From contig NZ_MOBR01000002.1 of the NCBI RefSeq assembly GCF_003732705.1, forward strand, positions 62,001-126,000: a stretch of 64,000 nt of DNA, read 5' to 3'. The notes beneath the pieces were generated by a model. That model was given only the letters and a program-made list of their open reading frames with translations. It had not been told where the DNA came from and did no database searches. The DNA is from Pseudomonas frederiksbergensis. GTDB taxonomy: Bacteria; Pseudomonadota; Gammaproteobacteria; Pseudomonadales; Pseudomonadaceae. Every line of letters starts with the position of its first letter. Positions within the stretch are counted from its first letter, which is position 1. This document shows, piece by piece, positions 1 through 64,000 of the stretch. Both the position numbers and the translations under genes were made by a program.

Positions 1-2
1 TG

Positions 3-1490
3 TTCGACGCGCCCTCGGCACTGGCCAAGAGCAATAGCTGGCAGGGCGAATTCAAGAGCCGCCGCAAAAACCTCGAACCGTACTGGGGCCAGTTGTCGAT
101 CTCCAAGGTGTATGGCGACAACCGCGAGCTGACGCATTACATCGGCATCTACGAAGACATCACCCAGACCAAGCTCGCGCAGCAGCGCATCGAGCGCCTG
201 GCCTACACCGACAACCTGACCAACCTCGGCAACCGCCCGGCGTTTATCCGTAACCTGGACGAACGCTTCGCCCGAGACAGCGATACCCCGATCAGCCTGT
301 TGCTGGTAGACATCGACAACTTCAAGCGGATCAACGACAGCCTCGGCCACCAGACCGGCGACAAACTGCTGATCAGCCTCGCTCGGCGCCTGCGCAACAG
401 CCTGAGCCCGAGCGGCAGCCTGGCGCGTTTCGCCAGTAACGAATTCGCCGTACTGCTGGACAACACCGACCTCTCGGCCGGCCAGCAAGTCGCCAACCAA
501 CTGCTGGCGACCCTCGACAAACCGATGTTCGTCGATAACCAGTTGATCAGCGTCACCGGCTCCGTGGGCCTGGCCTGCGCGCCGCTGCACGGTCGTGACC
601 CGCAGACGCTGATGCGCAACGCCGGTTTGGCGCTGCACAAGGCCAAGGCCAACGGCAAGCATCAGGTTCAGGTGTTTACCGAAGCGTTGAACGCCGAGGC
701 CAGCTACAAATTGTTCGTCGAGAACAACCTGCGCCGCGCCCTGACCCAGAACGAACTGGACGTGTTCTACCAGCCCAAGCTGTGCCTGCGCAGCGGTCGT
801 CTGCTGGGGATGGAAGCCTTGCTGCGCTGGAACCATCCGGAAAAAGGCATGATCCGCCCGGACCAGTTCATCAGCGTGGCGGAAGAAACCGGCCTGATCA
901 TTCCGATCGGCAAGTGGATCGCCCGCCAGGCCTGCCGCATGAGCAAGCAATTGACGGCTGCTGGCCTGGGCAATCTTCAGGTAGCGATCAACCTCTCGCC
1001 CAAGCAGTTTTCTGACCCGGACCTGGTGGCGTCCATCGCCAGCATCCTCAAGGAAGAAGCCCTGCCATCGAACCTGCTGGAGCTGGAACTGACCGAAGGC
1101 CTGCTGCTGGAAGCCACCGAAGACACCCACTTGCAGCTCGACCAGCTCAAGCGCCTGGGCCTGACCCTGGCCATGGACGACTTCGGCACCGGTTACTCGT
1201 CGCTCAGCTACCTGAAAAAATTCCCGATCGACATCATCAAGATCGATCGCAGCTTCATCCACGAAATCCCGGACAACCAGGACGACATGGAAATCACCTC
1301 CGCGGTGATCGCCATGGCCCACAACCTGAAACTCAAGGTCGTGGCTGAAGGCATCGAGACCGCCGAGCAGTTGGCGTTCCTGCGCCGCCACCGCTGCGAC
1401 GTCGGCCAAGGCTACCTGTTCGACCGCCCGATCCCGGGTTCCGAGCTGATCGAAAAGCTCAAACGCTACCCGCGTGGCCCTCTGGCCTGA
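3..1490 (+). CDS. dipA: Cyclic-di-GMP phosphodiesterase DipA, C-terminal part (5' end outside window)
   Basis: The open frame runs in from the left edge, so the start is missing; about 495 codons are visible. Order of domains: end of a PAS/PAC module, a GGDEF domain (from about base 195) and an EAL domain (from about base 715). The GGDEF signature is degenerate, reading ASNEF at 432-446, so cyclase activity is unlikely. The EAL domain keeps EAL (813-821) and DDFGTG (about 1177), which fits an active phosphodiesterase that hydrolyses c-di-GMP. An ASNEF-type GGDEF plus active EAL, directly upstream of msrA and rlmJ, fits P. aeruginosa PA5017 (DipA/Pch), which promotes biofilm dispersal. The identity is inferred from motif and order. 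Confidence 0.85.
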   Translation, partial: FDAPSALAKSNSWQGEFKSRRKNLEPYWGQLSISKVYGDNRELTHYIGIYEDITQTKLAQQRIERLAYTDNLTNLGNRPAFIRNLDERFARDSDTPISLLLVDIDNFKRINDSLGHQTGDKLLISLARRLRNSLSPSGSLARFASNEFAVLLDNTDLSAGQQVANQLLATLDKPMFVDNQLISVTGSVGLACAPLHGRDPQTLMRNAGLALHKAKANGKHQVQVFTEALNAEASYKLFVENNLRRALTQNELDVFYQPKLCLRSGRLLGMEALLRWNHPEKGMIRPDQFISVAEETGLIIPIGKWIARQACRMSKQLTAAGLGNLQVAINLSPKQFSDPDLVASIASILKEEALPSNLLELELTEGLLLEATEDTHLQLDQLKRLGLTLAMDDFGTGYSSLSYLKKFPIDIIKIDRSFIHEIPDNQDDMEITSAVIAMAHNLKLKVVAEGIETAEQLAFLRRHRCDVGQGYLFDRPIPGSELIEKLKRYPRGPLA

Positions 1491-1505
1491 AACCACACCG
1501 CCTTC

Positions 1506-1599
1506 CCTGTGGGAGCGAGCCTGCTCGCGAAAGCGGTGTGTCAGTCCCCTCTATGTTGAATGTCATGCCGCCTTCGCGAGCAGGCTCGCTCCCACAGGG
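1506..1599. repeat. REP-type inverted repeat (family 1)
   Basis: Two arms with core GTGGGAGCGAGCCTGCTCGC in opposite orientation flank a short spacer, between dipA and msrA. The same core recurs at 33898, 39397 and 49166. This is a typical pseudomonad REP doublet and could also end dipA transcription. Confidence 0.85.
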
Positions 1600-1658
1600 A
1601 TAATTGGGCAAACTGCGTGTCTGACAATTTACATTCAACCTGACTGAGGGGACTGATG

Positions 1659-2306
1659 ATGGTCTTGCGCTCGGAAATTCTGGTGAACAAAAACGTGCTC
1701 CCGACTAAAGAACAAGCTCTGCCTGGCCGCGAAACCCCGATGAACCTGCCGGAAAAACACTTCGTCCACGACGCGCCGTTGCTGGGCCCGTTCGACATGA
1801 ACGTGGATTTCGCGATCTTCGGTCTGGGCTGCTTCTGGGGCGCGGAACGCAAATTCTGGCAGCGCGAAGGCGTGGTCAGCACCGTGGTGGGCTACGCCGG
1901 CGGCTTCACGCCGAACCCGACGTATGAAGAAGTCTGCTCCGGCCTGACGGGCCACAGCGAAGTGGTGCTGGTGGTCTACGAACCGGCGAAAGTCAGCTAC
2001 GAAGCGCTGCTGAATATGTTCTGGGAACTGCACAACCCAACCCAGGGCATGCGCCAGGGCAACGACATCGGCACCCAATACCGCTCGGTGATCTACGCCA
2101 CCAACCCCGATCAGTTGGCCGCCGCCAAGCACAGCGCACAAGTGTTCCAGGTTGAACTGACCAAGGCTGGCAAAGGCACCATCACCACCGAAATCGACGA
2201 AGCGCCGACGGTCTACTTCGCCGAGGCCTATCACCAGCAATACCTGGCGAAGAACCCTGAAGGGTATTGCGGGATTGGCGGTACGGGCGTGGTTTGTCCG
2301 ATTTGA
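1659..2306 (+). CDS. msrA: Peptide-methionine (S)-S-oxide reductase MsrA
   Basis: The product has 215 aa and reduces methionine-S-sulfoxide in damaged proteins with thioredoxin as electron donor. The catalytic motif GCFWG is present with the nucleophilic cysteine at about residue 58, and a second cysteine near the C-terminus (GYCGIGG) and a last one three residues from the end can act in recycling. Two adjacent ATG codons exist at 1656 and 1659. I choose 1659 because the GAGGG ribosome site at 1646 is then 8 bases away and the length matches the pseudomonad family. The gene is monocistronic, between two REP doublets. Confidence 0.95.
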
Positions 2307-2323
2307 TGTTCGAACGCTGAAAA

Positions 2324-2394
2324 GCTTCGCGGGCAAGCCTCGCTCCTACAAGGTTACGCAATCCCCTGTAGGAGCGAGGCTTGCCCGCGAAGGC
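2324..2394. repeat. REP-type inverted repeat (family 2)
   Basis: Inverted arms with core GTAGGAGCGAGGCTTGCCC lie between the convergent genes msrA and rlmJ. The same family recurs at 12947-13035. Its position could give bidirectional transcription stop or mRNA 3' protection. Confidence 0.85.
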
Positions 2395-2430
2395 GTCAAG
2401 TCAGACGCCACAGATTCATCTGATCTGCGA

Positions 2431-3270
2431 TCAACTCTCCGCAATTAACCAATCCATCTGCCACCCACCCTGGGTCTGCCCCAGCTTCTGGGACAACCAC
2501 GGCAGCAACTCACGCAATTCCTCTTCCAGCCCCCACGGCGGATTCGCAATCGCCAACCCCGAACCGTTCAGGCTGTTCGGCGTATCCAGCGGATGCACCA
2601 ACAACTCCACCCGCAACAACTTCGGCGCGCCCGAGCCAGCCAAATCCTGATAAAAACGACGCAGCAAGCGCTGGTCCTTCACCGGATACCAAATCGCCGC
2701 CACGGTCTGACGCATCCGCCCCACCGCCTCTTTCAGCGACGCCGCACAACGCTGCATCTCATCGAGCTGCTCGAACGGCGGATCAATCAACATCACCGCG
2801 CGCTTCTCCTGCACCGGCAACATCGCGCGAGGCACATGCCAGCCTTCGCCAAGGTGAACCTTCACCCGACGATCACCGGCCATATTGTCCTTGAGCAGCA
2901 AACCGTCTTCAGGGTGCTTCTCGTTGAGCATCACCCGATCCTGCGGCCGCGTCAGGCGCCGCGCCAACTCCGGCGATCCCGGGTAATAGCGCAACTGGCC
3001 ATCCGGGTTCATGTCGTGCAACACCTTCATGTAATCGGCGGTCAGCGCCGGCAAATCCGGCTGATCCCACAACCGCGCGATCCCTTCCAGATACTCACCG
3101 GTACGGCTCGCCTGATCACCCTGCAGGTCATACAGACCAATACCGGCGTGAGTGTCGAGATAGGCAAACGGCTGCTCCTTGCGCGACATCAGGGCGATGA
3201 GGCGGGTCAAAGTCAGGTGTTTGAACACATCGGCGTGATTGCCGGCATGGAAGGCGTGACGATAATTCAT
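2431..3270 (-). CDS. rlmJ: 23S rRNA (adenine-2030-N6)-methyltransferase RlmJ
   Basis: This 279-aa protein begins MNYRHAFHAGNHADVFKH, the conserved N-terminus of the RlmJ family (COG2961). The N6-adenine methyltransferase motif appears as DPPFE in the middle. It methylates A2030 of 23S rRNA using S-adenosylmethionine. Length equals the family norm. It is convergent with msrA, as in P. aeruginosa. The downstream half has ordinary codon use and no sign of decay. Confidence 0.93.
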   Translation of the reverse strand: MNYRHAFHAGNHADVFKHLTLTRLIALMSRKEQPFAYLDTHAGIGLYDLQGDQASRTGEYLEGIARLWDQPDLPALTADYMKVLHDMNPDGQLRYYPGSPELARRLTRPQDRVMLNEKHPEDGLLLKDNMAGDRRVKVHLGEGWHVPRAMLPVQEKRAVMLIDPPFEQLDEMQRCAASLKEAVGRMRQTVAAIWYPVKDQRLLRRFYQDLAGSGAPKLLRVELLVHPLDTPNSLNGSGLAIANPPWGLEEELRELLPWLSQKLGQTQGGWQMDWLIAES

Positions 3271-3369
3271 GATTGCTCCTGCGAAGGCCGGGAAGTTTAC
3301 CTTGTACCGAGCCGAACGTCAGGGGTTCACGGCCGAGCGGGCACTTGATCGCGCCTGACGCCACACGGT

Positions 3370-3502
3370 GATCGTTCCCACGCTCCGCGTGGGAATGCCG
3401 CCGGGGACGCTCCGCGTTCCAACTGCACCACCGATGTCGCGCCTGACACCGAGGTGACGCAGAGCGTCACGGCTGCATTCCCACGCAGGAGCGTGGGAAC
3501 GA
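3370..3502. repeat. Long palindromic intergenic repeat, copy 1 (family 3)
   Basis: The element starts GATCGTTCCCACGCTCCGCG and ends with the inverted counterpart GCGTGGGAACGA. An inner pair (GGGACGCTCCGCG versus GACGCAGAGCGTC) makes it a long composite hairpin. Other copies: 3516, 19039, 21169, 26478, 55715. Together with copy 2 it fills most of the gap 3271-3662, where I see no gene. Confidence 0.85.
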
Positions 3503-3515
3503 AACACCGACGCAC

Positions 3516-3650
3516 GATCGTTCCCACGCTCCGCGTGGGAATGCAGACCGGGACGCTCCGCGTTCCAGCCGCACCACCGATGTCGCGCCTGACACCGAGG
3601 TGACGCAGAGCGTCACGGGCTGCATTCCCACGCAGGAGCGTGGGAACGAT
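3516..3650. repeat. Long palindromic intergenic repeat, copy 2 (family 3), tandem with copy 1
   Basis: This is nearly identical to 3370-3502, including the inner segment ACCACCGATGTCGCGCCTGA, so the pair arose by tandem duplication of a whole element. It lies downstream of the DUF3077 gene at 3663. Confidence 0.85.
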
Positions 3651-3662
3651 CATCGCTTAGCC

Positions 3663-3986
3663 CTACTCCGGCGACCGAGCCCGCAACCGCCGCCCAACCA
3701 CATCCAGCACATCACACCCATCGCGCAACGGAATGGCGCAGAGCAAGGCAAAGTCACTGAGAATCATCGAATCACACTCGATTGAACCGCGCATGGACAG
3801 GTTCTCAAGCACCTGGGTAACGGCGCGGATTCGATAATTGGCGGCGTCATACAAGATATCGAGCGGGGCATGGGTATCGACAAATAAGGTAGGCATCTCA
3901 CAGCAATTGCTGGTGAGTGCCATGTAGCGGTTATCGGGATGGGGGATTGGTTTTTCGTAGGGTGGGTCGGGGTGAAGAGTTTTCAT
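3663..3986 (-). CDS. DUF3077 domain protein
   Basis: The 107-aa protein has no known function. Its C-terminal 75 residues are similar to the second DUF3077 protein of this window (58987-59241): both have the series APLD-hL, YRIR, LEN, LRDGCD-hhDVhGRRL. Such small proteins are common and multi-copy in Pseudomonas. No catalytic motif or membrane segment is seen. The start at 3986 has a weak AAGG site at 4000-3997, ten bases upstream, and that site lies at the 3' end of a strongly structured leader (see 3997-4126), so translation may be controlled. Confidence 0.8.
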   Translation of the reverse strand: MKTLHPDPPYEKPIPHPDNRYMALTSNCCEMPTLFVDTHAPLDILYDAANYRIRAVTQVLENLSMRGSIECDSMILSDFALLCAIPLRDGCDVLDVVGRRLRARSPE

Positions 3987-3996
3987 ATTTTTTAGA

Positions 3997-4126
3997 CCTT
4001 GGTGGATAAATTGAAGCTACCAACGGCCTTTCCTACGGGCTTGGGTGGCAGCCGTGCGCGGGAGTAGGAAACTGAGGAAATCCACCAAACTCAGCCACGC
4101 CGAAGCGTGTCCCGCGCAAAGCTGCC
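3997..4126 (-). promoter_or_regulatory. Candidate structured RNA leader with two possible pseudoknots, upstream of the DUF3077 gene
   Basis: Read on the minus strand, 4126 to 3997. Stem P1: 4121-4126 with 4047-4052 (6 bp) and 4110-4117 with 4056-4063 (8 bp), separated by a 3x3 loop. Inside P1: hairpin P2 at 4109-4096 with a UUCG tetraloop and 5-bp stem, then hairpin P3 (4094-4090 with 4076-4072). The P3 loop holds TTGGTGGAT (4088-4080), complementary over 9 bases to ATCCACCAA at 4007-3999. The strand 4071-4064 (TTTCCTAC) is complementary over 8 bases to 4036-4029 outside P1. Both extra pairings cross P1. The 9-base pairing covers half of the AAGG ribosome site at 4000-3997. The pairings are seen directly; a regulatory role is inferred. 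Confidence 0.6.
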
Positions 4127-4334
4127 GCGAACGATCTTACGGACACGAATTAAGTGCCGCAATCAAACGACAGCGCTGATGCGCGGTGAATCTCCAAGGG
4201 TTCCTACACCCTGCCACTGAATTCGCAGTGACAGCCAAAGACTATCCACCGATCTCACATCGCACCAGTTCATGGAAGCCGCCACAGCTTGAAGGAAACT
4301 TCCGATGGACTTGTCCGGAAATTTCGCTCCTAAA
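4127..4334. other. Non-coding remainder of the gap 3987-4334
   Basis: I see no gene here. It would hold the promoter of the structured leader above and the 3' end of the 4335-4712 transcript. Short frames on either strand have no family resemblance and no ribosome site. Confidence 0.5.
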
Positions 4335-4712
4335 TCAGAAAGACACATCAATTCTGTCCACCCTGACCTTGACGAATTCTTCGTTAAGCGCTGGATAATC
4401 GTAGTGGATTTCCTGATCCATAAAGTCAACGAAGGATCGGAAGACACTACCGTCCAAATAGCCATATAGAAAGCATGAAAATCCATCACCTATCACTTCA
4501 ATCAGTGAGTCGGGCCGCTTTTCTGCAACGGTAATGAAGTCATCATTAGGAAGGGCTATCTCGAACGCAGCCTCATAGGATCGCCCTACCTGAATTTTTT
4601 CAGGGCAGCAGCTCGTAAAGCATTTAACTTCCACGCCATTAACAAGCAATACAACTTCTTCTTCAACGATGAGACTTACTGCCAGGACAATCACAACATA
4701 CTTATCTATCAC
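4335..4712 (-). CDS. Hypothetical protein downstream of the Rhs/immunity pair
   Basis: The 125-aa product begins at a GTG (4712) with AGGG about 9 bases upstream. It has a hydrophobic N-terminal stretch, then a mixed alpha/beta-looking, acidic sequence with three cysteines near residue 35 (CFTSCCPE). The family was not recognised. It lies 126 bases downstream of the probable immunity gene and has a similarly AT-rich base composition, as is common for orphan immunity genes trailing Rhs loci. That role is only an inference from position. Confidence 0.55.
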   Translation of the reverse strand: MIDKYVVIVLAVSLIVEEEVVLLVNGVEVKCFTSCCPEKIQVGRSYEAAFEIALPNDDFITVAEKRPDSLIEVIGDGFSCFLYGYLDGSVFRSFVDFMDQEIHYDYPALNEEFVKVRVDRIDVSF

Positions 4713-4838
4713 TTGAAGACCCTACAACTTTTATTGCAAACCCCACCCCTTACTACCTTACCAAAAAAAACAACAACTAAAGGCCTACCAACGACATGCC
4801 ATTCAACAAACTATTCACATACATATCAATATCATGCC

Positions 4839-5261
4839 CTACACAGTCACCCAAGTGCTTGGATCTTCTAAGCCCGCTTTTTGAAGATCATCTCTCCATT
4901 CAATGAGAGCCAGTTTAAGTATATCTTCAAAAAAACCACGAACATCTTCCATCTCATCCCACCCATCAGGAAATGAGGAATATGCTTCAGGATCATATTT
5001 CAGCAACGCCTGAAAATCATATTCGCCATCCTGCAAAGCTTCCTCTAAACATTTCACCATCAAAAATTTTTGTCGATACGGCGGCTTCCATCGACGATCA
5101 AAACAATATTCGCGAATCAGTACTTCCCTATCTGCTGGATTATTAGGATCGAACGCCTCTAACTCTTCACCCAGCGTCTCCTCTCTATCGTATATATCAA
5201 AGCACCCTAAAAAATACGACGGAGTTGGAACATACGGCTGACCACTGCTTGGATCTATCAT
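4839..5261 (-). CDS. Probable immunity protein for the Rhs toxin
   Basis: This 140-aa, strongly acidic protein (many Asp/Glu, tryptophans near the C-terminus) starts just after the Rhs stop codon. I choose ATG 5261, since AGGTGGG overlapping the Rhs stop is 6 bases upstream; a GTG at 5273 is also in frame. Its family was not recognised. A small acidic protein translated immediately after a polymorphic toxin is the standard arrangement for cognate immunity: it would bind the toxin C-terminal domain in the cytoplasm. It has the low GC of the toxin tip rather than that of the Rhs core, which suggests that tip and immunity gene were exchanged together. Confidence 0.7.
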   Translation of the reverse strand: MIDPSSGQPYVPTPSYFLGCFDIYDREETLGEELEAFDPNNPADREVLIREYCFDRRWKPPYRQKFLMVKCLEEALQDGEYDFQALLKYDPEAYSSFPDGWDEMEDVRGFFEDILKLALIEWRDDLQKAGLEDPSTWVTV

Positions 5262-5273
5262 TATTAAGCCCAC

Positions 5274-8200
5274 CTATTTAATCGGATACAACGTAAACGG
5301 GACACCCGTTCTTCGATCGAACTTCATTTCTATTCGATTCATTTTAACCAGCCTTGGATTCCCTGGAGACGCCGGATTAGGAATATATCCCTCCCCCGCT
5401 CCCGGAAATTTCATCCTCACAATATCATTGTTCTTTTTGTCCTTCCCTGTAAAAGGTGGGAGCCCATTAGCCGCTCTGGTTGTTGCCAATTCATATGCAT
5501 CGAGCATCAATTCCCAGCTATAAAATCGAGAACTTGGATTACCACCTCGATTCCGAGGAGTCTTACCTGTAATAGGATCCGTACCGTCAATAGCTCGCTG
5601 CTTAAACTTTGCATCTGGAACTTCCGGATCATGCTTCCCAACCATATGCATGCCCTGATCGTCGTTCAATTTTTTGATTTTGGCCTTGGCGACCTCCCGA
5701 GCACTTAACTTAGTCTTCGGTAACGCTGGCTCACCCTCATCAACCCTAGCGCCAGTCGTATCCCCCGGCACCGTACAACCCGATTTATTCGGCGGCGGAC
5801 AATCCCCGCTCAACCCCAACGGATCAACCCACCCCGTCGGATTCGGCGTGTACTGATACTGGTTGATCCCACCCGCCAACTTGATCGGATCCGGCGTCAG
5901 ATACCGCCCAACCTCCGGATCATAGTACCGATGCCGGTTGTAATGCAGACCTGACTCAGCATCAAAGTACTGCCCCTGAAACCGCAACGGCTGTTCAAGT
6001 TGTTCACCGGCCCCGTGTGTCAGGCGAGTGACTTTTCCGTAAGCGCTGTACTTCGCCGCCCAAACAATCTCACCACCAAAATCCGTCAGTTCTTGCGGCG
6101 TACCGAGATGATCGAGCTGATAGTAGAACGGGCAGGCTTTGCGCGGGCCTTTGCCGTCGAGCATGGCCAACGGGCGGAAGGTGCCGGGCTCGTAAACATA
6201 GCTGCGGTAGTGTTCGCGGCTGCTTTCGGCGACGACTTGGTCGCCTTGCCAGAAGAATTCGGTGGTTTTGCCGTCGATGGTTTTGGCGATGCGGCGGCCG
6301 AACGCGTCGTAGCGATATTTCGCACAGCTTCCATCGGGCAAGGTGACGCCGACTAAACGGTGTTGGCAGTCATACCGATATTCGGTAACGAGTTTTTGTG
6401 CAGTGCCGCGGCGTTCGCGGATGAGGTTGCCGAAGGCGTCGTAGTCGTAGTGCCGGTCGCCCTGCATTAACAGGCGATTGCCTTTAACGCTCGCTAAACC
6501 AGGGCGATCCTGCATCAGCAGGTTGCCCGCCGGGTCGTGGGCGAAGCTTTCCGGTGGGTCGTCGCGGGTGTGGCGGACGCGGGTCAGGCGGTTTAGAGCG
6601 TCGTAAATATAGCTGCGCTGGCCGTGCCGGGTGTCGGCGATGCTGTCGAGATTGCCGTTGGCGCTGTAGGCATAATCGCGGCGATATAGCGGTTGGCGGT
6701 GTTGGCTGACAGCGTGGGCCTTCAGGCGTCCTTGATCATCGTAGGCATATTCGCTGAGCAGCAGGCCTTGTTGGCGCTGTTGCTCACGACCGAATTGGTA
6801 CTGGTGGGTGGTGAGTTGCGCGCCGTTGAGGTCGATGGCGCTGAGTGCGCCGCCCTTGGCATAGCGGTAATCGAGATTGCTGTTGTCCGGCAGGCGCAGG
6901 CGTTTGAGTTGGCCGCAGGCATCGTAGCTGTAGCGCAGGGTCCCCCAGCCTTGGTGCTCGGTGATTAGCCGGCCCTGTTTGTCGTAGGCAAATTCCAGCG
7001 GATGGTCATGGCCATCATCCACGCTGACCAGGCGCCCGAGGCTGTCGTAGCGATACTCGACCTTGATGCCATCTGGCAGCGTCTTGACCAACAGCCGACC
7101 GGCCGAATCCCGCCCGTAACCGGTGACCAACTGCGAGCCGTCATCACCGAATTCGGTTTTCTCCAGCAGTTGTCCGTTAAGGTCGTAGGCATACGCCGTG
7201 CGCTGCCCGTCAAATCCGGTTTCCTGTCGGATTAATCCATTGGCGGTGTAGTCCAGCTGATATTTTTCGCCGGATTCGTTTTCAATCTCGGTCAGAAGTA
7301 GCTGTGGATTGTCGTAGCGATACTTCAGTTGCGTGCCGTCGGGATTTATCCGGCGACTGACCAAATGCAGGTCGTCGGCGTATTCATAGCGAGTGATACG
7401 GCCGAGTTCGTCCTGTTCGGCGGTGACCTGGCTGTAGGCGTTGTAGCTGAAGGCGCGGGTGGCGCCTGTAGGAAGTGTCGTCTGGATCAGTCGGCCGATG
7501 TCGTCCCACTGGTAACGGGTGACAGCGCCGTGTTCGTCCTGACTGGTAATCCGCCGCCCCATGACGTCGTAGGAAAACCGCCGTTGCCCGCCACCCGGCA
7601 AGGTTTCTTCAACCAGTTGCCCCAAGCCGTTCCAGGCGAATATGTGCCGACTGGTGTCGGGATAGCGGATCGTCAGCAACCGCCCCTGAACGTCGTAGTA
7701 GTAATGGGTGACCTGCCCGTCCGGATCGACGGCTTCGGTGACATCGCCCTGGGCATTACGCCGATAGGTCCACACCGCTTCGCCGCGATAGCGTGCGTGT
7801 AGGAAACCGTTGCGATATTCGTAGGCCGTTGGCTCGTCTTCCGGCGGAATCAGCGCCACCAGGCGTCCGACTTCGTCGTAGCGGTATTCGGTGATCGAGC
7901 CGAGGGGATCCTGCTCGGCGATCAACCGCCCTTGTTCGTCGTAGGACTTGAGGTGTTCGCCGCCATCAAGTTCGACCTTGCGCACCAGTCGCGCCCGATC
8001 GTCGTGGACGTAAACCTCTTCACTGCCATCGATGTTCTGAACGGTGACACTGCCTTCGTCATCCCAGACATAACGCGTGTCCATCTGCGAAAACGACGCC
8101 CAATGCCGGACACATCGCGCAGCCTTGCCGGACTTTTCCCACTCCCAGAAGAAACTCGCCCCACCGGCCAACTGCCGTTGGAGGATTACGTGCTGATCGT

Positions 8201-10034
8201 CGTAGTCATAACGCTCGCTTTCGCCGGCAGCATTGATGGCGGCGATCAGTTGACCGCGCTCGTCGTAGTCGTAACTGACCAGCGTCTGCTCGGTGTGCCA
8301 GGCCTCTCCGAGGGTCTGGGCCGGGCGGAATTGCTGGTAGTCGATGGCGATTAAATGGCGGCGCACGTAGCGCAACAGCAAGGCGCGGCCGGCGCCGTTA
8401 TCGAGACGTTGAATGCGTCCCTGACGGTCGCGGGTAATGCGCAGTCGGTTGTCGTACCCGTCGCTGATTGCTGTCAGAAAACCGTTATGAAAGTGGTAAA
8501 AACGGGTTTCTTCGCCGGCCTGGGCGAGGATCAGTTCCTCGGGTTCATCACCCAGATAAATCGCTGCGCGCGACAGGCTGTTGTGGATCGCTGGGCGCTC
8601 ACTGCTCGGCAGCGGAAATGTCGTACGTCGGTTTTCGTGGTCGATCCAGATGACGCTGTCGCCATCGATTTCCAAGCGATGCGCGAGGGTATGGCTCCAG
8701 CCAAATCCGAGGCCGCTGTCGATCTCGGCGGCGCTGGTGCGGTAGAGCCGGGTGAAGTCGAACGGCAGCACGCCGTCGAGGGTGCCATCGGTCAACGTCA
8801 GCAATTCTTCGCCGGTGACCATCGACACCGGGCAGCCATTTTTACAGGTCAAAGGCCCGCAATCGGCGCTGTCACCGTTGGGGTTTTTCGCTTGGTCGGG
8901 GGCGTCGTCGTGGTGCTCGTCTTTCTTCAACGAAGCGTTGCGGCGGGCGCTCCACTTCAACTGCATCCGACCTTTTTTCATGCCGGCCGCGACGCCCCGG
9001 GCGGCGACTTTTTTGTAGCGGTCAACGTAGCTGATGAAGTTATTGATGATCGTGAAGACTGCCTTCACCAAACGCAGAACAGCGCTCAGCAACTGCGCGG
9101 CTCGATTACCTAGACGCATCGTCAGATAAGCGATACCGGCCCCTGCCGCGGCGAACGTCAGGACGATGCCAATCAGGATGTCGATCAACAGTTCCACGAT
9201 AAAGGTCGACACGGCTTCGGCGGTTTTACCGGCGATTTCGCTCGGCGGCAGCATGTCCAACCAGAGGCTGGCACTGCGCACCAGCAAGCACAGCGCTGCC
9301 TCGTCACTGGCCAGCAATTGGGCTTTTTCCATAACGTGCGGGGCGGTTTGCGCGAGGTCCTTCAGCGCTGCGGCGCTCTCGCCCAACCGCTCGGCAAACT
9401 TTCCGGGATCCTTGAGAATCTCCGACAGCAGGCTGATGCCGTCCCACACGCCTTCGATGGCCGCCCAACTGCCCGCGAGCATTCCATTGCCTACAGCCGC
9501 CGACGAAGATTCCGACCACTTCGGTTTAAACGTCTTCCACTCATCATGCAGCCACTGTTCAAGTTCCTTCGTCAGCCCACCGTAGGAAGAGAACAGTTCA
9601 TCCACTTGCTGCGGCGTGACTTCGCTATGAACGCGAATGCGGTAGAGCTTCCCCTCCTCCCCTCTGAATGTCCCTTTCCCGTTTTCACCCAGCGTAACCG
9701 GCGTCACCTTCCCGCCATCCGCCGCGATCACATCGACCTGGATATTTCCTACAGGGATGTCATAGACCGATTCGAACTTGCTCTCGATTTCGAGCACTCC
9801 ACCCTTCGGGCACTGCACGACGGTGGAGATAAAGTCATCGTCGCCAGTGCTCACGATGGTGCTGGAATTGCCGAACCGAACGATCCGCTCCATCCCCATC
9901 AGCGAAGGCAAATCCGCCGCATGACTGGCCGTGTCCGCCGCCCGGCTGAACCAGTGCTTTAGTTGTTCGCGATAAAGAGAAAGGGTGTTTGGAAAACTGT
10001 CGAGCTCCTGCTCGATGCGCACAATCTGATCCAT
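5274..10034 (-). CDS. Rhs/YD-repeat polymorphic toxin, type VI secretion cargo
   Basis: The protein has 1586 aa. Residues 1-160 are an N-terminal domain without a PAAR motif. A hydrophobic pair of helices lies near residues 277-325. A DUF6531 module begins at about residue 400 (CGPLTCKNGCPVSMVTGEE), followed by some thirty YD-type repeats (xYxYDxxGRL) and the core-ending DPLGL at about 1404-1408, where Rhs shells are cleaved. The last 178 residues are the variable toxin. They carry GMHMVGKH (histidines at about 1463 and 1468), a helix around SRFYSWELMLDAYELA, and a final RIEMKFDRRTG-x-PFTLYP, which resembles the end of EndoU/BECR-fold RNases. The RNase guess is tentative. Its start overlaps the DUF4123 stop by one base, so it is co-translated with its adaptor. 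Confidence 0.9.
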   Translation of the reverse strand: MDQIVRIEQELDSFPNTLSLYREQLKHWFSRAADTASHAADLPSLMGMERIVRFGNSSTIVSTGDDDFISTVVQCPKGGVLEIESKFESVYDIPVGNIQVDVIAADGGKVTPVTLGENGKGTFRGEEGKLYRIRVHSEVTPQQVDELFSSYGGLTKELEQWLHDEWKTFKPKWSESSSAAVGNGMLAGSWAAIEGVWDGISLLSEILKDPGKFAERLGESAAALKDLAQTAPHVMEKAQLLASDEAALCLLVRSASLWLDMLPPSEIAGKTAEAVSTFIVELLIDILIGIVLTFAAAGAGIAYLTMRLGNRAAQLLSAVLRLVKAVFTIINNFISYVDRYKKVAARGVAAGMKKGRMQLKWSARRNASLKKDEHHDDAPDQAKNPNGDSADCGPLTCKNGCPVSMVTGEELLTLTDGTLDGVLPFDFTRLYRTSAAEIDSGLGFGWSHTLAHRLEIDGDSVIWIDHENRRTTFPLPSSERPAIHNSLSRAAIYLGDEPEELILAQAGEETRFYHFHNGFLTAISDGYDNRLRITRDRQGRIQRLDNGAGRALLLRYVRRHLIAIDYQQFRPAQTLGEAWHTEQTLVSYDYDERGQLIAAINAAGESERYDYDDQHVILQRQLAGGASFFWEWEKSGKAARCVRHWASFSQMDTRYVWDDEGSVTVQNIDGSEEVYVHDDRARLVRKVELDGGEHLKSYDEQGRLIAEQDPLGSITEYRYDEVGRLVALIPPEDEPTAYEYRNGFLHARYRGEAVWTYRRNAQGDVTEAVDPDGQVTHYYYDVQGRLLTIRYPDTSRHIFAWNGLGQLVEETLPGGGQRRFSYDVMGRRITSQDEHGAVTRYQWDDIGRLIQTTLPTGATRAFSYNAYSQVTAEQDELGRITRYEYADDLHLVSRRINPDGTQLKYRYDNPQLLLTEIENESGEKYQLDYTANGLIRQETGFDGQRTAYAYDLNGQLLEKTEFGDDGSQLVTGYGRDSAGRLLVKTLPDGIKVEYRYDSLGRLVSVDDGHDHPLEFAYDKQGRLITEHQGWGTLRYSYDACGQLKRLRLPDNSNLDYRYAKGGALSAIDLNGAQLTTHQYQFGREQQRQQGLLLSEYAYDDQGRLKAHAVSQHRQPLYRRDYAYSANGNLDSIADTRHGQRSYIYDALNRLTRVRHTRDDPPESFAHDPAGNLLMQDRPGLASVKGNRLLMQGDRHYDYDAFGNLIRERRGTAQKLVTEYRYDCQHRLVGVTLPDGSCAKYRYDAFGRRIAKTIDGKTTEFFWQGDQVVAESSREHYRSYVYEPGTFRPLAMLDGKGPRKACPFYYQLDHLGTPQELTDFGGEIVWAAKYSAYGKVTRLTHGAGEQLEQPLRFQGQYFDAESGLHYNRHRYYDPEVGRYLTPDPIKLAGGINQYQYTPNPTGWVDPLGLSGDCPPPNKSGCTVPGDTTGARVDEGEPALPKTKLSAREVAKAKIKKLNDDQGMHMVGKHDPEVPDAKFKQRAIDGTDPITGKTPRNRGGNPSSRFYSWELMLDAYELATTRAANGLPPFTGKDKKNNDIVRMKFPGAGEGYIPNPASPGNPRLVKMNRIEMKFDRRTGVPFTLYPIK

Positions 10035-10771
10035 CAGTTCAGCTCCGCCATCAGGTAATCCACCAGGGCTTGTTTCGGTGCTTGGGACAGTTCCGGTGCT
10101 TCAAGAAAACTCGCGACCTTGCGCCGCAAAACACTGTCGGAAAATGCTTCGAACAGGTCCTGGCGTTCCTCGCTGAGCCACTTCAGCAGGTTGTTGATTC
10201 GGGTGACGGCGGACTGTGCAGCGAGCGCTTCCAACAATGTTTCGGGGACGTTCCACCACGGAAAAACCTGAGAGCTTTTCAGTGCGCGACCACCGATTTC
10301 GAGCGCCTGGCCATTGATCAGGCAACGGTCGATCACGGGCATCAGCTCAGCGACTCGGACCTCGGTGGATTGCAGAATCGGCAGCAAATAGCGGCCATCC
10401 CAAAAGCGGAAAAACACCTTTTCGCCATTGGGCAGCAGCGCGTGTGTGAGAGAACGAAAGTGGTCGATCAGCGCTTCATGGCTGGCCGAGGAAACCGCCA
10501 ACCAGCCCCAGTCACGAGACTCGGTAGCCGCGACCCACTGCAGAAACTCACCATCAGCAGCGACGATTCCCACAAAAGGCATCACCGCTTCCCACTCGGC
10601 GTAGGCGGTGTCGGCCCAAATCGGGCTCGGTGCTTGCGCGGTGATCGAGCGTTGCCAGGCTTTGAACGGTTCAGCGGCACTCGCATTGCTGAAGATCGCA
10701 AACAGTTGTTCCGACGGTTTCAATGGCTGGCGTTCCAGCCATAAAAGAGGCGACACCTGATCAGGCTGCAC
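10034..10771 (-). CDS. DUF4123 adaptor protein (type VI effector chaperone)
   Basis: DUF4123 proteins (also called Tap/TEC) load an effector onto its cognate VgrG. Position between vgrG and the Rhs gene, with overlaps on both sides, fits that task. Upstream in-frame ATG codons near 10810-10819 would overlap vgrG by about 50 bases. I prefer GTG 10771, with AAGGA 8 bases upstream, which overlaps vgrG by 11 bases and gives 245 aa. Conserved features of the family seen: an aromatic-rich N-terminal half (FAIFSNA, WADTAYAEW) and FFRFWDGRYLLPIL in the middle. Confidence 0.85.
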   Translation of the reverse strand: MQPDQVSPLLWLERQPLKPSEQLFAIFSNASAAEPFKAWQRSITAQAPSPIWADTAYAEWEAVMPFVGIVAADGEFLQWVAATESRDWGWLAVSSASHEALIDHFRSLTHALLPNGEKVFFRFWDGRYLLPILQSTEVRVAELMPVIDRCLINGQALEIGGRALKSSQVFPWWNVPETLLEALAAQSAVTRINNLLKWLSEERQDLFEAFSDSVLRRKVASFLEAPELSQAPKQALVDYLMAELN

Positions 10772-12773
10772 AGACACCGTCCTTGCAGCGCTCACACTCC
10801 TCACAAAACGGCGCATCACCTTTCAGGCTCAGAATCTGCGCCGCGCTAAGCAACGCCGCTGGAGCCGCGGCGAGTTTCAACGGCACGTCCGGCGAGTTCG
10901 CCACCGCCGCCATGGCCGCCATCGGCGCCCCGCCGACCTGGATCGGCGCGCTGCTGAAAATCCCGCCCGGGCCGATGTTGATCCACTGCCCGCCCGCCTG
11001 AATGGTTGCGCTGGCGCCGCCGTCGATCACCACTTGCTGACCGGCGCTGACATGGAATTGCTGACTGGCGTTGAGGGCCTGGCTGGTGACGCGAATGTGG
11101 CGGTCGCCGGTCACCAGCAGGTGATCGTCCTGGCGGATTTCGGTCTGGCGCTGGCCGTGGGTGATGCGTTGTTCGTCGGCCTTCAACTCATGGCGAGCGA
11201 TGCCGGTGACGACGATGCTGCGGGCGTTATCCACTTGCACTTGTTGATCATTCAGCACGTGCTGAGTCCAGTTTCGCTGGGCGCGCAGGTAAATTTCCTC
11301 GGCGCCTTTGCGATCCTCGATGCGCAATTCGTTGTAGCCACCGCCGCCGGGACTGCTCTGGCTGCGGAAAATACTGCGGGTTTTGTCGGCGGGCAGGTCC
11401 AGTGGAACGGGGGTCGCGGCGTTCGGCAGGCAGCCCATCACCAGCGGTTTGTCGGCATCGGCGTCGATGAAACCCACCAGCACTTCCATGCCGACTCGCG
11501 GAATCAACACGCTGCCGTAACGGTCGTGGGCCCAACCGGTGGCGACTCGCAGCCAACAACTGGAATGCTCGTTCAGCTCACCGTCACGATCCCAGGCGAG
11601 TTGCACTTTGACCCGACCAAACTCATCGCAATGGATTTCGCTGTCGGTCGGGCCGGTGACCACGGCGGGTTGGTAACCGAGCATGCGCGGCTTGTCCGGC
11701 CCTAGCGGTGGACGGTAGGAAACGTCCCACGGTGTAGCAAGAAAGGTATTGCGATAGCCCTGGAATTCGCCGTCGTCGGTGGCGGACTCTTCCAGCACTT
11801 GCGGCTGCCGGCCACGGTGTTCAATTTCGGTGATCAGCCACAGGTCATTCCAGACCTGACGCGGATGCTCGGCCAGTTGCAGGAAATGTCCGCTGACCAA
11901 CGCCGACTGATCGCTGCGCCCTTCGGCCTGACGGTAATCCGCACCGTGGCGCTCCAGGGTTCGTTGGGTCAGTTGCTTGCCGGATTCGCGGTCGGTGAAT
12001 TGACCGGGAAAGTGATAATCCTCCAGCACCGGACGTTGTTCGCTATCGACGTGGCTTTCGAGTGGCAGGCGCGGTTTGTGGAAGTCGTAGTCCCGGCGTG
12101 TAACCGCTGTAGTCCTGGTTTCCAGGCGCACGTTGAAACGCTTGATCGCCGGAGCACTGGCCGCCATGCCGCTGCCGGGCAAGTACAAGGTGGGTTCGGG
12201 CAGGCGCGGAAAAACCGTCTGATCGTCGCCGAACACCAACAGGTGCCCGTCGGGGCTGTGCTGGAAGTGGAAGTGAATGCCGATCTCGGCGCACAGGCGT
12301 TGAATGAACGCCAGATCGCTCTCCGCATATTGCACGCAGTACTCGCGCTCCGGGTAGTCACTGCCCAGTTGAAAATCGAAGGCATCACGCTGGATGCCGT
12401 GGTCCTTGAGGATTTGCGTGATGATTGCCGGCACACTTTGGTGCTGGAAAATCCGCTGATTAAAGCGCTGACCGAGGTAAGTCAGACGCGGGACCAGGCT
12501 GACTTGGTAGCGTGTCAGACGTTTACCGGAATCCCCTTGGCCAACGCGATAAATCTGACCGTGAATGCCGGACCCTTGCCCATCGAAACTCAGAAACGCC
12601 TGACGATGCAGGAGGCTTTCAAGGTCGAGGTCCGGCCGTTCGCTGACCAGCTCCAGGTCGAAACGGAAGGGTTGGCTGATGGCTTCCTTGCCCCTGAACT
12701 CAAGCACTTTGAGCTCATTCTGGACGCCGTCGAGGGTCAACGTGAAACGCGGTTGATTGGCAGGCGCGAACAT
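10761..12773 (-). CDS. vgrG: Type VI secretion spike protein VgrG (TssI)
   Basis: The 670-aa protein has the gp27-like head, the OB-fold region (CDEFGRVKVQLAWDRDG) and the gp5-like needle (repeated short beta segments around residues 510-600). It ends with a cysteine-rich tail, CEECERCKDGVC. VgrG trimers form the tip of the type VI tube and carry effectors. No tss core genes are present nearby, so this is an orphan vgrG island serving a secretion machine elsewhere. It is the first gene of a vgrG-DUF4123-Rhs-immunity operon on the minus strand. Confidence 0.95.
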   Translation of the reverse strand: MFAPANQPRFTLTLDGVQNELKVLEFRGKEAISQPFRFDLELVSERPDLDLESLLHRQAFLSFDGQGSGIHGQIYRVGQGDSGKRLTRYQVSLVPRLTYLGQRFNQRIFQHQSVPAIITQILKDHGIQRDAFDFQLGSDYPEREYCVQYAESDLAFIQRLCAEIGIHFHFQHSPDGHLLVFGDDQTVFPRLPEPTLYLPGSGMAASAPAIKRFNVRLETRTTAVTRRDYDFHKPRLPLESHVDSEQRPVLEDYHFPGQFTDRESGKQLTQRTLERHGADYRQAEGRSDQSALVSGHFLQLAEHPRQVWNDLWLITEIEHRGRQPQVLEESATDDGEFQGYRNTFLATPWDVSYRPPLGPDKPRMLGYQPAVVTGPTDSEIHCDEFGRVKVQLAWDRDGELNEHSSCWLRVATGWAHDRYGSVLIPRVGMEVLVGFIDADADKPLVMGCLPNAATPVPLDLPADKTRSIFRSQSSPGGGGYNELRIEDRKGAEEIYLRAQRNWTQHVLNDQQVQVDNARSIVVTGIARHELKADEQRITHGQRQTEIRQDDHLLVTGDRHIRVTSQALNASQQFHVSAGQQVVIDGGASATIQAGGQWINIGPGGIFSSAPIQVGGAPMAAMAAVANSPDVPLKLAAAPAALLSAAQILSLKGDAPFCEECERCKDGVCAA

Positions 12774-13069
12774 CCGATGTGTCTCTGCAGAATGAAGGCG
12801 GGCGATTCTGCATGAGCGACAAGGGGTGTTGAGTGGAGGTCAGGAAAATCAGATTTGCCCTACTTTTTTAGAGAATCGTCCTTCAAGAATCAGTGCATTT
12901 GGCTACAGACATTTCCCTTTGGAAGAAGTGTGTTGGAGTTGAAGACGCCTTCGCGGGCAAGCCTCGCTCCTACAGGATTGCGTTGGATCGTGAGCCGAAC
13001 TGAACCCTGTAGGAGCGAGGCTTGCCCGCGAAGGCTGCTCCGATAACACCAATTTCTTTCCCGCAAACA
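12774..13069. other. Intergenic region between putP end and vgrG start, no gene
   Basis: The part next to 12773 should hold the vgrG promoter. A REP doublet fills 12947-13035. I see no credible coding frame. Confidence 0.6.
12947..13035. repeat. REP-type inverted repeat (family 2)
   Basis: Arms GCCTTCGCGGGCAAGCCTCG and its reverse complement flank about 35 bases. Same family as 2324-2394. Confidence 0.85.
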
Positions 13070-13107
13070 AAAAACGGCCCGCCTCCAAAGGAGACGGGCC
13101 GCTTTCA
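13070..13107 (-). terminator. Rho-independent terminator of putP
   Basis: On the minus strand a GC-rich stem (CGGCCCGTCTCC / GGAGGCGGGCCG with a 3-base loop) is followed by a run of six T. It lies 23 bases after the putP stop codon. Confidence 0.85.
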
Positions 13108-13129
13108 TACAAGCGATGGAGTTAAAGCA

Positions 13130-14614
13130 TCACTTGTTCAGACGGAAATCCGCTTCGGCCGCTGCAAAGCGCTGCAGCATGCCACGGGTTGGCTCGCCCA
13201 TTTTGCTGACGAAGTAGATCGCCAGGCTGGCGAAGATGAAGCCCGGGATAATTTCGTACAGACCCAGCAGTTCGAAATGTTTCCAGACGATCACGGTGAT
13301 TGCACCGACCAGGATGCCGGCCAGTGCGCCATCGCGGGTCATGTCTTTCCAGATCACCGAGATCAACACAACAGGGCCGAAGGCTGCACCGAAACCGGCC
13401 CAGGCGTAGCTGACCAGACCCAGTACACGGTTGTCCGGGTTAGCGGCCAACGCGATGGCGATCAGGGCAACCAGCAACACCATGGCGCGGCCGACCCAGA
13501 CCAGCTCAACCTGGGAAGCGGTTTTACGCAGGAAGGTTTTGTAGAAGTCTTCGGTCAGAGCGCTGGAGCACACCAGCAACTGGCAGCTCAGGGTGCTCAT
13601 CACGGCAGCCAGAATGGCCGACAGCAACACACCGGCAACCCAAGGGTTAAACAGGATTTTCGCCAGTTCGATAAACACACGCTCGTGGTTTTCGGTCACA
13701 GGCGCGGCCAGGTCAGGGTTCGCCGAGAAGTAGGCAATACCGAAAAAGCCTACAGCGACAGTGCCGCCAAGGCACAGGATCATCCAGGTCATGGAAATAC
13801 GACGTGCATTAGCAATCGACTTGACCGAATCCGCCGCCATGAAACGCGCGAGGATGTGCGGCTGGCCGAAGTAACCCAGGCCCCAGCCCATCAGCGAGAT
13901 GATGCCGATGAACGTGGTGTTTTTCAGCATGTTGAAGTTGCTTGGGTCTTGCGCTTCGATGGCCAGGAAGGTGGTGTCGATGCCACCGGTGGCCAGCAGC
14001 ACGATGATCGGCGTCAGCAACAGGGCGAAGATCATCAGCGTCGCTTGTACGGTATCGGTCCAGCTCACGGCGAGGAAACCGCCGACGAAGGTGTAGGCAA
14101 TCGTCGCCGCAGCACCGGCCCACAGCGCCGTTTCGTACGACATGCCGAAGGTGCTTTCGAACAGACGGGCGCCGGCGACGATGCCGGAGGCACAGTAGAT
14201 GGTGAAGAACACCAGAATCACGATGGCGGAGATGATCCGCAGCAGGCCGCTTTTATCTTCGAAACGGCTGGAGAAGTAGTCCGGCAGGGTCAACGCATCG
14301 CCGTTGTGCTCGGTCTGCACCCGCAGGCGACCGGCGACGAACAACCAGTTCAGGTAAGCACCGACAATCAGGCCGATGGCGATCCAGCTTTCGGACAGGC
14401 CGGACATGTAGATGGCGCCCGGCAGGCCCATCAGCAACCAGCCGCTCATGTCGGAAGCGCCGGCGGAAAGCGCGGTCACCACACTGCCCAGGCTGCGACC
14501 GCCCAGGATGTAATCGGAAAGGTTGTTGGTGGAGCGATAGGCCATGAAGCCGATCAGCACCATTGCTGCGATATAGATCACAAACGTGATCAGGGTTGGA
14601 TTGCTTACGCTCAT
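13130..14614 (-). CDS. putP: Sodium/proline symporter PutP
   Basis: This 494-aa inner-membrane protein of the solute:sodium symporter family has about 13 hydrophobic segments. Characteristic stretches include SDYILGGRSLGS near residue 40, SAGASDMSGWLLMGLPG near 55 and GYFGQPHILARFMA near 250. It imports L-proline with Na+. It is divergent from putA, which degrades the proline, and both promoters are under PutA operator sites (14767-15008). Length matches E. coli and Pseudomonas PutP. Confidence 0.95.
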   Translation of the reverse strand: MSVSNPTLITFVIYIAAMVLIGFMAYRSTNNLSDYILGGRSLGSVVTALSAGASDMSGWLLMGLPGAIYMSGLSESWIAIGLIVGAYLNWLFVAGRLRVQTEHNGDALTLPDYFSSRFEDKSGLLRIISAIVILVFFTIYCASGIVAGARLFESTFGMSYETALWAGAAATIAYTFVGGFLAVSWTDTVQATLMIFALLLTPIIVLLATGGIDTTFLAIEAQDPSNFNMLKNTTFIGIISLMGWGLGYFGQPHILARFMAADSVKSIANARRISMTWMILCLGGTVAVGFFGIAYFSANPDLAAPVTENHERVFIELAKILFNPWVAGVLLSAILAAVMSTLSCQLLVCSSALTEDFYKTFLRKTASQVELVWVGRAMVLLVALIAIALAANPDNRVLGLVSYAWAGFGAAFGPVVLISVIWKDMTRDGALAGILVGAITVIVWKHFELLGLYEIIPGFIFASLAIYFVSKMGEPTRGMLQRFAAAEADFRLNK

Positions 14615-14766
14615 TCGAATGCTGCCCTGGCTTTGTTTTTATGTAGCGGCGAAGTGTGAAACGCCGACAAACGACACTGTTTGTTCAGACGGTTTCCAGC
14701 CCCGCGCATTTATGACTGATGTTTCCCCAGGAAAGCCATCAGCCGGCGCACCTGTCTTTTTTGATC

Positions 14767-15008
14767 GGTTGCACCTTGGGCGCGAATCCTATTCAACAAC
14801 GCAAATAAGGTGCAACCCATTTCTTGAGAATCAGTTGCACCTACACCAATTAAACTGAAAAAGACTGTTTTTTGCTCCCTTTTAGCGCAGTCAGGCGCAT
14901 TTGCTAGAAGTAAAAGCACCAAGCAAGGGCGCTACGTTCGTACCGGAATTTAATTCCTGACGAGCCGCTTATTATTCCGACAAAAAAAGGGTTGCACCCG
15001 GTTGCACC
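14767..15008. promoter_or_regulatory. Array of five PutA-type operator sites in the putP-putA control region
   Basis: GTTGCACC or its complement occurs at 14768-14775, 14809-14816 (inverted), 14834-14841, 14991-14998 and 15001-15008. The ribbon-helix-helix domain of PutA is known to bind GTTGCA motifs in putA-putP regions. The last two are only two bases apart and lie 70-90 bases before the putA start. In the rest of 14615-15078 I see no gene. Confidence 0.8.
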
Positions 15009-15078
15009 TCTGCCAGCGCACAGCTAATCTTGCCGCCAGCTGATGCCACGCGATCGTGGCAAACATGAGGATAAAAAT

Positions 15079-18000
15079 ATGGCTACCACCACCCTTGGGG
15101 TCAAACTTGACGACCCAACCCGCGAGCGCCTCAAGGCTGCCGCGACCTCGATTGATCGCACGCCGCACTGGCTGATCAAGCAGGCAATTTTCAATTACCT
15201 GGAAAAACTCGAGGGTGGTGCAACCCTGACTGAGCTGAGCGGTTTGACCAAGGATTCCGACGACGCCGTCGATGCGCCAACGGATCATGCCCACCAGTGC
15301 TTCCTCGAATTCGCCGAAAGCATCCTGCCGCAATCGGTTCTGCGCGCTTCCATTACCTCCGCTTACCGTCGCCCGGAACCAGAAGTGGTGCCGATGCTGA
15401 TCGAACAGGCGCGCCTGCCTGCCGCGATGGCCGAAGCCACCAACAAGCTCGCCTCCTCGATTGCCGAGAAACTGCGCAATCAGAAAAGCGCCGGTGGCCG
15501 TGCCGGGATTGTTCAGGGCCTGTTGCAGGAATTTTCCCTGTCGTCCCAGGAAGGCGTGGCGCTGATGTGCCTGGCCGAAGCGCTGTTGCGGATCCCGGAC
15601 AAAGGCACCCGTGACGCCCTGATCCGCGACAAAATCAGCACCGGCAACTGGCATCCGCATTTGGGCAACAGCCCGTCGCTGTTCGTCAACGCCGCGACTT
15701 GGGGCTTGTTGCTGACCGGCAAACTGGTCGCCACCCATAATGAAGCCGGCCTGACCTCGTCCCTGAGCCGCATCATCGGCAAAAGTGGCGAGCCGATGAT
15801 CCGCAAGGGCGTCGACATGGCCATGCGCCTGATGGGCGAACAGTTCGTCACCGGCGAAACCATCGCCGAAGCCCTGGCCAATGCGAGCAAGTTCGAATCC
15901 AAGGGCTTCCGCTATTCCTACGACATGCTGGGTGAAGCCGCACTCACCGAGCTCGACGCCCAGAAGTACCTGGCCTCGTACGAACAAGCCATCCATTCGA
16001 TCGGCAAAGCCTCCCACGGTCGTGGGATTTATGAAGGCCCGGGCATCTCCATCAAACTGTCGGCACTGCACCCGCGTTACAGCCGTGCGCAGTACGAGCG
16101 TGTGATGGACGAGTTGTATCCGCGCCTGCTGTCGCTGACCTTGCTGGCCAAGCAATACGACATCGGCTTGAACATCGACGCCGAAGAAGCCGACCGCCTC
16201 GAGCTGTCGCTGGATCTGCTGGAACGCCTGTGCTTCGAGCCGCAACTGACTGGCTGGAACGGCATCGGTTTCGTGATCCAGGCCTATCAAAAGCGTTGCC
16301 CGTATGTGATCGATTATGTGATCGACCTGGCTCGCCGCAGCCGTCATCGCCTGATGATCCGCCTGGTAAAAGGCGCGTACTGGGACAGCGAAATCAAGCG
16401 TGCCCAGGTTGAAGGCCTGGAAGGCTATCCGGTCTACACCCGCAAGGTGTACACCGACGTTTCCTACATCGCTTGTGCGCGTAAATTGCTGTCGGTGCCG
16501 GAAGTCATCTACCCGCAATTCGCCACGCACAACGCCCACACCCTGTCGGCCATTTACCACATCGCCGGTCAGAACTATTACCCCGGCCAGTACGAGTTCC
16601 AGTGCCTGCACGGCATGGGTGAACCGCTGTACGAACAGGTTGTAGGCAAAGTTTCCGAAGGCAAGTTGAATCGTCCGTGCCGCGTGTACGCACCGGTCGG
16701 TACTCATGAAACACTGCTGGCGTACCTGGTACGCCGTCTGCTGGAAAACGGTGCGAACACGTCGTTCGTCAACCAGATCGCCGATCAGTCGATCACGATT
16801 CAGGCGTTGGTCGCCGATCCAGTGGCCAGCATCGAGCGGATGGCGACGGCGGAAGGCGGTTTCGGCCTGCCGCACCCGCGTATCCCGCTGCCCCGTGACC
16901 TTTATGGCGCCGAGCGCGCCAACTCCAGCGGCATCGACATGGCCAACGAACATCGTCTGGCGTCGCTGTCCTGCGCCCTGCTCGCTACGGCGCACAACAG
17001 TTGGAAAGCCGCGCCGATGCTCGGTTGCGCGTCCAGCACTGAAACCCCGGCACCGGTGTTGAACCCGTCGGATCTGCGTGACGTCGTCGGTCATGTTCAA
17101 GAAGCCACCGTCGAAGACGTCGACAACGCCATCCAGTGCGCCCTGAACGCCGGCCCGATCTGGCAGGCCACGCCGCCGGCCGAACGCGCCGCGATCCTGG
17201 AACGTGCCGCTGATTTGATGGAAGGCGAGATTCAGCCGCTGATGGGCCTGTTGGCTCGAGAAGCCGGCAAGACCTTCGCCAACGCCATCGCCGAAGTGCG
17301 CGAAGCCGTGGACTTCCTGCGTTATTACGCGGTGCAGGCGCGCAACAATTTCACCAACGACGCCCACCGTCCATTGGGCCCGGTGGTTTGCATCAGTCCG
17401 TGGAACTTCCCGCTGGCGATCTTCAGTGGCCAAGTCGCTGCCGCCCTCGCCGCCGGTAACCCGGTATTGGCCAAGCCTGCGGAACAAACCCCATTGGTGG
17501 CGGCTCAAGCCGTGCGTTTGCTGCTCGAAGCCGGGATTCCGGAAGGCGTGCTGCAACTGTTGCCGGGCCGTGGCGAAACCGTTGGCGCTCGCTTGGTCGG
17601 TGACGATCGGGTCAAAGGCGTGATGTTTACCGGTTCGACCGAAGTTGCGCGTTTGCTGCAACGCAACGTCGCCGGTCGTCTGGATGCGCAAGGTCGTCCG
17701 ATTCCTCTGATCGCCGAAACCGGCGGCCAGAACGCGATGATCGTCGATTCCTCGGCACTCACCGAACAGGTGGTGATCGACGTGGTTTCCTCGGCCTTCG
17801 ACAGCGCCGGTCAACGCTGCTCGGCCCTGCGCGTGCTGTGCTTGCAGGAAGATTCCGCCGACCGTGTCATCGAAATGCTCAAGGGCGCCATGGCTGAATG
17901 CCGTCTCGGTAATCCAGAGCGCCTGTCCGTGGACATCGGCCCGGTGATCGACGCCGAAGCCAAGGCTGGCATCGAGAAGCACATCCAGGCCATGCGCGAC

Positions 18001-19029
18001 AAAGGTCGCAACGTGTACCAGGTGGCCATCGCCGACGCGGAAGAAGTCAAACGCGGCACCTTCGTGATGCCAACCCTGATCGAACTGGAAAGCTTCGACG
18101 AACTGCAACGGGAGATCTTCGGCCCGGTGCTGCACGTGGTTCGCTATAAGCGCAAAGACATCGACCAACTGATCGGCCAGATCAACGCTTCCGGCTACGG
18201 CCTGACCCTGGGTGTGCACACCCGGATCGATGAAACCATCGCCAAGGTGATCGACAACGTCAATGCCGGTAACGTTTATGTGAACCGCAACATCGTTGGT
18301 GCCGTGGTTGGCGTGCAGCCGTTCGGCGGCGAAGGTCTGTCGGGCACCGGGCCGAAGGCCGGTGGTCCGCTGTACCTCTACCGTTTGTTGTCGACACGTC
18401 CTACGGATGCAATCGAACAATCCTTCGCTCGCGGTGATGCCATCGCAGCACCGGACGTTCGTCTGCGTGATGCCATGAGCAAGCCGCTGACCGCCCTGCA
18501 AGCCTGGGCCGACAGCAACAAGTTTGCCGACCTGAGCTCCCTGTGCGTGCAGTTCGCCGCCCAGTCGCAAAGCGGGATCACCCGTGTTCTGGCGGGTCCG
18601 ACTGGCGAGCGCAACAGCTACGCCATCCTGCCGCGCGAACACGTGCTGTGCCTGGCGGAAGTTGAAGGCGATCTGCTGACTCAACTGGCGGCGGTATTGG
18701 CGGTGGGCGGTTCGGCGGTATGGCCGGAAGCTGACGTGACCAAGGCACTGTTCGCACGTTTGCCGAAGGACATTCAGGCGAAGATCAAACTGGTTTCCGA
18801 CTGGAACAAGGACGAAGTGGTGTTTGATGCGGTCCTGCATCATGGCCATTCGGATCAACTGCGTGCGGTGTGCCAGCAAGTGGCCAAGCGTGCCGGGGCG
18901 ATTGTTGGGGTTCATGGGTTGTCCCAGGGCGAGACCAACATTGCGCTGGAGCGGTTGGTGATCGAGCGGGCGTTGAGTGTTAACACGGCTGCGGCGGGTG
19001 GTAATGCCAGCCTGATGACCATCGGCTGA
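15079..19029 (+). CDS. putA: Trifunctional PutA: transcriptional repressor, proline dehydrogenase, P5C dehydrogenase
   Basis: The product has 1316 aa and oxidises proline to glutamate in two steps. Domains: ribbon-helix-helix DNA-binding residues 1-47, FAD-dependent proline dehydrogenase barrel about 260-565 (RLVKGAYWDSEIK, YEFQCLHGMGE), then NAD-dependent glutamate-semialdehyde dehydrogenase about 650-1120 with catalytic Glu880 (AETGGQN) and Cys914 (SAGQRCSA), and a C-terminal domain typical of trifunctional PutA. The start at 15079 has GAGGA 7 bases upstream and directly gives the RHH sequence; an in-frame ATG at 15043 lacks this. It represses itself and putP when proline is absent and moves to the membrane when reduced. 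Confidence 0.97.
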   Translation: MATTTLGVKLDDPTRERLKAAATSIDRTPHWLIKQAIFNYLEKLEGGATLTELSGLTKDSDDAVDAPTDHAHQCFLEFAESILPQSVLRASITSAYRRPEPEVVPMLIEQARLPAAMAEATNKLASSIAEKLRNQKSAGGRAGIVQGLLQEFSLSSQEGVALMCLAEALLRIPDKGTRDALIRDKISTGNWHPHLGNSPSLFVNAATWGLLLTGKLVATHNEAGLTSSLSRIIGKSGEPMIRKGVDMAMRLMGEQFVTGETIAEALANASKFESKGFRYSYDMLGEAALTELDAQKYLASYEQAIHSIGKASHGRGIYEGPGISIKLSALHPRYSRAQYERVMDELYPRLLSLTLLAKQYDIGLNIDAEEADRLELSLDLLERLCFEPQLTGWNGIGFVIQAYQKRCPYVIDYVIDLARRSRHRLMIRLVKGAYWDSEIKRAQVEGLEGYPVYTRKVYTDVSYIACARKLLSVPEVIYPQFATHNAHTLSAIYHIAGQNYYPGQYEFQCLHGMGEPLYEQVVGKVSEGKLNRPCRVYAPVGTHETLLAYLVRRLLENGANTSFVNQIADQSITIQALVADPVASIERMATAEGGFGLPHPRIPLPRDLYGAERANSSGIDMANEHRLASLSCALLATAHNSWKAAPMLGCASSTETPAPVLNPSDLRDVVGHVQEATVEDVDNAIQCALNAGPIWQATPPAERAAILERAADLMEGEIQPLMGLLAREAGKTFANAIAEVREAVDFLRYYAVQARNNFTNDAHRPLGPVVCISPWNFPLAIFSGQVAAALAAGNPVLAKPAEQTPLVAAQAVRLLLEAGIPEGVLQLLPGRGETVGARLVGDDRVKGVMFTGSTEVARLLQRNVAGRLDAQGRPIPLIAETGGQNAMIVDSSALTEQVVIDVVSSAFDSAGQRCSALRVLCLQEDSADRVIEMLKGAMAECRLGNPERLSVDIGPVIDAEAKAGIEKHIQAMRDKGRNVYQVAIADAEEVKRGTFVMPTLIELESFDELQREIFGPVLHVVRYKRKDIDQLIGQINASGYGLTLGVHTRIDETIAKVIDNVNAGNVYVNRNIVGAVVGVQPFGGEGLSGTGPKAGGPLYLYRLLSTRPTDAIEQSFARGDAIAAPDVRLRDAMSKPLTALQAWADSNKFADLSSLCVQFAAQSQSGITRVLAGPTGERNSYAILPREHVLCLAEVEGDLLTQLAAVLAVGGSAVWPEADVTKALFARLPKDIQAKIKLVSDWNKDEVVFDAVLHHGHSDQLRAVCQQVAKRAGAIVGVHGLSQGETNIALERLVIERALSVNTAAAGGNASLMTIG

Positions 19030-19038
19030 CACACCACT

Positions 19039-19148
19039 GATCGTTCCCACGCTCCCGCGTGGGAATGCCTCCTGCGACGCTCTGCGTCGAGCCGTTGAGG
19101 GACGCGGAGCGTCCCGGGCTGCATTCCCACGCGGAGCGTGGGAACGAT
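19039..19148. repeat. Long palindromic intergenic repeat (family 3)
   Basis: This starts GATCGTTCCCACGCTCCCGC and ends GAGCGTGGGAACGAT, with an inner palindrome around GCGACGCTCTGCGTC. It is directly after the putA stop. Confidence 0.85.
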
Positions 19149-19176
19149 CATAGGTTAAGCAGCAGCGGCAAGTTAT

Positions 19177-19251
19177 AAGCTGCAAGCTGCAAGCTGCAAG
19201 CTGCAAGCTGCAAGCTGCAAGTAGAAAGCTAACTGCTTTTACTTGCAGCTT
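19177..19251. repeat. Heptanucleotide tandem repeat followed by an inverted copy
   Basis: Six perfect copies of AAGCTGC occupy 19177-19218. The last unit continues as AAGCTGCAAGTA (19212-19223), whose exact reverse complement lies at 19240-19251, so a 12-bp hairpin can form. No gene is seen elsewhere in 19030-19353. Confidence 0.85.
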
Positions 19252-19353
19252 GAAGCTTGTAACTTGTGCCGCCCCATCACCCCCATCTATCTTCCTTCCC
19301 CATTTTTATAAGCAACCCTAGACTGCGGCATACTTTTTTAAAGGTAGTCCGAC

Positions 19354-21156
19354 ATGTCCGAGACGTTGCTCAGTTCCCGCAATCTGGCTTTCGAGCTGTA
19401 TGAAGTCCTCGATGCCGAGGGCCTGACCCAGCGTGAGCGGTTCGCCGAGCACAATCGCGAGACGTTCGACGCCGCCATCGGCACCGCCCGCAGCATCGCC
19501 GAGAAGTTTTTCGCCCCGCACAACCGCAAGGGCGACGAGAATGAGCCGCGCTATGAGAACGGTCAGGCGATTCTGATTCCAGAGGTGAAACCGGCGGTGG
19601 ATGCGTTCCTCGAAGCCGGTTTCCTCAATGCCGCGCGAAGTTTCGACGCGGGCGGCATGCAACTTCCTACATTGTTGTCCCAGGCCTGTTTTGCGCACTT
19701 CCAATCCGCCAACGCGGCGTCCACTTCGTATCCGTTCCTGACCATGGGCGCGGCCAACCTGATCGAAAGCTTCGGCACCGAGGAGCAGAAGCAGCGCTTT
19801 CTGCAACCGATGATCGACGGCCGTTTCTTCGGCACCATGGCGCTGACTGAGCCCCATGCCGGATCGTCGCTGTCGGATATTCGTACGCGCGCGGAGCCGG
19901 CGTCTGACGGCACTTACCGACTCAAGGGCAACAAGATCTTCATCTCCGGCGGCGACCATCCGCTGTCGGAAAACATCGTGCATATGGTGTTGGCCAAGTT
20001 GCCGGACGCACCGGCCGGGGTGAAGGGGATTTCGCTGTTTATCGTGCCCAAGTTTTTGGTCAACGATGACGGCAGCCTGGGTAAACGCAACGACGTGTTG
20101 CTGGCCGGGTTGTTCCACAAGATGGGCTGGCGCGGCACCACCTCCACCGCACTGAATTTCGGCGATAAAGGCGAGTGTGTCGGCTATCTGGTGGGCAAGC
20201 CGCACCACGGTTTGAGCTACATGTTCCAGATGATGAACGAGGCGCGAATCGGTGTCGGCATGGGCGCGGTGATGCTCGGTTATGCCGGTTATCTGTACTC
20301 GCTGGAGTATGCCCGCGAACGGCCGCAGGGTCGGGTGCCGGACAGCAAGGACCCGAACACCGCGCCGGTGGCGATCATCCAGCACGCCGACGTCAAGCGC
20401 ATGCTGCTGACGCAAAAAGCCTACGTCGAAGGTTCGTTCGATCTGGGGTTGTACGCGGCGCGGTTGTTCGACGACACCACGACCCTTGAGACCGAAGACG
20501 CGCGCAAACAAGCCCATGAACTGCTGGATTTGCTCACGCCCATCGTCAAATCCTGGCCCTCGGAGTTTTGCCTGAAGGCCAATGAACTGGCGATCCAGAT
20601 TCTCGGCGGCCACGGCTACACCCGCGAATACCCGGTGGAGCAGTACTACCGCGATAACCGTCTTAACCCGATCCATGAAGGCACCCACGGCATTCAATCC
20701 CTGGACTTGCTCGGACGTAAACTGGCGCAGAACGGCGGCGCGGGGCTCAAGCAACTGATTCGCCTGATCGCCAACACTGCCGAGCGCGCCCAGGCGTATG
20801 AAACGTTGACTCCGCTGCGTGAGCCGTTGGAGAAACTGGTGGCGCGCCTGCAAACCGTGACCATCGGCCTGCTGACCGATCTAGGACAAGGCAAGGTCAA
20901 CAGCAGCCTGGCGAACTCGGCGCTGTACCTGAAAGTGTTCGGGCACACGGTGATTGGCTGGCGCTGGCTGGAACAGGCGATTCGCGCCGAGGAAGGCTTG
21001 GCCAAGGGCAATGCGGCGGATGTGAGCTTCTATAAGGGCAAGCTTCAGGCGGCGCGGTATTTCCTGACCTGGGAAGTGCCGGGTTGCCACCATGAGCTGG
21101 CGATTCTTGAGGCGCGGGATGATGTGTGCCTGAGGATGCAGGATGAGTGGTTCTAA
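19354..21156 (+). CDS. Acyl-CoA dehydrogenase (PA5020-like)
   Basis: The 600-aa FAD enzyme catalyses the first, alpha-beta-dehydrogenating step on an acyl-CoA. Seen: the FAD-binding stretch MALTEPHAGSSLSDIRT near residue 165, the EARIGVGMGAV helix region near 295 and ILGGHGYTREYPVEQYYRD near 415, which holds the usual dehydrogenase C-terminal signature. About 130 extra C-terminal residues form the additional domain of the long acyl-CoA dehydrogenase group. AAGGT lies upstream of the ATG. Substrate length cannot be read from sequence. The neighbours rlmJ and nhaP2 in P. aeruginosa are here separated from it by inserted blocks. Confidence 0.9.
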   Translation: MSETLLSSRNLAFELYEVLDAEGLTQRERFAEHNRETFDAAIGTARSIAEKFFAPHNRKGDENEPRYENGQAILIPEVKPAVDAFLEAGFLNAARSFDAGGMQLPTLLSQACFAHFQSANAASTSYPFLTMGAANLIESFGTEEQKQRFLQPMIDGRFFGTMALTEPHAGSSLSDIRTRAEPASDGTYRLKGNKIFISGGDHPLSENIVHMVLAKLPDAPAGVKGISLFIVPKFLVNDDGSLGKRNDVLLAGLFHKMGWRGTTSTALNFGDKGECVGYLVGKPHHGLSYMFQMMNEARIGVGMGAVMLGYAGYLYSLEYARERPQGRVPDSKDPNTAPVAIIQHADVKRMLLTQKAYVEGSFDLGLYAARLFDDTTTLETEDARKQAHELLDLLTPIVKSWPSEFCLKANELAIQILGGHGYTREYPVEQYYRDNRLNPIHEGTHGIQSLDLLGRKLAQNGGAGLKQLIRLIANTAERAQAYETLTPLREPLEKLVARLQTVTIGLLTDLGQGKVNSSLANSALYLKVFGHTVIGWRWLEQAIRAEEGLAKGNAADVSFYKGKLQAARYFLTWEVPGCHHELAILEARDDVCLRMQDEWF

Positions 21157-21168
21157 CACCGACCGACC

Positions 21169-21278
21169 GATCGTTCCCACGCTCTGCGTGGGAATGCAGC
21201 CCGGGACGCTCCGCGGCCCACTAAAAGCGCGACGCGGAGCGTCACAGGAGGCATTCCCACGCGGAGCGTGGGAACGAT
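21169..21278. repeat. Long palindromic intergenic repeat (family 3)
   Basis: Between the convergent acyl-CoA dehydrogenase and chemoreceptor genes. It has the standard outer arms GATCGTTCCCACGC / GCGTGGGAACGAT and inner GACGCTCCGCG / CGCGGAGCGTC. Confidence 0.85.
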
Positions 21279-21281
21279 CGG

Positions 21282-23219
21282 TCAGCTCAACTTAAAACCA
21301 CCCATCTGCCGCGCCAGATCATCCGCCAGACGCTGCAACGTCTGACAGTCTTCACGGCACGCTCTTACCTCCCCCGCCGTCGCCCGTGCCAAGTCCGATA
21401 TCCCCTGCACATTGCGGTTGATCTCCTCGGTCACCGCCGACTGCTCTTCCGTCGCCGTCGCCACTTGATGATTCATGTCGCTGATGCGCTCGATCTGCCC
21501 GGTAATCGCCGTCAACGACGTGCCGGTACGCTGGCTTGACTCAACGCCAGTGCCCGTCGCCGCTTGCCCCGAATGCATGGACGAAACGGCATTCTCCGCA
21601 CCTTGCTTGAGGCTACCGATCATCTGCTGAATCTCGTCGGTGGACGATTGCGTACGTCTGGCCAAAGTACGCACTTCATCCGCCACCACCGCAAACCCAC
21701 GGCCCATGTCACCGGCACGCGCCGCTTCAATCGCAGCATTCAGCGCTAACAGGTTGGTCTGCTCGGAAATCCCGCGAATCACTGCCAGCACCTGATCGAT
21801 GGACGCCACTTGATGCGCCAGTTCCCCCACCGCCGTGGCGGCGACGCCGATTTCGTCGGACATGCTTTCTATATGGCGGATCGAGCCGCCGACCACTTCC
21901 CGCGCCCGCAGCGCTTCATCGCGAGCGGTTTGCGACGCGACCGCGGCATTGCCGGCGTTTTGGGCGATTTCCTGCACAGTCAGACCCATTTCGTGGACGG
22001 CGGTGGCCACCATGTCGGTCATTTCCTGCTGACGCCCGGAGCGCTCGGCGGTGTTGTCCACCACCTTCGCCACTTGGCCGACAGCGGTACGCAAACGCTC
22101 GCTGGTGGTCAGCACTTCGCCAATCATGTCGCGCTGACTTTCCAGGAATCGATTGAAGCCGCGAGCCAGGTCGCCCAGTTCATCGGCGCGACTGGAATCT
22201 AACCGGTGGGTCAAATCTCCACCACCGCTACCGATGGCTACCAGCGCCGCTGTTACCTGACGAATCGGCCGCACCAGCCCACGGGCCAGCAACACCACCA
22301 ACATCAGGCACACCAGCGCCACGGCCAGACCAATTGCGCTGCTGGTCCACATGGCGCGGCGGGCTTCGGCGTAGATCTGCGACTGGGGCACTTCGGCCAC
22401 CAGGGTCCAGCCCAGGTCCCGCAGCGGCAGGCTCAATGCCAGAAAATCTTCGCCATCGCGGGTAAATACGCTGTTGGTGGCAACTTTTTGACCCATGACC
22501 GCTTGCGCCGCCGGGGCGCCGATTTGCTCGGCCAACGTGCGCTTGCCACTGAATTGCGCCTCGGGATGAACCTGGATCAAACCGTCGGAACGCACGAGGT
22601 AGACCTTGCCGCGCTCCCCGAAGTTGAAGTTGTGGATCAGCTCCGACAGCTCTTTCATGCTCAGCCCAAGCCCCGCAACACCCACGACTTTGCCGGCCTG
22701 CTCGACCTTGAGGTCGATGAACAGCGCCAATTCTCCGGTCGCGGTGTCATTGTCGATATTGAGGGTGCGCGGCTGGTTGCTATCAAGGAAGGCATAGAAC
22801 CAGGCGTCTTTTGCATTGGAACGGCTGAGGGTCCGGTCCAGGCCTTTTTCGGTGAGGTAGTGATTGGACGCGGTGCCGACGATCAGCGCGGTAAAGGCTT
22901 TGTGTTCGGCGCGGATGCCTTCCAGGTACTTCACGAACGTGTCGGTCTGGGCACTGTTTTCACCCGCGGCCAGCCAGTCGCGCACCATGCTGTTGCTGGC
23001 GATGTCCTTGGCGGCGGTGAGGGGTTGCACGAGGATGCGCTCGATGTCGTTGCGCATCGCTTCGATGCTCGACGGCAGCGCCTGTTCGACCAGATAGCGC
23101 TGGGCGAGGCGGTTGACCACGAGGGTATAAACGCCAACCACGATCAGAATACTGACCAGCAGGGCGGTGCCCATACTCAGGATCAACTGCCATTGAATAC
23201 TGCGTCGCCAGAACTGCAT
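21282..23219 (-). CDS. Methyl-accepting chemotaxis protein with Cache sensor domain
   Basis: The product has 645 aa. It has an N-terminal membrane helix (about 10-32), a periplasmic dCache-type domain (about 35-275, with [12 protein letters not shown] and [20 protein letters not shown]), a second membrane helix near 280-305, HAMP, and a cytoplasmic signalling hairpin with [17 protein letters not shown]. It signals through CheW/CheA to the flagellar motor. I choose ATG 23219, with GGGGGTG upstream, over an ATG 69 bases earlier. No CheR/CheB tethering pentapeptide is seen at the C-terminus. The ligand is unknown; [11 protein letters not shown] and following residues resemble Cache domains that bind small organic ligands. 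Confidence 0.9.
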
Positions 23220-23511
23220 GGAGCACCCCCAAGGAATAAGAGGTTGAATCGATGCAACTGGCGTGCCGATTGTATACAACCGACGCAACTATTTGCCGCA
23301 GGATGAAACGCAAGTGTGCCCAGTTGTTTGAGCCAAACGCATCCTGCAGCAACAGCCCTCTCTTTTAGAGAATCAGTCGCCGTACTCCGCCTCGTCGAAA
23401 ACGCCCTGCACCTGTCAACTCTGACAGGTTACAAAGCAGCACCTTGCGACTAATTTGGAACTCCCGGGCTCACAATTGCACGCCTCCCTTTCAATCAATG
23501 AGCGCACAGTC

Positions 23512-23853
23512 ATGAACAACGACAGCAACACTTCCCCGACGAATCTCGCATGGGACGATGACAGTTTGATCAAGCACGCCAAGGTGGGCGGGACAGTATT
23601 GGATGGCCCGACAAATCCCAAGGTGACCCGAAAGGAATTTGTGACTACAAGCGACGGCCGTTACTTCGTCCAGATTATCGTAGGCTCCGAAATCAGAAGA
23701 ACCTCACAACCGGTCAGTGTCGAGGAGTTCGTGGCTCTCTTGGACGTAGGTGATTACCTCCTCTCAAATGGGAGCACACAGACGGTGGGAGGGTTTCGCT
23801 ACGACAGACAACCCGATGGAAGCTGGCGCGTCGTGGTTATCTGGCGCAGTTGA
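23512..23853 (+). CDS. Hypothetical protein, 113 aa
   Basis: The family was not recognised. It is small, without signal peptide or membrane segment, and ends in a likely beta-rich domain (GRYFVQIIVGS, WRVVVIWRS). ATG 23512 is chosen because the upstream extension to 23455 reads as non-conserved leader. It is convergent with zapA 48 bases away. Real coding is likely from codon use but not proven. Confidence 0.55.
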   Translation: MNNDSNTSPTNLAWDDDSLIKHAKVGGTVLDGPTNPKVTRKEFVTTSDGRYFVQIIVGSEIRRTSQPVSVEEFVALLDVGDYLLSNGSTQTVGGFRYDRQPDGSWRVVVIWRS

Positions 23854-23901
23854 TACAACCGGCAGCAGTGCCCCTGGCCAAGGGGCACTCAGGTGTGCGC
23901 G

Positions 23902-24207
23902 TCAGCCTTGGTGGCCGATGGTCTTTGAAATCACTTCAACCGTGGCGCTGACTTGCTCTTGGTAACGGTCGAGTTCCTGCTGGTGCTGCTTTTTCATTTC
24001 AATCTGCTGGGAGCACAGATTCATCGCCGCCAGCACCAGCAAACGATCACCGATCAGCGTCGGGTATTTGCGTTTAGTGTCGGCCAGGGCTGCCTTCAAC
24101 ATCATCGCGGCGTCCAGCAGGGTTTGCTCTTCCCCGGCCGGCGCCTTGATCGAATAGTCCTCCCCCAGGATCGAGACGACTTTTACCCCTGCGGCGCCCT
24201 GATTCAT
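23902..24207 (-). CDS. zapA: Cell division protein ZapA
   Basis: This 101-aa protein has the ZapA signature: N-terminal VKVVSILGEDYSIKAPAGEE, then DRLLVLAAMNLCSQ and a C-terminal coiled coil. ZapA bundles FtsZ filaments at the division ring. Its ATG overlaps the stop of the upstream 76-aa coiled-coil gene by four bases, so both are made together. In many gammaproteobacteria the 6S RNA gene and ygfA follow zapA; here only 48 bases separate it from an unrelated convergent gene. Confidence 0.92.
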   Translation of the reverse strand: MNQGAAGVKVVSILGEDYSIKAPAGEEQTLLDAAMMLKAALADTKRKYPTLIGDRLLVLAAMNLCSQQIEMKKQHQQELDRYQEQVSATVEVISKTIGHQG

Positions 24208-24434
24208 GCGCTGACAGGGCCGGCGCTGACGCGCTCAACCAGGGCCTGGATGCGTGCGGCGGTGGCGCCTTGTTTCTCTTCCTGTTCCATCAGGCTCAGT
24301 TGCAGGCTTTCGTTTTCATCCTTGGCCTGGGCCAGTTCTGCGCTCAGGGTCTGGTTGGTGCCGAGCAGGCTCTGGTTCTGTTGCACCAGGTCGCTGACCA
24401 GTTGTTCCAATTGACTCAGGGATGCTTCCAACAT
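24204..24434 (-). CDS. TIGR02449-family small coiled-coil protein (ZapB-like)
   Basis: The 76-aa protein is one continuous heptad-rich coiled coil (LSQLEQLVSDLVQQNQSLLG and following). It matches the small proteins encoded directly upstream of zapA in pseudomonads. A role as a ZapA partner at the division ring is inferred from gene order. Stop and next start overlap by four bases. Confidence 0.85.
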   Translation of the reverse strand: MLEASLSQLEQLVSDLVQQNQSLLGTNQTLSAELAQAKDENESLQLSLMEQEEKQGATAARIQALVERVSAGPVSA

Positions 24435-24627
24435 TTTGATTTTCCAAGCTTTTTCAAAGGGCGCGTACGATAAAGAAAAGTCACCACGGATGCCAGGGTT
24501 ATTGGGGCGCGAGGCCTTGATTTTCCTGGCGGGCGACGTTCCTCGCGAGTTTTAAAGACTGTGATTGGCGGCTCTGGTTCCTGCACTTCGTCGCCGGGGC
24601 CTGTCTGCGACAAATTCGCACAGGGGC

Positions 24628-24654
24628 TCAAGACTTTAGTCGTATGACCGATAA
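24628..24654 (+). promoter_or_regulatory. FliA (sigma-28) promoter of the chemoreceptor gene at 24710
   Basis: TCAAG at 24628-24632, a 14-base spacer, then ACCGATAA at 24647-24654, against the pseudomonad consensus TCAAG-N14-GCCGATAA (one mismatch). It lies 56 bases before the ATG. It predicts co-expression with late flagellar genes. Confidence 0.75.
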
Positions 24655-24709
24655 GTCATCCATATAGCAGTCTCAGCCCCGCACGGATGCGCTTTTCACG
24701 GTAAATACC

Positions 24710-26335
24710 ATGTCCCTTCGTAATATGAATATCGCGCCGCGGGCGTTCCTTGGCTTTGCCTTGATTGGCGCTCTGATGCTGATCCTGGGCGTATTCGCCC
24801 TGAATCAGATGAGCAAGATTCGCGCAGCCGGTGAAGACATCGCCAACGCCAGCGTGCCGAGCATCAAGAGCCTGGACGAGTTCACGCAACTGACCCTGCG
24901 TCTGCGGGTGCTGTCCTACCGTTTGTTGATCAACCGCGAACCTGATGTGCAGCAGAAAACCATGGAACTGTTTGACGTGCGCAACCAGCAGATCCGCGAC
25001 GCCCAGCGGATTTACGAACCGCTGATCGACGGCCCGCAGGAGCGTGCGGCTTATGATCAGTACGTGCAGTTGCTGGCGCAGTACCGTCAACTTGAAGACC
25101 GGATGAAAAGTCTGTCGCGCAACAATCAGATCGATGACCTGCGCAAAATGCTCAACACCGAACTGCTGGCCAACTCCGAGGCGGTCAACAATGCCCTGGC
25201 GAAGTTGCTGGAAATCAACACCCAGCAGTCCCAAGACACCAATCAAAAAGCCACCGACCAATATTCGTCAGCGTTCGACCTGGTCGTGACCCTATTGGTC
25301 ATCGCCACCGGCCTGACCCTGCTGTTCGCCTGGTTGCTGACCAACAGCATCACCAAGCCAATCGCCAATGCCTTGAGCGCTGCTGAAGAAATCGCTGAAG
25401 GCAACCTGACCCGTCCGATTACCGTCGATGGCCAGGATGAAGCCGGTCGCCTGCTGCTGGCGATGTCGAAGATGCAGGACAAACTGCGCGACACCCTGCA
25501 ACGGATTTCCGGGTCGGCTACGCAATTGGCGTCCGCCGCTGAAGAGTTGAACAGCGTCACCGACGAAAGCGCCCGAGGCCTGACTCAGCAGAACAACGAA
25601 ATCGAACAGGCCGCCACCGCAGTCAACGAAATGACCAGCGCCGTGGAAGAAGTCGCGCGCAACGCGGTGAGCACCTCCGAAGCCTCGAAGAACGCCACCA
25701 CTTCCGCTGGTGACGGCCGTGATCTGGTGCAGGAAACGGTCAGCGCCATCGAACGCATGAGCGCCGATGTGCAGAGCACCGCAACGCTGATCGGCGACCT
25801 GGCCAACGAATCCCGGGACATTGGCAAGGTACTGGACGTGATTCGCGGCCTGGCGGACCAGACCAACCTGTTGGCCCTGAACGCGGCCATCGAAGCGGCC
25901 CGCGCCGGTGAAGCCGGGCGTGGTTTCGCGGTGGTGGCGGATGAGGTTCGTGCCTTGGCGCACCGCACCCAGCAATCCACCAGCGAAATCGAACGCATGA
26001 TCGGCAGCATCCAGAGCGGCACCGAACACGCGGTGGATTCGATGCGCAACAGCACCGAGCGCGCTGAATCGACGTTGAACATCGCCCGTGGTGCCGGTAT
26101 GTCGCTGGACACGATCAACAGTGCGATTGTCGAGATCAACGAGCGCAACCTGGTGATCGCCAGCGCGGCGGAAGAACAGGCGCAGGTGGCCCGTGAAGTG
26201 GACCGCAACCTGGTGAACATTCGGGATCTGTCGGTGCAATCGGCGACCGGGGCGAATCAGACCAGCGCGGCCAGCAGCGAGCTGTCGCGCTTGGCGCTGG
26301 ACCTGAACAATATGGTTGGGCGGTTTAGCCTTTGA
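24710..26335 (+). CDS. Methyl-accepting chemotaxis protein with four-helix-bundle sensor domain
   Basis: The 541-aa receptor has a membrane helix at about 10-32, a periplasmic helical 4HB_MCP domain (about 35-185), a second membrane helix at about 190-213, HAMP, and the signalling hairpin with [17 protein letters not shown] near residue 400. It senses an unknown ligand and signals to CheA. ATG 24725 is a possible alternative start. A FliA promoter lies upstream, unlike at the other chemoreceptor gene here. No C-terminal CheR-binding pentapeptide is seen. Confidence 0.93.
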
Positions 26336-26377
26336 TCTGAAATGAGCGGTGCGCTCAAGAGCCACCCCTCACCCCAG

Positions 26378-26400
26378 CCCTCTCCCCAAAGGGGAGAGGG
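26378..26400. terminator. Perfect hairpin CCCTCTCCCC-AAA-GGGGAGAGGG
   Basis: A 10-bp perfect stem with a 3-base loop lies 43 bases after the chemoreceptor stop. There is no T run, so it may be a REP-like hairpin rather than a classical terminator. Confidence 0.6.
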
Positions 26401-26477
26401 GAAAGGGAGCCGATCTTCAAGCGTTTCAAACCCTGAGTTCGACTCACAATCGCCAATCCGATCCTGAGTTCGATGTT

Positions 26478-26587
26478 GATCGTTCCCACGCTCTGCGTGG
26501 GAATGCAGCCCGGGACGCTCCGCGTCCCATCAAGAGCCGAACGCGGAGCGTCCGTTGAAGCATTCCCACGCAGAGCGTGGGAACGAT
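26478..26587. repeat. Long palindromic intergenic repeat (family 3)
   Basis: It has the same outer arms as at 3370, with inner GACGCTCCGCG / CGCGGAGCGTC. Together with the hairpin above it fills much of 26336-26696, where no gene is seen. It ends 109 bases before the likely antiporter start. Confidence 0.85.
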
Positions 26588-26696
26588 CATCGCTAAAAGC
26601 TTTTTGACAGCATCACATTTCAACAGGTTAGAATCGCTGGCACGTAGACTGCATGGTCAGTTTGTGCCCGCCTTTCAGCTTTCTGGAGTACTGCCT

Positions 26697-28439
26697 TTGA
26701 ATGCGACGACCATCAACAGCCTGTTCTTGATCGGCGCGTTGCTGGTAGGTGCGAGCATTCTGGTGAGTTCCCTTTCGTCCCGCCTCGGTATCCCGATTCT
26801 GGTGATTATCCTGGCCGTGGGCATGGCCGCTGGCGTCGACGGCGGCGGCATTATTTTCGATAACTACCCCACGGCTTATCTGGTCGGCAACCTTGCGTTG
26901 GCGGTGATTTTGCTCGACGGCGGCTTGCGCACCCGGGTCGCCAGTTTCCGCGTGGCGTTGTGGCCGGCGCTGTCGCTGGCCACGGTCGGGGTGTTGATCA
27001 CCACCGGGCTGACCGGCATGGCCGCCGCGTGGCTGTTCAACCTGAACATCATTCAGGGCTTGCTGATCGGCGCCATCGTCGGCTCTACCGACGCCGCGGC
27101 GGTATTCTCGCTGTTGGGCGGTAAAGGCCTGAACGAGCGGGTGACCGCCAGCCTCGAAATCGAATCCGGCAGCAACGACCCGATGGCGGTGTTCCTCACC
27201 GTGACCCTGATTGACATGCTCGCCAGCGGCCAGACCGGCCTGCACTGGAGCCTGCTCGGGCACTTGGTGCGCGAGTTCGGTATCGGCGCGGTGATCGGCC
27301 TGGGCGGCGGTTGGGTCATGTTGCAACTGGTGAACCGCATCAACCTGGCCAACGGCCTCTACCCGATTCTGGTGATTGCCGGCGGCCTGCTGGTGTTCGC
27401 CCTGACCAACGCCTTGCACGGCAGCGGCTTCCTCGCCGTTTATCTGTGCGGCCTGGTGATCGGCAACCGCCCGGTGCGCAGCCGCCACGGCATTTTGCAC
27501 ATGCTCGACGGCATGGCCTGGCTGGCGCAGATCGGCATGTTTTTGGTGCTGGGCTTGCTGGTCACGCCCCACGACTTGCTGCCCATCGCCCTGCCCGCCC
27601 TGGGCCTGGCGCTGTGGATGATTCTGTTTGCCCGGCCGCTGTCGGTGATGGTCGGCCTGCTGCCGTTCAAAGCCTTCCACGGTCGCGAAAAAGCCTTTAT
27701 TTCCTGGGTAGGCCTGCGCGGCGCGGTACCGATCATTTTGGCGGTGTTCCCGCTGATGGCCGGGCTGCCGAACGCCCAACTCTATTTCAACCTCGCGTTC
27801 TTTATCGTGCTGGTGTCGCTGCTGGTGCAGGGCACGAGCCTGCCGTGGGTCGCAAAATTGTTGAAGGTGACGGTTCCGCCGGAGCCGGCGCCGATCTCCC
27901 GTTCGGCTCTGGAAGTCCACGTTACCAGCGAGTGGGAGCTGTTCGTTTACCGCCTCGGTGCCGAGAAATGGTGCATCGGCTCGCCCCTTCGCGAACTGAA
28001 AATGCCCGAAGGCACCCGGATCGCGGCACTGTTTCGTGGCCAACAACTGCTCCATCCGTCGGGTAGTACGGTGCTCGAAGTCGATGATTTGCTCTGTGTG
28101 ATCGGCCATGAACACAACCTCCCAGCCCTCGGAAAACTCTTCAGCCAGGCACCGCAACGGGGCCTCGACCTGCGCTTCTTTGGCGACTTCGTACTCGAAG
28201 GAGACGCCCAGCTGGCGGCGGTTGCGGCGCTGTACGGATTGAAAGTCGAAGGCATCGATCCGGACATGTCCCTGGCCCGCTTCATTGCCCAGAAGGTTGG
28301 CGGGGCGCCGGTCGTGGGCGACCAGGTGGAGTGGAACAACACCATTTGGACGGTCGCGGTCATGGAAGGGAACAAGATCGGCAAAGTGGGCGTCAGATTC
28401 CCCGAAGGAAGTCGCCCGGGTCCGGGCTTGTTCCTCTAA
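26697..28439 (+). CDS. nhaP2: K+/H+ antiporter, NhaP2/CvrA type (PA5021-like)
   Basis: This inner-membrane CPA1 antiporter has about 12 hydrophobic segments, with [14 protein letters not shown] and [13 protein letters not shown] in the ion path, then a cytoplasmic TrkA-C-like regulatory domain and CorC/HlyC-like end. I choose TTG 26697: GGAG lies 8 bases upstream and the length (580 aa) fits the family. An upstream ATG at 26577 would start inside the palindromic repeat. It exchanges K+ (and possibly Na+) for protons and contributes to osmotic adaptation. It is followed after 35 bases by the mechanosensitive channel gene. Confidence 0.9.
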
Positions 28440-28474
28440 ACTGCCATTCTTTTCACCTAGCTCGATCGGTCTCT

Positions 28475-31400
28475 ATGCCAACCCTGCGCTCTTTGTTCAC
28501 CATTGCCCTGCTGGGCCTGAGTCTCTCCATTGGTACGTTGCAAGCCGGCGAACCGCCGTCCAGCGAAGCTGTACAGGGAAGCCTGGACAGGATCGCCGAG
28601 CGCAAACTGCCGGAAGCCGATCAGAAAGCCCTGCAATCGATCCTGCAGAACACCCTGACTCAGCTCGACAACAAGCGTGATTACGATCAAAAACTGATCG
28701 ATCTGAACCAGCAACTGGCCACCGCGCCCAAGCAGAACATCGAAAACCAGCGTGAACTGGCCCGCATCAAGGCCTCCAAAGTTGCGCCGATCGAGCAGCG
28801 CTACGCCAATCTGTCGATCCCGCAACTCGAACAGATGCTGACCGAGCGCTCCACCCAGCAAGGCGATCTGCAAAAAGCCCTGGCCGACGCCAACAGCCTG
28901 ATCATCACCGCCCAGACCCGCCCCGAGCGCGCCCAGGCCGAGATCGCCAGCAGCCAGACGCGCATCCAGCAGATCAACAACATCCTCAAGGCCGGCAAAG
29001 ATAACGGCAAGTCCTTGAGCGTCGAGCAGCGCGACCAACTCAACGCCGAACTCGCCGCGCTAAGCGCACTTATCCCGTTGCGCCGCCAGGAACTGGCCGG
29101 CAACAGCCAGTTGCAGGATCTGGGCAACAGCCAGCATGACGTACTCTCGGAAAAAGTCGCGCGCCAGGATCAGGAAATCCAGGAGCTGCAAACCCTGATC
29201 AACCAGAAGCGCCTGGCCCATTCCCAAGAGACGGTGACGCAACAATCCATCGAAGCGCAAAAGTCTGGCAGCAGCAGTTTGCTGGCCACGGAAAGCGCAC
29301 AGAACCTGAAGCTCTCTGACTATCTGCTGAAAAATACCGACCGCCTCAACGTCATCACCCAACAGAACCTGCAAACCAAGCAGCAACTGGACAGCGTGAC
29401 CCAAAGCGATTCGGCTTTGGACGAGCAGATCAACGTACTCAAGGGCAGCTTGCTGCTCTCCAAGATTCTCTACAAACAGAAGCAGTCCCTGCCGCCACTC
29501 AAGCTTGACCGTGACCTGGCGGACCAGATCGCTGACATTCGCCTGTTTCAATTCGAAGTCAGCCAACAGCGGGAATTGCTCAGCAACCCGGCAAGCTACG
29601 TTGACAGCCTGTTGGCAACCCAACCGCCGGAACAAGTCACCCCGCAACTGCGCAAAAGCTTGCTGGAACTGGCCAACACCCGCGCCGAACTGCTGGAGCG
29701 ACTGAACCGCGAACTGAGCGCGGTGCTCAACCAATCCATCACCTTGCAGCTGAACCAGAAGCAGTTGCTCAGCACCACCAAAAGCCTGCGGTCGACCCTC
29801 GACGAGCAGATGTTCTGGATCCCGAGCAACAAGCCGCTGGATCTGGAATGGATGCACGGTGTGCCGGAGCGCTTGCAACGCCAGGTCACCACGCTGCCCT
29901 GGACTTCGAGCCTGAGCGAATTGAGCGATGGCCTGATCCAGCGGCCGTTGCTGTTCCTGCCCCTGGTGCTGCTGATCGGTGCATTGCTGTGGCGGCGCAA
30001 GAGTCTGTATGCCCGTCTGAACAAGGTTCACCAGGACATCGGTCACTTCAAGCGTGACAGCCAGTGGCACACGCCCCAGGCGATTCTGATCAACATTCTG
30101 CTGGCGATGCCGGTCGCGCTGGGCCTGGCCTTGTGTGGCCTGGCCTTGCAGATCGACGCACGCGGGCAGAACGCCAATATGGGCGCGGCATTGGTGCAAA
30201 TGGGCCAGGCCTGGCTGGTGTTCTACACCGCCTACCGGATCCTCGCGCCGGGCGGCGTGGCGGAACTGCATTTCCGTTGGGAAAAACCCCAGGTCGAGTT
30301 CTTGCAAGGCTGGGTTCGTCGTCTCGGGTTGGTCGTGATGGCCTTGGTCGCCGTCGTGGCGGTCGCAGAACTGCAACCGGCGGCGCTGGCCGATGACGTA
30401 CTGGGCATGCCAGTGGTGCTGACCTGTTATGCCTTGATGGCCTGGCTGCTCAGTCGCCTGCTGATCAGCAGCCCGACCCATGAGAGCGCTTCGCTGTTCC
30501 GCAAGGCCGTGGGGATCATGTTCACGGTCCTGCCCGTCGCACTGTTCGTGGCGGTGTGCTTCGGCTACTACTACACCGCGCTGAAACTCAGCGACCGGTT
30601 GATCAACACCCTGTACCTGCTGATGTTCTGGCTGGTGATCGAAGCCACGTTCGTGCGTGGCCTCAGCGTGGCGGCACGGCGCCTGGCCTATCAGCGCGCC
30701 CTGGCCAAACGCCAGGCCGCGAAAGAGGCCGGCGATGGCGAAGCGGTGATCGAAGAGCCGACCCTGGACATCGAGAAGGTCAACGAACAGTCCCTGCGCC
30801 TGATTCGCCTGGCCTTGCTCGGCGGTTTCATCGCGGCGCTGTACTGGGTCTGGTCGGACCTGATTTCGGTGTTCTCGTACCTGGACAACGTCACCCTCTA
30901 CGAATACACCAGCGGCACCGGCGCCAACATGAGCATGGTGCCGATCAGCATCGGCGACATGCTCGGCGCATTGATCATTATCGGTATCACCTTCGCCCTG
31001 GCGCGCAACTTGCCCGGTTTGCTGGAAGTGTTGGTGCTGTCGAAGCTGAACCTGGCCCAAGGCAGCGCCTACGCCACCACCACGCTGCTGTCCTACGTGA
31101 TCGCCGGCGTCGGTTTCGTCTCGACCCTGTCCACCCTCGGCGTGAGTTGGGACAAGTTGCAATGGCTGGTGGCGGCGCTATCGGTAGGGCTCGGCTTCGG
31201 GATGCAGGAGATTTTCGCCAACTTCATCTCCGGCATCATGATCCTGTTCGAGCGCCCGGTACGGATCGGCGACACCATCACCATCGGCAACCTGTCGGGC
31301 ACCGTGAGCAAGATCCGCATTCGTGCCACGACCATCACCGACTTCGACCGCAAGGACATCATTGTCCCGAACAAGACCTTCATCACCGGGCAACTGATCA

Positions 31401-31843
31401 ACTGGTCCCTGACCGACACCATCACCCGGGTAACCCTCAAGCTCGGCGTCGATTACGGTTCGGACCTGGACTTGGTCAAGTCGCTGTTGCTGCAAGCCGC
31501 ACGGGACAACCCACGAGTACTGAAAGAGCCCGAGCCTCACGTGTACTTCCTGAACTTCGGCGAAAGCACCCTCGACCACGAGTTGCGCATGCACGTACGC
31601 GACCTCGGCGACCGCAACCCGGTGCTCGATGAGGTCAACCGCTTCATCAACCACGAGTTCAAGAAGCAGCACATCAACATCTCGTTCCGGCAGATGGAGG
31701 TTTACCTGAAGAACCTCCACGGCCAGGAATACAAGTTGGTGCCGGTCGAGGAAGAGAACAAAACCATCCTCTCTCGCGAGGCCCCGACCGACGCGCCTGT
31801 CGACGTCCCGGAGCAAGAGCCGCCTCCGACCAAACTCGACTAA
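28475..31843 (+). CDS. mscK: Large-type mechanosensitive channel, MscK/KefA family (PA5022-like)
   Basis: The 1122-aa protein has a signal peptide (MPTLRSLFTIALLGLSL...LQAGE), a long helical periplasmic domain to about residue 480, about 11 membrane segments and a C-terminal MscS-like pore and vestibule (GFGMQEIFANFISGIMILFE, then RPVRIGDTITIGNLSGTV). It opens under membrane tension to release ions; MscK proteins also respond to K+. ATG 28475 gives the signal peptide directly. It is likely co-transcribed with the upstream K+/H+ antiporter, a sensible osmotic pair. Confidence 0.92.
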   Translation: MPTLRSLFTIALLGLSLSIGTLQAGEPPSSEAVQGSLDRIAERKLPEADQKALQSILQNTLTQLDNKRDYDQKLIDLNQQLATAPKQNIENQRELARIKASKVAPIEQRYANLSIPQLEQMLTERSTQQGDLQKALADANSLIITAQTRPERAQAEIASSQTRIQQINNILKAGKDNGKSLSVEQRDQLNAELAALSALIPLRRQELAGNSQLQDLGNSQHDVLSEKVARQDQEIQELQTLINQKRLAHSQETVTQQSIEAQKSGSSSLLATESAQNLKLSDYLLKNTDRLNVITQQNLQTKQQLDSVTQSDSALDEQINVLKGSLLLSKILYKQKQSLPPLKLDRDLADQIADIRLFQFEVSQQRELLSNPASYVDSLLATQPPEQVTPQLRKSLLELANTRAELLERLNRELSAVLNQSITLQLNQKQLLSTTKSLRSTLDEQMFWIPSNKPLDLEWMHGVPERLQRQVTTLPWTSSLSELSDGLIQRPLLFLPLVLLIGALLWRRKSLYARLNKVHQDIGHFKRDSQWHTPQAILINILLAMPVALGLALCGLALQIDARGQNANMGAALVQMGQAWLVFYTAYRILAPGGVAELHFRWEKPQVEFLQGWVRRLGLVVMALVAVVAVAELQPAALADDVLGMPVVLTCYALMAWLLSRLLISSPTHESASLFRKAVGIMFTVLPVALFVAVCFGYYYTALKLSDRLINTLYLLMFWLVIEATFVRGLSVAARRLAYQRALAKRQAAKEAGDGEAVIEEPTLDIEKVNEQSLRLIRLALLGGFIAALYWVWSDLISVFSYLDNVTLYEYTSGTGANMSMVPISIGDMLGALIIIGITFALARNLPGLLEVLVLSKLNLAQGSAYATTTLLSYVIAGVGFVSTLSTLGVSWDKLQWLVAALSVGLGFGMQEIFANFISGIMILFERPVRIGDTITIGNLSGTVSKIRIRATTITDFDRKDIIVPNKTFITGQLINWSLTDTITRVTLKLGVDYGSDLDLVKSLLLQAARDNPRVLKEPEPHVYFLNFGESTLDHELRMHVRDLGDRNPVLDEVNRFINHEFKKQHINISFRQMEVYLKNLHGQEYKLVPVEEENKTILSREAPTDAPVDVPEQEPPPTKLD

Positions 31844-31856
31844 CCGCCTTATCCCT

Positions 31857-33355
<1,499 letters not shown>

Positions 33356-33446
33356 TGGCGGGTTCAACATGTGAATCGTCGCTTGATAATCGTGAGCGAC
33401 GACTCCAAATCAGCTGCATAGATTGTCCATTTATCCAGAGCCCACC

Positions 33447-33881
33447 ATGACCGACCCACTCCTCATCCCCTGCCCCCACTGCAACGGCCTCAACCGCATC
33501 CCCGCCGAACGCCTCAGCGATCATCCGAAATGCGGGCGTTGCAAGGCTGAGGTGCTGCTGAGTAAGCCGTTCGAATTGAAACAAGGTGATTACGCCAGTC
33601 AGATCAAGGGCGATTTGCCGTTGCTGGTGGACGTGTGGGCCGAGTGGTGTGGGCCGTGCAAGTCGTTTGCACCGGTGTTCGAGCAGGCGGCGGGGCAGTT
33701 GGCGGGTAAGTGTCGGTTGGCCAAGCTCGATAGCGAGGCGAATCAGCAGTTGTCGGCGCAGTTGGGGATTCGCTCGATACCAAGTCTGATTCTGTTCAAG
33801 AATGGCCGGGAAGTGGCGCGCCAGAGCGGGGCTTTCCCGTTGCCGCAGTTGATGAGCTGGTTGCGCAGCCAGGGAATCTAA
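33447..33881 (+). CDS. trxC: Thioredoxin 2 (TrxC)
   Basis: The 144-aa protein has an N-terminal zinc ribbon (Cys9, Cys12, Cys29, Cys32) and a thioredoxin fold with active site WCGPC (Cys68, Cys71). TrxC reduces protein disulfides in the cytoplasm and is often induced by peroxide. The cis-proline appears as SIPSL. ATG 33447 is chosen because it starts the conserved TDPLLIPCPHC end. Confidence 0.95.
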   Translation: MTDPLLIPCPHCNGLNRIPAERLSDHPKCGRCKAEVLLSKPFELKQGDYASQIKGDLPLLVDVWAEWCGPCKSFAPVFEQAAGQLAGKCRLAKLDSEANQQLSAQLGIRSIPSLILFKNGREVARQSGAFPLPQLMSWLRSQGI

Positions 33882-33897
33882 AGCCACCGCAAAACAA

Positions 33898-33992
33898 CAT
33901 GTGGGAGCGAGCCTGCTCGCGAAGAAGGAGTGTCAGTCGACAACAATGTCGCCTGTCATACCGTATTCGCGAGCAGGCTCGCTCCCACAGGG
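33898..33992. repeat. REP-type inverted repeat (family 1)
   Basis: Arms GTGGGAGCGAGCCTGCTCGC and reverse complement lie between the convergent trxC and ParA-like genes. Confidence 0.85.
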
Positions 33993-34013
33993 GTTCTGCG
34001 TCACCTGTGGGAA

Positions 34014-34784
34014 TCAGGTGTTTTCGAGCAGGTTGTGCAACTCGACAAACTGCTGGGTCAGCTTGTGGCGCGGATCAAGGTGGATCAGCGGCGTATTCGC
34101 CTGATGGGATTCGCGCATGCGCACCGAGCTGCCCAGGTAAACCGGCAACACCGGCAAACCTTCGGCGATCAATTCGTCGAGGATTTGCTGAGGCAAACTC
34201 GCCCGGGCCTGGAACTGGTTAACCACGATGCCTTCCACTTCCAGCCCTTCGTTATGGTCTTCCTTCAATTCTTCGATTTCCGCCAGCAAGCCATACAGCG
34301 CCTGGCGCGAGAAGCTGTCGCAGTCGAAAGGAATAAGCACGCGATCAGCGGCGATCAATGCCGACACCGCATAGAAGTTCAGTGCCGGCGGGGTGTCGAG
34401 GTAGATCCGGTCGTAGTCTTCGCTCAGCTCGTCGAGCAGTTTGCGCAGCTTGTTGATCTTGTGTTTGGCCTCAAGCTTGGGCTGCAAATCGGCCAGCTCG
34501 GCGGTGGCGGTGATGACGTGAAGATTGTCGAACGGGGTTTCGTAGATATCCACCTGGTTTTTCTTCGAGAACGGCCCGGACGACAAGGTCTGCTTGAAGA
34601 AATCGGCGATCCCCATGGGGATGTCATTGCCGGTGAGGCCGGTCAGGTATTGAGTGGAGTTGGCCTGGGCATCGAGATCCACCAACAGGGTGCGATAGCC
34701 CTCGCTGGCACTGACCGCTGCCAGATTGCAGGCGATGCTGGACTTACCCACACCGCCCTTCTGATTGAACACCACGCGCCGCAT
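34014..34784 (-). CDS. ParA-family ATPase
   Basis: The 256-aa protein has the deviant Walker A motif KGGVGKSS at residue 9 onward, the DLDAQANST switch and a Walker-B-like IYLDTPP near residue 122. ParA/MinD-like ATPases position cargo on the nucleoid or at poles. There is no parB neighbour, so this is not the chromosome partition operon; a similar stand-alone gene exists in P. aeruginosa. Start 34784 has GGAGG 6 bases upstream. Its cargo is unknown. Confidence 0.9.
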
Positions 34785-35145
34785 GTCAAAACCTCCGTGT
34801 ATCAAAGAATGACCGAGTGTAGTAGTCCACGGCGTCGCTTAGCTACCTCGCGGGTATGGGGACTACACAGTCGGGCGCAATATCTTGGTTAAAAAGCCGC
34901 GAACTCGTCCGTTGATCGCAGACAGAGCCGACAGATCCGCTCGCCGAAATGTGGATAATGGCCATACGACAGCTTTTTCACGAACCAAACGGTACATTTG
35001 ATTGCGCAAAATGTAACCAGCATTTGCTACACGCCCGCCGCACCGGGATAATGCGCGCCACTCGGCGTTAAGCGCCACGTACGGTCGGGCGCTGTTTTAG
35101 CGACTGACCACGTCAAGGAAGCCCGCAGGGGCGGGATGAGTCTTT
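34785..35145. other. Divergent control region between the ParA-like gene and the aryl polyene operon
   Basis: The region is 361 bases with no convincing gene. It contains a short inverted repeat GTAGTCC (34822-34828) / GGACTAC (34860-34866). It must hold the promoter of the 18-kb operon, but I cannot assign -35/-10 boxes with confidence. Confidence 0.5.
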
Positions 35146-35865
35146 GTGATCAACTTCAACATCGCCCAATGGCGCGCATGGGCCCCTGGGCTCGAAAGCG
35201 TGGACGATTGGCAGGCCTGGAGCCGACAGCCGGTCGCCCTCCAAAGCAGCGATGCCGCCCCCGACGTGTCGTTTCTGCCGGCCATGCAGCGTCGACGACT
35301 CAGCCGCCTGGCGCGGATGGCCTTCAGTGTTGGCTGGCCGTTGGCCGATGGTCGGCAGGACCTACCGTTGGTCTTTATTTCCCGCCACGGCGAAACCCCG
35401 CGCACTTTCGATATTCTCAGTGACCTGGCGGCCGATCAGCCGTTGTCGCCGACCCAGTTCAGCCTTTCGGTGCACAACGCGATCATCGGCCTGTGGTCGA
35501 TCATGCGCGGCGAAACCAGCGAAATGACCGCCCTCGCCGCCGCTGGCGACGGGCTTGAGCACGGCATGCTTGAGGCGGCGGCTTTACTTTCCGAGGGCGC
35601 GCCCGCCGTGCTGCTGGTGGTCACCGAAGAACAACCGCCCGAAGCCTATTCGGCCTGGATCGACGATGTACCGTTCCCCTACGCGGTCGGTCTGCTGCTC
35701 ACCCCCGGCAACGACTGGCAGCTGTCCCTGAACAGCAACCCGGATGAGCTGTCCAACGCTCACTGGCCCCATGCCTTGAATCTATTGCGTACCCTGCTCG
35801 GCCAGCAGTCAACCTGCCAACATGCCTGGAAAAATCGTGTATGGACCTGGCAACGCAACCCGTAA
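35146..35865 (+). CDS. apeC: Aryl polyene chain-length factor (beta-ketoacyl synthase N-terminal-like protein)
   Basis: This 239-aa protein of the Ketoacyl-synt_2 type corresponds in length and place to ApeC, which in published aryl polyene systems pairs with the ketosynthase ApeO. No cysteine lies in the catalytic region: the corresponding stretch reads SLSVHNAIIG, so it should shape the active site rather than condense. It begins at GTG 35146 with GGGATGAG upstream and is the first gene of the operon. It overlaps the next gene by 25 bases. Confidence 0.8.
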   Translation: MINFNIAQWRAWAPGLESVDDWQAWSRQPVALQSSDAAPDVSFLPAMQRRRLSRLARMAFSVGWPLADGRQDLPLVFISRHGETPRTFDILSDLAADQPLSPTQFSLSVHNAIIGLWSIMRGETSEMTALAAAGDGLEHGMLEAAALLSEGAPAVLLVVTEEQPPEAYSAWIDDVPFPYAVGLLLTPGNDWQLSLNSNPDELSNAHWPHALNLLRTLLGQQSTCQHAWKNRVWTWQRNP

Positions 35866-36650
35866 TCGATAAAAACCGCGACGCCTACTACTGGCGCCTG
35901 CTGGCCACCGCTGCGAGCTTCACCCTTTTCGGGTTGGGCGGGCTGTGCCTGCGATTGCTGGTTTTCCCGCTACTCGGCTGCCTGCCCGGCGATGCTCAGG
36001 CCCATCGCCTGCGGGCGCGGAAAATCGTCAGTCGCTGTTTCTGGTTTTTTGTCCGGTTCATGGCCCGCAGCGGCGTGCTGACCTACGACATTCAGGGCGC
36101 GGAAAAGCTCGGGCGTCCGGGGCAAATGATCATTGCCAATCACCCGTCGCTGATTGATGTGGTGTTTCTGATTGGCCTGGTGCGCCACAGCAACTGCGTG
36201 GTCAAAAAGAGCCTCTGGGAGAACCCTTTCACTCGTGGCCCGTTGCGCCGCACCGAATACATCAGCAACGACGGCAGCATGGACATGCTCGACGCCGCCG
36301 CTGACGCACTGAAAAGTGGCCAGACCCTGATCATTTTTCCCGAAGGCACCCGCACCCAGCCCGGCCAACCGCCGGCCTTTCATCGGGGTGCCGCAGCCAT
36401 TGCCCTGCGGGGTGCGAAAATCCTCACCCCAGTGGTTATCAAAGTCAGCCCGACCACTTTGACCAAGGCCGAGCCCTGGTATCGGATCCCAAAACGCCGC
36501 GTGCACTTCAGTTTTCGTGTCGGGGCCGATATAGACCCACAGGCCTTTGCCGCGCAGGGTCCTGCGCCTCAGGCTTCGCGCAAGCTCAACGATTACTTGC
36601 ATCACTACTTTATTAAGGAGCTCGCCGAAGATGAGCGATCTACACCGTGA
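35841..36650 (+). CDS. Lysophospholipid acyltransferase-like protein (PlsC type)
   Basis: The 269-aa protein has a membrane helix near residues 20-48 and the 1-acylglycerol-phosphate acyltransferase motifs: HPSLID (His101, Asp106) and FPEGTRT near residue 165. In aryl polyene clusters such an enzyme probably helps attach the acyl chain or pigment to a lipid anchor in the inner membrane. It overlaps both neighbours. Confidence 0.85.
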   Translation: MDLATQPVIDKNRDAYYWRLLATAASFTLFGLGGLCLRLLVFPLLGCLPGDAQAHRLRARKIVSRCFWFFVRFMARSGVLTYDIQGAEKLGRPGQMIIANHPSLIDVVFLIGLVRHSNCVVKKSLWENPFTRGPLRRTEYISNDGSMDMLDAAADALKSGQTLIIFPEGTRTQPGQPPAFHRGAAAIALRGAKILTPVVIKVSPTTLTKAEPWYRIPKRRVHFSFRVGADIDPQAFAAQGPAPQASRKLNDYLHHYFIKELAEDERSTP

Positions 36651-36891
36651 TATCAAACTGCTGATCATCGACGCCCTGGGCCTCGAAGACATCAGCGTCG
36701 ACGACATCGGCGACGACCAGACCCTGTTTGGCGAAGGCCTGGGCCTGGATTCGGTCGACGCCCTGGAACTCGGCCTGGCCATCCAGAAAAAGTACGGCAT
36801 CAAAATCGATGCCGACGCCAAGGACACCCGCAATCACTTCAGCAACGTGGCGAGCCTTGCGGCGTTCGTCACTGCAAAACAGGCAGCTTGA
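36631..36891 (+). CDS. apeE: Acyl carrier protein, aryl polyene operon (first)
   Basis: This 86-aa ACP has the phosphopantetheine attachment Ser41 in GLGLDSVDALEL. In the characterised Xenorhabdus system two carrier proteins (ApeE, ApeF) carry starter and growing polyene. Which one takes the aryl starter here is assigned from gene order only. Its ATG lies 20 bases inside the preceding gene. Confidence 0.85.
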   Translation: MSDLHRDIKLLIIDALGLEDISVDDIGDDQTLFGEGLGLDSVDALELGLAIQKKYGIKIDADAKDTRNHFSNVASLAAFVTAKQAA

Positions 36892-36900
36892 GACCGGACC

Positions 36901-37155
36901 ATGCAAACTCGTGACGATATCTTCAACACCCTGCGCGATGCTCTGGTCGAACTCTTCGAGCTGGACCCCGAGCGCGTGAGCCTGGAATCCAACCTGTATC
37001 AGGATCTGGAAATCGACAGCATCGACGCCGTCGACCTGATCGATCACATCAAGCGCCAGACTGGCAAGAAAATCGCCGCCGAAGAGTTCAAATCGGTGCG
37101 TACCGTCAGCGACGTGGTCGAGGCGGTGTACCGCCTGGTTCAACCGGCCGCATGA
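36901..37155 (+). CDS. apeF: Acyl carrier protein, aryl polyene operon (second)
   Basis: This 84-aa ACP has Ser40 in LEIDSIDAVDL as the 4'-phosphopantetheine site. It is more like fatty-acid ACPs than its neighbour. It starts 9 bases after the first ACP and overlaps the next gene by four bases (ATGA). Confidence 0.87.
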   Translation: MQTRDDIFNTLRDALVELFELDPERVSLESNLYQDLEIDSIDAVDLIDHIKRQTGKKIAAEEFKSVRTVSDVVEAVYRLVQPAA

Positions 37156-37697
37156 GTCGAGTGATCGGCCTTGGCCTGCTGCTGGCGGGCCTGCTGTACC
37201 CCTTTGCGGTGTATTTCGGCATGGAGCACTTCGCGCCGTGGCAGTTCGGCTTACTGCTGGGCAGCCTGTGGCTGGCCCGCATTCTGACCGGCGTACGCAG
37301 GCCGGGCAGCTTGTGGATGGCCATCGTCGCCATCGTGTTTTGCCTGCTGCTGGCGGTTTTCGACAGTCCGGCACTGCTGCGGTGGTATCCGGTACTGATC
37401 AGCGGTTTCATGCTGGCGCTGTTCGGGCTGAGCCTGAAATACGGCCCGCCGATGGCCGAACGCTTGGCCCGTCTGCGTGAACCGCAGTTGCCGGCCAAGG
37501 CGATTGTTTATACCCGCCAGGTCACGGTGGCCTGGAGTGTGTTTTTTCTCTGCAACGGTTTGTGCGCCGCCGCGCTGACCCTTTGGGCGCCGCTGAGTTG
37601 GTGGATGTTGTACACCGGCCTGATCTCCTACGGATTGATCGGCCTGATGTTTGCCATTGAATGGCTAATACGACAACGGGTACGAGGCCACCCATGA
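37152..37697 (+). CDS. Small integral membrane protein, COG4648 type
   Basis: This 181-aa protein is almost wholly hydrophobic, with about five or six membrane helices. Such proteins are constant members of aryl polyene clusters (the ApeG position) but have no defined activity. A scaffold or membrane-organising role is possible. It overlaps both neighbours by four bases. Confidence 0.75.
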   Translation: MSRVIGLGLLLAGLLYPFAVYFGMEHFAPWQFGLLLGSLWLARILTGVRRPGSLWMAIVAIVFCLLLAVFDSPALLRWYPVLISGFMLALFGLSLKYGPPMAERLARLREPQLPAKAIVYTRQVTVAWSVFFLCNGLCAAALTLWAPLSWWMLYTGLISYGLIGLMFAIEWLIRQRVRGHP

Positions 37698-39373
37698 ATT
37701 GGATAACACTTGAGCAATTACTGCTCAAGGCTCAGCCGGAACGTGCCGTGACGGCCGATCCGGCGTTGAATCACGCGCAATTGTGCCGCCAGGCCCTGAG
37801 CCTCGCCGCCGGCCTGCAAGCCCAAGGCGTGCGGCGCATTGCCGTGCACCTCGAAGACGCCGCCGATCTGGCGATTGCGCTGCTGGGCGCCTGGCGGGTC
37901 GGGGTCAGCGTGTTGCTGCCCGCCGACTTGCAGCCCCAGACACGTCAGCGCTGGTCATCCGAAGTCGATCTGTGGCTGACCGATCAAGCCGACGACGCGC
38001 ACCTGGCCGATTATCAGCATGAGCCGATGTCCGCCGTCGCGCTGGACCTGGATCGCTGTCAGCTCAGCTTGTGCACCTCCGGCTCCAGCGGCGAACCCAA
38101 GCGCATCGACAAAACCCTGCGGCAACTGGCCAATGAAGTCGAAGCGCTGGAACAGCTGTGGGGCGCCGACCTGGGCCCGGCCTGCATCATCGGCAGCGTC
38201 GCCACCCAGCACATTTACGGCTTGCTGTTCCGCGTACTCTGGCCGTTGTGCGCCGGACGGCCGTTCGTGCGCAAGCAACTGGCCTTCCCGGAAGATTTGC
38301 AACGCGCCAGCCGCGAACACACGGCGTTTGCCTGGGTCGCCAGTCCGGCGCTGCTCAAGCGCATGGGCGATAACCTCGACTGGCCGGCCCTGAGCACGGT
38401 GCGCCGGGTGTTTTCCTCCGGGGGCGCCCTGCCCGCCGAGGCAGCTCGAAGCCTGTTCGAGCGCTTGCAACAATGGCCGACGGAAATCCTCGGCAGCTCG
38501 GAAACCGGCGGGATTGCCTGGCGTCAGGGGCAAGACCTGTGGCAACCGTTCGCCGACGTCGTGCTGAGTCAGGACAGCGACGGCGCGCTGCTCATTGCTT
38601 CGCCGTACTTGCCGGCCGGCCACATCGAACACACTGCCGACGCTGCGCGGATCGCCGCCGACGGCCGTTTCGAACTGTTGGGACGGCTGGACCGGATCGT
38701 CAAACTGGAAGAAAAACGTATCTCGCTACCGATGCTGGAACAGGCACTGATGGCCCACGACTGGGTCGCCGAAGCGCGTCTCGGGGTGGTTCAGGAAAAC
38801 CGCGCCTCCCTGGGCGCGTTGCTGGTGCTCAGCCAACAGGGGCTGCACGCCTTGCGCAATCAGGGCCGGCGCACCCTCACTCAGGAACTGCGCCAGCACC
38901 TGGGCCAACACTGCGAAGCCCTGGCCTTGCCACGACGCTGGCGCTTGCTGCGACAACTGCCGCTGAATGCCCAGGGCAAACTGCCCCAGGCCGACGTCGA
39001 AGCCTTGCTGCTCGCGCCGCGCCCCAAGGGTCCGGACGTGCTGGAACAGACTGAAACCGATGGCGAATGGAGCCTGCAACTGGCGGTGCCGCCGGACTTG
39101 GCGTACTTCAGCGGACACTTTCCACAAGCGCCGGTATTGCCCGGCGTGGTGCAAGTGGATTGGGCGCTGAGCCTTGGCCAGCAACTGATGGATCTGCCGG
39201 CCAAATTCGCCGGCATGGAAGTGCTGAAATTCCAGCAACTGGTGCGCCCGGGCGATGAAATCCAACTGCACCTGCGCTTCGACCCGGACCGCAGCAAGCT
39301 GTATTTCACCTTCCGCAACGACACCGCCACCTGCTCCAGTGGGCGGATTGTGTTGGAGGTGGCGCATGCCTGA
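37694..39373 (+). CDS. apeH: AMP-dependent aryl-ACP ligase fused to a hotdog dehydratase (ApeH-ApeI fusion)
   Basis: The 559-aa protein has two domains. Residues 1-440 are an adenylating enzyme with P-loop [11 protein letters not shown] near residue 126 and SSETGG near 270; it would activate an aromatic acid and load it on a carrier protein. Residues 450-559 form a hotdog domain with [15 protein letters not shown] (His475), the 3-hydroxyacyl-ACP dehydratase motif. In several aryl polyene systems these are separate proteins (ApeH, ApeI). ATG 37694 overlaps the upstream stop by four bases; an earlier frame to 37661 has no support. Confidence 0.88.
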
Positions 39374-39396
39374 GTTTGGAGAGTGCTACGCACTCA

Positions 39397-39455
39397 TTCG
39401 CGAGCAAGCCCGCTCCCACACAGATCCAATGTGGGAGCGAGCCTGCTCGCGAAGG
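39397..39455. repeat. REP-type inverted repeat inside the aryl polyene operon (family 1)
   Basis: Arms TTCGCGAGCAAGCCCGCTCC and GGAGCGAGCCTGCTCGCGAA lie between the ligase and the glycosyltransferase genes, in the only sizeable gap (113 bases) of the first half of the operon. Confidence 0.85.
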
Positions 39456-39486
39456 GAACAACTCGATACATCAGGTGTTGGCAACC

Positions 39487-40221
39487 ATGCATAACCCCTG
39501 CGCCATCATCCCGGTCTATAACCACGAAACCGCCATCACCACGGTGGTCGATGCCCTGCTCGCCCAAGGTTTGCCGTGCATTCTGGTGGACGACGCCAGC
39601 ACCCCGGCCTGCGCCAAGGTGCTCGATCAACTGGCCCACCGCGACCACACTTACCTGATCCGCCTCACCGTCAATCAAGGCAAGGGCGGCGCGGTGATGA
39701 CCGGTTTTCGTGAAGCCGCACGCCTGGGTTTCAGCCACGCCTTGCAGGTGGACGCCGACGGACAGCACGACCTGGCTGACGTCGCGGCGTTCATCGAACA
39801 GTCCCGCGCCCATCCCGAAGCGGTCATCTGCGGTTACCCGCTGTACGACGCCAGCGTGCCCAAGGGCCGGTTGTATGCGCGCTACCTGACCCACGTGATG
39901 GTGTGGATCAACACGCTGTCACTGCAGATCCGCGATTCGATGTGCGGCTTTCGCGTCTATCCGTTGCCACCGACCCTGGCGCTGATCAGTTCGGCGAAGA
40001 TCGGCAAACGCATGGACTTCGATTCGGACATTCTGGTGCGGCTGGCCTGGCGCAATCTGCCGATGCAGTGGCTGCAAACCAAAGTTCACTATCCGCTGGA
40101 CGGCGTCTCGCACTTTCGCCTGTTCCACGACAACGTATTGATTTCGAGCATGCACACCCGCCTGTTCTTCGGCATGTTGCTGCGCGCTCCGGTGATCCTC
40201 TGGCGACGGTGGCGCACATGA
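39487..40221 (+). CDS. Family 2 glycosyltransferase
   Basis: The 244-aa protein begins CAIIPVYNHE, with VDDAST and VDADGQHD (DxD-type) motifs of GT-A enzymes. It likely transfers a sugar or polyprenyl-linked group to the pigment or its lipid carrier. In some aryl polyene clusters this domain is fused with the acyltransferase that follows; here they are separate genes overlapping by four bases. A preceding REP element breaks the otherwise tight coupling, and no strong ribosome site is seen. Confidence 0.85.
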   Translation: MHNPCAIIPVYNHETAITTVVDALLAQGLPCILVDDASTPACAKVLDQLAHRDHTYLIRLTVNQGKGGAVMTGFREAARLGFSHALQVDADGQHDLADVAAFIEQSRAHPEAVICGYPLYDASVPKGRLYARYLTHVMVWINTLSLQIRDSMCGFRVYPLPPTLALISSAKIGKRMDFDSDILVRLAWRNLPMQWLQTKVHYPLDGVSHFRLFHDNVLISSMHTRLFFGMLLRAPVILWRRWRT

Positions 40222-41165
40222 CCGTTAACGCAGACAAAAAACATTGGGCCGACCGCGAGGAACGCGGCAGCTTCTGGCTGATGAAATTCACCGCACTCTG
40301 CGCCAAGGTGCTGGGCCGGCGGCTATTGAGCCCGTTGCTGTACGGCATCGTCCTGTACTTCTTCCTGTTCGGCCGCAGCGCGCGCAAAAGTGCCTGGCAA
40401 TATCAGCAGCGCCTCGCCGACTGGAGCGCTCGCCCGCAACTGCAACCCACTCACTGGCGTGTCTTCGGCCAGTTCATGGCCTTCGCCGATTCGATGCTCG
40501 ACAAGCTCGATGTATGGAACGGCAAACTGCGCCTGGAGCAGATCGAAATCATCGACCCGGCGCTATTGCGTACACAACTGCGCGGTGCCCGTGGGCAGAT
40601 GCTGGTGGGCGCGCACCTGGGCAATCTCGAAGTCTGCCGCGCACTGGCGGAGATCGGCGAAAAGGTCACCATGAACGTGCTGGTGCACACCAAGCACGCC
40701 GAGCAGTTCAACCGTCTGCTGGGCGAGGCCGGGGCGACCAATCTGCGGCTGGTCCAGGTCAGCGAACTGGACCCGGTGATCATGCTGCAACTGCACGAAC
40801 GCCTGGAGCGCGGCGAGTGGCTGGCGATTGCCGGCGACCGCGTGCCCTTGCATGGCGGGCGCAGCGTGACCGTGGACTTCCTCGGGCACCCGGCGGCGTT
40901 CCCCCAGGGGCCGTGGCTGCTGGCCGGTTTGCTCAAGTGCAAAGTCAATCTGCTGCTGTGCCTGAAGAAACCCACCGGTGATTATCGACTGACCCTCGAA
41001 CCGTTCGCCGAGGCCGTGGTGTGGAAACGCAGCGACCGCGAACAGGTCATTCATCAGTGGGCTTCCCGCTACGCCGAACGCTTGGGCCACTATTGCCTTG
41101 AAGCGCCACAACAATGGTTCAACTTTTACCCTTTCTGGAAGACCGATGACGACGCCAACGCTTGA
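40218..41165 (+). CDS. LpxL/HtrB-family lipid acyltransferase
   Basis: The 315-aa protein has an N-terminal membrane helix (about 30-55) and an HX4E motif, HLGNLE, near residue 135 as in lipid A late acyltransferases. It has later stretches LAIAGDRVPLHGG and WFNFYPFW typical of the aryl polyene group. It probably acylates the glycosylated intermediate in the inner membrane. Its stop lies 20 bases inside the next gene. Confidence 0.87.
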   Translation: MTVNADKKHWADREERGSFWLMKFTALCAKVLGRRLLSPLLYGIVLYFFLFGRSARKSAWQYQQRLADWSARPQLQPTHWRVFGQFMAFADSMLDKLDVWNGKLRLEQIEIIDPALLRTQLRGARGQMLVGAHLGNLEVCRALAEIGEKVTMNVLVHTKHAEQFNRLLGEAGATNLRLVQVSELDPVIMLQLHERLERGEWLAIAGDRVPLHGGRSVTVDFLGHPAAFPQGPWLLAGLLKCKVNLLLCLKKPTGDYRLTLEPFAEAVVWKRSDREQVIHQWASRYAERLGHYCLEAPQQWFNFYPFWKTDDDANA

Positions 41166-42690
41166 GCCGGTAACCTTCGGCGAACTCCCTTTGCGCATCG
41201 AAGACGTGCTGGCCCTGGCCAACCGTCAGGCGCCGACCCGGTTGCAGGACGACCCTGATTATCGCGAGCGCATCGCCAAGGGCGCGCGCTTCCTCGACTC
41301 TTTGCTGGACAAGGAAGGCGTGATCTACGGCGTGACCACCGGTTACGGCGATTCCTGCGTGGTCGCCGTGCCGCTGCATCACGTCGAAGCCTTGCCGCGT
41401 CATCTGTACACGTTTCACGGTTGCGGCTTGGGCAAACTGCTCGACGCCCAAGCGACTCGCGCCGTGTTGGCAGCGCGTTTGCAGTCGTTGTGCCACGGTG
41501 TGTCCGGGGTGCGCGTGGAGTTGCTGGAACGCCTGCAAGCCTTCCTTGAACACGACATCCTGCCGCTGATCCCGGAAGAAGGCTCGGTGGGGGCCAGCGG
41601 TGATTTGACCCCGCTGTCCTATGTCGCCGCGACCTTGTCCGGCGAGCGCGAAGTGATGTTCCGTGGCGAACGCCGCCAAGCCGCCGATGTGCATCGCGAA
41701 CTCGGTTGGACGCCGCTGGTGCTGCGCCCCAAAGAAGCCCTGGCGCTGATGAACGGCACCGCCGTGATGACTGGTATTGCCTGCCTGGCTTTCGCCCGCG
41801 CCGATTACCTGCTGCAACTGGCCACCCGCATCACCGCGCTGAACGTAGTTGCGCTGCAAGGCAATCCGGAGCATTTCGACGAGCGTCTGTTCGCCACCAA
41901 ACCGCATCCGGGGCAGATGCAAGTCGCCGCGTGGCTGCGCAAGGATCTGGCCATCGACGCGCCGACCGCGCCGTTGCATCGCCTGCAAGATCGCTACTCC
42001 CTGCGTTGCGCACCCCACGTGCTCGGCGTGTTGGCCGACAGCCTGAACTGGCTGCGTTCGTTCATCGAGATCGAACTCAACAGCGCCAACGACAACCCGA
42101 TCATCGACGCCGAAGCCGAACGCGTGCTGCACGGCGGGCACTTCTACGGCGGGCATATCGCGTTCGCCATGGACAGCCTGAAAACCCTCGTCGCCAACGT
42201 CGCCGACTTGCTGGATCGGCAACTCGCGTTGCTGGTGGACGAGCGTTACAACCACGGTTTGCCGAGCAACCTGTCCGGCGCCAGCGCTGACCGGGCGATG
42301 CTCAACCACGGCTTCAAGGCTGTGCAGATTGGCACCAGTGCCTGGACCGCCGAAGCGCTGAAAAACACCATGCCCGCCAGCGTGTTTTCACGATCCACCG
42401 AATGCCACAACCAGGACAAAGTCAGCATGGGCACCATCGCCGCTCGCGATGCAGTCCGCGTGCTGGAGCTGACCGAACAAGTCGCCGCCGCCACCTTGCT
42501 GGCCGCCAATCAAGGCGTCTGGCTGCGCAGCCAGGCCGAAGACGCACGCCCATTGCCGCCCTCCCTGGCCGCCATGCACGAAGAGCTGGCCAAGGACTTC
42601 CCGCCGGTCATCGAAGACCGGGCCCTGGAAGGCGAACTGCGCCTGTGCCTGAAACGGATCGCCGAGCAACACTGGAGGCTGCATGCGTAG
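41146..42690 (+). CDS. Aromatic amino acid ammonia-lyase (HAL/PAL/TAL family)
   Basis: The 514-aa protein has the MIO-forming Ala150-Ser151-Gly152 triad (GSVGASGDLTPLSY), the catalytic Tyr61 loop (IYGVTTGYGDS) and the family's Asn/Gln-rich substrate region (NSANDNPI). Such enzymes eliminate ammonia from histidine, phenylalanine or tyrosine. In aryl polyene clusters a tyrosine-derived aromatic acid is the plausible product. The selectivity loop reads YTF90-H91-G, unlike typical histidine enzymes. The gene overlaps the upstream one by 20 bases and the thioesterase by 8. Confidence 0.88.
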   Translation: MTTPTLEPVTFGELPLRIEDVLALANRQAPTRLQDDPDYRERIAKGARFLDSLLDKEGVIYGVTTGYGDSCVVAVPLHHVEALPRHLYTFHGCGLGKLLDAQATRAVLAARLQSLCHGVSGVRVELLERLQAFLEHDILPLIPEEGSVGASGDLTPLSYVAATLSGEREVMFRGERRQAADVHRELGWTPLVLRPKEALALMNGTAVMTGIACLAFARADYLLQLATRITALNVVALQGNPEHFDERLFATKPHPGQMQVAAWLRKDLAIDAPTAPLHRLQDRYSLRCAPHVLGVLADSLNWLRSFIEIELNSANDNPIIDAEAERVLHGGHFYGGHIAFAMDSLKTLVANVADLLDRQLALLVDERYNHGLPSNLSGASADRAMLNHGFKAVQIGTSAWTAEALKNTMPASVFSRSTECHNQDKVSMGTIAARDAVRVLELTEQVAAATLLAANQGVWLRSQAEDARPLPPSLAAMHEELAKDFPPVIEDRALEGELRLCLKRIAEQHWRLHA

Positions 42691-43108
42691 CAAGGGAGTG
42701 CTTCACGCCGATACGGAAATCCTCGTGCCGTTCTTTGACGTCGACACCATGAACGTGGTGTGGCACGGCCATTACGTCAAATACCTGGAAGTCGCCCGTT
42801 GTGCGCTGCTGGACAAGCTCGGCCACAACTACACCGCGATGGTTGAGTCGGGTTTTGCCTGGCCGGTGATCGATCTGCAACTGCGTTACGTGCGCGGTGC
42901 GGTGTTCGGACAGACGCTCAACGTGCGCGCCAGTCTGGTGGAATGGGAGAACCGGTTGAAGATCAACTACCTGATCAGCGATCAGCACACCGGCGAACGC
43001 CTGACCCGCGCCAGCACGGTGCAGGTCGCCGTCGATATGAGCAGCCGCGAGATGCTATTGGCCTCGCCCAAGGTCTTCACCGACGCCGTCGAAAGGATGC
43101 TGCCATGA
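42683..43108 (+). CDS. Acyl-CoA/ACP thioesterase, 4HBT type
   Basis: This 141-aa hotdog thioesterase carries VPFFDVDTMNVVWHGHYVKY (Asp22 region), the 4-hydroxybenzoyl-CoA-thioesterase signature. It may release or proofread polyketide chains. It overlaps neighbours on both sides (8 and 4 bases). Confidence 0.88.
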   Translation: MRSKGVLHADTEILVPFFDVDTMNVVWHGHYVKYLEVARCALLDKLGHNYTAMVESGFAWPVIDLQLRYVRGAVFGQTLNVRASLVEWENRLKINYLISDQHTGERLTRASTVQVAVDMSSREMLLASPKVFTDAVERMLP

Positions 43109-43707
43109 ACACCGTTTTCAATTGCCTAGGCGCCTTGGCGCTGCTCGGGTTGTCGTCGTTCGCCAATGCGTTCGACCTGCAACAACTCAGCGATCAACTG
43201 GCCAAGCCCGATGTGATCCACGGCCATTTCATCCAGGAAAAACACCTGCGGGCCCTGCCCCAGCCGCTGGTCAGCAAGGGCACCTTCGTCCTCGCGAAAA
43301 ACCACGGTTTGCTGTGGCTGCTGAAAACCCCGCTGCAACAGGATTACCGGATCAACGCCAAGGGCATCGCCCGCCGTGATGCCAACGGTTGGCAATTGCT
43401 GCCGGGCAAGAGTGCCGGCGCCGAGCAGAACCGGTTGTTCCTGGCCGTACTGCAAGGTGACAGCAGTGGCCTGCAACGGGATTTCGAGCTGTCGCTAAGC
43501 GGCGACGCACAAAAATGGAAGCTGACCCTGACCCCACGTTCGATGTTGCTCAAGCAAGTGTTCAACCAGATCAACATCGATGGCGGCCAGTTGGTGAACA
43601 CCATCGAGCTGCTGGAAACCCAGGGCGACAGCACCCTCATGCGCATGCAGGACAGCACCAGCGCCCAACCGTTGAGCGACGCGGAGCAACATGACTTTGC
43701 CGAGTGA
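43105..43707 (+). CDS. LolA-like outer membrane lipoprotein carrier
   Basis: The 200-aa protein has a signal peptide (cleavage after SFANA) and a LolA-like fold: GHFIQEKHLRAL, then KGTFVLAKNHGLLWLLKTP. In aryl polyene operons a dedicated LolA-like protein probably shuttles the lipid-linked pigment across the periplasm. It is coupled by overlap to the MMPL transporter. Confidence 0.87.
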   Translation: MNTVFNCLGALALLGLSSFANAFDLQQLSDQLAKPDVIHGHFIQEKHLRALPQPLVSKGTFVLAKNHGLLWLLKTPLQQDYRINAKGIARRDANGWQLLPGKSAGAEQNRLFLAVLQGDSSGLQRDFELSLSGDAQKWKLTLTPRSMLLKQVFNQINIDGGQLVNTIELLETQGDSTLMRMQDSTSAQPLSDAEQHDFAE

Positions 43708-46033
43708 ACGGATGCTCCCACGGCTGTTTCTGATCCTGCTGCTGGCGGTGCTTGCGCTCGCCGGCTGGCAATGGCGTGACGGCGCTCCGCTGTCGGCCAA
43801 CCTGATGGAACTGGTGCCAGGCACGGCGCCGGACGCATTGGAACTGCGCGCCGAACAACGCATGCAAGAACCGCTGAACCGCGAAATGCTGGTGCTGGTC
43901 GGCCATACCGATCGCCAGCACGCCGTGGCCATGGCGCAGAAATTGGGCGAGCAGTGGCAGGCCAGCGGCTTGTTCGAAAAGGTCCAGTGGACCCTGCAAG
44001 CTGACTTGCCAGCCCTGCGCACGCAGCTGTTGCAAGGTCGATTGGCGATGCTCTCGGATGTCGATCGGCAACAACTGATCGAACATCCCGACGCGTTCAT
44101 CCAGCAGCGGGTACAAGCGCTGTTCGACCCCTTCACCGGTTTCAGCCTGGTGCCGAGCCAGGACGACTGGCTGGGCCTGACCGGGCGCATCCAGAACAGT
44201 CAGCCGCAACACGGCGCGGTGCAACTGGACATCGGCAGCGGCGCGTTGATCGCCGATGCCGACGGCAAGAGTTGGGTGCTGCTGCGCGCGCGCACCACCG
44301 GCAACGCCTTCGACATGAACCTGCCGCTGCAAGTCGCCGAATTGCTCAAACACAGCCGTGAAGAAGCGGCCCAGGGCGACGTGCAACTGCTGGCTGCCAG
44401 CGGCTTGCTGTATGCCGCCAACGGTCAGCAGCAAGCGACCCGGGAAATGACTTGGGTCGGTGGCGGTGCCACGCTGGGCATCCTGTTGTTGCTGTTGCTG
44501 GCGTTCCGGCGTTTGCGCGTGTTGCTCGCGTTTGTTCCGGTGCTGGTGGGGATGTTGTTTGGCATGGTGGCGTGCGTGGCACTGTTCGGCCATATGCATG
44601 TGATGACGTTGGTGCTCGGTTCCAGCCTGATCGGCGTCGCGGTCGATTACCCGCTGCATTACCTGTCCAAGAGCTGGAGCCTGAAACCCTGGCACAGTTG
44701 GCCAGCCCTGCGCCTGACCCTGTCGGGGCTGACGCTGAGCCTGATCACCAGTTGCATCGGCTACCTCGCCCTGGCCTGGACGCCGTTCCCGGCGCTGACG
44801 CAAATCGCCGTGTTCTCCGCCGCGGGTCTGCTCGGCGCCTACTTGTCGGCGGTGTGTCTGCTGCCGGCGCTGCTCAAGGGTGCCGATCTACGCCCGGCGC
44901 AATGGCCGCTGCGGGTTGCCGAGTTCTTGGTGAACCTGCGTGAAGCGCTGCTCCAACGCGCCCGTACGCCGGTGTTGCTGGCCCTGCTGATCGCTTTCTG
45001 CGTCGGCGGTTTGTTGCAGCTCAGCACCAAGAACGACATTCGCCAGTGGGTCGGCATGCCGCAACATTTGACCGACGAAGCCCAAGCCATCGCGCGCATC
45101 ACCGGTTTCCAACCCACCAGCCAGTTTTTCCTGATCCGGGCCGCCAACCAGCAAGAATTGCTTGAGCGCCAGGGCGCCCTGAATGATCGCCTGGAGCAAC
45201 TGGTCAACCTCGACAAACTCCAAGGCTTTCTGTCCCTCAATCAATTGGTCAGCCAGCCGAGTGAACAAAAGCAAGTGCGCGAGGCGCTGAACAAGTTGCC
45301 GCAATTCTGGCAACCGTTGCTGGATGTCGGCGTGCCGGCCGAAGCGTTGCACGCCGAACTGACCAAGTTGCAAGCGCTGCCCACCGAAGACATCGACGCC
45401 GCGCTGGTCGGGCCGTTGGCCGAACCGTATCGCACCCTGTGGCTGGGGCCGACCGATGACGGTGGCGTAGCGGCCATGGTCAGCCTGCAAGGCTTGAACA
45501 ACCCGTCGCTGCTGCGGGTCCAGGCCCTGGACTTGCCGGGGGTTGTACTGGTGGATCGCCTCGGCGAACTGAACAAAGTGTTTGCTGACACCCAGATCAG
45601 CGCCGCTGAATTGAAGCTCGCTTCCTGCGTGCTGATCGTGCTGGTGCTGATCCTGCCGTTCGGCCTCGGCGGTGCGCTGCGAATCGTCGCCCTGCCGCTG
45701 CTGGCCGCACTGTGCAGCCTGGCCTGCCTCGGTTGGCTCGGCCAGCCGTTGACGCTGTTCAGCCTGTTCGGCCTGTTGCTGGTGACGGCGATTAGTGTCG
45801 ATTACGCGATCCTCATGCGCGAACAGGTCGGCGGCGCTGCCGTGAGCCTGCTGGGCACGTTGCTGGCGGCGCTGACCACTTGGTTGTCGTTCGGGTTGCT
45901 GGCGGTGTCCAGTACGCCGGCAGTCAGCAACTTCGGGCTGTCGGTGAGCCTCGGTCTGGCGTTCAGCTTCATTCTGGCGCCATGGGCCGGACGACAAGTC
46001 CACGCCCTTCCGGTCGCGGAGCAGGCAGCATGA
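43691..46033 (+). CDS. MMPL/RND-type exporter
   Basis: This 780-aa inner-membrane protein has two repeats of one plus five membrane helices and periplasmic loops at about 30-240 and 430-620. Characteristic stretches: GSSLIGVAVDYPLHYLSKSW and VTAISVDYAILMREQVG. The Asp residues lie in the proton path. It probably hands the lipid-bound aryl polyene to the LolA-like carrier encoded just upstream. It overlaps by 17 and 4 bases with its neighbours. Confidence 0.88.
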   Translation: MTLPSERMLPRLFLILLLAVLALAGWQWRDGAPLSANLMELVPGTAPDALELRAEQRMQEPLNREMLVLVGHTDRQHAVAMAQKLGEQWQASGLFEKVQWTLQADLPALRTQLLQGRLAMLSDVDRQQLIEHPDAFIQQRVQALFDPFTGFSLVPSQDDWLGLTGRIQNSQPQHGAVQLDIGSGALIADADGKSWVLLRARTTGNAFDMNLPLQVAELLKHSREEAAQGDVQLLAASGLLYAANGQQQATREMTWVGGGATLGILLLLLLAFRRLRVLLAFVPVLVGMLFGMVACVALFGHMHVMTLVLGSSLIGVAVDYPLHYLSKSWSLKPWHSWPALRLTLSGLTLSLITSCIGYLALAWTPFPALTQIAVFSAAGLLGAYLSAVCLLPALLKGADLRPAQWPLRVAEFLVNLREALLQRARTPVLLALLIAFCVGGLLQLSTKNDIRQWVGMPQHLTDEAQAIARITGFQPTSQFFLIRAANQQELLERQGALNDRLEQLVNLDKLQGFLSLNQLVSQPSEQKQVREALNKLPQFWQPLLDVGVPAEALHAELTKLQALPTEDIDAALVGPLAEPYRTLWLGPTDDGGVAAMVSLQGLNNPSLLRVQALDLPGVVLVDRLGELNKVFADTQISAAELKLASCVLIVLVLILPFGLGGALRIVALPLLAALCSLACLGWLGQPLTLFSLFGLLLVTAISVDYAILMREQVGGAAVSLLGTLLAALTTWLSFGLLAVSSTPAVSNFGLSVSLGLAFSFILAPWAGRQVHALPVAEQAA

Positions 46034-47190
46034 TGATCGCGCTGTTTTGGGCGATGGCCCTGGGGATGTTCGCCGTGGCCACCCGCGTCGGTCGGCATTT
46101 CGGGCTGATCCCGATTGTCAGTCAGTTGCTGCTGGCGACGTTTGGGTTGCCGCTGCTGATGTACTTCTGGATCGAACCGGGCTGGCAGCTCAGCGGCGCG
46201 GACCTGATCTCGCCGGTGTGGCTGAAAAACCTCTACAGCCTGAGTTTTGCCTTGTTGCTGGGGCATATCCTCAGCGACGTGATCGACCTGCAACTGGATC
46301 GCCAGAGCCTGAAAATCGCCCTGCCGAGTTTCTGCCTGCCGTTCGCCTGTGGCTTGGCCACCGCCGTCTGGCTGTTGCCACCGCAGTCGTGGCTCAGCTC
46401 ATTGGCGGTCGGTCTGGTGTTCGCCATCACCGCGATTCCTGTGTTGTACCTGTACCTGCGGCACATCAACTATCCGCCCGACGCCACCCGGCGCCTGGTG
46501 CAAACCGCGATCCTCATCGACCTCACGTGCTGGACGCTGTTCGGCTTCGCCCAAGGCAGCCTGCACCTGAGCAGTCTGCTGCTGCCACTGGCCGGTGCCT
46601 GCCTGCCGGTGGTGTTACGGTTGCTCGGTCTGCGCCAATCGCTGTTGTACAGCGGCGGCTTCTTTGCGCTGCTGGTGGTGGCCGAGCACTTCAAACTCAA
46701 TGCGCTGATTTTCGGCATCGGCTATCTGCTGTGCATGGCGGCGCTGAAAATCCCGCTGGTGTTGCCGTTGCCGGCGGTCTGGATGCATCGCTTGCAGACG
46801 TGGATCGCCATACCGCTGATCCTCACGTTCGGCATCGTGCAGATCAACGTGCACAGCGCCATGGCCAGCCTTGGCTGGTTGCAACTGGCGGCGCTGCTGC
46901 TGTTCCCGATCTTCAGCAAACTGCTGGGCAACTGGCTGGGCCTGGGCTGGGCCGGTGTCTCGTCTGACGGCGCCAGCCGCTGGCGGGAAAGCGTTTTACT
47001 GAATATTCGCGGGTTGAGCGAGATCGTCTTTCTCAACCTGCTGCTGCAACAACAACTCATCAGCCCGGCGCTGTACTTCGCGCTGATGCTGATGGGTTTG
47101 ATCGCCACACTGCTGCCGGCACTGGCCGGCATGCACCGAATCCCGCTGACTATCGCCGCCCCGGCAAGGAGCCCCCGTGCCAACCGTTGA
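46030..47190 (+). CDS. Antiporter-like polytopic membrane protein
   Basis: The 386-aa protein has about 11-12 hydrophobic helices. The overall pattern (FWAMALGMFAVATRVGRHFG at the start, then inner helices with ITAIPVLYLYLRH) resembles the Kef/NhaA-like monovalent cation-proton exchangers, but I do not see the canonical paired-Asp ion site. It sits between the exporter and the flavoenzyme, with four-base and 14-base overlaps. It could supply or use the proton gradient, or have another task; the substrate is unknown. Confidence 0.65.
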   Translation: MMIALFWAMALGMFAVATRVGRHFGLIPIVSQLLLATFGLPLLMYFWIEPGWQLSGADLISPVWLKNLYSLSFALLLGHILSDVIDLQLDRQSLKIALPSFCLPFACGLATAVWLLPPQSWLSSLAVGLVFAITAIPVLYLYLRHINYPPDATRRLVQTAILIDLTCWTLFGFAQGSLHLSSLLLPLAGACLPVVLRLLGLRQSLLYSGGFFALLVVAEHFKLNALIFGIGYLLCMAALKIPLVLPLPAVWMHRLQTWIAIPLILTFGIVQINVHSAMASLGWLQLAALLLFPIFSKLLGNWLGLGWAGVSSDGASRWRESVLLNIRGLSEIVFLNLLLQQQLISPALYFALMLMGLIATLLPALAGMHRIPLTIAAPARSPRANR

Positions 47191-48424
47191 AATGGAACAT
47201 CGTCAGGTCATCGTCATCGGTGCCGGTCCTTCGGGCGCCATCGCCGCCGCGCTGCTCAAGCGCAAGGGTCACGATGTGTTGGTGATCGAGCGCCAGCACT
47301 TCCCACGGTTCTCCATCGGCGAAAGCCTGTTGTCCCATTGCCTGGATTTCGTCGAAGAGGCCGGCATGCTGGAAGCGGTGAATGCCGCCGGGTTCCAGGT
47401 GAAAACCGGTGCTGCGTTCGCCTGGGGCGATGAATACAGCGCCTTCGATTTTGGCGACACCTTCAGCAACGGCAAGCCGACCACCTTCCAGGTGCAGCGC
47501 GCCGATTTCGACAAACTGCTGGCCGATCAGGCAGCACTGCAAGGTGTGGAATTGCGTTACGGCGAAGCCATCGTCAGCGCCGATTTCAGCCTGGCGAAAC
47601 CGCAACTGAACGTGTTGCGCGAGGATGGCAGCGAGTACCGGGTCGAAGCGGATTTCGTGCTCGACGCCAGCGGCTACGGCCGAGTGTTGCCGCGCTTGCT
47701 GGACCTGGAAGCACCGTCGAATTTTCCGGTGCGCCAAGCGGTGTTCACCCACGTCGAAGACCACATCGACAACCCGACATTCGACCGCAGCAAAATCCTC
47801 GTCACCACCCACCCGATTCATCGCGATATCTGGTTCTGGACCATCCCGTTCAGCAACGGCCGGTGCTCGGTGGGTGTGGTGGCCGCCGCTGAACATTTCG
47901 AGGGTCGCACCGCCAATCTGGACCAGTGCCTGCGCGGTTTCATCGCCGAAACCCCAAGCCTGGCCGGGGTGCTGAACAATGCCGTGTGGGACACCCCGGC
48001 GCGCACCATTGGCGGCTACTCGGCCAACGTCAAAGCGTTGCACGGCCCAGGCTTTGCGCTGTTGGGCAACGCGGCAGAATTCCTCGACCCGGTGTTCTCC
48101 TCCGGCGTGACCATCGCCATGCGTTCGGCGAGCATGGCCGCCGGTGTGCTGCACCGCCAATTGCAGGGTGAAAGCGTCGACTGGCAAACCGAGTTCGCCG
48201 ACCCGCTCAAGCGCGGCGTCGATACGTTCCGATGCTACGTTGAAGGCTGGTACACCGGCACCTTCCAGGACGTGATTTTCCATGACGGCAGCTCACGGGA
48301 AATCCGCCGCATGATCGCCTCGATCCTCGCCGGTTATGCCTGGGATGAACGCAACCCGTTCGTCAGCGAAGCGAAGCGCCGGTTGAAGGTGATCTCGGAA
48401 TTTTGTGCAAGGGATGCCACATGA
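47177..48424 (+). CDS. FAD-dependent oxidoreductase with flavin-halogenase signatures
   Basis: The 415-aa protein has the Rossmann motif GAGPSG (residues 15-20), then GESLL at 49, Lys76 in GFQVKTGAAFAWG and WFWTIP at 219-224, a full WxWxIP motif. GES, this lysine and WxWxIP together are the marks of flavin-dependent halogenases; geranylgeranyl-reductase-type enzymes share the fold. It could halogenate the aromatic head or hydroxylate/oxidise it. Start GTG 47177 has AAGGA 6 bases upstream; ATG 47192 is an alternative. No flavin reductase gene is nearby. Confidence 0.85.
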   Translation: MPTVEMEHRQVIVIGAGPSGAIAAALLKRKGHDVLVIERQHFPRFSIGESLLSHCLDFVEEAGMLEAVNAAGFQVKTGAAFAWGDEYSAFDFGDTFSNGKPTTFQVQRADFDKLLADQAALQGVELRYGEAIVSADFSLAKPQLNVLREDGSEYRVEADFVLDASGYGRVLPRLLDLEAPSNFPVRQAVFTHVEDHIDNPTFDRSKILVTTHPIHRDIWFWTIPFSNGRCSVGVVAAAEHFEGRTANLDQCLRGFIAETPSLAGVLNNAVWDTPARTIGGYSANVKALHGPGFALLGNAAEFLDPVFSSGVTIAMRSASMAAGVLHRQLQGESVDWQTEFADPLKRGVDTFRCYVEGWYTGTFQDVIFHDGSSREIRRMIASILAGYAWDERNPFVSEAKRRLKVISEFCARDAT

Positions 48425-49146
48425 GTTACTTGAGCGACAACTACGTCGAAGAAACCAAATTCGGTTTCTGGTTCCTGCGCAGCCACACCTGGCAGCACCA
48501 TGTGTTGCGGGTGGCGATCAATGATCTGCGTCGTTTGTTCAGTGAATCGCTGCCCAGTCACCCGGTGCTGCTGGATGCTGGCTGCGGCCAGGGCAAGTCG
48601 TTCCAGTATTTGCGCCAGACCTTTGCGCCCCAGCGTTTGATCGGTGTTGATGCCGACCCGCACAGCCTGAACCTCAGCGCTGAAGAGGCGGCGCGTCAGG
48701 GCATGACCGTGGACCTGATCGGCAGTGACTGCGCGACGCTCAATGTGGCGGACGCCAGTGTTGATCTGCTGTTCTGCCACCAGACCTTTCATCATCTGGT
48801 GGAGCAGGATCAGGCTTTGGCTGAGTTCTATCGCGTGCTCAAGCCCGGCGGCTATCTGCTGTTCGCCGAGTCCACCGAGGCTTACATTGATACGTGGGTG
48901 ATTCGCTGGTTGTTCCGCCACCCGATGCACGTGCAAAAGAGCGCGGCCGGGTATCTGGAGATGATTCGTCAACAGGGTTTCGAATTCGGCCCGCAGAACG
49001 TGTCTTACCCGTACTTGTGGTGGAGCCGCGCCACGGATTTCGGTTTGCTTGAACGCTTTGGCTTGCGTAAGCCCAAACCCTTTGGCCAGCGGGAAGAAAC
49101 GTTGGTCAATGTGGTGGCGCGCAAGCCGCTTGAAGGTGTTGTTTGA
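48421..49146 (+). CDS. SAM-dependent class I methyltransferase
   Basis: The 241-aa protein has SAM-binding motif I VLLDAGCGQGKS near residue 47, acidic end of strand 2 (GVDADPHS) and motif IV LLFCHQTFHHL. Methyl groups on the aryl head are known features of aryl polyenes, so ring C- or O-methylation is the likely role. It overlaps the flavoenzyme gene by four bases and is followed by a REP element that interrupts the operon. Confidence 0.87.
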   Translation: MSYLSDNYVEETKFGFWFLRSHTWQHHVLRVAINDLRRLFSESLPSHPVLLDAGCGQGKSFQYLRQTFAPQRLIGVDADPHSLNLSAEEAARQGMTVDLIGSDCATLNVADASVDLLFCHQTFHHLVEQDQALAEFYRVLKPGGYLLFAESTEAYIDTWVIRWLFRHPMHVQKSAAGYLEMIRQQGFEFGPQNVSYPYLWWSRATDFGLLERFGLRKPKPFGQREETLVNVVARKPLEGVV

Positions 49147-49165
49147 TGCTTACTCACGCTAACCA

Positions 49166-49259
49166 CTGTGGGAGCGAGCCTGCTCGCGAAGGCGGTGGGT
49201 CAGTCAATAAAATTGGTGGATATGCTGACGCCTTCGCGAGCAAGCCCGCTCCCACAGGG
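49166..49259. repeat. REP-type inverted repeat at the start of the lipoprotein gene (family 1)
   Basis: Arms GTGGGAGCGAGCCTGCTCGC and reverse complement flank a 45-base spacer. The end of the element abuts the start region of the DUF3261 gene. Confidence 0.85.
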
Positions 49260-49265
49260 TTTGTG

Positions 49266-49751
49266 GTGTTGCTGAGATTTGTGCTGCTCGGTTTCATCCT
49301 GTTGCTCAGCGCTTGCGCCAACCGCGCGCCGTTGCCCGAGCACAGCCCAACCCTGGCGCTGCCGCTGCAATTGCACATCCAGCGGCTGGTGGCCGATGAT
49401 CGTCAGGACTGGGTGTTGGTGATCCAGCAGGAAGGCCCGGCCCTGCGTTGGTCGATGATGGATTTGCTCGGCATTCCCCAGGCCCGGCAGAAGCTGATCG
49501 ACGGCGACTGGCATGCCGATGGTCTGCTGCCACCGAATCCGGAAGCGCGAGAGCTGTTCGCCGCGCTGTTGTTTGCCCTGACGCCCGAAGGCGAGTTGCA
49601 AAGCAACTATCCCGCCGCGTGGCAGCATGGCGGGCAGCGCTCCTTGCCCGAGCATTGGGACGTCCGTTATTCACGACCGCTGAGTTTTGAATTGAACCTG
49701 CCCAAAGGCCCGAAATATCAAGTGACGCCGCTGAGCGGGGACACACCATGA
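49266..49751 (+). CDS. DUF3261 lipoprotein
   Basis: The product has about 161 aa. A hydrophobic N-terminus (LLRFVLLGFILLLSAC) ends in a lipobox LSAC, so it is a lipoprotein, probably of the outer membrane. The C-terminal part (WDVRYSRPLSFELNLP) marks the DUF3261 group found in aryl polyene clusters, perhaps receiving the pigment. The start is uncertain: the frame is open back to 49143 through a REP element, but that part encodes no sensible signal. GTG 49266 or 49263, just behind CAGGG at the repeat end, gives a normal lipoprotein signal. Confidence 0.75.
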   Translation: MLLRFVLLGFILLLSACANRAPLPEHSPTLALPLQLHIQRLVADDRQDWVLVIQQEGPALRWSMMDLLGIPQARQKLIDGDWHADGLLPPNPEARELFAALLFALTPEGELQSNYPAAWQHGGQRSLPEHWDVRYSRPLSFELNLPKGPKYQVTPLSGDTP

Positions 49752-50944
49752 CTGTCTGGCTGAACGCCCTCGGGGTGATTTGCGCCCTGGGTCGCGACAA
49801 AGCGGAAGTCGCCCACAATCTGTTTGCCGGCGATTGCTCCGGCATGCGCAGCGAGGCCGGTTGGGTGACGGGACGTTCTTTGCCGGTCGCGGCGGTTCAT
49901 GGCGAATTGGCGCCGATTCCGCCCGAGATGACCGCGCAACGCAGCCGCAATAATCAACTGTTGCTGGAAGCGGCGCTGCAAATCCGCCCGGACATTGATC
50001 GCGCGATCCAGACCTACGGCCATGGCCGCGTCGGCGTCGTGCTGGGTACCAGCACCTCGGGCATCGACGAAGCCAGTCGCGGTTTGGCCCATTACGTGCG
50101 CGAGCATGAGTTCCCCGACGACTACGACTATCAGCAGCAGGAGCTCGGCGCACCGGCGAATTTCCTCGCTGACTGGCTGCAACTGAGCGGCCCGGCCTAT
50201 GTAATTTCCACGGCTTGCACCTCCAGCGCTCGGGCCTTGATGAGCGCCCAGCGGTTGCTGGACCTGGGGTTGTGCGATGCGGTGCTGTGCGGCGGCGTCG
50301 ACAGTTTGTGCAAACTGACGCTCAACGGTTTCTCGGCCCTGGAAGCGGTGTCCGGGCAGCGCTGCAATCCGTTCTCGGTGAATCGCAACGGCATCAATAT
50401 CGGCGAAGCGGCAGTGCTGTTTTTGATGAGCAAAAGTGCCGGCGACGGTCCATCGATTGCTCTGCTCGGCAGTGGCGCCAGTTCCGATGCGCACCATATT
50501 TCTGCGCCGGAACCGACCGGCCGGGGTGCCCTGCAAGCGATGCGCAAAGCCTTGAGCCGCGCCCACCTGCAACCCTCGCAAATCGGTTACCTGAACTTGC
50601 ACGGCACGGCCACCCAGCACAACGACGCCATGGAAAGCCTGGCGGTCTCGGCGCTGTTCCCGGACGGTGTGCCCTGCTCGTCGACCAAACCGATGACCGG
50701 CCACACCCTTGGTGCCGCCGGTGCCCTGGAAGCGGCGTTCTGCTGGTTGAGCCTGAGCGCCGACAACCCCGAGCACGCCCTGCCGCCCCACGTCTGGGAC
50801 GGCCAGCCCGATCCGGACCTGCCACCACTCAATTGGGTGACCCCGGCCCATCGCCTGGCGTCCATTGCACCCCGCTACCTGATGAGCAATTCGTTTGCCT
50901 TCGGTGGCAATAACGTCAGCCTGATTATCGGAGACGCCCCATGA
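49748..50944 (+). CDS. apeO: Beta-ketoacyl-ACP synthase of the aryl polyene system
   Basis: The 398-aa condensing enzyme has the full triad: Cys157 (STACTSSA), His285 (HGTATQHND) and His319 (GHTLGAAGA). By order before the dehydratase-reductase-synthase set it corresponds to ApeO, which forms the elongating pair with the chain-length factor ApeC. It condenses malonyl-ACP with the growing polyene. It has four-base overlaps on both sides. Confidence 0.88.
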   Translation: MTVWLNALGVICALGRDKAEVAHNLFAGDCSGMRSEAGWVTGRSLPVAAVHGELAPIPPEMTAQRSRNNQLLLEAALQIRPDIDRAIQTYGHGRVGVVLGTSTSGIDEASRGLAHYVREHEFPDDYDYQQQELGAPANFLADWLQLSGPAYVISTACTSSARALMSAQRLLDLGLCDAVLCGGVDSLCKLTLNGFSALEAVSGQRCNPFSVNRNGINIGEAAVLFLMSKSAGDGPSIALLGSGASSDAHHISAPEPTGRGALQAMRKALSRAHLQPSQIGYLNLHGTATQHNDAMESLAVSALFPDGVPCSSTKPMTGHTLGAAGALEAAFCWLSLSADNPEHALPPHVWDGQPDPDLPPLNWVTPAHRLASIAPRYLMSNSFAFGGNNVSLIIGDAP

Positions 50945-51399
50945 TTGACTGGCCGCTCGCCGAACTGCTGCCTCACGCTGGCGACATGATCCTCATCGAG
51001 CAGATCCTGTCGTTCGATGACGAGCAGATTCACACTCGCCTCACCGTCAAACCCGGTGGCCTGTTCAACCGTCCCGACGGTAGCCTGCCGGCCTGGGTCG
51101 GCATCGAACTGATGGCCCAGAGCGTGGCGGCCTACGCCGGTTGCCATGCCCGTGCGCGGGGTGATGCGGTGGAGCTGGGCTTTTTGCTCGGCACCCGTAA
51201 ATTCGAATGCAACGTCGAGCACTTCCCCGTCGGCACCGAGCTGGCTATCCACGGTGTGCGCTCCCTGGAAGACGACAGCGGCATGGGCGTGTTCGAATGC
51301 CACATCCACGCCCCCGGCATCCACGCCACCGCCCGGCTCAACGTGTACCGCCCGCCGCAAGCGGCGCAATACCTTAAAGAAACCCAAGGAGTCGAGTGA
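50941..51399 (+). CDS. apeP: 3-Hydroxyacyl-ACP dehydratase (ApeP type)
   Basis: This 152-aa hotdog protein begins DWPLAELLPHAGDMILI, with His12 as the probable catalytic base, and has AWVGIELMAQSVAAYAG in the central helix. It removes water after ketoreduction to give the conjugated double bonds. A second dehydratase domain is fused to the ligase at 37694. It overlaps the ketosynthase by four bases. Confidence 0.88.
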   Translation: MIDWPLAELLPHAGDMILIEQILSFDDEQIHTRLTVKPGGLFNRPDGSLPAWVGIELMAQSVAAYAGCHARARGDAVELGFLLGTRKFECNVEHFPVGTELAIHGVRSLEDDSGMGVFECHIHAPGIHATARLNVYRPPQAAQYLKETQGVE

Positions 51400-52127
51400 T
51401 GACTGAATCCGTACTGGTCACCGGTTCCAGCCGTGGCATTGGCCGCGCTATCGCGTTGCGTCTGGCCCAGGCCGGGCACGACATCGTGCTGCATTGCCGC
51501 AGTGGGCTGGCCGAGGCTGAAGCGGTTAAAGCTGAAGTCGAAGCCTTGGGTCGCAACGCTCGCGTGCTGCAATTCGACGTGTCCGACCGCGCCAGTTGCA
51601 AAGCCATTCTTGAGGCCGACGTCGAAGCCCATGGCGCCTATTACGGCGTGGTGCTCAACGCCGGGCTGACCCGCGACGGTGCTTTTCCGGCACTGAGCGA
51701 GGATGATTGGGATGTGGTGATGCGCACCAACCTCGACGGTTTCTACAACGTGCTGCACCCGGTGATGATGCCGATGATCCGTCGTCGCGCCGCCGGGCGG
51801 ATTGTGTGCATCACTTCGGTTTCCGGGTTGATCGGTAATCGCGGGCAGGTCAACTACAGCGCCTCCAAGGCCGGGTTGATCGGCGCGGCGAAAGCGTTGG
51901 CGATCGAACTGGGCAAACGCAAGATTACCGTCAACTGTGTCGCACCCGGCCTGATCGACACCGCAATGCTCGACGAAAACGTGCCGGTGGAAGAACTGAT
52001 GAAAATGATCCCCGCACAACGCATGGGCACCCCTGAAGAGGTGGCCGGCGCGGTGAATTTCCTGATGTCGGCGGAAGCCTCGTACATCACCCGCCAGGTT
52101 CTGGCCGTCAATGGAGGCCTGTGCTGA
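51399..52127 (+). CDS. apeQ: 3-Oxoacyl-ACP reductase (ApeQ, FabG-like)
   Basis: The 242-aa short-chain dehydrogenase has TGSSRGIG (cofactor loop), NAG, Ser in TSVSG and the catalytic YSASK. It reduces the beta-keto group at each elongation cycle with NADPH. ATG 51399, with AAGGA 8 bases upstream, is preferred to GTG 51396. It overlaps the dehydratase stop by one base. Confidence 0.92.
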   Translation: MTESVLVTGSSRGIGRAIALRLAQAGHDIVLHCRSGLAEAEAVKAEVEALGRNARVLQFDVSDRASCKAILEADVEAHGAYYGVVLNAGLTRDGAFPALSEDDWDVVMRTNLDGFYNVLHPVMMPMIRRRAAGRIVCITSVSGLIGNRGQVNYSASKAGLIGAAKALAIELGKRKITVNCVAPGLIDTAMLDENVPVEELMKMIPAQRMGTPEEVAGAVNFLMSAEASYITRQVLAVNGGLC

Positions 52128-53353
52128 TGAAGCGCGTCGTCGTCACCGGCATGGCCGGCATCACCTCACTGGGCAGCGACTGGGAGACCATCGCTGGCAA
52201 CTTCGCAGCCAACCGCAGCGGCATTCGCCGGATGGACGAGTGGGATCGGTTCACCGAACTCAACACCCGCCTGGCTGGGCCGATCGACGATTTCAAGGTG
52301 CCGAGCCACTGGACCCGCAAACAGCTGCGCAGCATGGGTCGCGTCTCGCGGCTCGCTGTCGGCGCTGCTGAGCAAGCGCTGGCCGACGCCGGGTTGTTGG
52401 GCGATGAATCGATCAAGGACGGACGCATGGGCGTCGCCTGCGGTTCGTCCACCGGCAGCACCGACGAGATCAAGGCATTCGGCAACATGCTGCTCAACTC
52501 GGTGGCCGAAGGCCTGAACGCCAATTCCTACGTGCGGATGATGCCGCACACCACGGCGGCGAATATCAGCATCTTCTTCGGCCTCACCGGCCGGCTGATC
52601 CCGACCTCCAGCGCCTGCACCAGCGGCAGCCAGGGCATCGGCTACGCCTACGAATCGATCAAGTTCGGGCGCCTGCCGCTGATGCTCGCCGGCGGCGCCG
52701 AAGAACTGTGCCCGACCGAAGCCATGGTCTTCGACGCGCTCTACGCCACCAGCCTGAAAAACGACGCGCCACAAACCAGCCCACGCCCGTATGACAAGGG
52801 CCGCGATGGCCTGGTGATCGGTGAAGGCGGCGGCATGCTGGTGCTCGAAGAACTCGAACACGCCTTGGCTCGCGGTGCGCACATCCATGCCGAACTCGTC
52901 GGTTTCGGCAGCAACGCCGACGGCCAGCACACCACTCGCCCCGAACAGGCCACCATGCGCCGAGCCATGGAGCTGGCCCTTGAAGACGCCGGTTTGCAGC
53001 CATCGGACATCGGCTACGTGAACGGTCACGGCACCGCCACCGAACAGGGCGACATCGCCGAAACACTGGCCACCAGTGCGTTGTTCGGCGAGCACATGCC
53101 GATCAGCTCGCAGAAGAGTTTCCTCGGCCACACCCTCGGGGCCTGCGGCGCGCTGGAATCCTGGTTCAGCATCGAAATGATGAACCGCGACCTCTACGCC
53201 CACACCTTCAACCTCGACGAGATCGACCCGCACTGCGGCAAGCTCGACTACCTGCGCGGCGAGTTCCGGCAGATGAGCAACCAATACGTGATGAACAACA
53301 ACTTTGCCTTCGGCGGCGTCAACACCTCGCTGATCTTCCGCCGCTGGTCGTAA
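52127..53353 (+). CDS. apeR: Beta-ketoacyl-ACP synthase, last gene of the operon (ApeR, FabF-like)
   Basis: The 408-aa enzyme has Cys164 (SSACTSG), His301 (HGTATEQ) and His335 (GHTLGACGA). In described systems ApeR is the additional ketosynthase, thought to make the first elongation or a fatty-acid-like part. ATG 52127 follows GGAGG by 9 bases, better than GTG 52121. It ends the operon; the next gene starts 29 bases later. Confidence 0.9.
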   Translation: MKRVVVTGMAGITSLGSDWETIAGNFAANRSGIRRMDEWDRFTELNTRLAGPIDDFKVPSHWTRKQLRSMGRVSRLAVGAAEQALADAGLLGDESIKDGRMGVACGSSTGSTDEIKAFGNMLLNSVAEGLNANSYVRMMPHTTAANISIFFGLTGRLIPTSSACTSGSQGIGYAYESIKFGRLPLMLAGGAEELCPTEAMVFDALYATSLKNDAPQTSPRPYDKGRDGLVIGEGGGMLVLEELEHALARGAHIHAELVGFGSNADGQHTTRPEQATMRRAMELALEDAGLQPSDIGYVNGHGTATEQGDIAETLATSALFGEHMPISSQKSFLGHTLGACGALESWFSIEMMNRDLYAHTFNLDEIDPHCGKLDYLRGEFRQMSNQYVMNNNFAFGGVNTSLIFRRWS

Positions 53354-53382
53354 CCGAATTAATCCGGGTCAAGGAGACCTCC

Positions 53383-53829
53383 ATGCACTTCAAGAAACTC
53401 GCTGCCGCCGCCACCCTGCTGATTTGCGCCTTCCCCGCCGTCAGCCAGGCCCGCGACACCCCGGTGTACCTGCCCTTCGACAAAGCCGTCGCCGAAGCCA
53501 CCCGCACCGGCAAAATCGATGGCAGCGTGAAGTTCTACCTGGCCGGCAACACCCCGGCCGGCAACGTCACCGTCGTCAGCCCTGGCGCCGTGACCAACAA
53601 GAAAACCAACGCCTTCAACAAGTCCGACGAAGTCGCCTGCGAATGGGTCGCGCAATCGGCAATCATCAGCCTGCACCAGGCAGCCAAGAGCGCCGGGGCT
53701 AACGCGGTGACCAACATTGTGAGTTTCTACAAGAGCAATGAGCGCAAAGACGCCACCAACTATGAATGCCACGCCGGGGCGATCATGGCCGGGGTTGCGT
53801 TGAAAGGGGATTTGGCGAAGGTTCAGTAA
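53383..53829 (+). CDS. Secreted small protein of unknown function
   Basis: The 148-aa product has a clear signal peptide (MHFKKLAAAATLLICAFPAVSQA). The mature part has two cysteines (CEW and YEC) that could pair and a stretch AKSAGANAVTNIVSFYK reminiscent of YbjQ/DUF74-like alpha-beta proteins. Homologues are often misnamed as excinuclease ATPase subunits. It may be co-transcribed with the aryl polyene operon (29-base gap, AAGGAG upstream), since a strong terminator comes only after it. Confidence 0.7.
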   Translation: MHFKKLAAAATLLICAFPAVSQARDTPVYLPFDKAVAEATRTGKIDGSVKFYLAGNTPAGNVTVVSPGAVTNKKTNAFNKSDEVACEWVAQSAIISLHQAAKSAGANAVTNIVSFYKSNERKDATNYECHAGAIMAGVALKGDLAKVQ

Positions 53830-53845
53830 CGCCAGAATCGACAAA

Positions 53846-53871
53846 GGGTGCCTTTCTGGCACCCTTTTTTT
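53846..53871 (+). terminator. Rho-independent terminator
   Basis: GGGTGCC-TTTCT-GGCACCC followed by seven T, 17 bases after the stop codon of the secreted protein gene. It probably ends the whole aryl polyene transcript. Confidence 0.9.
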
Positions 53872-54056
53872 ATCGTTGAATCAAGGTAAGTCGCAGTTAT
53901 CCACCAGTGGTCGCCCAATACCTGTCTCGATAGAAAGATCAAATCTATATAGAAATTATTTCAAATCGATATTAAAAACTGTCAAAAGTAACAGGTTTGT
54001 TTTTTGGTAGAACTGAATATCGTAATGGTTACCTGACCAATATGGAGCATCCTTCA

Positions 54057-54317
54057 ATGTCAACCGATGAACAAGAAGCGGCGGCCGACGAAAAAACCGA
54101 ATTCGTATTCGAAGTAATATTGTTAGAGGCAGGAACAAAGAAAGTCGACGTAATAGAGGCCATTCGAAAAAGTACAGGCCTTGGTTTAAAAGAAGCCAAG
54201 GCGATAGTAGATGTTGCACCAGCACAAATTCTGACTGTTAAATCAATGGAAGCAGCAGAGGCTATTAAAAAAACAGTTGAAAACGCTGGAGCTAAAGCTG
54301 AAATTAATCAGTACTAG
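54057..54317 (+). CDS. Stand-alone ribosomal protein L7/L12 C-terminal-domain protein
   Basis: The 86-aa protein aligns by eye with the C-terminal domain of L7/L12: EKTEF, then [42 protein letters not shown]. It has no N-terminal dimerisation domain and no hinge, so it cannot anchor to L10 in the usual way. The L7/L12 CTD recruits translation GTPases. ATG 54057 has GGAG 9 bases upstream. The gene and its upstream 150 bases are AT-rich compared with the operon before, which suggests acquisition. Function is unknown. Confidence 0.7.
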
Positions 54318-54346
54318 ATAGATGATAGCCTTCCAAATCCAGCGAC

Positions 54347-54371
54347 GTTCCCCATGCTCCGCGTGGGAATT
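54347..54371. repeat. Half copy of the long palindromic repeat (family 3)
   Basis: CGTTCCCCATGCTCCGCGTG and following matches only the left arm of the family-3 element, so this is a truncated remnant. Confidence 0.7.
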
Positions 54372-54420
54372 ATCAGCCAGTACCCGAAACCGGAATGCAC
54401 AACGCATTCTCTGAGCTGCC

Positions 54421-54480
54421 GAAGGCTGCGATCTTTTGACTTTGATTTTCCAAAAGCAAGATCAAAAGATCGCAGGCTGC
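54421..54480. repeat. REP-type inverted repeat (family 4)
   Basis: GCTGCGATCTTTTGA (54425-54439) pairs with TCAAAAGATCGCAG-GC (54462-54477), a common pseudomonad intergenic hairpin. It lies before the truncated queC copy. Confidence 0.8.
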
Positions 54481-54509
54481 GCCAGCTCCTACAAGGCTAG
54501 GTGAATATC

Positions 54510-54772
54510 GGAAAGCGGTGCACCTAATTTCGGAAACGTCCCACAGCAAGACCTTGAACTTCTCGATAGGGTCAATGATCCAGCGACCCTTTCGGGACCT
54601 TCCAAGGATGAAGAATATGAGTACAAAAGCAGTTATCGTTTTCAGTGGCGGCCAAGACTCAACAACCTGCTTGATCCACGCATTGCCAAACTACGATGAA
54701 ATACACTGCATCCCGTTTGATTATGGACAACGGCACCGTGCGGAAATTGAAGTTGCACAACAGCTTTCAGTG
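54510..54772 (+). repeat. Direct repeat, left copy (queC leader and 5' end)
   Basis: This is nearly identical to 55843-56105 (constant offset 1333): the leader and the first 52 codons of queC. Mismatches are rare until about 54755 and then become dense. It lies in the 54318-54813 gap, which has no intact gene. Confidence 0.9.
54617..54772 (+). pseudogene. queC: Truncated queC duplicate
   Basis: It has the same start and ribosome site as the complete gene at 55950, and the ATP-pyrophosphatase P-loop SGGQDSTT is intact. Similarity stops after about 52 codons (IEVAQQLSV); the frame then runs into unrelated sequence antisense to the antitoxin gene, ending at 54907. It lacks the zinc-binding and substrate parts, so it is a non-functional remnant, although its translation start signals are unchanged. 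Confidence 0.85.
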
Positions 54773-54813
54773 CCCCACTCGGGAACATGGCAACTCTTCG
54801 GCCTTTGTCCAAC

Positions 54814-55101
54814 TCAAGTGCTAGCGTGTAACTTCAGTCCCAACGCCTTGACCACTTTTAAAATGGTGCCGAACTCTGGATTACCTTCGCCTGATAAGGC
54901 CCGGTAGAGACTTTCCCGGGAAAGCCCCGCGTCACGCGCCACCTGAGTCATGCCACGAGCACGAGCGATAGTACCAAGAGCCTTGGCGATGAAAGCAGGA
55001 TCATCCCCCGCCTCCTCCATGCAAGCGTCCAGATAGTTAGCCATGTCCTCTTCGGTCTTGAGGTACTCAGCAGAGTCCCAACGAGTGAATTGTTCGGTCA
55101 T
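54814..55101 (-). CDS. Antitoxin, HigA-like XRE protein (TIGR02684 type)
   Basis: The 95-aa protein has an HTH in the C-terminal half ([29 protein letters not shown]), the known arrangement for COG3636 addiction-module antidotes. It would neutralise the RelE-like toxin encoded upstream and repress the operon through the palindrome at 55412-55431. The ATG overlaps the toxin stop by four bases. Toxin-first order is typical for this subfamily. Confidence 0.85.
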
Positions 55102-55403
55102 GGGTTTTGCTCCTGCCAGGACTTCGCGATGAACCTGGCTTGTTTGATGTCGCGGGTTTGGCTGCTTTTGTCACCACCACAAAGGAGGATGACCAATTGA
55201 CGGCCTTGTTGCATGAAATAGACCCTATAACCGGGTCCATAATCAATACGCGCCTCACTTAGCCCTTCCCCGATGGCTTTGACATCACCAAAATTTCCAT
55301 CGGCCATGCGGTCAATTCGCACCTGGATACGCATCCTGGCGCGGCTGTCGGCCAGCTTCGACAGCCAACCAGAGAATGTTGAACTTCGAAGGATCTCCGT
55401 CAT
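55098..55403 (-). CDS. Toxin, HigB/RelE-like (TIGR02683 type)
   Basis: This 101-aa RelE/ParE-superfamily protein starts MTEILRSSTFSGWLSKL, with GEGLSEARIDYGPGYRVYF and LLCGGDKSSQTRDIKQA, the typical killer-protein motifs. Members cleave mRNA at the ribosome. ATG 55403 is chosen over an upstream frame to 55439 because family proteins start there and the operator palindrome lies between. The pair sits between the two copies of the queC 5' region. Confidence 0.85.
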   Translation of the reverse strand: MTEILRSSTFSGWLSKLADSRARMRIQVRIDRMADGNFGDVKAIGEGLSEARIDYGPGYRVYFMQQGRQLVILLCGGDKSSQTRDIKQARFIAKSWQEQNP

Positions 55404-55411
55404 AAACCCGA

Positions 55412-55431
55412 GTGTAGCCCTTGAGCTACAC
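55412..55431 (-). promoter_or_regulatory. Palindromic operator of the toxin-antitoxin operon
   Basis: GTGTAGC (55412-55418) and GCTACAC (55425-55431) form a 7-bp inverted repeat with 6-base spacer, 9 bases upstream of the toxin start. It is a likely antitoxin binding site. Confidence 0.6.
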
Positions 55432-55469
55432 CAGCTCAACCCGAATTTTTATGCGTCAACTATCGGCCA

Positions 55470-55711
55470 TCAAACTGTTAACGGCTCAACCTTACTCGTC
55501 AGCAATTCAACAAACGCCTTCGCCATCGGCGATTTCTGATCCTTGCGCTGCACCAGCCACACCGCCGATACCGCTTCCGGATCCAGCAATGGCCGATACA
55601 CCACGCCATCAATCCTCATCCGCTGATACGACGCCGGCAGCACCGACACGCCCAATCCCGCCGCCACCAATCCAATAATGGTCATCGCCTCGCCCGCCTC
55701 TTGGGCGAAGT
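55470..55711 (-). pseudogene. lysR 3' fragment
   Basis: 55485-55711 duplicates 59822-60048, the last quarter of the intact lysR gene (offset 4337, over 90 percent identical by eye). The encoded part is the C-terminal piece EAGEAMTIIGLVAAGLGVSV to the stop. The last residues differ (PLTV against SVD) through a one-base shift. The 5' three quarters are missing: a family-3 palindrome begins three bases beyond the breakpoint. No promoter or start is present. Confidence 0.88.
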
Positions 55712-55714
55712 CTT

Positions 55715-55823
55715 GATCGTTCCCACGCTCTGCGTGGGAATGCAGCCCGGGACGCTCCGCGTCCCAGCTGAAGCGACGCAGAGCGTCCGTTGAGGCATTC
55801 CCACGCAGGAGCGTGGGAACGAT
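55715..55823. repeat. Long palindromic intergenic repeat (family 3) at the lysR-fragment breakpoint
   Basis: This is a complete element, GATCGTTCCCACGCTCTGCG to GCGTGGGAACGAT. It begins directly at the end of the duplicated lysR fragment and ends 20 bases before the second queC leader copy. Confidence 0.85.
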
Positions 55824-55842
55824 CATCAATTAATGAAACAAG

Positions 55843-56105
55843 GGAAAGCGGAGCACCTAATTTCGGAAACGTCCCACAGCAAGACCTTGAACTTCTCGAT
55901 AGGGTCAATGATCCAGCGACCCTTTCGGGACCTTCCAAGGATGAAGAATATGAGTACAAAAGCAGTTATCGTTTTCAGTGGCGGCCAAGACTCAACAACC
56001 TGCTTGATCCACGCATTGCCAAACTACGATGAAATACACTGCATCACGTTTGATTATGGACAGCGGCACCGTGCGGAAATTGAAGTTGCGAAGCAGCTCT
56101 CTGTA
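55843..56105 (+). repeat. Direct repeat, right copy (queC leader and 5' end)
   Basis: Counterpart of 54510-54772. The leader has a possible hairpin AGGGTC (55901-55906) / GACCCT (55918-55923) nested in GTCCC (55871-55875) / GGGAC (55927-55931), just before the AAGG ribosome site at 55937. Confidence 0.9.
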
Positions 56106-56651
56106 AAGCTGGGTGTGGCGGTACACAAGGTCCTCGATACGGCATTATTAAATGAGTTGGCAATTAGCAGTCTGACTCGCGACAACATCCCAGTTCCAAT
56201 TGCTGCACATTCAAGTGACGGCCTGCCAAATACTTTCGTGCCTGGCCGGAATATTTTGTTTTTAACGTTGGCTTCTATTTATGCATATCAAGTTGGTGCG
56301 AAAACGGTCATCACAGGTGTTTGTGAAACAGATTTTTCAGGCTACCCGGATTGCAGGGACGCATTCATCAAGGCGTTGAATAACGCAGTTGAACTGGGAA
56401 TGGACTACAAGTTACGAATTGAAACCCCGCTCATGTGGTTGAACAAAGCAGAAACCTGGGCCCTAGCCGACTGCTACAAACAGCTGGATTTGATTCGTAA
56501 CCATACGCTTTCTTGTTACAACGGAATAATAGGTAGTGGCTGTAGCGATTGCGATGCGTGCGTTCTTCGTGCAAAGGGTTTAAATGACTTTATGAAAAAC
56601 AAAACAGTCATTACGAACAGCCTAAAGGAAAAACTGGATATAACTACGTAA
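55950..56651 (+). CDS. queC: 7-Cyano-7-deazaguanine synthase QueC
   Basis: The 233-aa enzyme uses ATP and ammonia to convert 7-carboxy-7-deazaguanine to preQ0 in the queuosine pathway. It has the P-loop FSGGQDSTT, the [19 protein letters not shown] region, [15 protein letters not shown], and four zinc cysteines near the C-terminus ([11 protein letters not shown]). It closely follows the E. coli type of QueC in sequence and length, and its GC is low, so it is probably an acquired second copy beside a resident pseudomonad queC. ATG 55950 lies 9 bases after AAGG; ATG 55941 is too close. Confidence 0.93.
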
Positions 56652-56689
56652 CTATACCACAAGGGGAGTGGCCCACTCCCCTCGCGTTC

Positions 56690-57562
56690 TCATGCAGCCG
56701 GAACCACCGCTACGTATTTTTTGAACAAGTATCTTGCTCCGTAGGCTGGAAAAATATTAAAAACAGCGAAACACATTTTTATGGCTATCTGAATGTAAAT
56801 TATGCTTAGAATTTCACTATTTGGCATAGTCCCATAAAACGCAATAGAGCAAAAAATAAAGCTGTCTATTATCACGGCAAAAAATGTACTGAAAAACACC
56901 CTAAGAAACAAAAACCTTGAATTTGTGAGTTCTTTTATCTTGCACAACAGACAAGAATTCAAATATTCAGAAAAAAGAAATGAAATGGAAGACGCTATCA
57001 AAACTGAAGAAACGTGACCCATAACTTCGCCAAACGGTGCATCTAGCTTCCAACCAGCCAACCCGGGTAGATAACTGGTAGTGCTCAGCAGAATAATAAT
57101 GAGTGCATTACTTGCAAACGCAAATAATATGGCTTTCCTTGCGAGCCTAAACCCATAAGATTCATTCAGCAAATCGACTATCAAAAATGTTAGCGGATAG
57201 AGGAAAACACCGGGCGTGACAACAACATCAAAGCGCTCCAGATAAATAAGCTTCGTAGCTGCGACGTTTGTGAATATGTAAAGCGCAAAAAGCAAAAGAT
57301 TGAGCACAACATAGGTCAACCAAGATCTTTCATGACGATCATTGACTTCATATGCAGTCGGGGCCGTCCCACCGGAATAGAATTTTCTGTAAACATCTTT
57401 AATTTCAGATCTATTTAAATTGTCTAATACTTCACTCTTCAATAACTCACTTAGCTTTATTCGGATAACTTTCCCTGTAGAGATCACCATGATCACAGCA
57501 AGACTTTTGCTATTTTCAAACCCTAGAAGTTTGTACTTACTATTTTCAGCAGCATCATCCAT
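56690..57562 (-). CDS. VUT-family queuosine precursor transporter with N-terminal extension
   Basis: The 290-aa protein has two parts. Residues about 80-285 are the YhhQ/VUT transporter: six membrane helices with TNVAATKLI, VVTPGVFLYPLTFLIVDLLN and YGFRLARKAI. Such proteins import queuine, preQ0 or preQ1. Residues 1-75 are a soluble extension (GFENSKSLAVIMVISTGKVI, then EIKDVYRKFYSGG) not seen in E. coli YhhQ. Convergent with queC and co-transcribed with the XRE gene upstream (8-base overlap). The gene is AT-rich. Confidence 0.88.
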   Translation of the reverse strand: MDDAAENSKYKLLGFENSKSLAVIMVISTGKVIRIKLSELLKSEVLDNLNRSEIKDVYRKFYSGGTAPTAYEVNDRHERSWLTYVVLNLLLFALYIFTNVAATKLIYLERFDVVVTPGVFLYPLTFLIVDLLNESYGFRLARKAILFAFASNALIIILLSTTSYLPGLAGWKLDAPFGEVMGHVSSVLIASSISFLFSEYLNSCLLCKIKELTNSRFLFLRVFFSTFFAVIIDSFIFCSIAFYGTMPNSEILSIIYIQIAIKMCFAVFNIFPAYGARYLFKKYVAVVPAA

Positions 57563-58151
57563 TGAATCGCTGCTCCAATATATCTCCTACGACACCAACA
57601 ACACTACAATCGACATAAGCATTGGCGATCACAAACAACTGTTGCGTTTTCTTGTCATACACCAATTTCTCCTTGGCACTGCTCGACAGACCTTTCTTTA
57701 CTATTAACAAATCCCCCGCTTCATAGAAGCCTCTGATTTCATTCTCCAATAGCACACCTATTACATTGCAGGCTGAACCAAAATAGTAAGTAAGCGGTTG
57801 AATGGTCGCCAGCTCGCCGATTCTTTTCTCCAAACTTCTAACCAAGAGAGTTTCTTTAATTACCGGAACAGCTGCTGGATTCATATTCCCCAGCAGCGAA
57901 ATATCACTCTCAATTATTTCTTTTTCTTCAAAATCAACAGTCTCTATTTCTTTGTACGACACACCAAAGAAATCAGAAATCTTGCGAATTGTAGATTGCT
58001 GAACATTCACCACCCGTCCTTCCAGAATATTATATATCGTGGTCCGGGTTAGGCCGGCGGAATTGCACAAGGATAGCTGCGTCTCTCCGCGACTCTTTAT
58101 CAGATATTTAATATTATTCTTCAAGTTTTCTGTTTTTTCTTTCTTATGCAT
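57555..58151 (-). CDS. XRE-family transcriptional regulator
   Basis: The 198-aa protein has an N-terminal helix-turn-helix (about 12-70: TQLSLCNSAGLTRTTIYNIL) and a C-terminal half (about 105-195) that resembles the S24/LexA-like beta fold (FYEAGDLLIVKKGL, VGVVGDILEQRF) without an evident Ser-Lys dyad. It probably controls itself and the transporter gene, perhaps sensing a queuosine precursor; that is inference. The gene is AT-rich like its neighbours. Confidence 0.8.
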   Translation of the reverse strand: MHKKEKTENLKNNIKYLIKSRGETQLSLCNSAGLTRTTIYNILEGRVVNVQQSTIRKISDFFGVSYKEIETVDFEEKEIIESDISLLGNMNPAAVPVIKETLLVRSLEKRIGELATIQPLTYYFGSACNVIGVLLENEIRGFYEAGDLLIVKKGLSSSAKEKLVYDKKTQQLFVIANAYVDCSVVGVVGDILEQRFNG

Positions 58152-58566
58152 GTTTAGCCTTCACTTACACCTTCAACAAACCGCGTATCCGAACCGAATC
58201 GAATGCAGGTATCTCGCTGTGAATACAGCATCCTACAGGGTCAAACCTTATACAAAAGCAATATCACAAACACGCTTAACAATCATTAGATATTATTTCA
58301 CAAACGACACCCTGCACGGGTGCCTGCTGATATCCCCCACAACACTTATAGAAACTTCCGACAACTATTTCTTACAGCCGATTCTTACAGAAATTGCCAG
58401 ACAAGAAATGAATCATTTAATTACATAGATGTTCATTTATTTGATTAATAAAAAAGAATTTTCTGGTAATAAATCTACCGCGCCACTCCTCTTTGTACGC
58501 AGCCCACCAATCTTGGCTGACGACATAGGGCTAGGTGGTTTCTTAAATTTTTAAGGGAATTCCAAT
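58152..58566. other. AT-rich control region with two palindromes, no gene
   Basis: Inverted repeats GCTGT-GAAT-ACAGC at 58216-58229 and CACCC-TGCAC-GGGTG at 58308-58322 are candidate operators for the XRE gene. Before 58567, AGCCC (58501) / GGGCT (58528) and CTTAAA / TTTAAG (58542-58555) could fold next to the AAGGGA ribosome site of the DUF6124 gene. I see no coding sequence. Confidence 0.5.
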
Positions 58567-58950
58567 ATGAAAAAGATCCCCCCAGCTCCGCCGGAGTCAG
58601 CAAAGCCATCTCGCGCCGATGACATCGATTTGTCCAAACTCTCCGATATCACCGAACCCCTCGTCAGCGCACGCCTGCGCAATCCAAACCGCCCTGACCC
58701 CGTCAGCCATGTCTTCACCATCCTCCCGAACGTCGACAAGGAAACCCTGCTTTGTCACGCCAGTGAAACCCTCGCCTCCCTGAATGTCATGAGCACCGAC
58801 CTTGCTGGCGACCTGGAAAGCTCTCGCCGCAATGTGGCGCTGGCCATTCAGCAACTGGCCGCGATGGCCGAGTTGCTGGTTAACCGGGCGCTGGACCTTC
58901 TGGAGCTGCCCGATGGTTCACGTGGAACCCCACCCACCAGTAATGCTTGA
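58567..58950 (+). CDS. DUF6124 family protein
   Basis: The 127-aa protein has no known function. It has a proline-rich N-terminus (PPAPPESAKPS) and a helical C-terminal part (LLCHASETLASLNVMSTDLA, then QQLAAMAELLVNRALDLL). Small proteins of this family are common in Pseudomonas and usually stand beside DUF3077 genes, as here. Ribosome site AAGGGA lies about 9 bases upstream. Confidence 0.75.
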   Translation: MKKIPPAPPESAKPSRADDIDLSKLSDITEPLVSARLRNPNRPDPVSHVFTILPNVDKETLLCHASETLASLNVMSTDLAGDLESSRRNVALAIQQLAAMAELLVNRALDLLELPDGSRGTPPTSNA

Positions 58951-58986
58951 GCTATCGCGGTCTTTTCCAAATGGAGGTTTTTTGTC

Positions 58987-59241
58987 ATGGATAGATATAT
59001 GCCCATCACCGGCATCGACTGCACCATCGCGTCGCTGGTGATCGATACACAGGCACCGCTGGACGTATTGCACGAAACAGCGGCCTACCGCATCCGCACC
59101 GCAACTCAGCTGCTGGAGAACATCGCGTTTGGCGAAGGGATTCATAGTGAGCTGGCGCGGGTATTGGTGACATCACTGCGCGATGGTTGCGATTTGATGG
59201 ATGTGATCGGGCGACGATTGCAGAAGCAGGTTTCTGCTTAG
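58987..59241 (+). CDS. DUF3077 domain protein
   Basis: The 84-aa product is a paralogue of the protein at 3663-3986 (shared APLDVL, AAYRIRTATQLLEN, LRDGCDLMDVIGRRL). It follows the DUF6124 gene after 36 bases with GGAGG upstream, forming a two-gene operon ended by the terminator at 59247. Function unknown. Confidence 0.8.
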   Translation: MDRYMPITGIDCTIASLVIDTQAPLDVLHETAAYRIRTATQLLENIAFGEGIHSELARVLVTSLRDGCDLMDVIGRRLQKQVSA

Positions 59242-59246
59242 AAATG

Positions 59247-59281
59247 AAAACAGACGGTCTTATTCAGGTCGTCTGTTTTTT
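59247..59281 (+). terminator. Rho-independent terminator
   Basis: AAAACAGAC / GTCTGTTTT stem with an inner GG-CC part followed by T6, five bases after the DUF3077 stop. Confidence 0.85.
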
Positions 59282-59361
59282 CAGACCGTTCCGTAATCTG
59301 TGTAATACATTTCCTAGCGTGTATTTACCCCATTGAGCGCCCTGCTTATCCATGGTTAATT

Positions 59362-60015
59362 ATGGGTGATTCCATCCGGGCTCAAAAACGCACTCTCCGA
59401 AATCTGGATAGAAATACTCCAATGCTCTACATCACATCATTGGTGTTTTCTTCGATACTCAGTTGTTACATCTTAACTTCAAACTATGTGGACAACCTCT
59501 ACCCCGCCACCCACGATACGATTGCAATTCCACTTAGCGCTATAACTGCAATAATGGCGTTACTTTTATTGGCGTCTATATTTCAAATCCCACTCCACAA
59601 ACAGCAAGTACATGAAAAGCCATCGAGCTTGATACCGATAGCACTCGCACTGCTTGCTTCAACACTTTCACTTGCGCTGCTTATTGAAAGCATAAATTAC
59701 TGGTTCACCCCTAATCACTTCGCTATATCCGCACTTTACTTAATTACACTCTTTGCCTATTTAGCGGATCAATACAAACGCTATAAAAGACTCATCTTGA
59801 CGAAAAGCCTTAATCAACGGACTCAACCTTCCTCGTCAACAACTCCACAAACGCCTTCGCCATCGGCGACTTCTGATCCTTGCGCTGCACCAGCCACACC
59901 GCCGAAACCGCTTCCGGATCAAGCAATGGCCGATACACCACGCCATCAATCCTCATCCGCTGATACGACGCCGGCAGCACCGACACGCCCAATCCCGCCG
60001 CCACCAATCCAATAA
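59362..60015 (+). CDS. Hypothetical membrane protein whose 3' end runs antisense into lysR
   Basis: The 217-codon frame starts with about 150 residues carrying four hydrophobic segments (MLYITSLVFSSILSCYILTS; IPLSAITAIMALLLLASIF; LIPIALALLASTLSLALLI; FAISALYLITLFAYLA). The last 65 codons, Pro/Ser/Thr-rich, are simply antisense to lysR. The natural 3' end is therefore probably lost at the lysR junction near 59815. Start 59362 or 59422. The family was not recognised. Confidence 0.5.
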   Translation: MGDSIRAQKRTLRNLDRNTPMLYITSLVFSSILSCYILTSNYVDNLYPATHDTIAIPLSAITAIMALLLLASIFQIPLHKQQVHEKPSSLIPIALALLASTLSLALLIESINYWFTPNHFAISALYLITLFAYLADQYKRYKRLILTKSLNQRTQPSSSTTPQTPSPSATSDPCAAPATPPKPLPDQAMADTPRHQSSSADTTPAAPTRPIPPPPIQ

Positions 60016-60709
60016 TCGTCATCGCCTCGCCCGCCTCTTGGGCGAAGTGCGGGCTAAAACCGGCATCCCGCGCCAGGCTAAGCAACTGGGCATACAGACC
60101 ACTGCCATAACTGCGTGGGAAAAATACGAAAGGTTCGAGGGCCAGGGCTGACAGAAACAGGCCTTCTTCGCTGTTGTCGACCAACGGATGCTTGGAACTG
60201 AGCACCGCCACCAGCGGCTCGCGCATCAGCTCCACCACGCTGAGGGAATCCGGTAAGCCAAGCGGTCGCATGATTCCGACTTCAATCGATTCATCCACTA
60301 ACGCGTCGGCCACTTGGGTGCTGCTCATCTCTCGCAGGTTCAGGTGCACCGCCGGGAAGCGTTGGCGAAACGAGAAAATCGCCTGGGGGATGGTCGAGTT
60401 GAACGGTGCCGACGAGGTGAAGCCGATTTTCAGTTCGCCCAGTTCACCAAGCTGCGCACGACGGGCAACATCTGCCGCTTTATCAACCTGCGCCAACACC
60501 AGCCGCGCCTCTTCCAGAAACAACCGGCCGGCTTCGCTGAGTTCGACCCGACGATTGGTTCGCTCGAACAGGCGTGCGCCAACCTCGGCTTCCAGTGCCT
60601 GAATCTGCTGGCTCAAGGGCGGCTGAGAGATGCCCAACACCTGGGCGGCGCGGCCGAAGTGCAGTTCTTCGGCGACGGCGATGAAGTAGCGCAGGTGGCG
60701 CAATTCCAT
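59810..60709 (-). CDS. LysR-family transcriptional regulator
   Basis: The 299-aa protein has an N-terminal winged HTH (MELRHLRYFIAVAEELHFGRAAQVLGIS...) of the CatR/BenM-like subgroup and a C-terminal effector-binding domain. It is divergent from the MFS gene at 60829 with a 119-base shared control region, so it likely regulates that exporter. Its last 227 bp are duplicated at 55485-55711. Confidence 0.92.
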   Translation of the reverse strand: MELRHLRYFIAVAEELHFGRAAQVLGISQPPLSQQIQALEAEVGARLFERTNRRVELSEAGRLFLEEARLVLAQVDKAADVARRAQLGELGELKIGFTSSAPFNSTIPQAIFSFRQRFPAVHLNLREMSSTQVADALVDESIEVGIMRPLGLPDSLSVVELMREPLVAVLSSKHPLVDNSEEGLFLSALALEPFVFFPRSYGSGLYAQLLSLARDAGFSPHFAQEAGEAMTIIGLVAAGLGVSVLPASYQRMRIDGVVYRPLLDPEAVSAVWLVQRKDQKSPMAKAFVELLTRKVESVD

Positions 60710-60828
60710 GAAAACTCCATTAGGTCGTAAAACGTCTTAAACAGGTCGAACAATATATTGGATTGAATCGTTAGGCAGCTATATGCTTTTTTTCATTGCC
60801 TGACCGGCTGCGCCCTCCGAGGTCCGAA

Positions 60829-62106
60829 GTGAAAACTGCTGTCGCCCCACTCGCCCATGAAGTTCCGCCCACTGCGCTGGACGATGTCGTCGCCGAGCTG
60901 AACGAGATCTACATCGAAAAAGGCACGCCGATGTTCATGCGCACGGTGCTGGCGCTGTTCTCCGGCGGCTTCGCGACGTTCGCCCTGCTGTATTGCGTGC
61001 AGCCGATGATGCCGTTGTTGTCCCACGAATATTCGATCAACGCGGCGCAGAGCAGTCTGATTCTGTCGGTGGCTACGGGCATGCTCGCGATTGGTTTGCT
61101 GATCACCGGCCCGATTTCCGACCGCGTCGGACGCAAACCGGTGATGGTGACCGCGTTGTTCGCCGCGGCGCTGTGCACCATGGCCAGCGCGATGATGCCG
61201 AGCTGGGAAGGCGTGTTGATCATGCGCGCGTTGATCGGGTTGTCGTTGAGCGGCCTGGCGGCGGTGGCCATGACTTACCTGAGCGAAGAGATTCATCCGC
61301 AGCACATTGGTCTGGCGATGGGCCTGTACATCGGCGGCAACGCGATTGGCGGGATGAGCGGGCGCTTGATTACCGGCGTGTTGATCGACTTCGTCAGCTG
61401 GCACACCGCGATGCTGGTGATCGGTGGCCTGGCGTTGATCGCGGCGACGGTGTTCTGGAAGATCCTTCCCGAATCACGCAACTTCCGCGCCCGTTCACTG
61501 CACCCGCGCAGCCTGCTCGACGGCTTCACCATGCACTTTCGCGATGCCGGCCTGCCGCTGTTGTTCCTCGAAGCCTTTGTGCTGATGGGCGCCTTCGTCA
61601 CGTTGTTCAACTACATCGGCTATCGCCTGCTGGCCGCGCCGTACAACATGGATCAGGCCTTTGTCGGGCTGCTGTCGGTGGTGTACCTGTCGGGGATTTA
61701 TAGCTCGGCGAAAATCGGTTCGCTGGCGGACAAACTGGGGCGGCGCAAAGTGCTGTGGGCGACGATCGTTTTGATGCTCGCAGGCCTGGCGCTGACCCTG
61801 TTCACACCGCTGCCGCTGGTGATCATCGGCATGCTGATCTTCACCTTCGGCTTCTTCGGCGCGCATTCGGTGGCGAGCAGCTGGATTGGACGGCGAGCAA
61901 TCAAGGCCAAGGGGCAGGCGTCGTCGCTGTATCTGTTCAGCTATTACGCCGGGTCGAGTATTGCCGGGACGGCGGGTGGGGTGTTTTGGCATCTCGGTGG
62001 CTGGAACGGGATTGGGATGTTTATTGGTGGATTGTTGGTGATTGCGCTGTTGGTGGCGTTGAAGCTGGCGAAGTTGCCGCCGCTGCCGGGCACTGCGCAG
62101 GTTTAG
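60829..62106 (+). CDS. MFS transporter, YnfM-like
   Basis: The 425-aa protein has 12 membrane helices preceded by a 45-residue cytoplasmic extension. The MFS loop 2-3 motif appears as GPISDRVGRKPVM, and a second one as GSLADKLGRRKVL. It is probably an efflux pump for a small organic compound. GTG 60829 with GAGG 6 bases upstream is preferred to TTG 60796. Divergent LysR control is typical. Confidence 0.9.
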   Translation: MKTAVAPLAHEVPPTALDDVVAELNEIYIEKGTPMFMRTVLALFSGGFATFALLYCVQPMMPLLSHEYSINAAQSSLILSVATGMLAIGLLITGPISDRVGRKPVMVTALFAAALCTMASAMMPSWEGVLIMRALIGLSLSGLAAVAMTYLSEEIHPQHIGLAMGLYIGGNAIGGMSGRLITGVLIDFVSWHTAMLVIGGLALIAATVFWKILPESRNFRARSLHPRSLLDGFTMHFRDAGLPLLFLEAFVLMGAFVTLFNYIGYRLLAAPYNMDQAFVGLLSVVYLSGIYSSAKIGSLADKLGRRKVLWATIVLMLAGLALTLFTPLPLVIIGMLIFTFGFFGAHSVASSWIGRRAIKAKGQASSLYLFSYYAGSSIAGTAGGVFWHLGGWNGIGMFIGGLLVIALLVALKLAKLPPLPGTAQV

Positions 62107-62184
62107 CCACAACTGCGCCCTAGCGGTAATCGCGAGCCAAGGTACACTGACGGCATTCGTCAGTCTTGGTAAAGGGAAGCCAGA

Positions 62185-63456
62185 ATGCGCCTGGACCGTC
62201 TCCACATTCAGAATTTTCGTTGCTACGAAGATGCCACTTTCGACTTTCAGCCGGGTTTCAATCTGGTGGTGGGGGTTAACGGGAGTGGTAAGACTTCGTT
62301 GTTGCAGGCGGTGGCAGTTTCATTCATCGAATTCGGCAATGCGATGAAACCCAGCGAGACCTCCCTAAAAAATGAAGACATACGTTTTGTCATAGATCGT
62401 TTTGACGGCCGAAGCCGTTACGAACGCAAATTTCCATTGCTTGTGCACGGCATGGGCGACGTGTTCGAAGCAACAGAATGGGTGATGAAACGTGATGGCG
62501 AAGACCTTCCACACCTGGTCGATTCCATTTTCGACTCTGAAAAAGACAAAGTCGTTAAAAAAATCAACTTGGCCATTCAGGTCGATTTACCCGTACTCGC
62601 TTTCTACCGGTCCGATCGTCGCTGGCAAGGTGCAGGGGTAACTGCTGAGTTCGCTGCACAACATCGAGTATCGCGTTTCGACGGATACATAAACTGGTTC
62701 GATGCCGTCGCCGATCTTCGCGATTTCGAAAGCTGGTTGATCGGTAAAACGCTTGAACGGATGCAAAATCTGCTTGATGCAAAACCTGTCTCGTTAGATT
62801 TCGAAGACGAACTCGCATGGGTCAATAGTGCTATCGAGTGTGCAGTACCCAAAGCGCGAAACTTACGCTACGACCTAAGACTACAAAGCCTGTTGATCGA
62901 TATCGACGACCAGAAAACCATTCCCTTTAACGAACTGAGTGATGGCCAACGCGGCATGGTCGCGCTCTTCGCCGATATCGCCCGCCGCATGTGCATCCTC
63001 AACCCGCACTTGGGCAAGGACGTCCTGAAAAACACCTCAGGCGTGGTCATCATCGACGAACTGGATATCCACCTTCACCCAGCCTGGCAACGCAGCATCG
63101 TTCCAGCATTGAAAGAAGCCTTCCCCAACGTCCAGTTCATCGCCGCCAGCCACTCCCCACAAATCATCGGTAGCCTGAAACCCGAAGAAGTGATCGTTCT
63201 AAACAATGGCGACGCCTCCCACCCACGAGTCACCTATGGCCTGGATTCCAGCAGTGTTCTGGAGGAAGTCATGGGCGTGACTCAGCGCGAGCCAGAAATT
63301 GAAAAACTGCTCTCTGAGCTGTTCTCCACCCTGGAAGACAACGACCTCAAAAAAGCAAAAGTCCAACTTGAGGCGCTGAAGAAAAAGGCCCCTGACCTCC
63401 CAGAGTTCGCAGGAGCCGAAGCGTTGATGAGGCGCAAGGAGATTCTCGGTAAATGA
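62185..63456 (+). CDS. ptuA: AAA/ABC-type ATPase, PtuA-like (Septu defence)
   Basis: The 423-aa protein begins MRLDRLHIQNFRCYED, as in RecF/OLD-type ATPases. Walker A is GVNGSGKT (residues 30-37), an ABC-like signature ELSDGQRGM lies near 252, Walker B IIDELDIHLHP near 288 and the switch histidine in AASHSPQII near 320. Its stop overlaps the ATG of an HNH nuclease gene by four bases. PtuA-PtuB pairs of this make-up form the Septu anti-phage system, where the ATPase senses infection and the HNH protein cuts nucleic acid. AAAGGGAAG lies upstream of the ATG. Confidence 0.85.
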   Translation: MRLDRLHIQNFRCYEDATFDFQPGFNLVVGVNGSGKTSLLQAVAVSFIEFGNAMKPSETSLKNEDIRFVIDRFDGRSRYERKFPLLVHGMGDVFEATEWVMKRDGEDLPHLVDSIFDSEKDKVVKKINLAIQVDLPVLAFYRSDRRWQGAGVTAEFAAQHRVSRFDGYINWFDAVADLRDFESWLIGKTLERMQNLLDAKPVSLDFEDELAWVNSAIECAVPKARNLRYDLRLQSLLIDIDDQKTIPFNELSDGQRGMVALFADIARRMCILNPHLGKDVLKNTSGVVIIDELDIHLHPAWQRSIVPALKEAFPNVQFIAASHSPQIIGSLKPEEVIVLNNGDASHPRVTYGLDSSSVLEEVMGVTQREPEIEKLLSELFSTLEDNDLKKAKVQLEALKKKAPDLPEFAGAEALMRRKEILGK

Positions 63457-64000
63457 AGCGAGTGCTCAAAGGAACTGAACCGGCGTCATTTACAGAATGG
63501 AAAAACTCGGCAAACGATGGGTGGAGTCCTAGTTATCCAACGTTGCAAAACCCGCAAAAACGGGACCTTCACAATAGTCTGCTGCTCGAACAAGGATTCT
63601 TCTGCTGCTACTGCGGCAGAGAAATAGACGCGAACAGCAGCCACATCGAACACTTCAGGCCACAAGAGCAGTATGAAGAGCTCGCATTGGCTTATCACAA
63701 TCTCCATGCCTCGTGCCTGCGCGAAACCAAACCGGGCAATCCGTTGCATTGTGGTCATCGTAAGAGCAACTGGTTCGATGAAACGCAGCACATTTCGCCA
63801 ATGGCGAAGCACTGTGAACAACGCTTCCGTTATCTGCCTACTGGCGTCATTCAACCAGCCGATTCTGATGACCTGTCGGCCACGAAGATGATTGAAGTGC
63901 TCGCACTGGACATCGCGTACCTCAACAATCGACGTCAGAGCGCCATTCGCCATGTATTCGACGACGACTTCCTGGCACAGGCCAGCGATGAAGATCTCGC
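63453..64000 (+). CDS. ptuB: HNH endonuclease, PtuB-like / TIGR02646, cut by the window end
   Basis: 182 codons are visible. The zinc/HNH region shows FFCCYCGREI and HIEHFRPQ, then NLHASCL and CGHRKSNWF, the pattern of the HNH family linked to retrons and Septu. The rest of the gene lies beyond 64000. It starts inside the ATPase stop codon, so the two are translationally coupled. Confidence 0.85.
   Translation, partial: MKRVLKGTEPASFTEWKNSANDGWSPSYPTLQNPQKRDLHNSLLLEQGFFCCYCGREIDANSSHIEHFRPQEQYEELALAYHNLHASCLRETKPGNPLHCGHRKSNWFDETQHISPMAKHCEQRFRYLPTGVIQPADSDDLSATKMIEVLALDIAYLNNRRQSAIRHVFDDDFLAQASDEDL

Follow-up and report, generated by a model that had tools for sequence, protein, structure and literature searches.

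C4 antisense RNAs with matching target sites precede small genes throughout Pseudomonas and are predicted to control them

On the minus strand of the window (the whole 64,000-nt stretch of Pseudomonas frederiksbergensis DNA analysed here), a strongly structured RNA element lies just before a small gene, and it raises the question of what kind of RNA this is and on what it acts. The initial annotation had described five helices and read them as a riboswitch, a sensor or an RNA of no nameable class. An Rfam search supplies the name, as C4 antisense RNA (RF01695) matches at 4132-4041 on the minus strand with 51.2 bits (cut-off 45) over model positions 1-87, the full length of the model. The same search gave nothing in favour of a riboswitch or sensor: no riboswitch family was matched, and the loops are the variable part of the element. 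As a class assignment, a riboswitch or an unnamed RNA is ruled out by the C4 match, and from its sequence the element is nearly certainly a C4 antisense RNA. The annotated record of phage P1 has a1, b1, C4, a2 and b2, followed by icd; in the window the five RNA parts follow one another as they do in P1, which together with the Rfam match indicates that the observation was right and that the class has a name. The predicted parts, from 5' to 3' on the minus strand, are as follows.

4239-4246, minus strand: -10-like element (GATAGT / TAGTCT), predicted promoter directly 5' of a1/b1, with a TANNNT position conserved across modules
4193-4245, minus strand: c4-a1b1-like region (RF03163; match at 4245-4193), 44.5 bits and E 3.4e-10, just below the gathering score of 46.7
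4201-4207, minus strand: a1, 7 nt complementary to a'
4184-4195, minus strand: b1, complementary to b' over 12 nt, three of the pairs being G-U
4041-4132, minus strand: C4 antisense RNA (RF01695), 51.2 bits; mature RNA expected at ~4044-4126 if processed as in P1
4110-4126, minus strand: 5' arm of P1, whose positions 4126-4110 pair with 4063-4047 (7+9 pairs, single mismatch between); RNase P cleavage is expected at the GG, 4126-4125
4096-4109, minus strand: P2 hairpin, 5 pairs, UUCG loop
4071-4095, minus strand: P3 hairpin, 6 pairs
4080-4089, minus strand: b', the P3 loop, complementary to b2
4064-4071, minus strand: a', the junction strand, complementary to a2
4047-4063, minus strand: 3' arm of P1
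4029-4036, minus strand: a2 target, 8 bp with a' (4071-4064 with 4036-4029)
3998-4007, minus strand: b2 target, 10 bp with b' including one G-U (4089-4080 with 4007-3998), overlapping the AAG of AAGG
3663-3986, minus strand: 107-aa target gene, 405 homologues, product predicted to form short strands and two long helices

All five helices are present. The comparison of folding energy with shuffled sequences is by itself weak evidence (z -2.35; 5 of 200 shuffles equal or better), and for this sequence-based reading the comparative evidence is decisive. Across the 34 C4 copies aligned from the own genome, 95.7% of stem cells are paired, compared with 85.8% after shuffling, and both sides change in 15 of 23 pairs; neither value was reached in any of 500 shuffles, which ignore the relatedness of the copies. 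P1 and P2 covary across these copies, and the three stems (P1, the tetraloop-capped P2 and P3) are present in the window. Covariation across homologous loci, which the initial annotation had itself proposed as the check on its helices, was thus observed. We accept the helices because of the Rfam match, the covariation of the C4 stems and the cognate pairing over 61 modules described below. The 'double pseudoknot' of the initial annotation needs a different reading: its 8- and 9-bp pairings exist, but they are a'-a2 and b'-b2, that is, an antisense RNA adjoining its own target. Its view holds, as far as sequence can tell, that the RNA is compact and structured and probably acts on the downstream gene by way of the ribosome site. 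b2 overlaps the AAG of the Shine-Dalgarno sequence AAGG (4000-3997), with 11 nt from its last base to the A of the start codon (ATG at 3986). Between the target gene and rsmJ, 3340-3660 is occupied by repeated GTTCCCACGC...GCGTGGGAA palindromes that look REP-like by eye; a REP-like nature of the RNA itself is rejected, as these palindromes (~3340-3660) lie outside it.

Features expected of transcription and processing were also recovered around the C4 copies. A TANNNT motif 31-40 nt before a1 was found in 56 of 58 modules (counted without L044b, L045a, L045b, L065, L080, L084, L096 and L097), compared with 12 of 290 control windows of equal width. Full sigma-70 promoters were in no excess over shuffled sequences (7.23 vs 7.07 matches), and none was found in the window. 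The GG at the expected RNase P cut (alignment columns 7-8) is invariant in the 34 aligned own-genome copies (34/34). A terminator between a1/b1 and C4 was predicted in 14 of 61 cassettes (a1/b1-C4-a2/b2, ~250-300 bp) and in 53 of 610 shuffled ones; the window has none, and a short decoy RNA is therefore not supported there. At L021, L037, L094 and L095, which include chromosomal and phage loci, the first frame behind b2 is short (28-66 codons) and a1/b1 is separated from C4 by a terminator-like hairpin, as in P1.

Given these parts, we consider it very probable that the window encodes a C4 antisense RNA with matching target sites, predicted to keep the adjacent 107-aa gene translationally off. 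By analogy with P1, a single transcript would start directly upstream of a1/b1, RNase P would cut before the GG at 4126 and free an RNA of ~83 nt, and a' and b' would bind a2 and b2, respectively, in the leader of the same or sister mRNAs. The pairing would mask the Shine-Dalgarno sequence and block the first ribosomes. The gene would be made only when C4 is scarce, for example when the cassette has just arrived in a C4-free cell, and a1/b1 may serve as a decoy or feedback site for C4.

The predicted pairing was evaluated by setting a' or b' against its cognate and against swapped partner regions and scoring the longest stretch of complementarity. In 61 modules, the cognate a'-a2, b'-b2, a'-a1 and b'-b1 combinations all beat the swapped ones on average (0/5000 permutations in each). 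This count is without L044b, L045a, L045b, L080 (a duplicate of L054) and L096 (a wrong-strand reading), and the initial listing of a/b pairings was without the duplicate L045 and the second tandem C4s; L037, L046 and probably L077 were kept with mis-set start codons, which lowers their own pairing scores. For single arms of the 61 C4s, the own a2 was best or tied for a' in 47 and the own b2 for b' in 26. When both arms were combined within the own genome (also without L044a), 27 of 34 C4s scored strictly highest with their own target, and 29 of 34 targets did so with their own C4. Another target scored equal or higher in sum for 7 of the 34 modules, L037 and L046 among them, these two probably because of their mis-set start codons. 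C4 does not fit its gene at L169 and fits poorly at L138, L148, L188, L191 and L204. L169 lies near a contig end, where a C4 and a target of different specificity would be a recombinant or an assembly error.

The fit also holds among close relatives of the window locus, defined by a protein at least 84% identical to that of the window. Their 31 distinct b' loops score a mean of 8.00 with their own b2 and 5.21 with swapped partners (0/5000), and for 19 of the 31 no swapped b2 scores higher than the own one. For a'-a2, the result over the 31 distinct-b' loci was the same (0/5000); restricted to distinct a' types the test is weak (78/5000), because there are just five such types. Sequence comparison thus strongly supports the predicted control of the adjacent gene by C4. 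The same data bear on a cis-acting riboswitch or sensor, by which the leader would fold as a double pseudoknot on one molecule and a signal would alter ribosome access. The antisense arms and their targets do sit within 130 bases of a single strand and may be able to fold with each other, and pairing in cis within the molecule may occur before processing. This reading is nonetheless very improbable, as the element matches an antisense family, down to each part of that family's anatomy, and the pairing loops vary (31 distinct b' among 78 close-relative loci) where a ligand pocket would be conserved.

To see how C4 RNAs are placed relative to genes, we inspected the own genome, which has 38 C4 matches (37 above cut-off) and 34 a1/b1 matches at E 0.1 (11 above cut-off). 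Positions show a C4 immediately ahead of 16 of 20 DUF6124 matches and of 5 of 6 DUF3077 matches. Partly judged by eye, 34 of the 38 C4s precede DUF6124, DUF3077, window-like or Bro-N genes: 16 a DUF6124 gene, one (L041) a cut-short frame that is DUF6124-like by eye, five a DUF3077 gene (with a leader frame in between at L021, of 36 codons, and at L037, of 28 codons), nine a window-like gene and three a Bro-N gene. The remaining four make up two inverted copies of a tandem pair and have no such gene. Among the nine window-like genes, four are weak members (21-25% identity), and two of these four, L023 and L028, were missed by the homologue search of relatives. Two-gene operons, with DUF3077 or DUF6124 first and a window-like gene second, were found at L032, L039 and L046.

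Several further arrangements were noted. On the plus strand of the window, 58550-59226 carries a DUF6124 gene (~58711-58896) followed by a window-like gene (~58990-59226); searches of the window gave no C4 match upstream of this operon, which is possibly a decayed or C4-free copy. L044 and L045 (G000 contig C7, at 6.3 kb and 58.7 kb) are inverted tandem C4 pairs 52 kb apart without a small target gene. At L059, a PrrF RNA (3273-3421) lies directly behind a DUF6124 gene that lacks a C4. Upstream of the window cassette, the minus strand at 5274-10034 encodes an Rhs-repeat protein and then two small genes of unknown family, which may be its immunity genes. An Rhs core occurs within 3 kb at 1 of 36 own loci, the window itself, and an association with Rhs is thus not indicated.

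The arrangement extends across the genus. C4 was detected in 110 of 119 Pseudomonas genomes (own included), with a median of 13 per genome among the matches listed (up to 33 per genome); two genomes scored more fully had 42 and 47 matches. In other genomes of the class, 11 of 228 have C4, with 1 to 4 copies each. Of the best 30 of 89 C4 loci in two genomes (G005 and G062), 27 lie ahead of a gene assigned by HMM to one of the three families (one at a distance of 491 nt) and two more precede a Bro-N-like frame by eye, giving 29 of 30 in sum. Outside the genus, none of the 14 C4 loci examined (of 17 matches listed) has one of the three families within the next 700 nt. Among 79 named loci for close relatives of the window protein, 78 have a C4 upstream; of 29 other loci with a relative (L061-L089), 24 have one above cut-off and 5 do not. 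Pseudomonas genomes carry up to dozens of C4-gene pairs, mostly matched to their own small gene.

The copy number of DUF6124 follows that of C4 over the 119 genomes (Spearman 0.885), and none of the nine C4-free genomes has DUF6124. These counts bear on the proposal that chromosomal C4s are relics or guards of phage immunity, silencing the antirepressor mRNAs of incoming phages, with the small genes as passengers. The C4 of P1 serves immunity according to the accessible part of one report (PMC8198154), three own-genome C4s precede Bro-N genes, and the DNA of one C4 module matches 10 phage records, with C4 found by Rfam in 3 of 3 of those checked. We consider the proposal unlikely, since C4s track the adjoining target and DUF6124 copies rise and fall with those of C4.

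What, then, would the antisense RNA control in the window? The initial annotation had assigned the downstream gene to DUF3077; that assignment is rejected, as the 107-aa protein matches no Pfam family at E 10 and no NCBIfam family at E 1, and its profile compares with that of DUF3077 members (PF11275) at E 0.18. Searches at E 1 likewise gave no PHROGs family, no solved structure by sequence and no defence family. A single protein family for all targets is not supported by the profile comparisons either, with window-like proteins at E 0.18 against DUF3077 and E 0.063 against DUF6124, while DUF3077 and DUF6124 compare with each other at E 9.6e-4. The named organisms among 120 listed of the 405 homologues are Pseudomonas, or entries given as unspecified gammaproteobacterial or metagenomic, and the protein was found in 20 of 57 relatives searched, all 20 within the 36 genomes of the same genus. 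Some database entries of the family (P0020, P0021, P0036 and others) are named 'Short-chain dehydrogenase', an unlikely name for a 107-aa protein with a two-helix model. Structure prediction gives the window protein two short strands besides two long helices (pLDDT 85), and a DUF6124 member two long helices (pLDDT 83). A fold search with the window model returned nothing convincing (lowest E: 2.6 for PDB, 1.1 for viral models). The window protein had no match in phage or plasmid records, and a DUF3077 member had none in phage records, though this member does match PHROG 36471.

In type I toxin-antitoxin systems, an antisense RNA lies over the ribosome site of a toxin mRNA. The C4 arrangement recalls these systems, and the small protein might accordingly harm the cell with C4 as its antidote, making the pair hard to lose. 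Icd, the product of the first gene behind the C4 of P1, is reported to block division by binding FtsZ (PMC11897509, accessible part). Against this, the alignment of the window family with P1 Icd covers one column only and 9 of 119 genomes do without C4, so that we rate a toxin-antitoxin-like unit as rather doubtful, at about one chance in a few.

The gene after the window target gene is rsmJ, with no icd or ant at the locus. rsmJ falls within the available downstream sequence at 32 of the 79 named loci, 31 with a C4 and one (L155) without, and the window is arranged alike. This fixed site allowed the C4 to be compared with its surroundings in 26 of these loci plus the window (27), with loops within 4 edits taken as one type. 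The identities of the gene and of rsmJ are correlated (r 0.69, 0/2000), while C4 type is unrelated to the identity of the downstream gene (3225/5000 permutations as high) and not significantly related to that of rsmJ (672/5000). Cassette identity follows C4 type (mean 0.91 vs 0.75), as expected since the cassette contains the loop. Between L159 and L186, for example, identity is 0.90-0.99 before the cassette, 0.60-0.89 inside it, 0.91-0.98 in the gene, 0.66 just behind and 0.96 farther on. In profiles of eight pairs of different type, the upstream flank is alike in four and has diverged too in four, and the cassette is therefore not the sole variable stretch.

The closest relatives of these cassettes are in part found elsewhere. 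Nine of 33 rsmJ-site loci have their best cassette match at a locus whose downstream flank is a different one, compared with at most 4 of 33 for the best gene match. The nine exclude L138, L191 and L155 (best match L188, which shares the rsmJ-site flank) and L170 (best match L163, with too little flank). Two of seven donor loci (L158 and L172) have a stretch of upstream flank in common with an rsmJ-site locus, and four have clearly other Pfam neighbours: a PEP-utilising enzyme (L185), an MFS transporter (L174), CheW (L153) and a multicopper oxidase (L133). As the cassette differs between close relatives at a fixed site, movement between sites by recombination is inferred, and by this sequence evidence cassettes were probably exchanged in place.

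Two explanations of this exchange were considered. Neutral gene conversion would copy cassettes among paralogues without selection, and pairing would be kept because the whole cassette moves together. The matches at other-flank loci (9/33, at most 4/33 for the gene) and the stronger fall of identity in the cassette than in the gene favour it. It accounts for the swapping, but not for kept pairing or the genus-wide retention of modules, and it is compatible with an antisense function; we give it somewhat less than an even chance. A more speculative idea, which we hold with less confidence, is that Pseudomonas cells possess a private code in which each C4 silences its own small gene, with as many as dozens of mutually orthogonal locks. 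Swaps of whole cassettes between sites and strains would re-key this code at fixed sites, and selection would keep its C4s unlike those of neighbours, phages and paralogues. A phage immunity switch would thereby have become an RNA system for telling self from non-self.

Earlier work had placed C4 in phages, as the antisense RNA of a prophage switch, and had described many copies in Acinetobacter with their targets left open (PMC5320573, in its accessible text). New here are the 38 own-genome copies, the spread through the genus, the cognate fit, the cassette that differs at a fixed rsmJ site, and targets that can likely be read directly as small cellular proteins, unnamed or in DUF families, recurrent in Pseudomonas. 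The collection makes available many natural antisense RNAs paired with the targets they fit, and at the rsmJ site one can measure how regulatory specificity changes without regard to the gene that would be controlled. In the literature covered, to which most subscription journals do not belong, no paper was found in the available text that ties C4 to DUF3077, DUF6124 or window-like families. One paper on DUF3077 mentions, in the portion available, a P. putida pseudogene (PMC9630843).

Among known systems, the immI operon of P1/P7 (c4-icd-ant; RF01695) is alike in the fold, in the order a1, b1, C4, a2, b2, start codon, in similar spacing and in the position of b2 over the ribosome site. It is unlike the window-type copies in that these are chromosomal and many and precede target genes of other families, with neither icd nor ant at the window locus. 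The c4 and c4-a1b1 motifs were listed in Proteobacteria by Weinberg and others (PMC2864571, in part), and the region upstream of the window C4 matches c4-a1b1 (RF03163; E 3.4e-10), yet at 44.5 against a cut-off of 46.7. In Gifsy-1, the accessible description of IsrK-orf45-anrP (PMC4825925) has a short RNA from the same promoter pair with the downstream leader and change translation of an antirepressor-like gene; this short RNA of the upstream part raises downstream translation in trans, and this hints at a role of a1/b1 as a decoy for C4. There, we infer, orf45' corresponds to C4. The isrK model matches the window a1/b1 region weakly (26 bits, cut-off 50), and unlike Gifsy-1 the window has no terminator to yield a short upstream RNA. 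A Burkholderia table, as far as accessible, has isrK and C4 as neighbouring candidate RNAs (PMC4603805). The closest parallel in number is the Group 1 sRNAs of Acinetobacter baumannii (PMC5320573, in its available part), with many C4-like RNAs in one genome and a variable a' region; these are expressed, and their reads begin at a GG motif where they are apparently cut. Their targets were left open, whereas the Pseudomonas C4s were compared with, and mostly fit, the gene directly downstream, and this offers a hypothesis for the Acinetobacter RNAs as well: the target may be the gene next door.
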